In this document: positions 1 to 36,680 of the stretch, one piece after another
Layout of the letters: each line of letters starts with the position of its first letter
Numbering within the stretch: position 1 is the stretch's first letter
Source of the DNA: a virus
Length of the DNA: 36,680 nucleotides
IMG/VR virus record: IMGVR_UViG_3300027963_000162
Location: 1 to 36,680 of that record
Strand: one strand, 5' to 3'
Program-made: the position numbers and the translations under genes
Notes under the pieces: model-generated
What the model was told of the DNA's origin: nothing
What the model saw: the letters and a program-made list of their open reading frames with translations, nothing else
Database searches by the model: none

Positions 1-62
1 CCCAGGGTATTGAGCAGATCGTTAAGCAAGATGCTATTGCTTACGCTTACGCAGATAGGTAA
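1..62 (+). CDS. C-terminal end of a rightward gene cut by the window edge
   Basis: An open frame enters from the left edge and encodes about 19 residues (ending in AIAYAYADR) before the TAA at 60-62. It converges on the endolysin gene, and the two 3' ends overlap by 16 nt. The rightmost gene of the window, an SNF2 helicase, also runs rightward off the other edge, so in a circular or permuted genome this could be the tail of that operon. Nineteen residues do not identify a family. Reality as a gene is inferred only from the open frame and orientation. Confidence 0.35.
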   Translation, partial: QGIEQIVKQDAIAYAYADR

Positions 63-526
63 ATAGCGCGTTCGTCTTTGCGGCGGTTCTCAAGTCCTCG
101 TAGGACTTTCCCGCCCGCTTTACAATATTTTAGGAACTCATCGGCTGCGCCTGCGTAGTCACCACGATTATGTTTTTGGCGCAGGGTTGAACGTTGTAGC
201 GTTCCCAAGCCTACGTTAAAACTAAAGCTCACAAGAGCGTCAAGCCAGCCTTGACTATTAGCAGCGCTAGGGCAATAGCGCAGAACTCCCGCAACAAACC
301 GATCAAGGTCTTTTTGAAGAATGGCATCAACTTCCTCCATCGTAAACAGGCGGTTGTCTTCCGGTCTAATCGGGTACTTAAGCCGGTCTTCCATAGACAG
401 CTTGGCTTGTTCCGGATAAAGCACATGCCCGACGCCGATTGTATGCAGGGCAGCAGGACATCGGTAGGGTTTAAGTTTTACGCCTTCGTGGTGCTTAATT
501 AGCGTAAGTGCTTTGGTGCTAATCAT
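47..526 (-). CDS. Endolysin, T4-type lysozyme (GH24 muramidase)
   Basis: Hydrolyses the glycan strands of peptidoglycan at the end of infection. At 159 aa it has the usual size of a single-domain phage lysozyme. The N-terminus carries the GH24 triad with canonical spacing: Glu14, eight residues, Cys23, five residues, Thr29, followed by the IGVGH stretch. Cys replaces the usual Asp, as in P1 Lyz. A conserved helical half follows (WLDALVSFSFNVG near 94-106). No signal peptide or signal-anchor segment is visible, so export should depend on the holin just upstream. The ATG overlaps the holin stop in an ATGA junction, which suggests translational coupling. It is the last gene of the leftward late operon. 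Confidence 0.92.
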   Translation of the reverse strand: MISTKALTLIKHHEGVKLKPYRCPAALHTIGVGHVLYPEQAKLSMEDRLKYPIRPEDNRLFTMEEVDAILQKDLDRFVAGVLRYCPSAANSQGWLDALVSFSFNVGLGTLQRSTLRQKHNRGDYAGAADEFLKYCKAGGKVLRGLENRRKDERAIYLSA

Positions 527-1038
527 TTGCCAAACGCACGGCCACCGAAGTGAAACGCAATAATCGAAGCGAATAAAGCCTGAGTCTCATCATCCCAAAG
601 TTGATTAGCCAGTTCTTTAAAGTCTACGCCGCTAGTTAGTCCTTTGTACGCCAGTACACTATCGATGCCTACTAGCAGGAAAAAGAATCCGTAAGTAATT
701 ACAGGACGCACACTAGCGCGTAAGTTTTTCATCCAAGTAGATGTACCTTCAGATAGCGCCGTATCATGGGCGTATATAGCATTCATCTCCGCTTTTTGTG
801 CGTCGATTAGCGAGACTTTCTCCGCAGATTGTGTCTGAGTTCTAATCTCGTCTAGCTTGATTTCTTCGATTTGTTGCTGGGCTGCATATCCGGCGGCGGC
901 TAGTTGTAGCTCTCGGCTTATTTGCATTTGAACTAGTTCTAGCTCATGTTTTTTGTCTGACTTGTCTTGGAAAAAATCCAGTACCTTGGGTAAACCACCC
1001 ATTAAAAACGATCCCAATGTTGAAAAGAAAGTAAGCAT
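523..1038 (-). CDS. Holin of the three-TM / gene-transfer-release type
   Basis: Probable holin that permeabilises the inner membrane so that the downstream lysozyme reaches the wall. The 171-aa protein has a short hydrophobic, glycine-containing N-terminus (about 1-22), a long charged helical middle (about 25-100), then the LRASVRPVITYGFFFLL segment that marks the GTA_holin_3TM family, and a further hydrophobic stretch near the C-terminus (ALFASIIAFHFGG). Its position immediately before the endolysin with an ATGA overlap supports a lysis role. The start overlaps the previous stop by one base (TAATG). Family assignment is by recognition of the RPV-TY-FF region. Which membrane segments actually span is inferred. 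Confidence 0.75.
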   Translation of the reverse strand: MLTFFSTLGSFLMGGLPKVLDFFQDKSDKKHELELVQMQISRELQLAAAGYAAQQQIEEIKLDEIRTQTQSAEKVSLIDAQKAEMNAIYAHDTALSEGTSTWMKNLRASVRPVITYGFFFLLVGIDSVLAYKGLTSGVDFKELANQLWDDETQALFASIIAFHFGGRAFGK

Positions 1039-1247
1039 TATTCCCCCTGCATTCCCATTAAAATTTTAGCGCGTAGTTCACGCATTTTCTTTATTTCTTG
1101 CATTGCTGCGGCGGTAGCGTTGTTCATATCCATATACATTATCCCCATGATGGGAAGAGCTATGACGAGCACAAAACACAAGACCACCACGGCGACGAGA
1201 AGTGACCACGGTATGTGTGACTCGTTCTTATCAGTATCATCAGCCAT
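1038..1247 (-). CDS. Small single-TM protein of the lysis region
   Basis: A 69-aa protein if it starts at the Met beginning MADDTDKNESHIPW. The frame is open further up to an ATG at 1331 (97 aa). I prefer 1247 because the extra 28 codons lie over a clear transmembrane segment of the preceding gene in another frame, whereas the shorter form starts with an acidic, soluble-looking N-terminus followed by one membrane helix (SLLVAVVVLCFVLVIALPIM). A short amphipathic C-terminal helix follows (about 45-69). The longer start does have an AGGA 12 nt upstream. It sits between a membrane protein and the holin, so a lysis accessory or antiholin role is possible. I see no lipobox and cannot call it a spanin. 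Confidence 0.6.
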   Translation of the reverse strand: MADDTDKNESHIPWSLLVAVVVLCFVLVIALPIMGIMYMDMNNATAAAMQEIKKMRELRAKILMGMQGE

Positions 1248-1876
1248 AGAAACCACAACGTTATGAATAGAACCGCGATTACTGACGCTAGTTGTTCCTT
1301 GAGCTTTCTTTTTATATTTGCCCGTCGCCATTTTGCAACCCGATCCTGCTTAAGCTCTTCGACATGTGCTGCCTCCTGCTCGGCGACAATACGTTTCCAC
1401 ATCGTCTCAAACTTACCCCACAACGCACCTAATTCTTTGGGCGCTTGGTAGACCATTGTTTCGCGTATTTCTACAAGCAGCGCATCTAGTCTAGCTGTAA
1501 TAATGATTCTACGCAAAGCACGACGGCCTACACTTTCTTCGCCTTTATAAACTTTCTTGCCTGATATTTCTTCTTGTAGCAGCGCTTTACTTAACGCGTC
1601 GTACGCATCCATCAAAGCGCCCAACTGATTGCCAATTTCGGTGTAGACGTCGTTTGGGTCAGCCTTAGCTATCTCTTGCACACGCTGGACTTCAGCGTTG
1701 TACTGCATTTTTTGCGCAGGAGTTGGGTCTACTATTTTGTGAAACTGCGCTTTTAAATCATCTAATACTTCACGTACATCGCCTGCTGCATTTTTAACGT
1801 CTTTGTATAGCTGACATCCTTTTTTTACTGCAGCAACAGCAGCATTAGCAGCGGCAAGTAGTGTAAGCGGATCAAT
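1160..1876 (-). CDS. Helical protein with C-terminal TM; apparent ATT start
   Basis: A conventional start gives 182 aa from the ATG at 1708, but the frame stays open to 1897 and the extra stretch looks like real protein: DPLTLLAAANAAVAAVKKGC and a further helical run. In that region there is no ATG, GTG or TTG. The first residue of the natural-looking N-terminus coincides with ATT at 1876-1874, one base after the upstream gene's TGA, with CAGGA at a normal distance. I therefore propose ATT initiation by translational coupling (238 aa), or a +1 frameshift at the UGA. The product is mostly charged helix with one hydrophobic segment near the C-terminus (LASVIAVLFITLWFLWLM). Its 3' end overlaps the next gene. 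Function unknown; the lysis-region position is suggestive only. Confidence 0.65.
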   Translation of the reverse strand: MDPLTLLAAANAAVAAVKKGCQLYKDVKNAAGDVREVLDDLKAQFHKIVDPTPAQKMQYNAEVQRVQEIAKADPNDVYTEIGNQLGALMDAYDALSKALLQEEISGKKVYKGEESVGRRALRRIIITARLDALLVEIRETMVYQAPKELGALWGKFETMWKRIVAEQEAAHVEELKQDRVAKWRRANIKRKLKEQLASVIAVLFITLWFLWLMILIRTSHTYRGHFSSPWWSCVLCSS

Positions 1877-1877
1877 G

Positions 1878-2099
1878 TCATTTATCCTGTTTAGCTTCTA
1901 AACGGTCAAATATTTTACCTAACATCTCTTTTACTTCGCGCATATCATCACGGTAGTCTTCGCGGGTAACATACATGTGCGGCATAGCGCGCACGTCCGT
2001 ATCAAGACGGTCAAGCGATCGGTGGATGTTGTTCAGTATCCACCCACCAAAAAACCCCGCAATGGCTACCACTATATTAAAAAGAATTTGCGAATCCAT
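1878..2099 (-). CDS. Small membrane-anchored coiled-coil protein
   Basis: This 73-aa protein has one N-terminal membrane helix (about residues 5-22, ILFNIVVAIAGFFGGWIL) followed by a charged helical tail rich in Asp, Arg and Glu that ends KIFDRLEAKQDK. The pattern of one TM plus a coiled-coil tail is frequent in phage lysis cassettes and could be a holin-like or scaffold-type membrane protein, but I do not recognise a named family. It lies between the fibre cluster and the putative lysis genes. Its final codons contain the CAGGA that would serve as ribosome binding site for the following gene. Confidence 0.7.
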   Translation of the reverse strand: MDSQILFNIVVAIAGFFGGWILNNIHRSLDRLDTDVRAMPHMYVTREDYRDDMREVKEMLGKIFDRLEAKQDK

Positions 2100-2100
2100 G

Positions 2101-2775
2101 TTACGCCCATGCGCCTACAGAAGTATTTGCGCCAGATGCGCCAACTGGATAAATCATAAAATAACTGCCCGCCACAGTACTATATGCACCGCCTGGTGCT
2201 GCTGACAATGTATATTGCGGAATAAATGTGCCGCCAGCGTTAACAGAAATAGTACCCCTACCGGAAAATACAGCAGTCTCTGTAATAACCCCTGTCGATA
2301 AAGTTACTGTTGTGTTTGATACGGCGCTAACAAATACCGCTTCAAGACCCGCATTGTTTCGAGTAAAAACAGAATACCCAATATTATTAACCGTGGCTGT
2401 TCCGGCAAAACTTAACCCCGTTGTACGCGCGGTTGAACCTGCCGTTTTACTAAGCCCAAAAGAAAATTCAAATTCATACACAGTGCTAGACGACAATGTT
2501 ACGCCCACACCAAAAATGTTCTGCGCGGTACTAACGTTAGCGCCTGCAAGGTCAGCATTTAACCTAAAAAACTGTGCTTCCGGTATTACACCTCGTTGCG
2601 TACCTTGAGGCGTTGCGTACATAACTTTGCCGTCGTACTCAATAGACCCTGCTACCGCAGCAGTCAAGTTTGTGCCTGACGTTAATAGTATAGGTTGCGT
2701 AGTAGCTGTACCCGCTTGCAAGGTTAATACGGGGGGTGAAGTAATACCGTTAGTGCCGTCAATAGTTATTGTCAT
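2101..2775 (-). CDS. Tail-fibre-like protein sharing a C-terminal domain with the 695-aa fibre
   Basis: A 224-aa, Thr/Ser/Ala/Gly-rich protein with the low-charge, beta-rich look of a phage fibre or adhesin. From residue about 42 it reads AGSIEYDGKVMYATP, then QFFRLNADLAG, then a region ending YEFEFSFG. The same arrangement (AGTFEFDGSTFFSTD, HFFRLTADGS, YEIEVYFYFG) forms the C-terminal 190 residues of the large fibre at 9918-12005, so the two are paralogous there. The start overlaps the stop of the small upstream gene (ATGA). It is probably a host-contact or fibre-tip component. The exact role is not determinable from sequence. Confidence 0.75.
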   Translation of the reverse strand: MTITIDGTNGITSPPVLTLQAGTATTQPILLTSGTNLTAAVAGSIEYDGKVMYATPQGTQRGVIPEAQFFRLNADLAGANVSTAQNIFGVGVTLSSSTVYEFEFSFGLSKTAGSTARTTGLSFAGTATVNNIGYSVFTRNNAGLEAVFVSAVSNTTVTLSTGVITETAVFSGRGTISVNAGGTFIPQYTLSAAPGGAYSTVAGSYFMIYPVGASGANTSVGAWA

Positions 2776-2897
2776 GATGTCTGCTCATCGGTTTGAGGAG
2801 GCTGCGCTATCGCAGCATCATATTCAGCTTGCTCTTCGGGAGTTAAAGGCACTTCGGTTACTTCGCCAGTTTGTAAGTCAACCACAATTTTGTGCAT
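2772..2897 (-). CDS. 41-aa acidic protein between fibre genes
   Basis: A short frame, ATG at 2897 and TGA at 2774-2772, that exactly fills the gap between two fibre genes and ends in an ATGA overlap with the next. The product begins MHKIVVDLQTGEVTEV and continues with an acidic helix (PLTPEEQAEYDAAIAQ). The layout of a short beta segment (VVDLQTGEV) and then an acidic helix recurs in small proteins next to phage tail-fibre genes, some of which act as fibre assembly factors. Whether this one does is inference. The leader (GAGTAAACATC) resembles that of the 2903-3517 gene, a trace of the local duplication. Confidence 0.7.
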   Translation of the reverse strand: MHKIVVDLQTGEVTEVPLTPEEQAEYDAAIAQPPQTDEQTS

Positions 2898-2902
2898 GAT
2901 GT

Positions 2903-3517
2903 TTACTCGTAAAATATGTTGATTGTGCCAGCAGACGGCGTTGTATCAAAGGTGTCTGTGCCGTTGAAAGTTGTAATACGAACAGCAGTAAGAGCAGCCG
3001 AAAGAGTTACGTACCCCCCGCTAAACGTACCATTGTTGCCCGTTACACCAGGCGCAACTATTCCCGATCCGCACCAAGTATTAGCATTAATGTTGTTAAA
3101 CGTAACGGTTCCGCTGTATACGTTTGCTGCAACGATGTTAGGGTTTGCGATATACCCCGTAGACATTGCGGCTGTAGATGAAACGTAATTAGCTTGTCCT
3201 ACGTATCCAGTATTAGCATACGTTGGAGTAGCTCCGGTGCCTAAACGTATATATATATCACTTGTGCCGCTTGTAGACACACCAGTAAACATCACCGTAA
3301 TCCGTTTAACCCAAGACGGTATGTTTGCAAAGTCAATTGATGTTTGACCCGCACAAGTAACAGCCGTACTGGACACAATTGGGTAAAGCGTGCCAGTAGT
3401 CACCGAAGCAGTACCTACAAATGTTGTATTTAAGCTAGTGCTAATCGTAATAGCATCCGAACCTCCAACTTGAATGGCTCCCGATCCATCTTCATTTGAT
3501 TTAATTCCTACGCTCAT
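2903..3517 (-). CDS. Fibre/appendage module protein, copy 1 of a tandem pair
   Basis: A 204-aa, Thr/Ser/Gly-rich, beta-type protein. After a short N-terminal part (DGSGAIQVGGSDAITIST) it contains a domain beginning near YPIVSSTA, with landmarks FANIPSWVKRITVMF, an RLGTG segment, GTVTFNNINANTW, LTAVRITTFNGTDTF and the C-terminus TINIFYE. The next gene (3523-4176) has the same landmarks in the same order, so the two arose by tandem duplication. The N-terminal part resembles repeat segments that attach fibre tips to a shaft. A host-contact appendage is likely; no enzymatic motif is visible. Confidence 0.72.
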   Translation of the reverse strand: MSVGIKSNEDGSGAIQVGGSDAITISTSLNTTFVGTASVTTGTLYPIVSSTAVTCAGQTSIDFANIPSWVKRITVMFTGVSTSGTSDIYIRLGTGATPTYANTGYVGQANYVSSTAAMSTGYIANPNIVAANVYSGTVTFNNINANTWCGSGIVAPGVTGNNGTFSGGYVTLSAALTAVRITTFNGTDTFDTTPSAGTINIFYE

Positions 3518-3522
3518 AATGT

Positions 3523-4176
3523 TTACTCGTAAAGAATGTTAATTGAACCAGAACTAAACGTAGCCGTGCCCGCCAAAGTAGTAATTCTAACGCCTGTTAC
3601 TGCGGCTACAGCGTCGCATGTTCCGGCGGCGTTAAAAACAAACGTAGAGTTATTAGATAGCGTTGAATCTAATATCCAAATTGCGTCCGATATATTTTGC
3701 AATCTAATTACGCCGGTAAAAATAGTGTTTGTTGTACCTATAGATACTTGATACCGCGAAGATGGCCCAGCGGTTACTGTAGCGCCTCCAGTAATAACCC
3801 CCGAAGCTGCGCTAGCATATCCGGCGGTAACAATTGTGCTAGCACCTGTTATTAATTGAATTGCAAAACTACTACCCGCAGACATAGTAACCGTATTTAA
3901 TTGTATAGATACGCGCTTAGCCCAAGACGGAAGATTTAAATAGTTAAGCGCGGTATTTGAAGTAACAGTGGTAGCCGTGCTTGGTATTAAAGGGTAAATA
4001 TACGTATTTAACCCAGCAGTTTGTATATTTCCTGAAAAGGTAGCTAATTGCGAAGTAGATAAAGTTAACGCAGTCGTACCTACGCTAGCGCCAGTTTTAA
4101 ATTCTAACGCCCCCGTATTATCCGCACTAATAGCTAATCCGTTTGTTGCATTGCCAGCGGTAATTATGCTTGACAT
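3523..4176 (-). CDS. Fibre/appendage module protein, copy 2 of a tandem pair
   Basis: A 217-aa paralogue of the 204-aa protein at 2903-3517. Shared landmarks are YLNLPSWAKRVSIQL, the GVIRLQNISDAIW region, VTGVRITTLAGTATF and the C-terminal INILYE. The N-terminal 50 residues (NTGALEFKTGASVGTTALTL) have the repeat style of fibre shafts. AAGGAT lies seven bases before the ATG. The two copies have diverged widely in the loops while keeping the framework, which suggests different receptor specificities or heteromeric assembly. Function as an appendage is inferred from composition and neighbours. Confidence 0.72.
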   Translation of the reverse strand: MSSIITAGNATNGLAISADNTGALEFKTGASVGTTALTLSTSQLATFSGNIQTAGLNTYIYPLIPSTATTVTSNTALNYLNLPSWAKRVSIQLNTVTMSAGSSFAIQLITGASTIVTAGYASAASGVITGGATVTAGPSSRYQVSIGTTNTIFTGVIRLQNISDAIWILDSTLSNNSTFVFNAAGTCDAVAAVTGVRITTLAGTATFSSGSINILYE

Positions 4177-4185
4177 ATTTAATCC

Positions 4186-5073
4186 TTAAATAACGACGTA
4201 ACGCGCGCCGGTAGGTATCGTGATAACTACTGGCGACGTAATAGTAGTAGCCGATACAGACTGCGATGGAGTGATCTTATATGTACCTATGCCACCAGTG
4301 GCAGTAGTAAATTCAGAAATTGTAGTGCCTACCGTTACGCCTGTACCGCTAATAATTGACCCAACGGCTAACACGCCTTGAGCAACGCTTGCAATGGTTA
4401 GCGTGGTACCCGCTATGCTTCCTGTACCGCTAAATGCAGGGCCAGTAGTTATAACGCCGGTTGACATAGCGTTTTTACCTGCTTGCAACGTGTAGCTCGT
4501 AGTAACAATCTGATCGTTTTCGTAAAAGGATTGGTTTGTGCCGCCGCCTGTTGCACCTGAACCACCTAACGAGCCCCAACCAGCAGGCGTGTAGCCTTCA
4601 AATTTAGCCGTGGTGGTGTTATACCGCATCATGCCGCTAGATGGCGCAGCAGGGCGATCCGTCGTAGCGCCTGCGGGCATTAAGACATACCCAAAACCAG
4701 TAAAGGTTACGTTCTGAGTAGCTGAGAGCGTAGTAAACGCGCCCGAGTTAGGCGCTACATCGCCAATAGCAGGGGGTGAGCCAAACGACAAGTTGTCTAC
4801 CGGCACCAGAATATTGTCCGTGCTGTATTGCGCTACATCGTTAGCATCCGTAATCAAAAACTTGTACGCAACGGTTGGCTGTAGCCAGATGTTGGCCATG
4901 CCCCGCGAGTCAAGAATGATTGGGTTGGTGTTAGCGGTATCACCTGCTTGGCTTGTGTACGTTGCAATAGGCGTCGTCGTGCCGCCAGCGTAGGTGTAGA
5001 CCTTGCCTAGCACCAGCGGATTGCCGTTGCTGTCAAAGAACTGTTGCTTGGGTGTCGGGGTTAACGATGCCAT
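4186..5073 (-). CDS. Tailspike/tail fibre with P22-like head-binding N-terminus
   Basis: A 295-aa protein. Residues about 8-85 (QQFFDSNGNPLVLGKVYTYA, then DSRGMANIWLQP and AYKFLITDAND) match the pattern of the P22 tailspike head-binding domain and its relatives in environmental phages, which dock the spike to the short tail. The rest is Gly/Thr/Ser-rich. It contains a shaft-like segment (TLSATQNVTFTGFG), a collar-type motif (MMRYNTTTAKFEGYTPAGW) and ends in a complete-looking IPTGARYVVI terminus. No endorhamnosidase or other depolymerase domain is present, so the distal receptor-binding parts may be supplied by the following module genes. GAGG lies eight bases before the ATG. Confidence 0.78.
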   Translation of the reverse strand: MASLTPTPKQQFFDSNGNPLVLGKVYTYAGGTTTPIATYTSQAGDTANTNPIILDSRGMANIWLQPTVAYKFLITDANDVAQYSTDNILVPVDNLSFGSPPAIGDVAPNSGAFTTLSATQNVTFTGFGYVLMPAGATTDRPAAPSSGMMRYNTTTAKFEGYTPAGWGSLGGSGATGGGTNQSFYENDQIVTTSYTLQAGKNAMSTGVITTGPAFSGTGSIAGTTLTIASVAQGVLAVGSIISGTGVTVGTTISEFTTATGGIGTYKITPSQSVSATTITSPVVITIPTGARYVVI

Positions 5074-7176
5074 TTAATCGCCTCTTAATTCATTAACGCT
5101 TTCGGGGGCTAATGCGTTTGTTGTTCCCACTGCCGCCGCGCCTTTACCAGTTTTTGGTACTATTAACCATTCTTGCGGATTTTTTAATGTTCGTAATATT
5201 ACGTTACGGTCGGAAGCAGGCATTAACTGAAGCAGTTGCGCTAATTTCTCACCTGACTGCGCGGCGGTAGTAAGTGAATCCATCACTTTTTTACCTAGTT
5301 TTTTTTCTAGTACATCTAACGCCGTATTGACAGTAGTCGTAACTTTACTCAGGTACGGCGGAATCCTAGCGCCAAACACTTTGCTCTCTAGTAATTCTCG
5401 TAGCGTATCTTGCCCTAACGTAGCTTGGCTTTCTATACCCAAATCGCGTTTTATTTCTGCCGCGGTGCCTTTGAGCGTAGCCATCGCTTTGGCACTCATT
5501 TCTTTGGCTATATCGTAACTGCCTGGGCCAAAAATCTTTTCTACTTCGTCTGGCGATCCACCTTCTACTAACTTAATAAATCCTTTTTTATCGTTCTTGT
5601 ACATCTCTTGCGCCGCACCAGCCAATTTTTGTTGGCTTAATTGCTGTGCGTGTTTTGAATACTCAGCTAAGTAGTCTTTATAGCCTTTACCGCCTGCCGC
5701 TTCAATAGCGTCATCAATTAAAGGTTTAATCTTAGACACCACGCTAGAGGTTAAGTTACGTTGCGTAGTGGCATCAAGACCAGGGCGCAACTGCGCGACC
5801 GCAGCTACAATAGAATTTTTACGAATAGCGTCTAATGCCCGCGCGTCAATAACGCCGCCGCTTTCAGTCCATCTAGCAATATCATTGGCTATATTTTTTA
5901 CCGCACCTTCAAGAATATCGTTACCGGCAAACTCAGGGTTTTTAGCTAAGCCTTCAATTTTGCTAATCACCGATGCTGACTTTAACGGCACAACGCCGTT
6001 GTTTTTTAATGTGTCTACAGCGGCTTGAGCAAACCTAGCGCCTTCGCCAAGGTCTAACGAGGCAGACGCGGCTTGAGAGGCCCAATCGTCTGCTTTTTTA
6101 GCTAGTTCACCCGCATACGTAAAGCGCGTAAATCCTACGGGTATGCCTTTCTTAATTAACTCTAGCCTGCCTGCGGCTTCTGCAATTCTTCCCGCGTTTA
6201 CTAAGTCGCGTACTTCTTGCACTTTGGCAGCGGCCTGTTCGCCTAAACTACCCGCGCGAGCTTCTAACTCTACAAGCTCCCGCGTTGTTTTGTTAGCTTG
6301 ATCTAACGCCGTTTCACGCATAGGCGTAGTAGCAGTGTTCAACGCTTTCTTACCTTCGATCTGCGCTGCTTTGACTTCTGTAGCGGTTGTGCCTCCAGCC
6401 AAATCAGCTAACGCGTTTAGCCGCGTCATTTCTTGAACTTCAGCGTTAGTCAACGCATTTTTAGCCGCTTGAGGCGTGCGAGTCTCTACCCGACGCAATA
6501 GGGCTTGCGCTGCCGGTGCTTTAAGTTCTGATACCGCTTGTCTAGCAGATAAACCTGCATCGGCTGCACGGGCGGCTATTGTGGCTTTAGCTACGTCATC
6601 GCCAAAGGCTTGTCTTAATATATCCGCAGCTTTTAACTCACCTAATTTACCGGACAAAGCGTCATAAATTTTACCTGCGCTTTTAGCGCCCATCTTTATT
6701 GCTTCGCCAATGTAGTGCCCCGCAGCACGGCCACCAGCCTCAAACGTCATGCCGGTCAATACGTCTTTAGCGCCAGACTCAAGCCCTTGGGCTGGCGTCA
6801 TAGGAGGCGCATTGCCCGCTAAAACATCTGCTTGTTTAAGTAAAGCTTCAGTAGCTGCATATCCGGCACCACCGCCCGCTACCATACCAAAAGGCCCAGC
6901 AGGCGCGCCAAAAGTTGCTCCTGCCATAGTTCCAAGTGCTTGCACGGTAGGAGATACAAATTCACGTACCGCGGCAAATCTAGGCGATTCTACGCGGGCA
7001 GCCGGAATTTCATTTGACGGCGCAGGGGCAGGGGCAGGAGTTAACCCAATCTTTGCGTCAAAATCTGCGCGCGGTATATCAGAATAAAATTTAGCGTGCA
7101 AAGCACCCGCTAAATCAGCATCAGACATATCCGAATATTGCGGGTACTGCGCGCGGATTTCAGCGATAGTTGCCAT
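5074..7176 (-). CDS. Large internal ejection protein, gp16-like by position
   Basis: A 700-aa, Ala-rich, mostly helical protein. It starts with a conserved-looking module (MATIAEIRAQYPQYSDMSDA, about 1-45), then a proline-rich linker (TPAPAPAPS, 46-54). A hydrophobic Gly/Ala segment at about 75-110 (LGTMAGATFGAPAG) could insert in a membrane, and the remaining 550 residues are long charged helices. In P22 the largest ejection protein, gp16, is encoded third in the ejection set and helps carry DNA across the inner membrane. The same slot, size class and composition here support that role. I see no lysozyme or transglycosylase motif. The start overlaps the previous stop (TAATG). Confidence 0.68.
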   Translation of the reverse strand: MATIAEIRAQYPQYSDMSDADLAGALHAKFYSDIPRADFDAKIGLTPAPAPAPSNEIPAARVESPRFAAVREFVSPTVQALGTMAGATFGAPAGPFGMVAGGGAGYAATEALLKQADVLAGNAPPMTPAQGLESGAKDVLTGMTFEAGGRAAGHYIGEAIKMGAKSAGKIYDALSGKLGELKAADILRQAFGDDVAKATIAARAADAGLSARQAVSELKAPAAQALLRRVETRTPQAAKNALTNAEVQEMTRLNALADLAGGTTATEVKAAQIEGKKALNTATTPMRETALDQANKTTRELVELEARAGSLGEQAAAKVQEVRDLVNAGRIAEAAGRLELIKKGIPVGFTRFTYAGELAKKADDWASQAASASLDLGEGARFAQAAVDTLKNNGVVPLKSASVISKIEGLAKNPEFAGNDILEGAVKNIANDIARWTESGGVIDARALDAIRKNSIVAAVAQLRPGLDATTQRNLTSSVVSKIKPLIDDAIEAAGGKGYKDYLAEYSKHAQQLSQQKLAGAAQEMYKNDKKGFIKLVEGGSPDEVEKIFGPGSYDIAKEMSAKAMATLKGTAAEIKRDLGIESQATLGQDTLRELLESKVFGARIPPYLSKVTTTVNTALDVLEKKLGKKVMDSLTTAAQSGEKLAQLLQLMPASDRNVILRTLKNPQEWLIVPKTGKGAAAVGTTNALAPESVNELRGD

Positions 7177-8501
7177 TATCTAAGCCCTAATGGGTCAGCC
7201 GATGCCCCACCTGCATTTGGCGCGGATACCGCCGTGGCGTTTGCAGACGCAGCACGTTTTTTAGCGTTAGTTACGCCGATCTTAATGATGTCTTTAAGAT
7301 CGTTTGCCGCTTGCACAAACTCTTTTTCACTTTGCGCCAAGTTCATCCGGTTAATTGCTGCAGTACCTTTTTCACCTTCAATGTTTGTAATCGAACCGCC
7401 GCCTTTAAGTGTCTCAAACACTTGCAAGAACGACTCACCTTTAACTTGGTCAAATCGCGATTGAAAATCAGATTCACTAGTTCCTGGGATAAACCGCAAC
7501 GGAAGCCCCGCACCTACCGCCATTCCAAATCCTGGGTGAGGTTTCTTTTCGCCGTAAACAAGTTTGCCTTTAACAACTTTACTATCGCCAATCATCTCAT
7601 CAATATTTTTAATTGTTTCAGCGGCTACAGTTTCAATCTTCGGCAATATCTGTACCGCCGCGGTATCGCTCTTAGCAATAAGCTCACCTTGTGCTTTTGC
7701 TTTAGCCATAATTGCTTGGAATACTGGATCGGCGGCACGTTTTTTCTCTTCTTCGGCCAAAGCCACGCGGCGGTCTTCTAAACTTAAACGCTTGCCTTCT
7801 AATCCAACACGCTGGCCTTCTAATCCAACACGTTGTTTTTCTAATCCAACGCGCTGACCTTCAAACCCAACACGCTGTTTTTCAAAGCCAAGACGTTGTT
7901 GTTCAACATCCGCGCTAAGCTGATCTTTAGCCGACAAAATACCGCGCATAGTTTTTAACTGCCATTTTGGTATTTCTGCGTCGCTTGCGGGTATTGATTG
8001 AATCAATTGGGTTGCTTGCATCATCGGCAAATTGCCTGCTTTTGCTTGCTGATTTATGTCTGCAATAATTTGATCGCGAGTATCAAAACTAGCGATATGT
8101 TTAATAGCACTATTATATTGTTCTTCTTTTGCTTTACGCTCTAAATCTTTAGTTTTTGCCGTTACTTCACCCATACGCGCTTTATTTAAATCGCGTTCTA
8201 CTTGTTTACCTTCTACTTCCGCAAGATTTTTGTAAAGCTCTCGTCCAGATTTACCATAGCCCAACAGTTGAGCGCGCGCAGCAGGGTCAGTTAAATCAGC
8301 ACTCCTAAGAAAATTGCTAGTATTTTGTTCTTCAGCGCGAGCACGTTCATACTCAGCCATCTGCATTTGACCAAGTTGATTTTGTTGTTGCGCATGCTGA
8401 AGCTGATACACCTGCGCCATCTGATTGACGGGCTGTTGTATCTGCGAAAAGTCTATCTGAGGCGCGCGGTACTGAAGTGCTATGTTAGGATCAATTGGCA
8501 T
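7176..8501 (-). CDS. Internal ejection protein with heptad repeats, gp20-like by position
   Basis: A 441-aa, Gln/Ala/Lys-rich helical protein. The N-terminal 60 residues are Gln-rich (QLQHAQQQNQLGQMQMAEYE). Residues 203-251 are seven tandem 7-residue units of consensus RVGLEGQ, an ideal coiled-coil or rod. The C-terminal third (about 290-400) looks like a folded helical domain (IKNIDEMIGDSKVV, GLPLRFIPGTSESDF, GGSITNIEGEKGTAAINR). It lies between the gp7-like and gp16-like genes, the place of P22 gp20, so an ejected internal virion protein is the best guess. Direct homology to gp20 cannot be claimed from reading alone. Confidence 0.65.
   Translation of the reverse strand: MPIDPNIALQYRAPQIDFSQIQQPVNQMAQVYQLQHAQQQNQLGQMQMAEYERARAEEQNTSNFLRSADLTDPAARAQLLGYGKSGRELYKNLAEVEGKQVERDLNKARMGEVTAKTKDLERKAKEEQYNSAIKHIASFDTRDQIIADINQQAKAGNLPMMQATQLIQSIPASDAEIPKWQLKTMRGILSAKDQLSADVEQQRLGFEKQRVGFEGQRVGLEKQRVGLEGQRVGLEGKRLSLEDRRVALAEEEKKRAADPVFQAIMAKAKAQGELIAKSDTAAVQILPKIETVAAETIKNIDEMIGDSKVVKGKLVYGEKKPHPGFGMAVGAGLPLRFIPGTSESDFQSRFDQVKGESFLQVFETLKGGGSITNIEGEKGTAAINRMNLAQSEKEFVQAANDLKDIIKIGVTNAKKRAASANATAVSAPNAGGASADPLGLR
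7749..7895 (-). repeat. Seven tandem 21-bp units encoding heptads
   Basis: In-frame tandem repeat inside the gp20-like gene. The plus-strand unit is close to CTTCTAATCCAACACGCTGGC and the encoded units are RLGFEKQ, RVGFEGQ, RVGLEKQ, RVGLEGQ, RVGLEGK, RLSLEDR and RVALAEE. The central units are nearly identical at DNA level and the outer ones have decayed, as expected for expansion by slippage or unequal recombination. Copy number probably varies between related phages. Confidence 0.9.
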
Positions 8502-8504
8502 ATA

Positions 8505-9200
8505 TCACCCAAAAGTGGAAGGAGCCATACCGCCAGAATTTTGCGGCATAAATCTATTTAACAATTGATTTTGAAAAGCGGCGTTGCTTTGCGCTTGATT
8601 GTAATTCAAATACTGACCAATTCCACCGCTTAAAGCGTTAGCGCCACCTATGTAACCTGACGCGCGCGCATTAGCGCCTGATTGCATATCATTGCCTACA
8701 TTTGTGGCCATGTTTTGACCCATGTTGCCTATCGTATTAGCCGTGGTTTGACCCATGCCAGTTAACGATTGCAAGGGGTTAAGGCGTGCTTGGCGTTCAG
8801 CTTGATAGCGATTAAACGCATTAGAATATTCTTGCGAGGCTAAATTTTGCCCGAATTCGGTAACCCCACGTAATTGATTGCCGCTAAGTAACCCACCTCT
8901 TGCCGCCGCAGAACGATCAAGCGCGTCTACACCTTGTTTAAGTCTAAAGGCAACCCCAGGGTCATTTTGGTAAGCGTTATAATCAAACGGTGTGTATTTG
9001 GATGCCGCAATCAGTTCGGGCAACGCATTGACGCCAGCTTCATAAAAAGGCTTTTGTCTTTGTACGCCTTCTTTGTACTGTTTATATTGCAAATCGGCAG
9101 CGTATTGCGAGGCGTCTGCTTGCGCGCCTGCAGCTCGGTTAGCGGCTACGCCGCCAATTACGGCGCTACCTGCAATTGCTGCTGCTGTCCATCCAGCCAT
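8505..9200 (-). CDS. DNA transfer (ejection) protein, P22 gp7-like
   Basis: A 231-aa protein probably ejected with the DNA. It starts with a hydrophobic Gly/Ala segment (about 4-22, WTAAAIAGSAVIGGVAANRA) that could insert in a membrane. Next is a helical part with Gln and Tyr (ASQYAADLQYKQYKEGVQRQ), the signature AYQNDPGVAFRLKQGVDAL with SAAARGGLLSGNQLRGV at about 76-112, and a Gln/Asn/Gly-rich C-terminal half. The signature is typical of the gp7-like ejection proteins annotated in many podoviruses. It overlaps the upstream 175-aa gene by 43 bases, so the two are likely coupled in translation. Confidence 0.78.
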   Translation of the reverse strand: MAGWTAAAIAGSAVIGGVAANRAAGAQADASQYAADLQYKQYKEGVQRQKPFYEAGVNALPELIAASKYTPFDYNAYQNDPGVAFRLKQGVDALDRSAAARGGLLSGNQLRGVTEFGQNLASQEYSNAFNRYQAERQARLNPLQSLTGMGQTTANTIGNMGQNMATNVGNDMQSGANARASGYIGGANALSGGIGQYLNYNQAQSNAAFQNQLLNRFMPQNSGGMAPSTFG

Positions 9201-9685
9201 AATAGTGTCCCTTCAATTTCATTTGTAAGCGCTAACCGTTTGCGTGTGTCGCCTAGCCCGCATTCCGGCACAACGTATAGCCGTTCTTCAAGCATTGTTA
9301 AATCTTCGCAATTGTCTGGATTGTCGTAAATATCTACCCAAACAACTTCTTCGTCAAATACGCGTCCGGCTCGCTGCTCGCCTGCTTTTGCTTCAAATTC
9401 ATATGGCGCTACTAACAACATAACTTCAGTTTCACGGTTTACCGCAATTGTGCCTTTTTCTAACCGCACGCGGTAGCCCGTCTTATGCGCCGCTCCCGTT
9501 AACACTGTCCAAGGCGGCACCGTAATTTTTCGTTCATACACCCCAGGCAAAAACGTATGGGTTGTTACAATATCTGCTTGCGGCATTTGCAGTAGCTCAT
9601 CTTGCAACGCTACTACTTTTTGCCGCATTGATTCGGCAGTAATTACCGCCGTGTTGTTAGAGTTAAAAAGTTCAACCGCATACAT
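9158..9685 (-). CDS. Beta-rich phage protein, possibly cupin/jelly-roll type
   Basis: A 175-aa protein. After an N-terminal helix (ESMRQKVVALQDELLQMPQ) the core is beta-rich: THTFLPGVYERKITVPPWTV, GYRVRLEKGTIAV, VMLLVAPYEFEA and EVVWVDIYDNPDNC. The alternation of short strands with GxxxERxxxxP and a late EE-VWVDIYDN strand resembles the one-barrel cupin-like proteins found beside fibre and ejection genes in environmental podoviruses, but the metal-binding HxH motif of true cupins is absent. It probably has a structural or assembly role. No ribosome binding site is evident, and its 3' end overlaps the gp7-like gene. Confidence 0.6.
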   Translation of the reverse strand: MYAVELFNSNNTAVITAESMRQKVVALQDELLQMPQADIVTTHTFLPGVYERKITVPPWTVLTGAAHKTGYRVRLEKGTIAVNRETEVMLLVAPYEFEAKAGEQRAGRVFDEEVVWVDIYDNPDNCEDLTMLEERLYVVPECGLGDTRKRLALTNEIEGTLLWLDGQQQQLQVAP

Positions 9686-9702
9686 ATTTTGGCATAATAC
9701 TA

Positions 9703-9873
9703 TTAGTCAACAAGTTCGTCAGCAACTATGTTTTCTTGCTTTGGCACTTGCGATGTAGCTTGCTCACGTACTTTAGTTATTAAGTCAACAACTTGTACAA
9801 AAGGTTTATCACCTAACGCGCCTAGAACACGATTAACTTCATCTACGGTTAAGGTTAGTTTAATGTCGCTCAT
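9703..9873 (-). CDS. 56-aa helical protein
   Basis: A short gene between the large fibre and the 175-aa protein, with CAGGA seven bases before its ATG. The product (MSDIKLTLTVDEVNRVLGAL, then KPFVQVVDLITKVREQA) has one beta segment followed by two predicted helices and a polar tail. The TVDEVN-x-x-L-x-AL-x-x-x-PF-x-x-V-x-x-L-x-x-K pattern recurs in small phage proteins near tail and ejection genes, where they look like assembly factors or chaperones. That role is inference. Confidence 0.75.
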   Translation of the reverse strand: MSDIKLTLTVDEVNRVLGALGDKPFVQVVDLITKVREQATSQVPKQENIVADELVD

Positions 9874-9917
9874 TTATTTTCCTGTAAGTTTCTGCAATTA
9901 AGGCTTGCAGTTTGCCT

Positions 9918-12005
9918 TTAAACATACGCGCCAGTATTAGCTGAGGGTAAACGTGTAATTTTGTAATAGCTGCCTTTACGTGGGGTAACCCCTGAAACAG
10001 CACCACCTGACGCTTGAATATTTAGCGTTCCTCCGGTAGTTGCGTTAGCTTGGAACATAGATTGTAAAGTATACCCATGTTCCCCCGCGGTTAATGTAGC
10101 CGTATTTATTGTTAGGGTTGTCGCAGTAGAGCCATTTATTGCTACAGACTGCGCATTGCCCGCCGTAGTGCCTCCTGCGACTGGGTTACCAATTAACAAT
10201 ATGTTGTTGTTTACTGGCGCTTGGGTAAACACCATATAAAAAGAAGCCGCCGTAGCGCCGGATTTACCAAAATAAAAATAAACTTCAATTTCATAAAAAA
10301 TACCCGCATCTAATGACATGCCGGATGTTGCACCAAAAAAATTACCTGCGCTTGTAAGATTACTACCATCTGCGGTTAAACGGAAAAAGTGAACTGAAGG
10401 AATAAACCCGCGACCATCAGTTACGTCGTCCGTCGAAAAAAACGTGCTGCCGTCAAATTCAAAAGTGCCCGCAACAGGCGAAGTTAATGAAGTCCCAGAC
10501 GTAAAAGTAAGAGGTGCAACTGTTGCTGTACCCGCGCCTAATACAGTTCCGCCACCAAAAAATGATCTGCCCGCCGCGATGTATAGTGCGTAGCTGTTAG
10601 TGATTGTTACGTTTGTGCCTGCTGCAGGTGCTGCTGCTATGTATAGCGTTGCGGCGTTTGTGACTGTTTGCGCCCCCGTACCTGAAGCAAACGTGGGTTG
10701 CGCAACACTATTAGCTGCAACTGTTCCAGTAAAACCTGCAGTAGAGGTGAAAGTAGCGGCATCTATACGTAAACCAATTCCAGAAGTACCCCACGAAGCG
10801 CTTGAGGTAGTGTTACTACCTATTTGAAATTTAGGCCCTGTGGGGTTATTAGCTACTAACGTCCCACTAAAATATGAGGTAAGGTTCGGCGCTACGCTTA
10901 TACCCGTCCCCGCACCCCCCGCAGAAGGGGCTATGTATATGCCACCATCGCTTCCGTTACAATTTATAGCTAGGCCATATGTATCAGTAATAGTGCCGGT
11001 ACTTGAAAAAGGCGCGCCTGCAATATAGAGTGTAGCTGCCCTAGTCCATGTAGTTCCATTAACACTATTGCCGTTAAAAGAATTAACCGCTAAATAATTA
11101 GCGTATGCAAAATCTGCGGAATCAGGAGCGTTGGGGTAGTTAAAATATGTTCCAGCAGTATTAAGACTTGGGCCACTAGCGTAGTTATTACTTTGATCGG
11201 TATAGGTTACAGCGGAAGCGCCTACTTTTAGTAAAGATTTTGCCCCAGACGGAAAAGTATACCCCGATGCCGATGCTGCAACCGACAAAGGGCCATCCAT
11301 AAAATTAAAACCACTAGCGATATATAAAGCGTATGCGTTAGTAATTGTTACGTTTGTGCCAGCAGCAGGTGCGTTTGCGATGTATAAAGTAGCCGCGTTT
11401 GTGACTGTCTGTGAAGCTGTGGTTGCTGCAAAAGTTGGTTGTGCGACGCTATGTGTAACTACAGTGCCAGTTAATCCAGCAGAAGAGGTGTATGTAGCCG
11501 CATCAATTCGCAAACCAAGACCGGAAGTTGTCCAAGCTGCAGAACTTAACGCAGTGGTACCAATTTGTAATCTAGCTGCCGGAGTTATGGCAGTGCCAAT
11601 ACTTAAGCCGGTAGAATTTACTCGAGCTATATTTGTAGAGTTAACTGATAGCCCAAGCGTGTTGGCCGCCGGTAAATACAATCCATTAGTTGGAGCGGTA
11701 GAACCTGAAGGAATAAAAGTTGTAGCCGTTGCGCTGCCAGTAGTTGCAAAGTTAGTGCCGTCAAAAGTTAATCCCGCAGACGCCGCAAACGCGCCCGCAC
11801 TGTTGTATTGAATTTGATTAGTTGACCCCGCGGGGCTACCGCTGCCACTTGCAGAAGAACCTACAAGAATAACTGTACCCGCGGCATTTTTAGAATATAA
11901 CTTTTGATCTGCAAGATTGACTGCTATTTCGCCCACATCTAAATCAGTTGCCAAAGGAACTTTTGCGGCAACAGAGGATTTTTTTAATACAATTTTATTT
12001 GCCAT
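9918..12005 (-). CDS. Large tail fibre with internal duplication
   Basis: A 695-aa, Thr/Ala/Gly/Ser-rich fibre. The N-terminus (MANKIVLKKSSVAAKVPLAT, then VGEIAVNLADQKLYSKN) is the short attachment module common to many phage fibres and similar in style to the Mtd N-terminal domain. A shaft with QIQYNSAGAFAAS and LTFDGTNFATTG follows. Residues about 145-236 and 391-482 are two copies of a roughly 92-residue unit (LRIDAAT, SVAQPTFA, TVTNAATLYIA, AAGTNVTITN, YALYIA), with a decayed third piece near 322-347. Residues about 508-695 form a C-terminal domain shared with the 224-aa protein at 2101-2775. It probably binds the host surface. Confidence 0.82.
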   Translation of the reverse strand: MANKIVLKKSSVAAKVPLATDLDVGEIAVNLADQKLYSKNAAGTVILVGSSASGSGSPAGSTNQIQYNSAGAFAASAGLTFDGTNFATTGSATATTFIPSGSTAPTNGLYLPAANTLGLSVNSTNIARVNSTGLSIGTAITPAARLQIGTTALSSAAWTTSGLGLRIDAATYTSSAGLTGTVVTHSVAQPTFAATTASQTVTNAATLYIANAPAAGTNVTITNAYALYIASGFNFMDGPLSVAASASGYTFPSGAKSLLKVGASAVTYTDQSNNYASGPSLNTAGTYFNYPNAPDSADFAYANYLAVNSFNGNSVNGTTWTRAATLYIAGAPFSSTGTITDTYGLAINCNGSDGGIYIAPSAGGAGTGISVAPNLTSYFSGTLVANNPTGPKFQIGSNTTSSASWGTSGIGLRIDAATFTSTAGFTGTVAANSVAQPTFASGTGAQTVTNAATLYIAAAPAAGTNVTITNSYALYIAAGRSFFGGGTVLGAGTATVAPLTFTSGTSLTSPVAGTFEFDGSTFFSTDDVTDGRGFIPSVHFFRLTADGSNLTSAGNFFGATSGMSLDAGIFYEIEVYFYFGKSGATAASFYMVFTQAPVNNNILLIGNPVAGGTTAGNAQSVAINGSTATTLTINTATLTAGEHGYTLQSMFQANATTGGTLNIQASGGAVSGVTPRKGSYYKITRLPSANTGAYV

Positions 12006-12038
12006 AGGGCTGCCTTATTTGCTATTGAGCAAAATTAA

Positions 12039-13334
12039 TTAATACGTACCACCATCCACGTTAATTGTAACAGTTGACGCGGCGGTAAGTTGGCCTTGAG
12101 CATTAACGGTAAATGCAGCAAAACTAAAGCCATTAGTAATATCGCCGTAAGAGTTTGCACTTACCGCAGTATTAGTGATGCTAAATTGATTGCTAGATAA
12201 GGTTAAGCCTGTACCTGCGGTATACGCGGTAGCTGCACCAAACTGCAAAAATACAATGTTAGTGGTGCCGATAGTAATTGGCAATGCGGTTTGCTGAATC
12301 CATGATGTATTAGCGTTTGCCGTACCGTTAATTACAAGTACGTAATCGCCTTGGTCTACTTCATTAGTTCCTGAACCGCTTGTATCATAGTCTGTTGCGC
12401 GGGTTAATACCCATGCCACGGAACCGGAGCCTTGATTAGTTACAGTGTAAACGCCGTTTTGCGCTTGCGTGGTTTGATTTTTGACTAATACGCGGGTTGC
12501 GTTAGTTACGTCGGTGCCAGTAAACGTGTGGCCATCAATTACTAATACAGCTAAAGTTCCTGAGTTAGTTAAAGTTGCCCCGACTCCGCTTGTGCCGTTG
12601 TTGTATGTTGCCGTTAAATTTGCAGTTGTTGCCCATTGAGCCGCCGCATGAAAGTTAATGCCTGACGCAATAGAATCAGCATACGATTTATTGACAATAT
12701 CATTTACGCCAGACGGCGCGGTAGTAATTGTGCCTGTAGTTAATGCAACGCTAGTTAATGCGCTAAACGAAGGTAATGACCCCGTGCCAGTAGAAGTTAA
12801 AAGCGTGCCTACCGCGCCAGGCGAAACTTTTGATAGAGATGTTGTTGTGTTAGCCGCAAGAATATCCCCAACCGTGTAAGACGCAAAACCTGTACCGCCG
12901 GACGAAGCCACCAAAGTAGACGTAAGCCCTGCTGCACTGCCGCTTATGTTTGTTGACCAAGTCGGCACACCCGTGCCGCCTGACACTAATACTTGCCCGC
13001 TTGTTCCTGCCGCCGTGTACCCTTGCGCGGATGTTGACGCGCCCCATACAACTGATCCAGGGGTAGGCGCTGTACTTATGCCAGTACCGCCGCTACCAAC
13101 AGCAATCGCGGTATTAAATGTTTTAGCGCCTGTAATTGTTTGCGCGCCTGCAAGCGCAACAAAAGAACCTGATCCACCTATAGCAACAACAGACGACGAT
13201 GCGGATGAGGTGCCGCCAGAACCAATATATAAAATTTGATCGGCTTCGTTATAGGCTAATTCAGATTGAACCGCGTCCGAAGTTGAGGGAGCACCAGTAG
13301 CAGCTCTACGCTTAATTTGAATCTTATTTGCCAT
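12039..13334 (-). CDS. Tail/appendage fibre
   Basis: A 431-aa fibre-type protein. Its N-terminus (MANKIQIKRRAATGAPSTSD, then SELAYNEADQILYIG) is the same attachment module as in the 695-aa fibre next door. The middle has recurrent GGTG turns (VGSGGTGIST, SSGGTGFASYTVGDIL). The segment about 225-345 (FHAAAQWATTANL, NNGTSGVGATLT, VLVKNQTTQAQNGVYTV, YVLVINGT) is a beta-rich domain seen in many phage tail fibres and tail-collar proteins. The C-terminus ends INVDGGTY, close to the SVDGGNY ending of the upstream 105-aa protein. It likely forms a side or central fibre. Confidence 0.8.
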   Translation of the reverse strand: MANKIQIKRRAATGAPSTSDAVQSELAYNEADQILYIGSGGTSSASSSVVAIGGSGSFVALAGAQTITGAKTFNTAIAVGSGGTGISTAPTPGSVVWGASTSAQGYTAAGTSGQVLVSGGTGVPTWSTNISGSAAGLTSTLVASSGGTGFASYTVGDILAANTTTSLSKVSPGAVGTLLTSTGTGSLPSFSALTSVALTTGTITTAPSGVNDIVNKSYADSIASGINFHAAAQWATTANLTATYNNGTSGVGATLTNSGTLAVLVIDGHTFTGTDVTNATRVLVKNQTTQAQNGVYTVTNQGSGSVAWVLTRATDYDTSGSGTNEVDQGDYVLVINGTANANTSWIQQTALPITIGTTNIVFLQFGAATAYTAGTGLTLSSNQFSITNTAVSANSYGDITNGFSFAAFTVNAQGQLTAASTVTINVDGGTY

Positions 13335-13343
13335 GATTAACCT

Positions 13344-13661
13344 TTAGTAATTCCCGCCGTCAACGCTTGCGCTTGTGTTTCCAAAACCCCCATTAACAAC
13401 AGGTAAGGGGGTACCGCTATATGTTACGGCCAATGTTCCGCTAGTAGTTATTGGCGATCCTGTAACTGTTAAAACAGAAGGAACTGACATAGCTACTGAA
13501 GTTACTGTACCCGTACCTGGGCCGCCCCCGCCACCTTCGTTAGCTTTATTAAGCAGGTTAAGAAAAAACCTATACCAATCCCGCGAAACTAACCCTGTTC
13601 TAGAGTCAACAATTTCTGATTGGTTTTTAGGTATTTGTGGTTCGTTATCGGTGTTAGGCAT
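13344..13661 (-). CDS. 105-aa fibre-attachment-like protein
   Basis: The N-terminal half contains VSRDWYRFFLNLLNKAN, a short helix of the form x-x-W-YRFF-x-NL that recurs in small phage structural proteins between the neck and fibre genes. A glycine hinge (EGGGGGPGTG) leads to a beta segment (VTSVAMSVPSVLTVTG) and a GGFGNTSASVDGGNY terminus resembling the trimeric fibre repeats of its neighbour. It sits directly after gp10, where P22 has the tail needle gp26, and overlaps the gp10-like gene by 8 bases. It could be an adaptor linking the neck to fibres. A needle itself is not recognisable. Confidence 0.65.
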   Translation of the reverse strand: MPNTDNEPQIPKNQSEIVDSRTGLVSRDWYRFFLNLLNKANEGGGGGPGTGTVTSVAMSVPSVLTVTGSPITTSGTLAVTYSGTPLPVVNGGFGNTSASVDGGNY

Positions 13662-15087
13662 TAGTACCGGACAAATTTAATTCGGCACCCATAATGGCAA
13701 TTTTTACCGGATCGGTGCCAGATATTTCATACACTCGGTCACGCAGCTTGTCGGTCATTCCTAGCCGACGCCAGAACGCACGGAATCCATACGCCCCTAT
13801 TTTGCCCATGCCCGCCCAATGTTCATTAGACCACGTATGGCCACCATCATCAGACCAACGAAGAACTACTTTAGGATCATTACCTTGCCCTATGTTCAAA
13901 CCCACACCTGTCTCACAATCTAACTGCAACGCATGCTGAGCTGTACGTTTTAAATTGTTTTGATTGGTAGGTATTGCGCGCCACGATCTCAACCATTTTT
14001 GTGGGAAGGTATCGTCAGCAAATACATCTAAATCATACGCATAAATTTTGTTGTTTTCAAAATCGCCCACTACCACTTCATTGTTAAAAAACATTTGGCA
14101 GTTAGCACGATGGCGTATAAATTGACCGTTAGCAAACCCAGCACGTTCATGCCACGCTTGAGTTGCCGCGTCAAACACCCATGTTTTTTGAGCAGTAGGA
14201 AATGACAACACGTAAAACGAATGGCCGTCTTGCTGGTATGTAAAACCAATAGCGTCAGAAATAGTGCCGTAACTTTGAATAGCGTACTCAACCGCGTGAG
14301 TTGAAATGCGCTGACCAGAATAACCATTAGCCCTAAACACGATACCTTGACCTCGAGCGTCTGCCCCTAGCCAAAATAACGAGTTATCCATCTTAGCCAC
14401 CGAATACGTAGCCGCGCAGCCTACTTCGTTGACCGCACCTTGAATGCGAGCTAAAGGAAACGGTGTAGTAGCTGCGTCGTACCAAACTTCAACTGATTGG
14501 GTGCCAAACACCCAAACTTCGCGGTGGTCAACAAACAGCGACACCAAATTGTCTGGCATACCTTCAGCACTGGCAAAACTTAACGGGTTAATCTGAGTAC
14601 CATCCAGTAACTCAGACGTCCAAAATTTTTGGGAGTTAGGTTCTTGAAACACAAAATACCCATCCAAGTACCCGACAGTTACCGCGCCTGGAAAGTCTAC
14701 GTCCGTAATTTTGGCAAACGCCGATGTGGCCGCATCAAAAATGTACCCGTCAGGGTTAGCCGCAATAAACAATTGCGTGCCGTTGTCCACCATTGATACG
14801 GGGCCAGTACCGCTAACATTACCTAGCGGTGTAGCCGCCCAAGAAGAATTTATTTGATACAACTTACTGCCGGACACGGCATACCCGTAGTTGCCGTACT
14901 GCCATAGCCCACGGATAGGGCCAGTACCCACGTTAGCTAACTTACGTAACCCTGGCGCGCGGTTTAAAAACCCTGCGTCCTTACCTTCTGGCGCGGGAGT
15001 AGCTTCTGGATACAGGTTGACCATACGACTATCCGCAGCGTTAACACTGCGAGCAACATACGATTGGCCAAGAATAGGCGTCTGCAT
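13654..15087 (-). CDS. Packaged DNA stabilisation protein, P22 gp10-like
   Basis: A neck protein that closes the portal after packaging and binds the tail machinery. At 477 aa it matches P22 gp10 (472 aa). It starts with SYVARSVNAADSRMVNLYPE and RAPGLRKLANVG and continues with beta-propeller-like repeats (GLWQYGNYGYAVSG, MVDNGTQLFIAANPDGYIFD, VWVFGTQSVEVWYDA, WVFDAATQAWHERAG). This fits the Phage_stabilise family. Its position after the gp4-like gene matches P22 order. No ribosome binding site is visible upstream of the ATG, which lies three bases after the gp4 stop, so coupling to gp4 is likely. Confidence 0.87.
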   Translation of the reverse strand: MQTPILGQSYVARSVNAADSRMVNLYPEATPAPEGKDAGFLNRAPGLRKLANVGTGPIRGLWQYGNYGYAVSGSKLYQINSSWAATPLGNVSGTGPVSMVDNGTQLFIAANPDGYIFDAATSAFAKITDVDFPGAVTVGYLDGYFVFQEPNSQKFWTSELLDGTQINPLSFASAEGMPDNLVSLFVDHREVWVFGTQSVEVWYDAATTPFPLARIQGAVNEVGCAATYSVAKMDNSLFWLGADARGQGIVFRANGYSGQRISTHAVEYAIQSYGTISDAIGFTYQQDGHSFYVLSFPTAQKTWVFDAATQAWHERAGFANGQFIRHRANCQMFFNNEVVVGDFENNKIYAYDLDVFADDTFPQKWLRSWRAIPTNQNNLKRTAQHALQLDCETGVGLNIGQGNDPKVVLRWSDDGGHTWSNEHWAGMGKIGAYGFRAFWRRLGMTDKLRDRVYEISGTDPVKIAIMGAELNLSGTNA

Positions 15088-15090
15088 AGG

Positions 15091-15813
15091 TTAGTAGTTA
15101 CCGGCATAAATGTTAAATCGTTGGCGATTAGCCACCAGAGCATACGGCATGCTCATAATGTCGTCAGGATTATTGATGCGTTTCAGGTTGCGCTTAGACG
15201 TCATTGCAATGCGTTGCACAGTCTGAGGCGGCTCAACGCCAAACTCATTGGCAATTTCGCAGGCAAGATTATATTTAAACGCACGCAAGTAACCTGGCGG
15301 AAACGTCAAATTAGTATTCAACGTAGCGGGCTTATCTAACTCTTGTACGCTAATAAAATGCCACTCCAAAATCCTTGTAGGTTTTGGATAGACAGTCATT
15401 TGAATGTTCGGGTATTCCATGTTGATCCACATGACTTGTGGATACGTAGACGTTACCGTTTTGACGGCAATACCATCATATTGCTGTTGATTGATAAATT
15501 TAATACCAAACGATACATTAGTGCTAGGATCGCGGAAGTAAGTCGCGTCGTCTAGCAAAACGGGGCGTAATCCATCAAACCCGCCGATACTTGCGCCTGT
15601 AGGGCCAAGATGCTGTTGAATTTCGCCCGCAGGCCACAAGAATGTTTGATCAATCGTATTAAAAACACACAAGCGTTCCGTATTCCACGAATCAAGCATT
15701 TGATTCATAGCAGTTAACGCGTCTTGTGCGGCTTGTGCCGACGGTTCTTCACCTTCGGCCAGTTGGCCTATTAGCCTAAGTGATGCTTTAATCTGGTCGA
15801 AAGCGGTGGTCAT
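15091..15813 (-). CDS. Head completion / neck protein, P22 gp4-like
   Basis: A 240-aa protein that should bind below the portal and form the first ring of the neck. The start (IKASLRLIGQLAEGEEPSA, then DALTAMNQMLDSWNTERL) is the helical signature of gp4-like proteins. The C-terminal half includes YLRAFKYNLACEIANEFG, and the terminus reads FNIYAGNY. It is longer than P22 gp4 (166 aa), with a beta-rich insertion in the middle (about 80-165), as in many environmental relatives. AAAGGAG lies at a good distance from the ATG. It directly precedes gp10, as in P22. Confidence 0.85.
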   Translation of the reverse strand: MTTAFDQIKASLRLIGQLAEGEEPSAQAAQDALTAMNQMLDSWNTERLCVFNTIDQTFLWPAGEIQQHLGPTGASIGGFDGLRPVLLDDATYFRDPSTNVSFGIKFINQQQYDGIAVKTVTSTYPQVMWINMEYPNIQMTVYPKPTRILEWHFISVQELDKPATLNTNLTFPPGYLRAFKYNLACEIANEFGVEPPQTVQRIAMTSKRNLKRINNPDDIMSMPYALVANRQRFNIYAGNY

Positions 15814-15823
15814 GCTGGCTCCT

Positions 15824-16018
15824 TTAAGCTGCCGCCTCTACAGTTGGACGGCTACGACGACGTTTAACTTCCAACTCATTAGCTGGTGCCGCTTCTTCGG
15901 GAGCCGAAGGCGTGTCGTGAGTATACCTCACCCACCCGTTTTGTTCATCTGCTACCGCTTCTAATTCCATCGTAGCAACTTTAGTGCCGTGTGTTGGGTG
16001 TTGTAGGTATATATTCAT
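15824..16018 (-). CDS. 64-aa small protein before gp4
   Basis: The product begins MNIYLQHPTHGTKVATMELE and continues with ADEQNGWVRYT, an acidic low-complexity stretch and an Arg-rich motif (KRRRSR). The N-terminal HP-HG-KVA and NGWVRY pieces look like a small beta fold resembling short phage head proteins, with a disordered basic tail. It is located between a decoration candidate and the gp4-like neck gene. It may be a minor capsid or assembly protein; no defined function is recognised. Confidence 0.7.
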   Translation of the reverse strand: MNIYLQHPTHGTKVATMELEAVADEQNGWVRYTHDTPSAPEEAAPANELEVKRRRSRPTVEAAA

Positions 16019-16024
16019 AAGAGT

Positions 16025-16044
16025 AACGGGGCCGAAGCCCCGTT
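16025..16044 (-). terminator. Intercistronic hairpin with UUCG loop
   Basis: Perfect 8-bp stem AACGGGGC / GCCCCGTT around CGAA on the plus strand, which in the leftward transcript is a UUCG tetraloop. The T run after it is weak, so it is more likely an mRNA stability or processing element or partial attenuator between the decoration gene and the 64-aa gene than a full terminator. Confidence 0.7.
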
Positions 16045-16047
16045 TAA

Positions 16048-16509
16048 TTAAGATGCGCCGTGGATAATAGAAAAGTTAATAACTACTGCTTCTGAATATG
16101 AAGTCGCCGTAGTTAAATTACGCAACGTGATTGAAGCAGACCCCGCAGTCATGTTAGAGACATACGTTGTATAAGCCCCAGCGGTACTGCCCGTAGTAAC
16201 ACTGGAAATACACACAATAATCGTGTCGTTCGCAGAAATTAAAGTATTGTTTAGCGTAAATGACACAGCAGTGCTGCCTGCCAATGCTGCGTTATTCATA
16301 GTTATTTGACCAGCAGATTTATTCAACGTAACGGCTGTTGATTTGCTAGTCGCTTGAGTTACAGTTCCTTGCGCAGCAGCAGAATAGCCGATTTCGGAAG
16401 TAGCGTAAACAGTGGTGCCAACAATAGTTGAGGGCGTAGTTGCACCAATCGTGCCGCCGTCAATGTCTTGGTCGCTGTACGCAACGCCAATTGATTTGGT
16501 ATTGCCCAT
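16048..16509 (-). CDS. Beta-rich capsid-associated protein (decoration candidate)
   Basis: A 153-aa protein rich in Thr, Ser, Ala and Val with almost no lysine. Landmarks are GTVTQATSKSTAVTLNKSAG, TMNNAALAGSTAVSFTLNN, then ASITLRNLTTATSYSEAVVI. This alternating strand-turn pattern, ending in a short strand (INFSIIHG), is common in environmental phage genomes in the slot directly downstream of the major capsid gene, where such proteins are virion components. AAGGAT precedes the start. UUCG hairpins lie on both sides, consistent with a separately stabilised, abundant transcript. The decoration role is inferred. Confidence 0.7.
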   Translation of the reverse strand: MGNTKSIGVAYSDQDIDGGTIGATTPSTIVGTTVYATSEIGYSAAAQGTVTQATSKSTAVTLNKSAGQITMNNAALAGSTAVSFTLNNTLISANDTIIVCISSVTTGSTAGAYTTYVSNMTAGSASITLRNLTTATSYSEAVVINFSIIHGAS

Positions 16510-16521
16510 TTTCTAATCCTT

Positions 16522-16549
16522 TTAAGAAAACGGGAGCCGAAGCCCCCGT
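16522..16549 (-). terminator. Intrinsic-type terminator/attenuator with UUCG loop
   Basis: Read leftward, ACGGGGGC-TTCG-GCTCCCGT gives an 8-bp stem with one G-U pair, followed at once by TTTTCTT. It lies between the two decoration-candidate genes. The T tract makes it the most terminator-like of the UUCG hairpins in the late operon. Because the same operon must continue to the tail and lysis genes, partial termination or 3'-end protection of capsid transcripts is the likely effect. Confidence 0.75.
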
Positions 16550-16554
16550 CAAAT

Positions 16555-16968
16555 TTAAGCCATACGATACAAAGTCCAAGCGCCCGTAGCACTTTTACGT
16601 GCGCGGAATGCTTGAGCTGTACCCGCAGTAGCAACAATAGTCATTAGACCGACTAGCGTCCAACCGGTATTGGTGACTAACGTAATAACGCCAGACGTAT
16701 TACCGTCTACGTTAATTACCGAAAAGTCAAACGACACGCCAGACTTGTCAGAGTTTGGCAGTGCGGTTTCCAAATCCGCGACGGTAGGCAGCGTGTAACT
16801 TGCTGCTGATGCGCCAGGGCTACCCAACAAAATGCCGTTTAAAATCTGAGCCGCAGTTAAAGTTGCGGTTGCAGTAGCAGTTGCTGGGACAGGAATTGCG
16901 TCAAGAATTGTTTCGTTAAGATTGCCAGCGCCGATTTGATAGCCGCCTGAACCATTTGGAAGTGCCAT
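16555..16968 (-). CDS. Small beta-rich structural protein downstream of coat
   Basis: A 137-aa protein directly after the major capsid gene. It begins MALPNGSGGYQIGAGNLNET and contains a Thr/Ala linker (ATATATLTAAQI), TLPTVADLETALPN, a strand-rich part (FDFSVINVDGNTSGVITLVT) and a C-terminal FRARKSATGAWTLYRMA. Similar proteins occur after capsid genes of environmental phages and are presumed head decoration or accessory proteins. AAAGGAA lies upstream of the ATG. Hairpins on both sides suggest independent mRNA stability. No enzymatic motif is seen. Confidence 0.7.
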   Translation of the reverse strand: MALPNGSGGYQIGAGNLNETILDAIPVPATATATATLTAAQILNGILLGSPGASAASYTLPTVADLETALPNSDKSGVSFDFSVINVDGNTSGVITLVTNTGWTLVGLMTIVATAGTAQAFRARKSATGAWTLYRMA

Positions 16969-16996
16969 GATAATTTCCTTTAAAAAGAGTCGTTAA

Positions 16997-17014
16997 TGAG
17001 GGCCGTAGCCCTCA
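16997..17014 (-). terminator. Hairpin with UACG loop after the coat gene
   Basis: Perfect 7-bp stem TGAGGGC / GCCCTCA around CGTA, giving a UACG (UNCG-class) tetraloop in the leftward transcript. A TCTTTTT stretch starts about ten bases beyond the stem. It lies just after the major capsid gene, where a partial terminator or 3' stabiliser would raise coat output relative to later genes. Confidence 0.7.
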
Positions 17015-17020
17015 CCAAAG

Positions 17021-18223
17021 TTAGCCCCAAATACGGCAAGCCATTTGCGGACGAATTGTGCTAAAGCCGTACAGAACGTCAATACGGCAAGGCAAACGGT
17101 CATTATTAATGTCGTATTGACGAACAATACGCATCGAAATGCCGTTGTGGACTTGGCGGGAAGCCATGTCAACGCCTTGTGGCATCAGCAAGTCAGCAGT
17201 AGCAAGCGTGATTGCATCTTTGTGGTAGACCAAGTTTTGCGAATACTGAGTAGCAGCAGAACCCAACATAGTTACCACAGCGCCAGAAGCTGGCAGTACA
17301 TCAACAGTAGCCAGAGCTTGGCCTGCCGAGTACAGCGCAGGGCTAATCGACAAAGTGGCAGTTGAAGAACCAGAAGCAACGGCAGTTACAACAAACTGTT
17401 GCAACGAACCAGTAGACTCACGAGTTTGTGGGTTAACTGCATTCACAGCAGCAATAGTAAATACGTCGCCAACGTTCCAAGTTTTGCTCGAACCAGTAAA
17501 GCTGATTGGCAGAGTTGACTGACCTTCAGTAGTGACTGTCGAAGTAACAGTAATTGAAGTCCCCCAAGAACCAGTAAGGTGCTGTTTGATTGACTGAGAC
17601 ATATTGACTTCATCAAAGCCCAATACGCCTTCGCCCATCATACCGTTTTTAAATTGACGGCTGACAGTGTCTGTTGGGTTAAACAGACCTTTCATGCCTT
17701 CAACCAAACCAGCGTTAGCGGCTGGGTTAACGGTTGCATAACGTGGTGACATCACGGCAGCAGCTTCGTTTAGTTTCTGTTGAGCTTGCAACAGAACCAA
17801 TGAAGTCGATGGTGTGGTGCCTGGAGTGCCAACAGATGCAAAAATGTTTTTGTACGCATTTGCAACGTCAGCGTCGATAGACGAAGCCAATTGCGAAATA
17901 CGAGGTTTCAACACACGCTCAGCAAAGTCATCCAACTGCATAGTCAATTCAGCAGAGGTGAAGTTAATGCCGATGTGCTTTTGGCTAGCAACAGTCAAAG
18001 TAGTAAATTGCTCGTTGTCGTCCTGAGTTTGCAGGGCAGCACCGTCAGTTACCAAAGCACGATCCGGTAAACGGATACGCAGTGTGGAACCAATTTTAGC
18101 GCCTTCAACAGCGAAAGAATCGTCGTATTGACGGTTTACATTACGGGAGATTACCAGATTGTTCTCGAGGATTTCGAGAGCTTTTCTAGTAATCATGTCG
18201 ATGGTTAGAATCGAGTTTGCCAT
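17021..18223 (-). CDS. Major capsid (coat) protein, P22 gp5-like
   Basis: The 400-aa shell protein, close to P22 coat (430 aa). It starts NSILTIDMITRKALEILENN and VISRNVNRQYDDSFAVEGAK, the N-terminal arm and helix typical of P22-type coats. RLPDRALVTDGAALQTQD and HIGINFTSAELTMQLDDF follow. A beta-rich insertion at about 220-330 (TVTSTVTTEGQSTLPISF, WNVGDVFTIAAVNAVN) corresponds to the I-domain that guides folding in P22. The C-terminus (MRIVRQYDINNDRLPCRIDV) closes the HK97 fold. AAGGAA precedes the ATG. It is preceded by the scaffold gene as in P22 and followed by a UACG hairpin. Confidence 0.92.
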   Translation of the reverse strand: MANSILTIDMITRKALEILENNLVISRNVNRQYDDSFAVEGAKIGSTLRIRLPDRALVTDGAALQTQDDNEQFTTLTVASQKHIGINFTSAELTMQLDDFAERVLKPRISQLASSIDADVANAYKNIFASVGTPGTTPSTSLVLLQAQQKLNEAAAVMSPRYATVNPAANAGLVEGMKGLFNPTDTVSRQFKNGMMGEGVLGFDEVNMSQSIKQHLTGSWGTSITVTSTVTTEGQSTLPISFTGSSKTWNVGDVFTIAAVNAVNPQTRESTGSLQQFVVTAVASGSSTATLSISPALYSAGQALATVDVLPASGAVVTMLGSAATQYSQNLVYHKDAITLATADLLMPQGVDMASRQVHNGISMRIVRQYDINNDRLPCRIDVLYGFSTIRPQMACRIWG

Positions 18224-18240
18224 GATATTCCTTAAAAAAG

Positions 18241-19026
18241 TTAGCGGTTACGTTTAGCTTCCCATTTCCTAATTTGACGCTGGCGCTCCGCTTCAATCCA
18301 CTCAGACGTGCTCATACTTTTTACAGAGCGTGGGTCTGTTGTGTCATGCGTCGGTGCGCTAGTGCCGCGGCCAGAAATTGGCGCTATAGGCGGTGGGGCG
18401 CTTGTCGTTTTCTTTAAAATTGGCGCGGAAGAAATTTTTTCTTCTAATTTACCAATTTCTTTAGCTTGTAAAAACGGCGTTAAACGCGAAATTCTGTCAG
18501 CTTCGCGGGGATTAGTGCCTAGATAATACGCTAGGTCTGGCCCTATATCCGACGCTTGAATAGTCTCCGCCATCACGGATGTAATAGGAAGTTTAGGGTT
18601 GTATGCGACTTGTTCAAAATCCTCATACTTGCCACGAGCTTCTTCTTCACGATCCTGATATGCTTCAAGCATATCCATCTTTTGCCGATCAACTTCACGC
18701 TTAGCCAGTAGTTCTTCCGCTTTACGAGTAGCTAACGCATCAGCATACTCATCAACGGAGTTAAACTGCTCTGGTGTGGGTAGCTCGCTTGATCCCATAG
18801 GCGCTTCTTGCACCTTACGAGTTTGCTCCCTTTCCCACTTACGCTGTTCTCTTGCAAGCCTTTTGCCTACGATTGCATCCAATTCTTCTTGTGTGAAGGT
18901 CTTGGTCTGCTGTTCGGTCGGCTGTTCATTCTCCGGCGCTTGTATTTCTTCAGCTACAGGCTCTGCCGTCGGTGCCTGTTCTGGCGCGGGTGAATCCGCT
19001 ACTTCAATTTGAATCTCTTCAGACAT
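18241..19026 (-). CDS. Scaffolding protein
   Basis: A 261-aa, highly charged, helical protein immediately before the coat gene, the scaffold position in P22 (gp8, 303 aa). The N-terminal 40 residues are acidic and Pro/Gln-rich, followed by TFTQEELDAIVGKRLAREQR, a common start of scaffold core helices. A long charged region (about 85-140) follows, and a basic C-terminal helix (EWIEAERQRQIRKWEAKRNR) would bind coat N-arms, as the basic C-terminus of P22 scaffold does. AGGA lies eight bases before the ATG. The protein probably leaves the procapsid before packaging. Confidence 0.85.
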   Translation of the reverse strand: MSEEIQIEVADSPAPEQAPTAEPVAEEIQAPENEQPTEQQTKTFTQEELDAIVGKRLAREQRKWEREQTRKVQEAPMGSSELPTPEQFNSVDEYADALATRKAEELLAKREVDRQKMDMLEAYQDREEEARGKYEDFEQVAYNPKLPITSVMAETIQASDIGPDLAYYLGTNPREADRISRLTPFLQAKEIGKLEEKISSAPILKKTTSAPPPIAPISGRGTSAPTHDTTDPRSVKSMSTSEWIEAERQRQIRKWEAKRNR

Positions 19027-19046
19027 TGTCGATTCCTAAAGAATCC

Positions 19047-19063
19047 CTGACGTACCGCGTCAG
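19047..19063. other. Small inverted repeat between scaffold and upstream gene
   Basis: CTGACG-TACCG-CGTCAG, a 6-bp perfect stem in the 53-bp gap upstream of the scaffold gene. There is no T run, so a terminator is unlikely. An RNA stem in the leader of the scaffold message is the simplest reading. Confidence 0.4.
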
Positions 19064-19079
19064 TGCGGATAATACAAAT

Positions 19080-19346
19080 TTATTCGTAAATTACTGTTGC
19101 CGTAACTGTACCACCAATAGCAACATATATGCCATTTTTAGCATACGCGCCGTCTAAAGGCAACAAGTATGATGTTGCAGCAGTAGGGGTAAACACACCT
19201 AAGATGGTTGTTGTTGTAGTTGCCGCAGCCGAGTCATACACAGTAATAGTCGGGGTAGCTGAGGCTGCGCTGACAAAAATGCCTTTTAGCTTACCTGCCG
19301 CAGGTTTAATGTTGGCCGAAGCCGTGATGTAGGTGTAATTTGCCAT
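19080..19346 (-). CDS. 88-aa beta-rich small structural protein
   Basis: A short Ala/Thr-rich protein (MANYTYITASANIKPAAGKL, KGIFVSAASATPTITVYDSA, ending VTATVIYE) with strongly alternating hydrophobic residues, as in small phage head or appendage proteins. GAGGT lies six bases before its ATG. It lies between the 120-aa gene and the scaffold. Proteins of this look are common near capsid genes of environmental phages and may be minor virion components. No family is assigned. Confidence 0.65.
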   Translation of the reverse strand: MANYTYITASANIKPAAGKLKGIFVSAASATPTITVYDSAAATTTTTILGVFTPTAATSYLLPLDGAYAKNGIYVAIGGTVTATVIYE

Positions 19347-19354
19347 GTTTTACC

Positions 19355-19717
19355 TCAAGCGAGATACTTCAATTTGTATAAGGTACGAAGATAGACTTCA
19401 ATTATGTTGTCGATAAGCTGTTGCAACGACATATCGGTCTTATCCACTACTTCGTAACGAGAGTCTTCAATTTGTTGCAATGAATCTTCTAAAAACTCAA
19501 TTATATTGCCTGTTTTTTTAGCAGACATCAAGGTAATTGGGCCAATCAATCCATGACGACCTTGATAGGCTTCCGTAAAATCATCCGCCGCGTCAATAAT
19601 GCGGTCATAAAAAATGTTTAGCGCCTTGTGTTTACTAAAACTGCGGGTGTTTAAGTGCACACTATGTGCAACATCCCTAGCTAGAAACAACAGACCTACA
19701 AAATCCGCTGCTTTCAT
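19355..19717 (-). CDS. 120-aa all-helical protein (DUF5856-like)
   Basis: An all-helical, moderately charged protein starting MKAADFVGLLFLARDVAHSV with HLNTRSFSKHKALNIFYDRI, then DAADDFTEAYQGRHGLIG and a C-terminal helix (LQQLIDNIIEVYLRTLYKLK). The pattern of His and acidic residues along helices (H-x-x-x-R/S, YD-x-I-x-x-x-AD-x-x-x-E) resembles the four-helix, Dps/ferritin-like DUF5856 family of phages. Whether it binds metal is unknown. Its ATG overlaps the portal stop in an ATGA junction, so it is co-translated with the portal. Confidence 0.6.
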   Translation of the reverse strand: MKAADFVGLLFLARDVAHSVHLNTRSFSKHKALNIFYDRIIDAADDFTEAYQGRHGLIGPITLMSAKKTGNIIEFLEDSLQQIEDSRYEVVDKTDMSLQQLIDNIIEVYLRTLYKLKYLA

Positions 19718-21927
19718 TGTTGCATCCCTTCAGGTGGCATCATTCCTTGTTCCGGCGGTTGCATCATTTCTGGTTGCATCATTTCTTGTTGGCGGCCTGG
19801 CATTTCCATCATTTCTCTGTTAGATTCCATTGCTGCCGCAACCACGCCCATTGCAATATCTTGAATCTGTTGTTCAGTCATGCCCGCTTGAACCGCCGAA
19901 ATACGCTTAGTTTCAGCATCAAACTGCTTAATTTGCGCTTCAAAGTCCTTACGTTGCATGTCTTGCGCTTCTATCGATTTACCGACGTTTTGCAGCATCT
20001 GGTGCATCTGATCTAGCTCTTGCCCCATTGCTTGCATTTGCTGTTTAGCCATCTGCAGTTCGGGGCTGTCGTCTGACCCATCACCCAACACTTTAGGATC
20101 GATAACTCGAGCAAAGCGTTCGGCCATCTCTTGTGCGCCTGGCCAATCCATATTTTTAATGAACAAATCACCAGCCACTTGCCATAGCTGCGGGTTGCTT
20201 TGCAGGATCATACCCATTGCATCCAACGCTTCTTGACGCTTGGTCATGTAGCTTGGGCCGGTGGTTACCACAACGTCGTACTTGCCTACGCTTGGGTTGT
20301 AAATCTTTTCAATCTCAATGCCCTGCTGGTCAACAATTTTTTTGACCGGCTCTTGTTGAGTTGGGTCAATCTTCACCATGTCGGTGTCGCCATCCACGCC
20401 AATAATACGAGCCACACGTTGTGTATCGTAAATTTTAGGGATCATATCTACAATTTGACGAGTGACATGCCTAACAGCACGCGCCAGATTATCCACGTAG
20501 TGGTAAGTGCCAGTATCAGACTGACGCTCGCGCGCCATAATCGCTTTGCCAGACCGTTCATTAGAAGTTGCCCCTAAGCTAGTGTCGTACTGGCCAGTAG
20601 TTGCTTTAATGTCGTCTGACGCGCCCATTTTGGCCTGAATTAAGCCAGTCTGTGGTAGCGGAGGCGCTGCACGCTGTGGAAGCGGCAAAACAGCGCCATT
20701 TCCGTCAGTTACGTCGGGATTTACCTCTAAATACGGCCAATTTTGTGTGTTTGCGGTCTTCCATTGGGTTTCGTACCCTTCAAACTGACCGCCATAGCCG
20801 ATAAACGGTGCTTTTGGTGCCAAAGCAAGCATTTCTGCCTCTTGTGACACCCAATAGTTGTACATACGCTGGGCATCTTTGGCGTTTCTAATTAACCCAG
20901 AGACGTAGATGCGCCCATCAACTTCATATTCGTTACCTACCACGCGCACGACAGGTATCCACTTACCTATCCAATCGCGTTCTTGCAGCATTTCATAGCC
21001 GTTTGTCTTACACCATTTGACCCGTTGGGCATCTACCTCACGACTACGCACAGGTTTGACGCCCATAGCGGCCAATTGCTTAGCTTCAGGTGATCCGGCA
21101 AACGCAGTGATGTTGCCTGGGTACAGATGCAACGTTGCTTTGTCGTACTCGACGTAGTAATACTCAGCAATACGCACCGTGTCTTCGTTAATCCAAACAC
21201 TTAGCGATTGGTCGCCTACACCGGCAGACTCAAGGCTAGATATTGGTGACGCATCAGGAAACATGCGCTCATATTCATCGCGCTGCAAGTCTTCGGTAAT
21301 AAAACACCACTTAGCATCTGCTCCGCACGGGTCTTGAATCGTTGGATCCATGTAAACCGAGAACGAGTTACGAACTCGCATGATCTTGATGTCTTGATCA
21401 AACGAGTCGTCGTCGCAGTATTCGGTAATGATGCGAATATACCCTTCGCCATAACTTACTTGATTTTCGCAGGCGGTGTCGTAAGCAACATCGGCATCTG
21501 AGATGTACTCGATGTGTCTGACCATGCCGTTAAAGATTTCGGCGACTTCAACGTCCGCGTTGTCGTCGGCAGGAATAACTTTGCCGCTCGGACGGTTTTG
21601 TCTTTGGTCGTTTGTGACTTGTCGGACATGTTGCGGCAGCTTGTTAATAGTTAACGTCGGGCGCGCGTTGATCGTTTGACCTTGGACAGCGCCGCGAGTA
21701 GCCAATACGTCTGCAGGCCATTGCCAATGGTTGTCGGGCGAACCCGCATAAAATTTTAAGTCATCTAACTCGTCTTCACGCGAATCCGACAGTGCCGAAA
21801 TCGCCATTTGCAGACGGAAGCGCATCGTCGCTAAGACATCGTTGTTATCTTTACGAGTCTTATCGGATGCGGGATTACCGCCTATAGCAGCTACTTTTGC
21901 GGCTTTGTTTATGCCGGTATAGTCCAT
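19714..21927 (-). CDS. Portal protein, P22 gp1-like
   Basis: The 737-aa vertex channel through which DNA enters and leaves (P22 portal is 725 aa). The N-terminal half has RFRLQMAISALSDSREDELD, then WPADVLATRGAVQGQ, RPTLTINKLPQHVRQVTNDQ and VEVAEIFNGMVRHIEYISDA, the standard P22-type portal wing. SNERSGKAIMARERQSDTGT and YHYVDNLARAVRHVTRQIVD at about 455-500 are also characteristic. The C-terminal 110 residues are a long charged helix followed by a Met/Pro/Gln-rich tail, equivalent in place to the P22 barrel. It lies between terminase and scaffold as expected. Confidence 0.93.
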   Translation of the reverse strand: MDYTGINKAAKVAAIGGNPASDKTRKDNNDVLATMRFRLQMAISALSDSREDELDDLKFYAGSPDNHWQWPADVLATRGAVQGQTINARPTLTINKLPQHVRQVTNDQRQNRPSGKVIPADDNADVEVAEIFNGMVRHIEYISDADVAYDTACENQVSYGEGYIRIITEYCDDDSFDQDIKIMRVRNSFSVYMDPTIQDPCGADAKWCFITEDLQRDEYERMFPDASPISSLESAGVGDQSLSVWINEDTVRIAEYYYVEYDKATLHLYPGNITAFAGSPEAKQLAAMGVKPVRSREVDAQRVKWCKTNGYEMLQERDWIGKWIPVVRVVGNEYEVDGRIYVSGLIRNAKDAQRMYNYWVSQEAEMLALAPKAPFIGYGGQFEGYETQWKTANTQNWPYLEVNPDVTDGNGAVLPLPQRAAPPLPQTGLIQAKMGASDDIKATTGQYDTSLGATSNERSGKAIMARERQSDTGTYHYVDNLARAVRHVTRQIVDMIPKIYDTQRVARIIGVDGDTDMVKIDPTQQEPVKKIVDQQGIEIEKIYNPSVGKYDVVVTTGPSYMTKRQEALDAMGMILQSNPQLWQVAGDLFIKNMDWPGAQEMAERFARVIDPKVLGDGSDDSPELQMAKQQMQAMGQELDQMHQMLQNVGKSIEAQDMQRKDFEAQIKQFDAETKRISAVQAGMTEQQIQDIAMGVVAAAMESNREMMEMPGRQQEMMQPEMMQPPEQGMMPPEGMQQ

Positions 21928-22080
21928 TTACTTTTTGCCTTTTGCTGGGGCTTTATGGCCCGCTGCTCGTTTAGTGGCGTATGCAATCGCAACAGCCTGC
22001 TTAACAGGTTTGCCCGATTGTACTTCAGCCTTGATATTTTTGCGAAACGCTTCTTTGCTTGGCGATTTAACGAGCGGCAT
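21928..22080 (-). CDS. 50-aa basic protein before the portal
   Basis: A small Lys/Ala-rich protein (MPLVKSPSKEAFRKNIKAEV, then QSGKPVKQAVAIAYATKRAA, with a KAPAKGKK tail). The central KPVKQAVAIAYATKR helix is a widespread small phage module. Its stop is directly followed by the portal ATG, and its own start overlaps the upstream gene by 14 bases. With more than a fifth of its residues basic, it may bind nucleic acid or neutralise packaged DNA. Function unknown. Confidence 0.75.
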   Translation of the reverse strand: MPLVKSPSKEAFRKNIKAEVQSGKPVKQAVAIAYATKRAAGHKAPAKGKK

Positions 22081-22414
22081 TACTATCTCCTTGCGATTGA
22101 GTTTTTAGCTTGTATTCTTGCAAATCTTTTTCCATAACGTCATGCAGTCGTTTTTCGGCGGCTAACGCTTCTTCTGCGGTGCCATACGTAGGAAACTTAA
22201 TGCCTGACTTAAGCGCAAACCGCATAGCTTGAGGTACATCTCTAATCTCATTATGCCAGTACGTTGGCAATATCATGTGGCCTTGGTCAGTCCCTACTAC
22301 CGAACCCATGAACGTAGTCATTGATCCGTCGGGGTGACGCATAGCATTGCCAGTGTGCAAGTTACTACGATGGTAGTCTATAGCAGCTTGCTCTTCTGGC
22401 GTAAACTTGTCCAC
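22067..22414 (-). CDS. 115-aa conserved-type phage protein next to portal
   Basis: The product starts FTPEEQAAIDYHRSNLHTGN and continues HPDGSMTTFMGSVVGTDQGH, then ILPTYWHNEIRDVPQAMRFA and KSGIKFPTYGTAEEALAAEK. The pattern of DGSMTTF-x-G, ILPTYW and FPTYGTAEEALAAE is common in proteins encoded beside portal genes of environmental podoviruses. It is a compact alpha/beta protein with no catalytic motif that I recognise. A role in head assembly or as a minor virion protein is inferred from position only. Confidence 0.7.
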   Translation of the reverse strand: MDKFTPEEQAAIDYHRSNLHTGNAMRHPDGSMTTFMGSVVGTDQGHMILPTYWHNEIRDVPQAMRFALKSGIKFPTYGTAEEALAAEKRLHDVMEKDLQEYKLKTQSQGDSNAAR

Positions 22415-22415
22415 T

Positions 22416-22580
22416 TTACTTACCCTTTTTAGCGGGCTTAGCTGTCTTAGCTGAGTCTTTAAAGTCTTTGCTAGTTGGTGCGCCAGGTGAGCCAGGTTTG
22501 CGCATCTTCTCGCCGCTACCGGCTTTGATGCGTGCTTGTTTAGCGTGGATGTTCGCGTACAATCCAGGTTTAGTAGCCAT
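22416..22580 (-). CDS. 54-aa basic protein between portal and terminase
   Basis: The product (MATKPGLYANIHAKQARIKA, then GSGEKMRKPGSPGAPTSKDF, ending KPAKKGK) is a highly basic small protein. The GLYANI-x-AK-x-x-RI-x-AGSGEKMRKPG-x-x-GAPT pattern is very common in phage genomes next to terminase or portal. Its ATG overlaps the previous stop by one base. It could be a DNA-binding, structural or packaging cofactor; none is proven. The gene is short but its repeating lysines, clear ATG and exact fit in the gap make it convincing. Confidence 0.8.
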   Translation of the reverse strand: MATKPGLYANIHAKQARIKAGSGEKMRKPGSPGAPTSKDFKDSAKTAKPAKKGK

Positions 22581-22840
22581 TAGCATTTCCATCGTTTAAG
22601 TGACGCTTTCGCGCGTTCGCCGTCTTTGGCATTTGCCGCAACGGCCCCCATACGAGCGCAGAATGATTTCTTTCTACCTTCGTCGGCTTTAGTTTTTGGA
22701 TGCGGTGCAGGTGCCTTAAGGTTCGAACCCGTCTCGCGGTTGTACTTCTCGCGACCTTTAGCGGTCAACCCCGCGCCCTTAGCTACGGACTGTTTCTCGC
22801 CTCGTCCTACACTTAACGACACGCCTTTTTTAGTAGCCAT
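22580..22840 (-). CDS. 86-aa basic protein, DUF6321-like
   Basis: The product begins MATKKGVSLSVGRGEKQSVA and has the recurrent GLTAKGREKYNRETGSNLKA motif (about 24-43), then PHPKTKADEGRKKSFCARMG (46-65) and a C-terminal LKRWKC. The KYN-x-x-TGS-LK-P and RKKSFCARM combination is what I know as DUF6321, a family of small basic phage proteins usually placed beside terminase. Two cysteines (one in the SFCARM motif, one at the C-terminus) could bind metal. It follows TerL after a one-base gap. Biological role unknown. Confidence 0.72.
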   Translation of the reverse strand: MATKKGVSLSVGRGEKQSVAKGAGLTAKGREKYNRETGSNLKAPAPHPKTKADEGRKKSFCARMGAVAANAKDGERAKASLKRWKC

Positions 22841-22841
22841 C

Positions 22842-24380
22842 TTAGTGTCCCATCCATCCAGTTGCTGCGGTTACTTGTTGATGTGCCCGTGGTGCTCCGC
22901 GGGTTGCGCGGTCGTAACTCGATTCGCGGTGCGCTACCGGAAACGCGAACGTCACTGCTAGTGCGTCGGCTGCATCCGGTGAGGCTAGACCGCGAGACTT
23001 CATCTCTTTCTTGCCTTCCAGATAGATCGTACCTGACGAGTCTGGCTTTTTCATCGGGCCGGTCAAATCCGCTTTTAACTGTCGATCGTTCGGGATACTG
23101 GCTGTTTTTAGCCAATCCTTCATCAAGCCCCACATCTCCGCACGCTTGTTACCCCACATGACGGGTTTGCTAGACTTCCAACCGAAGTTTACACCACGCA
23201 CCTTGTATCGCTGTTCTTTTAATCTGTCAAGTATTCCGTAACCCAAACCACCTTCGTCAATCACCGTTAGCGTTGGTCGGTACTCTTCAATCGCATCGAT
23301 CACCCGTCCAACGGTTGTCATGGTGTCCTCGCCGTGATACCGCTTGATCGCTACCAAGTCTCGTCCTTGTCGCACGACGATGACGGTAGCGTCCGCGCCG
23401 CCTCGAGCTGGGTCAACTCCGACAACAATCGGCGCCGTTTCATCCTTGTACTTTGGCCGTTCGGCGGCCTCGTCGACAGCACGCGCACCAATAAACTGAT
23501 CTTCGCCAGCCGATGGAAATTCACCGTAGACCTCAACCCTAGCCTGCGGCGAATCCTCGCCATATTCCGCAATGATCTGCTCATATACCTGTTTGTCCGT
23601 ATCCTCGACATCCCGCGAGTCGATGTTCTCTGTGCGCCAGAACGCACGCTTAGCGTGGAAGCATTCGTAGAAGTACCCTTGATTGCGTCGGGGGTTACTA
23701 AACGCAAACCAATACCTATCCAAGATCGGCTCGGTAAAGAAGCCCGCACCAACCGACCAGATCGCGTCCGGTATACCGCTTGCCTCATCAAAGATCAGCA
23801 TCATGCCATCGTGGTTGTGCACACCGGCGTACGCATCCGGATTCTCTTCCGACCAGAGCTTACCCTCGGCACCCCAATATCTGGTACCTTTCTTTAGATC
23901 GCGCTCGACTAACTCAGACACCCATTTAGCAGGCACCAGCTTGGTTGCGCTGATCTCCCACCAGTGGTTGTTTATCACCATCGCCTGCCACTTAGTCAAC
24001 TCACCCCAAGTCACTGACCTAAGCTGCGCTTCGCTGTTAGCTGACACGATTACGGATGATCCGATGCGGGTGGTTAGCATCCACAGGATTAGCCAGCTAA
24101 CCAACGCTGACTTACCAATACCACGACCCGACGCAACGGCGGTTCGCATGGCGTCCATGTCTAACTTGCCGCGGTTATCTTTTAAATGCTGAGCTATCTG
24201 GCGCAACACCTTGCGCTGCCATGTGCGTGGGCCTTTGAACTTGGCCAACGGCGTGTTTGTCTGCCCCCACGGAAATGCAAACAGTACGAACGCTTCTGGA
24301 TCGTCGGCAATCGTGGGTGCCCACAACCGCGTCATTAAGAGCTGCTCGCCCTCGGAATCATAGATCGGCAGTTGCGCCAT
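22842..24380 (-). CDS. terL: Terminase large subunit (packaging ATPase/nuclease)
   Basis: Drives DNA into the procapsid and cuts the concatemer. At 512 aa it is close to P22 gp2 (499). ATPase: Walker A ASGRGIGKSA (83-92), Walker B MLIFDEAS (194-201), coupling-type FSNPRR (227-232). RNase H-like nuclease: GVDPARGGAD (321-330) with Asp323, TVIDEGGLG (372-380) with Asp375, and SPDAADALA (468-476) with Asp469 as third metal ligand. All catalytic positions are intact. It overlaps the small-subunit gene by 23 bases. Headful packaging, as in P22, is likely but is an inference from family. Confidence 0.95.
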   Translation of the reverse strand: MAQLPIYDSEGEQLLMTRLWAPTIADDPEAFVLFAFPWGQTNTPLAKFKGPRTWQRKVLRQIAQHLKDNRGKLDMDAMRTAVASGRGIGKSALVSWLILWMLTTRIGSSVIVSANSEAQLRSVTWGELTKWQAMVINNHWWEISATKLVPAKWVSELVERDLKKGTRYWGAEGKLWSEENPDAYAGVHNHDGMMLIFDEASGIPDAIWSVGAGFFTEPILDRYWFAFSNPRRNQGYFYECFHAKRAFWRTENIDSRDVEDTDKQVYEQIIAEYGEDSPQARVEVYGEFPSAGEDQFIGARAVDEAAERPKYKDETAPIVVGVDPARGGADATVIVVRQGRDLVAIKRYHGEDTMTTVGRVIDAIEEYRPTLTVIDEGGLGYGILDRLKEQRYKVRGVNFGWKSSKPVMWGNKRAEMWGLMKDWLKTASIPNDRQLKADLTGPMKKPDSSGTIYLEGKKEMKSRGLASPDAADALAVTFAFPVAHRESSYDRATRGAPRAHQQVTAATGWMGH

Positions 24381-24807
24381 GTGTCAGTGTAGTTTGTAAC
24401 GTCTGGGGTTGCTGTTCCGTGATGAGTCCGTCGATGACTCGGCCTTGGGCTTGTTCTAGCGCCTGCGTGATGCTGATCTTCTGATAGACGTCGATGCTGA
24501 TTTCTTGCTTGGCCGTCCAACCGTGGCTGTGTTGCAGAATAGCCAACGCCGCCTTAGCGTCGCCTGCACGGGCTGCTTCGCGCAAATGCGAGCTAGCTTC
24601 GATCTCAGAATCAGCGCGTCCCTTTTGCTCTGCCATTGTAGCAACCGGATCAAACTCACACAACTGCCGGTACTCCTGCGGCAACATGCCAGCCGCCAAC
24701 GCCAACGAATCACCTTTAAGGCCAAGCGCCGCCGCGTCGTAGATTGCCTGCAACCGCGACTCGGTAGCCTCTAGCTTACGGATAGATAGCGGGATCGATT
24801 TGAACAT
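24358..24807 (-). CDS. terS: Terminase small subunit
   Basis: A 149-aa helical protein immediately upstream of, and overlapping, TerL. The N-terminal half (LEATESRLQAIYDAAALGLK, GDSLALAAGMLPQEYRQLCE) looks like a helix-turn-helix that recognises pac DNA. The middle (HLREAARAGDAKAALAILQH) is typical of TerS oligomerisation helices. In-frame codons upstream reach TAA 12 bases before the ATG, so this ATG is the only start. No Shine-Dalgarno sequence precedes it, and a -10-like TAATAT ends only six bases before the ATG, suggesting leaderless translation. It is the first gene of the late operon. Confidence 0.82.
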   Translation of the reverse strand: MFKSIPLSIRKLEATESRLQAIYDAAALGLKGDSLALAAGMLPQEYRQLCEFDPVATMAEQKGRADSEIEASSHLREAARAGDAKAALAILQHSHGWTAKQEISIDVYQKISITQALEQAQGRVIDGLITEQQPQTLQTTLTHGATADL

Positions 24808-24813
24808 GTTCGC

Positions 24814-24841
24814 ATATTAACAAATAATTTTTAGATTGCAA
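24814..24841 (-). promoter_or_regulatory. Candidate late promoter in front of TerS
   Basis: On the minus strand TTGCAA (24841-24836), a 16-bp spacer and TAATAT (24819-24814) form a sigma70-like promoter. The expected start of transcription, about seven bases after the -10, falls on or next to the TerS ATG. It is the only promoter-like sequence I find for the 24-kb leftward late operon. A phage-modified polymerase might use different signals. Confidence 0.5.
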
Positions 24842-24846
24842 GCGTG

Positions 24847-25160
24847 TAGGCAATGTGGGCAGTTTAAAAATAAAAAAAATTGTCTGCTGAACCTCCGTTA
24901 CCGTGACCGGTCGGCGCGGGCCCTGCACCCCCCATGTTAGTGAGCACTTACTTTTTTAGTTAACAAGCTAACAAGTTAGTAAGCACTTACATACAATGTT
25001 AGTGACCACTAACTAACTAGGTTAGTGAGCACTCACTTTTTTGCGCTAGGCATGCGGTACCAGGCACACAATATGTTAGTAAATAGCTATGTAGGCAATG
25101 TAGGCAATTGTGGGCGCCGGTTTAAATCGTTGCCGTGTACGAATGCCTAAATAATAGGCA
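24847..25160. repeat. TAGGCA hexamer repeats
   Basis: TAGGCA occurs at 24847, 25047, 25092, 25101 and 25155, with one inverted copy (TGCCTA) at 25144 that forms a 6-bp hairpin with 25155. Variants TGGGCA (24856) and TGGGCG (25111) extend two of them. The longer pieces TGTAGGCAATGTGGGCA (24845-24861) and TGTAGGCAATGTAGGCA (25090-25106) form direct repeats flanking the GTTAGTG sites. Confidence 0.65.
24936..25090. repeat. Five near-palindromic 16-bp sites (GTTAGTG family)
   Basis: Sites start at 24936, 24975, 24998, 25021 and 25075: GTTAGTGAGCACTTAC, GTTAGTAAGCACTTAC, GTTAGTGACCACTAAC, GTTAGTGAGCACTCAC, and a half-site GTTAGTAAATAGCTAT. The third is a perfect inverted repeat of GTTAGTG. Sites two to four are spaced 23 bp apart, about two helical turns. 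The dyad shape fits a dimeric regulator (a TetR-type operator would look like this) or an initiator protein. Confidence 0.8.
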
Positions 25161-25215
25161 GACACTGTATAAAAACTACTGTATATCTACAATTTTTTAA
25201 AGTCTAATCTATAAC

Positions 25216-25322
25216 TACCCGCAATTACCTACAAAGTTAAAAAGCCTAGTATTGGCGCGCATTTTCACGCGGGTAATTCCAGGCAAAATCATTACCCGCA
25301 CATTAACGACAATTACCCGCAA
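25216..25322. repeat. TTACCCGC boxes upstream of the early promoter
   Basis: ATTACCCGC occurs at 25291 and 25312, about 20 bp apart, once inverted as GCGGGTAAT at 25269, and once in part (TACCCGCAA) at 25216. The boxes lie 40-150 bp upstream of the predicted rightward promoter, a place suited to an activator or repressor. Confidence 0.6.
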
Positions 25323-25362
25323 ATAATACTTGACTAATTTGTTTGGGTATACAAAATAAAGC

Positions 25363-25390
25363 TTTACAAGATAATCTATTGTGGTATTCT
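25363..25390 (+). promoter_or_regulatory. Extended -10 promoter of the rightward operon
   Basis: TTTACA (25363-25368), a 16-bp spacer and TATTCT (25385-25390), preceded by TGG to make an extended -10. The expected transcription start is near 25397. A hairpin TGTTGC-ACGAA-GCAACA (25396-25412) would then sit at the very 5' end of the mRNA, followed by an AGGAG ribosome binding site at 25422-25426. Confidence 0.6.
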
Positions 25391-25395
25391 GACTG

Positions 25396-25412
25396 TGTTG
25401 CACGAAGCAACA
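25396..25412 (+). other. 5'-terminal mRNA hairpin
   Basis: Perfect 6-bp stem TGTTGC / GCAACA with the loop ACGAA, starting at the predicted first nucleotide of the rightward transcript and ending ten bases before the ribosome binding site. Stems at the 5' end protect bacterial and phage mRNAs from RNase E-type decay, so a stabiliser is the likely role. Confidence 0.45.
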
Positions 25413-25434
25413 ACAACTACCAGGAGAAAACAAA

Positions 25435-25512
25435 ATGCAAAATGTTATTGATACGGCGGTAGTGGTTATTTTCTCTTTATGTTTTCTTAAAGTTTTAACT
25501 ATATTTTTCTGA
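25435..25512 (+). CDS. 25-aa hydrophobic peptide, first gene of the rightward operon
   Basis: The product is MQNVIDTAVVVIFSLCFLKV plus LTIFF, essentially one membrane helix. It has the best ribosome binding site of the operon (AGGAG, eight bases before ATG), and the next gene's GAGGA directly follows its stop. Membrane mini-proteins are often made early by phages, but a translated leader peptide is an alternative. No homologue is recognised. Confidence 0.55.
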   Translation: MQNVIDTAVVVIFSLCFLKVLTIFF

Positions 25513-25522
25513 GGATAACAAA

Positions 25523-25681
25523 ATGAAAAAACTAAACTTAATTGCGGCCGCACTTGCCGGCGTTGGATTCGGACTATTGTTTATCGGCGCCGCTGAAAAT
25601 ATTTTCAATTTAACTGAAGTCTTAATCGGCGGCGCCGTATGCTGCGCCGCTTTTGTCTATTCTATAGCGGAGGCGCAATAA
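25523..25681 (+). CDS. 52-aa two-TM small membrane protein
   Basis: The product begins MKKLNLIAAALAGVGFGLLF and has a second hydrophobic stretch (LIGGAVCCAAFVYSIA), with the turn AAENIFNLTE between them. Two short helices with a positively charged start suggest an inner-membrane hairpin protein with both ends inside. GAGGA lies upstream, and the stop overlaps the next ATG (TAATG), so it is coupled to the GP88-like gene. Function unknown; small membrane proteins in early operons can alter host membrane functions or exclude other phages. Confidence 0.65.
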   Translation: MKKLNLIAAALAGVGFGLLFIGAAENIFNLTEVLIGGAVCCAAFVYSIAEAQ

Positions 25682-26325
25682 TGAAAATTTCAGTTACTTC
25701 AAAACTAGACGGCGTGCGCTCTTGGTCACTTGAAGCGCTTGACACTTGCCCAGGATCAATTGCGGCGCCTGGTCAACTAGTTGACGCATGCGCCGGCTGT
25801 TACGCGACGACGGGCAATTATCGTTTTGCCAACGTGAAAGCGCCGCGCGCGCATAACAAAAAAGATTGGCAACGCTTAGCATGGATTGACGATATGGCCC
25901 AGGAACTAGAAAAAGACACGTATTTTCGTTGGTTTGATTCGGGCGACATGTACACGTTAGCGCTTGCCGAAAAGATTCTCGAAGTAATGAAGCGCACGCC
26001 TTGGGTGAAACACTGGATTCCAACGCGCATGTATAAGTTTCCGAAATTTCGCCAGGTATTAACTGACATGCAAGCGCTGAAAAACGTATCCGTGCGCTTT
26101 TCCAGTGATTCTGTAACGGGCGAATATACCAAGGGCTTACACGGTAGCGTGATAGTTCCTACGCCAGGCGACGCAAAGCGCGGCGTCAAATTGTGCGGCG
26201 CTTACGATAACAATGGTCAATGCGGGCCTTGTCGCGCTTGCTACGATAAGCGCGTCAAAGTAATTGCATACCCTGCGCACGGGCGCAAAATGAATAAAGT
26301 AATTATGTTAAAAAAGGCGGCGTGA
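25681..26325 (+). CDS. GP88-like protein with Cys clusters
   Basis: A 214-aa protein starting MKISVTSKLD. An in-frame codon further upstream exists, but this ATG overlaps the previous stop and gives the natural N-terminus. Motifs: TCPGS with Cys23, ACAGCYA with Cys37 and Cys40, YFRWFDSGDM (81-90), HWIPTR (111-116), and a C-terminal zinc-ribbon-like cluster of Cys172, Cys181, Cys184 and Cys187. The N-terminal CPG...C-x-x-CYA plus a central R-x-x-DSGD and a following (Y/I)-x-TR strand is the layout of the phage GP88 family, whose function is unknown. Seven conserved-looking cysteines suggest metal or Fe-S binding. A TIM-barrel, radical-SAM-like fold is a guess only. Confidence 0.65.
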   Translation: MKISVTSKLDGVRSWSLEALDTCPGSIAAPGQLVDACAGCYATTGNYRFANVKAPRAHNKKDWQRLAWIDDMAQELEKDTYFRWFDSGDMYTLALAEKILEVMKRTPWVKHWIPTRMYKFPKFRQVLTDMQALKNVSVRFSSDSVTGEYTKGLHGSVIVPTPGDAKRGVKLCGAYDNNGQCGPCRACYDKRVKVIAYPAHGRKMNKVIMLKKAA

Positions 26326-26552
26326 TGAAAACACTAACAGCAAAATATCCTGGCCATTGTAAGAAAACCGGCGCCCGCATATTAGCGGGCGACTTGATCC
26401 AATGGTCGAAAGCGGGCGCCGTTTTGCTTAAACGCGCGGCCGCTGGCGTGAATTCCATTACGCTAATTGGCGATCAAGGCCCGAAAACGTTTTATCAAAA
26501 CATACGCGGCCGGTGCGAGGACGCGCCTTGTTGTGGCTGTTGCACAATTTAA
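26325..26552 (+). CDS. 75-aa Cys-rich basic protein
   Basis: Starts at the ATG overlapping the previous stop (TGATG). A GTG one codon earlier is possible but adds nothing. The product reads MKTLTAKYPGHCKKTGARIL, then AGDLIQWSKAGAVLLKRAAA, and ends CEDAPCCGCCTI. The KYPG-C-KTGA-I-AGD-I-W motif is a small beta domain seen in zinc-binding phage and bacterial proteins, with the first ligand at Cys12. Five cysteines at the C-terminus could complete a site. It is translationally linked to the GP88-like gene, so the two may act together. Confidence 0.65.
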   Translation: MKTLTAKYPGHCKKTGARILAGDLIQWSKAGAVLLKRAAAGVNSITLIGDQGPKTFYQNIRGRCEDAPCCGCCTI

Positions 26553-26565
26553 TCAAGGGGAAACT

Positions 26566-26718
26566 ATGAGCTATACATTAAAAACACCCGTTAACGGGTT
26601 ATCGCTTGACGATATCAAGAGAATTTATGATCAAAACCCGAACATGACACTAAAAGAGCTATCTAATTTGACCGGCTACGCGATACCGTTTTTAAAGAAA
26701 ATATTAATGGAGGCCTGA
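26566..26718 (+). CDS. 50-aa helix-turn-helix-like protein
   Basis: The product begins MSYTLKTPVNGLSLDDIKRI and continues YDQNPNMTLKELSNLTGY, AIPFLKKILMEA. The MTLKELSNLTGYAIPFLKKI segment has the spacing of a helix-turn-helix recognition unit. AAGGGG precedes the ATG; a longer frame upstream runs over the previous gene and is not used. A small DNA-binding regulator is plausible for an early operon, and the repeats in the adjacent control region would be natural targets. Both points are inference. Confidence 0.65.
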   Translation: MSYTLKTPVNGLSLDDIKRIYDQNPNMTLKELSNLTGYAIPFLKKILMEA

Positions 26719-26720
26719 TT

Positions 26721-26870
26721 ATGACTTACAGACAATTGATTGAAGCGGCCCTTGTGGCCGTAATTGACGCCGTTGAAAACTCTGATTCTGATCAGGGCCT
26801 GCAAAGCGCCGAGCGCGCGATAGCACTACTTAAAACCTACTTATACGAGGGGGACGCATGCAAACCATAA
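26721..26870 (+). CDS. 49-aa helical protein
   Basis: GGAGG lies eight bases before the ATG. The product (MTYRQLIEAALVAVIDAVEN, SDSDQGLQSAERAIALLKTY) is two amphipathic helices with an acidic turn. The 3' end overlaps the start of the next gene by 13 bases. The Shine-Dalgarno spacing, fit between neighbours and overlap support a real gene. No family is recognised. Confidence 0.6.
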   Translation: MTYRQLIEAALVAVIDAVENSDSDQGLQSAERAIALLKTYLYEGDACKP

Positions 26871-27145
26871 ATATTGATGGCACTACGTACAAATTGAAAT
26901 TCGACCGCTGCCCGCTTGAATGGACAAAAGCGGCCCGAAAGCCCTATAAACCGGCAAAACCTAAGAACATACGTAAATTTCCAGTATGGGTCGACAGCAT
27001 GTCAACGGCGGCCTATATACGGGCCTTTGACAAATTGAACATGTTGCAATCGGTCGATTATATCGGCGCAAGTGAAACAAGTACGCCACAATATGATCCG
27101 TCAATCCCGCTATTTGAAATCCTACCGGACGAGGTAAGCGCATGA
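26858..27145 (+). CDS. 95-aa unknown protein of the rightward operon
   Basis: The product begins MQTINIDGTTYKLKFDRCPL and has a basic middle (ARKPYKPAKPKNIRKFPVWV), then STAAYIRAFDKLNMLQ and an acidic C-terminus (FEILPDEVSA). It has one cysteine. GAGGGGG is placed nine bases before the start and the gene overlaps both neighbours slightly. The start resembles a small beta sheet and the rest is mixed. I do not recognise it. Confidence 0.7.
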   Translation: MQTINIDGTTYKLKFDRCPLEWTKAARKPYKPAKPKNIRKFPVWVDSMSTAAYIRAFDKLNMLQSVDYIGASETSTPQYDPSIPLFEILPDEVSA

Positions 27146-27354
27146 ACTATGACCCTGCAGATAAAGTGAGCACAATTGTCTATACCTTAAACGGTATAAC
27201 GTACTTGCCCCATTACAGGCATGTTAACGCTTACGTAAAACCTGGCTACGGTCGGGCGCACTTTGAAGAGATGAGCGCCGCAGAATTGATCTTTGCGGGC
27301 GCTATAACGTCAACTGAATACTTATTTTCACGTGTAGGGGGCAATAATGGGTAA
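27142..27354 (+). CDS. 70-aa unknown protein
   Basis: Start ATG overlaps the previous stop (ATGA); GAGG lies upstream. The product reads MNYDPADKVSTIVYTLNGIT, then YLPHYRHVNAYVKPGYGRAH, FEEMSAAELIFAGAITSTEY. It is rich in Tyr and polar residues, compact and without hydrophobic segments, so soluble. It overlaps the following gene by 8 bases. No family is recognised. It belongs to the tightly packed early-type operon. Confidence 0.68.
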   Translation: MNYDPADKVSTIVYTLNGITYLPHYRHVNAYVKPGYGRAHFEEMSAAELIFAGAITSTEYLFSRVGGNNG

Positions 27355-27604
27355 ATTAAAAGACATACTGATTGATACCCATCAGTTACATTGGCCGTCT
27401 AATTTAGCAGCCTATGAGTATCATTATGAGAGTGGCGAGTTACTTTGTTTCCTTGACTATACCGCACCCGATAGGGGCGTAGGATATAACGGGAGCGCGT
27501 GGTTAGTGCATGCGTATGCGGGAGGCGTTGACGTCGTCAAGCTCTTGCGCGATGAGATAATCAGAGAGATTGAGGGGTTAGCATGTTCGCGCTTATCGGA
27601 TTGA
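27347..27604 (+). CDS. 85-aa unknown alpha/beta protein
   Basis: The product begins MGKLKDILIDTHQLHWPSNL and has LAAYEYHYESGELLCFLDYT, then GSAWLVHAYAGGVDVVKLLR and DEIIREIEGLACSRLSD. The strand-rich centre followed by one or two C-terminal helices looks like a small folded domain. AGGGGG precedes the start. The 3' end overlaps the 19-aa frame that follows. Function unknown. Confidence 0.68.
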   Translation: MGKLKDILIDTHQLHWPSNLAAYEYHYESGELLCFLDYTAPDRGVGYNGSAWLVHAYAGGVDVVKLLRDEIIREIEGLACSRLSD

Positions 27605-27642
27605 TGCTTGCTGCACTACTTGCGATCGTGCTAGGATTGTAA
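27583..27642 (+). CDS. 19-aa transmembrane mini-protein
   Basis: MFALIGLMLAALLAIVLGL, a single hydrophobic helix with no charged residue, preceded by GAGGGG six bases before ATG and ending just before the operon terminator. The quality of the ribosome binding site argues that it is translated. It could be a membrane mini-protein or simply a short tail frame. It is at the limit of what sequence alone supports. Confidence 0.4.
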   Translation: MFALIGLMLAALLAIVLGL

Positions 27643-27664
27643 CGATTTTTCCGGTGGTTGTAAT

Positions 27665-27694
27665 TTTATCCCCTCATGTGAGGGGATTTTTTTT
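27665..27694. terminator. Strong intrinsic terminator between converging operons
   Basis: ATCCCCTCA-TG-TGAGGGGAT, a 9-bp inverted repeat (the inner pairs open to make a loop), followed by TTTTTTTT on the plus strand and preceded by TTTTAT's complement, a shorter A/T tract, for the minus strand. It ends the rightward operon and may also stop leftward transcription from the replication operon that converges on it. Confidence 0.88.
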
Positions 27695-27739
27695 GTTTGC
27701 GCGCTGTTACTTTGCTTATCCTCTCGCGCGAAAGGATTT

Positions 27740-27940
27740 TTATGTGCGTTCCATAATCTCATATGCGCGTAAACGCGCGCGTAACTCTGCTATCTCAGCG
27801 TCGCGCTCAGCTAATTTTTTCTGCAAGTGTTCGCTCAGATCGTAAACTGCGGCTAATTTATCAAACCTGGCTTTATGGTCTTCCATCATCATGTTATACA
27901 GGCGCTCTGACGCTTCAATTTGTTTTTGTATAAAGTCCAT
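27740..27940 (-). CDS. 66-aa coiled-coil protein
   Basis: Starts MDFIQKQIEASERLYNMMME and is helical and charged throughout, with heptad-like spacing in LAAVYDLSEHLQKKLAERDA, EIAELRARLRAYEIM. GGGGG lies five bases before its ATG. It is the last gene of the leftward replication operon, behind a hairpin terminator, so it may be transcribed at a reduced level. The likely role is a small oligomeric adaptor or regulator. No family is recognised. Confidence 0.65.
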   Translation of the reverse strand: MDFIQKQIEASERLYNMMMEDHKARFDKLAAVYDLSEHLQKKLAERDAEIAELRARLRAYEIMERT

Positions 27941-27946
27941 GTAACC

Positions 27947-27982
27947 CCCAAAAGAAAAACGCGCCAGATCGTCTCTGGCGCG
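27947..27982 (-). terminator. Intrinsic terminator after the acidic-protein gene
   Basis: On the minus strand CGCGCCAGA-GACGA-TCTGGCGCG forms a perfect 9-bp stem with a 5-nt loop, followed by TTTTTCTTTT. It lies 13 bases beyond the stop of the acidic protein and before the coiled-coil gene. Confidence 0.85.
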
Positions 27983-27994
27983 CTCATGCTGCTA

Positions 27995-28240
27995 TTACTC
28001 TGTTGCGTCTACTTCGTCGTCGCTCTCTTCGTCGTCACAAGCTACGAACTCATCTGCTTCTTCGTCAAAATAGTACGTCACGTTATCGAACGCGTTATAA
28101 AAGAACTCAACGTCGTCTTCTACCCAGAACGCGTTACCGTCCTCGTCATACTCAACGCCATCATCGCACTCATACTCAAACTCTACTACTTCATCGTCGA
28201 TCACGACAACGCTGTTGCCGGTGTAAATTGTGATTGCCAT
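27995..28240 (-). CDS. Extremely acidic 81-aa protein without basic residues
   Basis: 31 of 81 residues are Asp or Glu, and there is not one Lys, Arg or His, giving a net charge near -31. Acidic residues are spread through a beta-like sequence with many aromatics (VVVIDDEVVEFEYECDDGVE, FWVEDDVEFFYNAF, VTYYFDEEADEF) rather than in one poly-acid run, so a folded protein is likely. This is the profile of DNA mimics such as T7 Ocr, which block restriction enzymes or other DNA-binding host proteins. Sequence similarity to a known mimic is not seen. GGAG lies eight bases before the ATG, and a terminator follows the gene. Confidence 0.75.
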   Translation of the reverse strand: MAITIYTGNSVVVIDDEVVEFEYECDDGVEYDEDGNAFWVEDDVEFFYNAFDNVTYYFDEEADEFVACDDEESDDEVDATE

Positions 28241-28257
28241 TTTGATACTCCAAAAGT

Positions 28258-28280
28258 GTTACGGCCACGCCGACCGTAAG
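28258..28280. other. Imperfect hairpin upstream of the acidic-protein gene
   Basis: TTACGG-CCACGCCGA-CCGTAA, a 6-bp perfect stem in the 60-bp gap between the metallophosphoesterase and acidic-protein genes. No long T run follows on the minus strand, so it is at best a weak attenuator. Confidence 0.35.
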
Positions 28281-28300
28281 ATTATTTTATGCGAGAATCA

Positions 28301-29263
28301 TTACACTTGAAAGACATTACCCCGAAAGTAGATCAGACCTTCATCTTCATCTAGCACTTCGCAAAGCTCAGGCGGTAACAGCTTGCCGTTATAGAAAGTA
28401 AGCACTGCAAATCCGCTTCTATGGTTTTTGGCATTGTCTTCTGCATAACTAAATTGTTGACCGTTGACGTCCGCTAGTGACCCAGTATCGACTCCGTAGC
28501 GCGTGCCATTGTAATCGGTGAAGGGCGTACATTTTAAGGAGTGCAGATGGCCAGTGACAATTGAGGTGCCAGCCTTAAGAGTGTTGTTATAAATAGCATG
28601 AATTCCGTTATGCCATCTATGTTTAATCATGCAATTACCATTAACCATGACCGATGTTGAGAATTTCCAGCGAGGAAAATGGTCGGTCAGGTTCATACCC
28701 ATGATGCCCTTAAAACCCTCACCTACTTGCGCGCACAACCTAGCATTAAAGCGCTGATCGTGATTGCCCCACGTCCAATGCAGCTTACTATTAAGCGAAG
28801 CCGCTTCGATCTCAGACAGGCGCTCTTGGCATGCTTCAAGTTCTTGCTTAACACTGGGTGTGGCTTCCCAAGTGCCGCCAGGCGGATGGCGACTAATTGA
28901 TGCACCGTCGAAAACGTCACCGTTCATTACAATCGCTTTAGGCTTTAGTTCTTTGGCAAACAGCACGAACGCGCGGTGCGCGGTTGATACAATGCCAGGC
29001 CAGTAGTGACAGTCACTAGCAACCATAATGCTGCCGCTATGAAGCTCAAAATTAACGCGCACACCGTTTTCAGGTATCAAGATTTTAAAATCAGGACTGC
29101 GCGGACTTGCTGCATTCAGAATGGTACCGTGATTGGCCTCTATCGTACGACGCCGCGCGTTAATAGCACGAACGGTTAACCCTGTTTCATTAGCCATGTC
29201 AGTTGCTGACTGTAACCGACGCCACGTCGCAATAAAATCCTCATCAGATATTTTAGTGCCCAT
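28301..29263 (-). CDS. Calcineurin-type metallophosphoesterase with N-terminal HTH-like part
   Basis: A 320-aa phosphoesterase with all the family's metal motifs: D-x-H at Asp84/His86, GD at Gly115/Asp116, GNHD at 166-169, His214 in IKHRWH and GHLH at 238-241. Residues 1-45 (WRRLQSATDMANETGLTVRA, INARRR) look like a helix-turn-helix, an unusual addition, so it may act on or near DNA. Related enzymes in phages are thought to cut nucleic acid or cyclic nucleotides, but the substrate cannot be read from sequence. A TATAAC -10 box at 29280-29275 and AGGGG before the ATG suggest it can be expressed independently of the upstream primase gene. Confidence 0.87.
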   Translation of the reverse strand: MGTKISDEDFIATWRRLQSATDMANETGLTVRAINARRRTIEANHGTILNAASPRSPDFKILIPENGVRVNFELHSGSIMVASDCHYWPGIVSTAHRAFVLFAKELKPKAIVMNGDVFDGASISRHPPGGTWEATPSVKQELEACQERLSEIEAASLNSKLHWTWGNHDQRFNARLCAQVGEGFKGIMGMNLTDHFPRWKFSTSVMVNGNCMIKHRWHNGIHAIYNNTLKAGTSIVTGHLHSLKCTPFTDYNGTRYGVDTGSLADVNGQQFSYAEDNAKNHRSGFAVLTFYNGKLLPPELCEVLDEDEGLIYFRGNVFQV

Positions 29264-29274
29264 TATCGCCCCTA

Positions 29275-29303
29275 GTTATACTGGTTTGCTAACATTGGCA
29301 CAA
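29275..29303 (-). promoter_or_regulatory. Candidate promoter before the metallophosphoesterase
   Basis: Minus-strand TTGTGC (29303-29298), 17-bp spacer, TATAAC (29280-29275). The -10 matches well and the -35 only in its first three bases. It lies in the only sizeable gap (79 bp) of this operon. Confidence 0.4.
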
Positions 29304-29342
29304 TTATGTGGCTACCATATTACAAATGCAAAAAACAATATT

Positions 29343-31655
29343 TTATTTTGTAACTGATTTCAAATACGGCGATGCGGGCTTGTCCTCGATCATACGACGC
29401 AACTCTGAGCGAGGGACGTCTGTCATGTTAGGCGCACAAAATATATGTTTCTTAGTTTGATACTCACGTGTGCCGATACGCCCGCAATCAATCCAACCTG
29501 CTTCGCGAAATGCGTGCAGTAGTGCTGCCTGCGGTACTCGCACACCGGCCGGCGCGCCATGTGATACCCGATCGCACAATGAATAGAACGGTGAACCGAC
29601 TACGCCTTGCGAGAACTCACCAAGTCTAGCCTGCATCATCTCAACCAGATACGACTCAGCGGTTGACCTGCCCTGCTCTACCATAATCATTTTGGCTTCA
29701 GTCATCATCGGCGCGGCGCCAGGATTAAACGCTGACACGTCGCGGTGATACAGCCATGCACAGACAGCGGACAATCCGCCCGCGGCGTACCAATCCCAGA
29801 ACGCCAATCCATCCGCTTCGCTCATGCGACCTGCGTCCGAGTGAGTGACGAACCATCGACGGTCGTCCGATGGCAACGACAACGGCACACGCTCGTTTGA
29901 GAATGCAAGCACGAATAGACGGTTCAATGCTTTGTAAGGGTGCATGCCCTTACGGTTGACTAATAAGAACTCAGGCGGTGCCGCAATGATTGGCTTTAGA
30001 TGATTCTCAAGCGCGCGACGATCCTTGGCTTCGCTCTGGCGCAGCTCTTCAAACACCATCACTTCGGCCTCAAACGCGTAACCCCATTGGCTCATAATCT
30101 CTTCGTTACGCACAATCGACACGTTGTCATGCGCGGCGCCACCGATGCCCCACAGTAGCGGCTCCCACATGGTGTCCTTGCCTGAGCCAGGGTGCCCGAT
30201 GTGCAGCACGGCGTGATTGATCTTGCGCTCGGGGTGTTGCAGCTTGTACGCCATAACGTTCAACACATGTTCACGCTCAGCTTGTTCTGGCACCATTTTT
30301 TGTACATGGTCTAACCAACGGCTAATATCGCCTGCGATAGTTGCAGGGCGGCGGTTCTGCCATCGATTACCGTATGCTTGGCCTTCGCGCTCAACTAATA
30401 TTGTCTCGCCTGCGGCATACGTGATACCAGCCAATGCAAGCGCGCCCATCTTCTGACGGTTCTCATCAAAGCATACCGACGCTTCAATGCGGCGCTTGGT
30501 TTTGCTTGGGTGAATGGAAAAGCACGACACATGCCGAAATAAAGCGTTGAACGTGTGTCTGCCGATCTCGCGGCGGTCGTTCATATCGAAGTATGAATCG
30601 TCGTCTTGTATGTACGCAAAGCGTGTGTACCAATCGGCCTTCTCAACACGGTCTAACTGTTTACGCTCAACTTCGGCAATGATCTCAGCGCCCTTGTCCG
30701 GAAACGCCTCGGTCGGTGCTAGTTTAGATAGCGCGCTATCCATTGCATGAGCTAACAACTCTTCGCGTAAACCTGGCGCATGCTTCGGGCCACCGTTAGC
30801 TGCTACCCAGTTAAGAAACGTATGTGAGTCAAAGTCAACGCAATGCGAATGCAGGCAGCAATACGTCCGCATCGACGGGTTGTAACGCCCTTCGGGGTTA
30901 CCGTCGCTATGCTCAGCACTGTTGGGGCAAATGACGCCTGCCCAGCCTTGACTGTTGGGTTTTGACAGTAGCAGGTTCTGGCTTGACAACCACGCCATGA
31001 CGTCGTCAGCACCGTCGTCTGACAAGCGTATAGGGCGTACGGTGAACGACTCAACGGCGCTCGGCGTGACCGATAAGTGTGTACAGATTTCGGACAGCGT
31101 GTACTCACGATCAGGATGGAACTCAACCAAACGCGATACGAACTTGTTCTTGTTTGGCTTTAAGTTAACCGAGCCTGGCAATCGAAAGTTACGCACCGGA
31201 TTGCAAGCGCCTGGGTCGGTGTAACCGGCCTTGGCTATCGCATCAATCGCAGCGGAATACTCACCCTTGGTTGGTTGCTCACTAAATCCATAACCCCATT
31301 GGTACGACCCTTCGCTAGTCTCCATGATCCACGTCGGGGGCAGTGATGGTGTGTTGGGTGCCTTCTCAGAATCGCCCACATCATCAAGCACCATGACTAA
31401 CACGTACTCGCAATTGTCACGTGATGCGCTAACGTGCCCGTCTTTAAAACGATCAACGATGAATGACGCGGTGTTGCCGTACCACGACTCACCGGCACGC
31501 ATCGAACGCGCAGGTAAGGACGCAGGCCACGTACACTTGACAGCTCCATCAGCGTGCAATTGCACCTCACCGTCTTTCAGTTGCGGCTTCTGGCGCACAA
31601 TCAACGCAGTCTCGCCTTCAGGGGCGAGGTTTGTATAATATTCTAAGAATTCCAA
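29343..31655 (-). CDS. Primase-helicase (AEP-type primase plus DUF5906-like SF3 helicase)
   Basis: A 770-aa two-part replication enzyme. N-terminal part: VLVMVLDDVGD (85-95) matches the catalytic hhhDhD region of archaeo-eukaryotic primases, and FRLPGSVNLKP (157-167) is the matching RxPGSxNxK motif. A zinc-finger-like region at about 243-272 (CPNSAEH, then CCLHSHC) could bind DNA, as in DnaG-type primases. C-terminal part: Walker A GHPGSGKDT (487-495) and Walker B MVFEEL, followed by an NRLFVLAFSNE sensor-like strand, resembling DUF5906/VapE-like helicases. It would prime synthesis and unwind DNA for the family A polymerase upstream. GGAG precedes the ATG by eight bases. Confidence 0.82.
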   Translation of the reverse strand: MEFLEYYTNLAPEGETALIVRQKPQLKDGEVQLHADGAVKCTWPASLPARSMRAGESWYGNTASFIVDRFKDGHVSASRDNCEYVLVMVLDDVGDSEKAPNTPSLPPTWIMETSEGSYQWGYGFSEQPTKGEYSAAIDAIAKAGYTDPGACNPVRNFRLPGSVNLKPNKNKFVSRLVEFHPDREYTLSEICTHLSVTPSAVESFTVRPIRLSDDGADDVMAWLSSQNLLLSKPNSQGWAGVICPNSAEHSDGNPEGRYNPSMRTYCCLHSHCVDFDSHTFLNWVAANGGPKHAPGLREELLAHAMDSALSKLAPTEAFPDKGAEIIAEVERKQLDRVEKADWYTRFAYIQDDDSYFDMNDRREIGRHTFNALFRHVSCFSIHPSKTKRRIEASVCFDENRQKMGALALAGITYAAGETILVEREGQAYGNRWQNRRPATIAGDISRWLDHVQKMVPEQAEREHVLNVMAYKLQHPERKINHAVLHIGHPGSGKDTMWEPLLWGIGGAAHDNVSIVRNEEIMSQWGYAFEAEVMVFEELRQSEAKDRRALENHLKPIIAAPPEFLLVNRKGMHPYKALNRLFVLAFSNERVPLSLPSDDRRWFVTHSDAGRMSEADGLAFWDWYAAGGLSAVCAWLYHRDVSAFNPGAAPMMTEAKMIMVEQGRSTAESYLVEMMQARLGEFSQGVVGSPFYSLCDRVSHGAPAGVRVPQAALLHAFREAGWIDCGRIGTREYQTKKHIFCAPNMTDVPRSELRRMIEDKPASPYLKSVTK

Positions 31656-31668
31656 TGATGTCTCCGGT

Positions 31669-33621
31669 TTACTTGCCGTAGCGGGTCATGATCTTAACGC
31701 CCGCTTTAAGTGGCAGGCCCTGCGCCCAATCAGGGGCAGTACACATAATACGGTTCAATTCAATTGCATCTGCTTCGGGATTTTTTGATTCAAGTACGAT
31801 TTCATCATGTACATGTAGGACGGTGTCAGAAAGTTGGCGTAAAGAATGCCGTAGCAAGTCGTGTGCGATCGCTTGTGTAATATTCTCACATGCAAGCCCA
31901 CGCCACAACCTCGCTCTTGGCCATTCTTTAGCGTCTGCCGCAGGCTTCCACGCAGCCTTAACATACGTGATCTCATCGCCATCAAACTTAGCGAACGGAT
32001 AACACAGAATGCGACCGGACGGTAACGCGTACCATAGGTGTTGCTTATCGTACAGGTACGTCACGCGGCCTGCTGAAAACTCCCGATTGGGGTTACGTAA
32101 CGCAGCGCGGTAAGCGTTCTCGAGCTTTTCCCAGTAGCGCACTGCCCACGGGTTAGCGCGCCGCCATGCGTCTACAATACGGCGGGAGTCGGACTCCTGC
32201 ATCACGATACCGTAGTTGCGACCCATCGCCAAGAATGCCCCGACCGAGCCACCGAATCCAAGCGACAGGATAGCAACTTTACCGATCTGGCGCTCTTCAG
32301 ATTCAGGCCCGATCTGATCCTCTGGTATGCGGTAGATGCCTGCGGCCTCACGGATATAGATGTCACGACCCTCACGGAATACGTCTAGCACCGACTCTGC
32401 CTGCGGATCGGCTGACGCCCACGGTGTAACACGGGCTTCAATAGCTGACCAATCAGCCACAACAAACGAATGACCTTCTGCCGGTATTAGTGCGGGCCGG
32501 AGCATTCCTCTGAGAACATCTGTAATGCGTCTACCAAATCTTGGAACGATGCTGTGGCCTCTGACCATAGCATGCCGGACGTCTTCGGGTTCCTTGGCGC
32601 ATTTTCTTGTAAAGTTGTGGACTTGCGCGCCATAACTAGATGCTCTTCCGGTGGCAGCCCCTCCAGCAAAGACAAAAGCTCCCCGCACTCGATGATCTTC
32701 GACGTCGGCAAGGCTTGCGAGGCGGCTGAACTTCGCAACACTCGACGCCCATAAGTCATCTGCGCATTGAATGACGTCCGCAACAGTGGCCGGAATCTCA
32801 TCAGGGTTTTCCTCTGCAAAAATTAATAAATTGGCGCGGACTGACTTATCAATAGAATACTTCAGTTCGCCATCCTTGAACGTCTCCATCAGTTTTAACG
32901 CTTGCGGCCCGACACGATCCATTACCCACTTCTTCATCTTAGGACTGCGTACCGACGTGATCTGGCCTTCGGTTAGCTCAGTAACCAACGTCTCGATCTC
33001 GTTAAGCTCGGCGGCTGCGTACTTGATCGCGGCATGTGCTAGTGGCAGGTCAAGCAGCACGCCACGGTCGTTAATGCGCTCGTTCGTGTGGTAGTCAGTA
33101 ATCTCGTCGTCGGACAGCGGGCGCATGGCCTGTGAGACGGCACGCATAGCGCGAACGTCCTGCTCGCAATACGCGATCATCTCGGCCATTAAAGCGGCGT
33201 CGTTATTAAACGTACCATCTGATCGTGGAATTGATAAAGCTCGGATAAGTTGGCTACCTCGGTGATCTTTCCGCATGTTGCTGCTGATGGCGCGTCCAAC
33301 GTCTTCGAGGCTTCCAGGTAAGCAGTTACTACGCGCTTGCGTAGCGGTGCAGTAGAACTGCTCGAGTTCAAAGTTAATTTGCAGTACGTACCAGAAAACA
33401 AGGCGCTCAAAAGCGGCGTTGTGCGCGTATATGCGCCCTCGGTGTTTTCGTACTGAATCAGGGAACGGTTGATCGGGTGTCCAAGTGATAACTTCACCGT
33501 CATCAAAAGCGTAGGACATACAAAGTACATCTGTACTGGCGTCTTGTGCATAGTTATAAACTCCACGTAAGGATAAGTCGCAGCGACTGCGAGTCTCGAA
33601 GTCAAGCCAAAGTATTTTCAT
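31669..33621 (-). CDS. DNA polymerase, family A, with 3'-5' exonuclease
   Basis: 650 aa. Exonuclease: LDFET with Asp7/Glu9, AHNAAFER (66-73) and YCEQD (151-155). Polymerase: motif A VVADWSAIEARV (387-398) with catalytic Asp390, motif B RQIGKVAILSLGFGG (444-458) with Arg444/Lys448, motif C HVHDE (603-607) with catalytic Asp606. All catalytic residues are present. By the R-x-x-x-K-x-x-x-F spacing of E. coli Pol I, Leu452 sits at the Phe762 position, and Phe456 at Tyr766. No 5'-3' exonuclease domain is present. The ATG has no Shine-Dalgarno sequence; a UUCG hairpin ends ten bases before it. Confidence 0.93.
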   Translation of the reverse strand: MKILWLDFETRSRCDLSLRGVYNYAQDASTDVLCMSYAFDDGEVITWTPDQPFPDSVRKHRGRIYAHNAAFERLVFWYVLQINFELEQFYCTATQARSNCLPGSLEDVGRAISSNMRKDHRGSQLIRALSIPRSDGTFNNDAALMAEMIAYCEQDVRAMRAVSQAMRPLSDDEITDYHTNERINDRGVLLDLPLAHAAIKYAAAELNEIETLVTELTEGQITSVRSPKMKKWVMDRVGPQALKLMETFKDGELKYSIDKSVRANLLIFAEENPDEIPATVADVIQCADDLWASSVAKFSRLASLADVEDHRVRGAFVFAGGAATGRASSYGAQVHNFTRKCAKEPEDVRHAMVRGHSIVPRFGRRITDVLRGMLRPALIPAEGHSFVVADWSAIEARVTPWASADPQAESVLDVFREGRDIYIREAAGIYRIPEDQIGPESEERQIGKVAILSLGFGGSVGAFLAMGRNYGIVMQESDSRRIVDAWRRANPWAVRYWEKLENAYRAALRNPNREFSAGRVTYLYDKQHLWYALPSGRILCYPFAKFDGDEITYVKAAWKPAADAKEWPRARLWRGLACENITQAIAHDLLRHSLRQLSDTVLHVHDEIVLESKNPEADAIELNRIMCTAPDWAQGLPLKAGVKIMTRYGK

Positions 33622-33631
33622 AGGGATAGGC

Positions 33632-33651
33632 GGGGCGACCGAAGCCGCCCC
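33632..33651 (-). other. UUCG-loop hairpin in front of PolA
   Basis: In the leftward transcript GGGGCGGC-UUCG-GUCGCCCC is an 8-bp stem with one G-U pair and an exceptionally stable UUCG loop, ten bases before the PolA start. It lies in a 37-bp gap without a T run. It probably controls mRNA stability or access to the PolA start. Confidence 0.7.
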
Positions 33652-33658
33652 TATTTAC

Positions 33659-34300
33659 TTAGCTACGACGACGACGTGCAGGGGCAGCATCAGCGGCAGG
33701 CGCTTCAACTGCTTCTGGTTCATCACGCTCACCATCAATGCTCACCCACTCGACCAACTCAAACACGGGCGTGTAGATGCGACCGTAGGCTTTATGCTGA
33801 TAGTGGTCTTTCTTCAAACGCACAACCGGCACTGGCTTACTTTGATCCTTCTCAACCTGCTCAGCAATTGATACTGCCAACTGTTGAACTGCGCGTTTAC
33901 CGCCAACAGACGTGACGGTGTAGCGTGCTTCCATGCCCTTGTCAGGGCCGTCGATGCACTTCAACGACATACCAACCTGCGGCTCCCAACCACGCTTAGC
34001 ATTAGGCGGAGACACTTCCATTTCAGGCAATGGCTCAGTGACTGATACCATCTTCTCGCCTAACACTTCGCCTTCGCCCCAAGCAATAAAGCCATGTATA
34101 AATGAAAATGGGTTAATCGCCCATGTGCATTCATCATCGACTTCAGTTTGATCGGCACCAAACACCCAATGACCTGTCTTGTCCATCTTTAGAATGACTG
34201 AACCAGCAGGGCCGACTTCAGTCTCTAAAGTACGCAAAGCAGTTGATAGGGATGATACGGCTGGAAGGTTTGCACCTTTGAACGTTACGATATTAGACAT
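33659..34300 (-). CDS. Unknown replication-operon protein, candidate ssDNA-binding
   Basis: A 213-aa protein between the DUF2800-type nuclease and PolA. It starts MSNIVTFKGANLPAVSSLST and has GHWVFGADQTEVDDECTWAI, NPFSFIHGFIAWGEGEVLGE, GMSLKCIDGPDKGMEARYTV, KDHYQHKAYGRIYTPVFELV and an acidic/Ala linker with a short Arg tail (RRRRS). In many phages this slot is held by DUF2815, a single-strand binding type protein. The present sequence differs, but its beta-rich, aromatic-containing core and flexible charged tail would suit ssDNA binding. That role is inference from position and composition. AAGGA precedes the ATG. Confidence 0.6.
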   Translation of the reverse strand: MSNIVTFKGANLPAVSSLSTALRTLETEVGPAGSVILKMDKTGHWVFGADQTEVDDECTWAINPFSFIHGFIAWGEGEVLGEKMVSVTEPLPEMEVSPPNAKRGWEPQVGMSLKCIDGPDKGMEARYTVTSVGGKRAVQQLAVSIAEQVEKDQSKPVPVVRLKKDHYQHKAYGRIYTPVFELVEWVSIDGERDEPEAVEAPAADAAPARRRRS

Positions 34301-34311
34301 TACTGTTTCCT

Positions 34312-35433
34312 TTATTGAAGTTTAGAAAGGGCGGCAGTTAACTGCTTCCCGATTTGTAACACCGCTGGCCTCGGATCAGACTCCGGTGCCAACGTACTGC
34401 CCGACGAAATTGATACAACTAACTCCGACGGCAATTCTTTGCCTAATTTCTTAAGCACTTTTTCCATCTGTGCAGGCGAACGAAGTTTGCTTTCATACGC
34501 ATCATCAATGCCATTGACATCAACCCACGCATCAACTTCATCTTCGTTCACCCACTGGCGTGTACCGCGCTTAGCAACCAACTTAAAACCTGGCACGGGT
34601 TGGCCATTCTCCAACATTTCAAACGCCAATGCACGTAAATTTTTAATGTAATCTTCTAACATATCCGCTTGCTCAAGCTGCAGCTTGATTTGTTCAACAG
34701 GCAAGTTAGCTAGTGTTGTTTTCAATGCACGGTCAGCCGCACCCGTCATTTGTGGGCAGATCGGCTTAGCCGTACACCAGCGGCAGTGCTCACCTGTTTG
34801 CATAGGTGGATCGGGGTAGTCCGACAGACGTACAGCGTAAAGCAGCTCTTGTTCAAACTCAGCAACACGCTTGGGTGTAGTCACCCACCGACGTATCTGT
34901 GGTGGCTGCACGATGATGCACTCGATCTCATCAACGCCTTCAAATATCCACTTAGCTGCTTCGGTACGCATAGCAGCCGCAGCGTAGAACATCAGTTGCG
35001 GATTCTCTACTGCATCAACCATCACCCCGTCGCCAAATTTCCAGTCGATAACGAATGCACGGTTATCACGGCGGCCAAGCAAATCAGTGCTACCGAAAAC
35101 ATTAGGAAGAAAGTCACCAAAACCAACGCGAGTCTCCACCATGTATTCCATTTGTTTATCTGGATCAATCTCATCGAGTGCTTGTAAAGCGGGAATAATC
35201 TTCTCATCGACTAACTCCTGTGTAAGCGTTTGATCTTTGTATGTAGCGCCCAAGCACTGCTCTGGCTTCTTATCAAACTCCAGTAACTCGGCGATGACGT
35301 TGTGCAGGAGTGTGCCGCGTGCAGCATGTTCGGACTCGGCCTGTGGTGGCATGCGCTGCACTAGCTTGACAGACGCGGGGCAGTTGATAACGCGCTTAGC
35401 GGTAGAACCGCCAACAACATTAGAATGATTCAT
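34312..35433 (-). CDS. DUF2800-type RecB/Cas4-like nuclease
   Basis: A 373-aa PD-(D/E)XK nuclease. A GTG further up at 35466 is in frame, but this ATG (MNHSNVVGGSTAKR) has AAAGGA at eight bases and matches the family's usual start; the GTG would fall within the transcription start. Landmarks: GGSTAKRVINCPASVKL, ARGTLLHNVIAELLE, GSTDLLGRRDN with the first metal Asp, FVIDWKFG with the D-x-K motif, and QLMFYAAAAMR. A C-terminal cysteine set (GEHCRWC, ICPQM) suggests an Fe-S or zinc site, as in Cas4/AddB-type nucleases. It heads the leftward replication operon. Likely roles are recombination or end processing. Confidence 0.85.
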   Translation of the reverse strand: MNHSNVVGGSTAKRVINCPASVKLVQRMPPQAESEHAARGTLLHNVIAELLEFDKKPEQCLGATYKDQTLTQELVDEKIIPALQALDEIDPDKQMEYMVETRVGFGDFLPNVFGSTDLLGRRDNRAFVIDWKFGDGVMVDAVENPQLMFYAAAAMRTEAAKWIFEGVDEIECIIVQPPQIRRWVTTPKRVAEFEQELLYAVRLSDYPDPPMQTGEHCRWCTAKPICPQMTGAADRALKTTLANLPVEQIKLQLEQADMLEDYIKNLRALAFEMLENGQPVPGFKLVAKRGTRQWVNEDEVDAWVDVNGIDDAYESKLRSPAQMEKVLKKLGKELPSELVVSISSGSTLAPESDPRPAVLQIGKQLTAALSKLQ

Positions 35434-35466
35434 TGTAGAGTCCTTTACTGTAGTGAGTGAACCCAC

Positions 35467-35494
35467 ATCTTAGCGCAATAAAAGTTCTTGTCAA
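35467..35494 (-). promoter_or_regulatory. Leftward promoter of the replication operon
   Basis: Minus-strand TTGACA (35494-35489), a 16-bp spacer and TAAGAT (35472-35467): a perfect -35 and a four-of-six -10. Expected transcription start is near 35460, giving a 27-nt leader with AAAGGA before the ATG at 35433. The -35 box overlaps that of the rightward promoter by five bases. Confidence 0.75.
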
Positions 35495-35516
35495 ACACTT
35501 TTTAATCTTTTATGCT
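35488..35516 (+). promoter_or_regulatory. Rightward promoter of VRR-NUC/SNF2
   Basis: TTGTCA (35488-35493), a 17-bp spacer and TATGCT (35511-35516). The predicted transcription start coincides with the ATG at 35523, so the message would be leaderless. It shares its -35 region with the leftward promoter on the other strand, so the two polymerases cannot bind at the same time. Confidence 0.7.
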
Positions 35517-35522
35517 TTGGAC

Positions 35523-35816
35523 ATGCTAGAAAAAGAAATCGAAAACTATTTTGTTTGGACTGTCGAACATGCGGGCGGCAAAACGTACAAGTTCAAGTCT
35601 CCCACACAACGCGGGGTTAGTGATCGCTTAGCGTGTATGCCTGATGGATCAACGTGGTTTGTGGAATTGAAAATTAAAGGTGGCCGGTTGTCTGAGTTAC
35701 AAAAGATATTCCGCAACGATGTGTTGCGGCTTAAACAAAACTACGCCTGTTTATGGTCGAAGGAGATGATTGATGAGTGGATTGCAACTCAGACCGTACC
35801 AAGACGAAGCTGCTGA
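35523..35816 (+). CDS. VRR-NUC domain nuclease
   Basis: 97 aa, the size of stand-alone VRR-NUC proteins of phages. Core residues are visible: GVSDRL with Asp34, then WFVELKIKGG with Glu48 and Lys50, and Gln60 (SELQ), the PD-(D/E)XK-type active site. Stand-alone VRR-NUC proteins act as structure-specific endonucleases, possibly Holliday junction resolvases. Start choice: a longer frame begins at GTG 35457, but that codon lies upstream of the promoter's -10, and MLEKEIENYF is the family-like start. No Shine-Dalgarno sequence precedes it. It overlaps the SNF2 gene by 44 bases, which indicates that the nuclease and translocase are coupled. Confidence 0.87.
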   Translation: MLEKEIENYFVWTVEHAGGKTYKFKSPTQRGVSDRLACMPDGSTWFVELKIKGGRLSELQKIFRNDVLRLKQNYACLWSKEMIDEWIATQTVPRRSC

Positions 35817-36680
35817 TTTCCTGTACGAGCGGGATCGGGCGATGATCTTGGCACCCGTGGGTGCAGGCAAGACAGCTATTACGCTAACCGCTATGCAAGC
35901 GATGATTAAGCACGGTTATGTTAAGCGGTTCCTTGTGTTGGCACCCAAGCGCGTGTGCACCGACGTGTGGCCAAACGAAGCACTTATATGGGCAGATGAT
36001 ATATATGTCCAATCCGCTGTTGGCACGCCAGAGCACCGCGTAAAGACGTTTGAGTCATGGGCAGATGTTGTTGTGCTTAACTACGACAACATTCAATGGT
36101 TAGCCGATCAAGACTTGTCGTCGTTCGATGGCATCGTGTTTGACGAACTAACCAAACTTAAGAACCCGTCCGGCACACGGTTTAAAGCACTGCACAAGAT
36201 TATTGACCAGTTCAAGATACGTTGGGGTTTGACCGGATCGTTTACGTCTAACGGGCTTGAAGACGTGTTTGGTCAGTGCAAGATTGTAGATGAGTCGTTG
36301 CTAGGTCGAGCCAAGGGCGCGTTCTTGCAGCAATACTTTATCTGTATGAATCGCGACTTTGGTGAGTGGACGCCGCGCCCAGGCGCGCTGCCGTTGGTCA
36401 TGGAACGTATCAAGCCTGCGACGTTTGTGCTAGACGCTGGCGTCTACAAAGACAAGTTGCCGCCGTGCCATGTGGTTGAGATGCGGTGTCAGATATACGA
36501 CCGTAAACCGTATGAAAAAATGAAAAAAGACTTTGTCGTACAGTTTCCGGCAACAGAAATATTGGCTGCAAATGCTGCCGCTGTAACATTAAAGTTGCAA
36601 CAGATGGCTTCCGGCTTTGTTTATGATACAGAGCGGGTGGCTAGTGATACGCCAGGGGTGTTTACGTCAACTAAACAAGC
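35773..36680 (+). CDS. SNF2-family DNA helicase/translocase, cut by window edge
   Basis: 302 complete codons are in the window and the frame is open to the edge. Q-motif LQLRPYQDEA (4-13), Walker A PVGAGKT (28-34), motif II VFDELTKLKN (122-131) with Asp124/Glu125, and motif III GLTGS (152-156) are all present. The second RecA domain (motifs IV-VI) is not in the window. Such proteins are usually about 450-500 aa, so roughly a third is missing. AGGAG lies seven bases before ATG, and the start overlaps VRR-NUC. Together with VRR-NUC it would remodel or cut branched DNA during replication or packaging. Confidence 0.9.
   Translation, partial: MSGLQLRPYQDEAADFLYERDRAMILAPVGAGKTAITLTAMQAMIKHGYVKRFLVLAPKRVCTDVWPNEALIWADDIYVQSAVGTPEHRVKTFESWADVVVLNYDNIQWLADQDLSSFDGIVFDELTKLKNPSGTRFKALHKIIDQFKIRWGLTGSFTSNGLEDVFGQCKIVDESLLGRAKGAFLQQYFICMNRDFGEWTPRPGALPLVMERIKPATFVLDAGVYKDKLPPCHVVEMRCQIYDRKPYEKMKKDFVVQFPATEILAANAAAVTLKLQQMASGFVYDTERVASDTPGVFTSTKQ

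Follow-up and report, generated by a model that had tools for sequence, protein, structure and literature searches.

A mobile, self-contained phage cassette carrying a new family of strongly acidic proteins

A small and extremely acidic phage gene belongs to a new protein family and is carried as a moron-like mobile cassette, with its own predicted promoter, leader stem-loop, ribosome site and terminator, and is not a conserved virion gene. This self-contained cassette and the new family are the stronger result of our analysis. The acidity had been described correctly in a first-pass annotation of the same DNA, and its interpretation there as DNA mimicry is plausible but unproven.

The gene was found in the window, that is, the whole stretch of DNA analysed, an IMG/VR virus record of 36,680 bases. 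Besides a P22-type portal and a head/tail region, the record encodes a DNA polymerase, a primase, an exonuclease and a terminase; the lake-water phage DSL-LC05 has a terminase 73.5% identical to it. The ORF, for which no strand had been given, lies on the minus strand, where it runs from 28240 to 27995 and encodes a protein of 81 residues. A recount gave 16 D, 15 E, and no K, R or H, reproducing the 31 acidic and zero basic residues reported earlier. Its net acidic fraction is 0.34, against 0.13 for the next-highest among all stop-to-stop frames of the window. The ORF is a real gene under purifying selection, with pairwise dN/dS values of 0.03-0.11 among the window and three close homologues (L001, L002 and L003); the same comparison gave 0.06-0.09 for the adjacent metallophosphoesterase gene.

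The acidic gene sits near the boundary between replication and packaging genes, flanked by this metallophosphoesterase gene (28301..29263, minus strand) and by a gene for a coiled-coil-like protein of 66 aa, CC66 (27740..27940, minus strand), an order that is kept in L001-L003. Four named phages, Microcystis phage Mvi-Yong1342-1 among them, carry relatives of the metallophosphoesterase, 35-48% identical, in different gene contexts and without an acidic neighbour. CC66, a small and strongly conserved protein, is 58-92% identical among different phage contigs and varies in position, lying beside the acidic gene, beside a head gene, or alone; it is adjacent to or near the acidic gene in many members and absent from others, and a filtered tblastn search against named phages returned no match to it. 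Further along, an 85-aa ORF (27347-27604, plus strand) is conserved at 78-82% identity in L001 and L002 and at 55% in L051, with no match in Pfam or PHROG, and the plus-strand genes clustered between the terminase and the acidic gene include an ORF (25639-26325) that matches the Pfam family GP88 (gene product 88).

Searches by protein and, at a later stage, by promoter motif gathered 52 distinct homologues from IMG/VR contigs, with lengths of 58-114 aa, 38-51% D/E, and 0-2 K/R. Because dN/dS is low and these 52 relatives hold their acidity, the protein appears selected for it and is no accident of composition. The family shares a core, [ED]xDEDGx[AI]Wxx[DE] followed by YY[FY]D and then DDWxE, which is present once or, in some members, twice in tandem. 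The window protein departs from the family by an insertion of eight residues within this core, and L051, from the same phage clade, has the shorter canonical core and bridges the window protein to the wider family. One candidate member, L052, was a chance match within a large non-acidic ORF resembling a tail fibre and was discarded.

No Pfam, PHROG or PDB family matched the acidic proteins above threshold, the sole Pfam hit of the window protein being unrelated and sub-threshold. Filtered tblastn with the window protein and a homologue against named phages gave no match, a search in which the low-complexity filter may mask relatives, and the hits of a blastn search with homologue DNA against phages were confined to short runs of acidic codons within unrelated genes. 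No relative came out of two scans of bacterial and archaeal genomes, a weak result since confirmation relied on one member. In BFVD, three proteins of uncultured Caudovirales phages (A0A6J7WIK2, A0A6J5NEZ6 and A0A6J7WGB1) match at 40-44% identity over 43-62 aligned columns and have a similar predicted fold; these are bare database entries without a function and by appearance belong to the family. The OCRE and WW domains (PF17780 and PF00397) share an aromatic-rich beta-meander pattern with it, and membership was rejected for both, the best E-value for OCRE being 0.01 (3 of 19 members, sub-threshold) and that for WW 0.3 in one member, below the curated cut-off. With no significant structural match, the resemblance is likely a convergence of short aromatic beta-repeats.

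Signals for separate expression, with a predicted promoter among them, can be read around the window gene on the minus strand. A predicted -10 box, TAAAAT (28284..28289), found at the same place in homologues, is preceded 16 nt upstream by a weak -35-like hexamer, TTCAAG (28306..28311), which lies within the end of the metallophosphoesterase gene; TTCAAG matches TTGACA weakly, and the close relatives L002 and L003 have TTGAAG. The leader stem-loop, TTACGGTC-ggcgt-GGCCGTAA (28259..28279), begins 4 nt past the predicted -10 and ends 18 nt before the ATG, and a Shine-Dalgarno sequence, GGAG (28248..28251), is read directly 7 nt before the ATG. Nine nucleotides past the stop codon lies an intrinsic terminator (27957..27985), a GC-rich hairpin with a 12-bp stem and a T-rich tail, confirming the terminator that had been noted for this gene.

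The arrangement extends well beyond the single terminator from which separate control had been proposed, since a promoter-like box, a leader stem-loop and a terminator accompany nearly every homologue. The upstream DNA of the homologues aligns as a T-rich -35 region, TTGT[AC]A, an extended -10 (TGTAGnAT or TATAAT), the stem-loop, the ribosome site, and the ATG. In 51 of 52 members a script that took loose boxes placed a -10-like box a few bases before the leader stem; 51 of the 52 leaders contain the stem itself, and a terminator follows 49 of the 51 members for which downstream sequence exists. Compared with 283 control ORFs from the same loci, and counting stems at a score of 11 or more, a terminator followed 96% of 50 testable family genes and 14% of controls; leader stem and terminator together were found for 94% of the 50 and 8% of controls, although the family genes are related and the 94% does not stand for 50 independent events. 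Pairing in the leader stem holds in 99.1% of cells and drops to 12-60% in slid-partner controls; in one pair both sides have changed (3 cells). In the window clade, a stem of unrelated sequence (TTACGG...CCGTAA) occupies the same position.

The promoter motif, which is predicted, was also able to find the family. A first combined promoter-plus-leader pattern, in which the spacing was wrong, retrieved nothing among the loci. Among the loci fetched before the blind scan, a related motif occurred upstream of acidic genes only, with one chance exception (L067). When IMG/VR was scanned blind for the promoter motif and nothing else, 90 matches could be read, and in 29 of them the motif leads by way of a leader stem to an acidic member, in many cases one too diverged for protein search. 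The other matches were without such a leader, except for L123 and L138, in which the leader is present and the contig ends soon after the start codon. In E. coli, mRNA can gain stability from a stem-loop at its 5' end (Emory, Bouvet and Belasco 1992, as cited in PMC3997798).

The genomic position of the cassette varies among phages. In those with genomes of about 60 kb it follows the major capsid gene, as identified by PHROGs, either directly or past one small gene (L012, L008, L027, L034, L036 and L021), and in L012, L021 and L036 it splits the capsid gene from a homologue of the cement protein gene of phage DSL-LC04. Capsid and cement genes adjoin in DSL-LC04, CRP-901 and Pag-Yong1 (OR003939, OQ401623 and OL906435), and none of the regions fetched from eight named relatives contained such an acidic ORF. 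In the window, L004/L014 and L031, the cassette lies instead in replication or terminase regions, beside a metallophosphoesterase gene in the window and L004/L014. For the window's own site, the nearest named phages contain no acidic ORF, though no clean empty site was seen among them. G+C content does not depart from that of the genome in the window (0.474 versus 0.479) and does so in L036 (0.377 versus 0.469) and L034 (0.398 versus 0.451). An HNH endonuclease gene, assigned by a PHROG match in L008 (6162-6515, minus strand), is convergent to the cassette, and similar ORFs occur in L012, L021, L027 and L034; it is perhaps linked to the entry of the cassette at the capsid site.

We call the cassette moron-like because it has its own terminator, lies in L012, L021 and L036 between genes that adjoin in relatives, and occupies differing genomic sites. 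A described counterpart is pid of phage P22, a late-region moron with its own terminator that encodes a host-acting protein of 86 aa and is missing from related phages, or replaced there by another insert (PMC3573128). The likeness lies in pid being an independently regulated ORFan that ends in a Rho-independent terminator and sits in the late region of a phage with P22-type head genes; a difference is that Pid triggers expression of the host dgo operon (PMC3573128). The likeness is one of description, with no homology claimed. Such a distribution suits a host-takeover or counter-defence protein.

The earlier description of the protein as beta-rich is supported by two AlphaFold2 models, confident in the core alone, which contain beta strands and no helix at moderate confidence. 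For the window protein (mean pLDDT 57.5), the model shows a four-stranded meander at residues 37-67, with block means of 66-74, a core pLDDT of about 72, and disordered ends. For the compact homologue L034, modelled with 30 sequences (mean pLDDT 68.8), it shows an N-terminal hairpin and a three-stranded aromatic core, with the best core blocks at pLDDT 83-85 and the DEDG motif in a hairpin turn. Prediction thus gives the protein an aromatic beta-meander, acidic turns and disordered acidic tails, so that a disordered chain, which had been named as an outcome that would speak against mimicry, is predicted for the tails and not for the core. Foldseek and VIA-align found no significant match in the PDB to the family models. 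Weak hits were set aside: PAS-domain entries of the PDB found by phmmer (chance, E of 0.026 and worse), beta-propeller blades matching the second model (Z under 3, reflecting only the common meander), and a type I-F anti-CRISPR chain (E of 9.4 over 22 columns). In a sequence test for strand-like alternation of acids, which would have spoken for a DNA-like spacing of the charges, the window protein was not significant (p = 0.14), and the family showed only a trend (mean z of 1.0).

The proposed kinship with Ocr did not hold up, as neither the protein nor its profile matched Ocr in the PDB or reached the cut-off in Pfam or PHROG; more generally, known DNA mimics and anti-defence proteins gave no match in sequence or fold. 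Ocr (gene 0.3 of phage T7) is likewise a small, extremely acidic, separately expressed phage protein, with 34 acidic and 6 basic residues in 116 aa, about 16 of the acidic residues being needed (PMC4872106). It is, however, a mainly alpha-helical dimer, whereas the acidic protein is predicted to be beta, has no basic residue, and exceeds Ocr in charge density. The large acidic excess typical of DNA mimics is found both in the window protein (31 of 81 residues) and throughout the family. Conserved acidity, a predicted beta-rich aromatic core, separate expression control and moron-like spread partly support the mimicry and anti-defence reading of the first-pass annotation, from which the kinship to Ocr falls away. 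Given the charge density and its conservation, the separate and probably strong expression, and the moron-like distribution, we infer that nucleic-acid mimicry, for example in anti-defence, is the likeliest function. Two observations weigh the other way. No known mimic matches the protein, and both the D and G of the DEDG turn and the Trp and Tyr of the strands are strictly conserved, which suggests a specific fold or contact beyond charge.

The explanation that we put first, and hold tentatively, is that the acidic protein is the cargo of a self-contained moron-like cassette and acts as a stoichiometric occupant of a basic nucleic-acid-binding surface of the host. A unit of promoter, leader stem-loop, ribosome site, one small acidic ORF and terminator would transfer among unrelated phage genomes and would be transcribed on its own into a one-gene mRNA that is probably both stable and abundant. 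The protein, with aromatic strands, D/E clusters at every turn and disordered acidic tails, would most likely block the basic nucleic-acid-binding surface of a host protein stoichiometrically, a mode of action that may be likened to that of DNA-mimic anti-restriction and anti-nuclease proteins. A stoichiometric inhibitor would fit with expression that is separate and probably strong. It is possible, if on balance doubtful, that the members form a new widespread family of phage nucleic-acid mimics, built as an acidic-aromatic beta-meander with a duplicable repeat that lengthens the charged surface, and carried among unrelated aquatic phages, as a cassette with promoter, leader hairpin and terminator, against host defences.

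An unlikely variant is that the protein is a host-directed regulator binding RNA polymerase, a sigma factor, HU or an H-NS-like protein, and serves takeover rather than anti-defence, which is a sub-case of nucleic-acid mimicry with another target. Acidic phage proteins that target transcription or nucleoid proteins are known in general, and an independent host-type promoter would permit early expression. The precedent of pid, a late-region moron that switches on a host operon (PMC3573128), points in the same direction, but the loci have no conserved neighbouring regulator or partner.

The position behind the capsid gene, shared by two capsid groups that are only about 35-42% identical, might instead indicate a virion or capsid-assembly accessory protein, binding for example the capsid, the scaffold or ejected proteins, with a promoter of its own for dose. 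We consider this distinctly unlikely: cultured relatives with an identical order of capsid, GroES and cement genes are without the acidic gene, the gene lies remote from the capsid gene in the window, L004/L014 and L031, and a private promoter and terminator would be unusual within a late operon. A defined role in virions had been named beforehand as evidence against mimicry, and the missing cassette at the same site in cultured relatives argues against such a role.

That the protein is a small metal (Ca2+)-binding protein is improbable. The motif [ED]xDEDGxxWxx[DE] fits the 12-residue spacing of a calcium loop, which we compared at ligand positions 1, 3, 5 and 12 and at Gly6, and Dx[DN]xDG motifs serve as calcium-binding sites in a range of folds, among them EF-hands (PMC3123361). 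Position 3 is Asp in 52 of 52 members, position 5 is D in 51 of 52 and Gly6 is present in 52 of 52, as the search pattern partly demanded; position 12, which it did not demand, is acidic in all 52. Nevertheless, position 1 is usually Glu (35 of 52) rather than Asp (17 of 52), an acid would often be expected at any given position in proteins with 43% acidic residues, and the second repeat often has no calcium-like motif. Moreover, the L034 model puts DEDG in a beta-hairpin turn, where a type I turn with a glycine bulge would account for D and G without metal, so that a predicted beta turn explains the motif more simply than a calcium loop. Finally, an obligate partnership with CC66, which lies within about 3.5 kb of the acidic gene in most loci, is highly improbable and was rejected as the main reading, since CC66 was not found in the whole acidic-gene records L008, L031, L035 and L036 (by a search with no positive control in those records), occurs without the acidic gene in records such as L060, and is nearly neutral (14 D/E and 12 K/R).

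The cassette recurs as a unit in otherwise different freshwater-type phage genomes, an arrangement often seen for phage helper proteins such as those that inhibit host defences. If the acidic protein does mimic DNA, it would be a mimic of another kind than the helical Ocr, one in which the repeat can be extended and the expression unit is conserved. The promoter-leader motif can itself be searched for, and offers a practical route to further members of a low-complexity family that standard filtered BLAST missed. Whatever the function of the protein, the cassette is a clean case of a mobile phage unit that carries one gene and turns up in more than one genomic setting.
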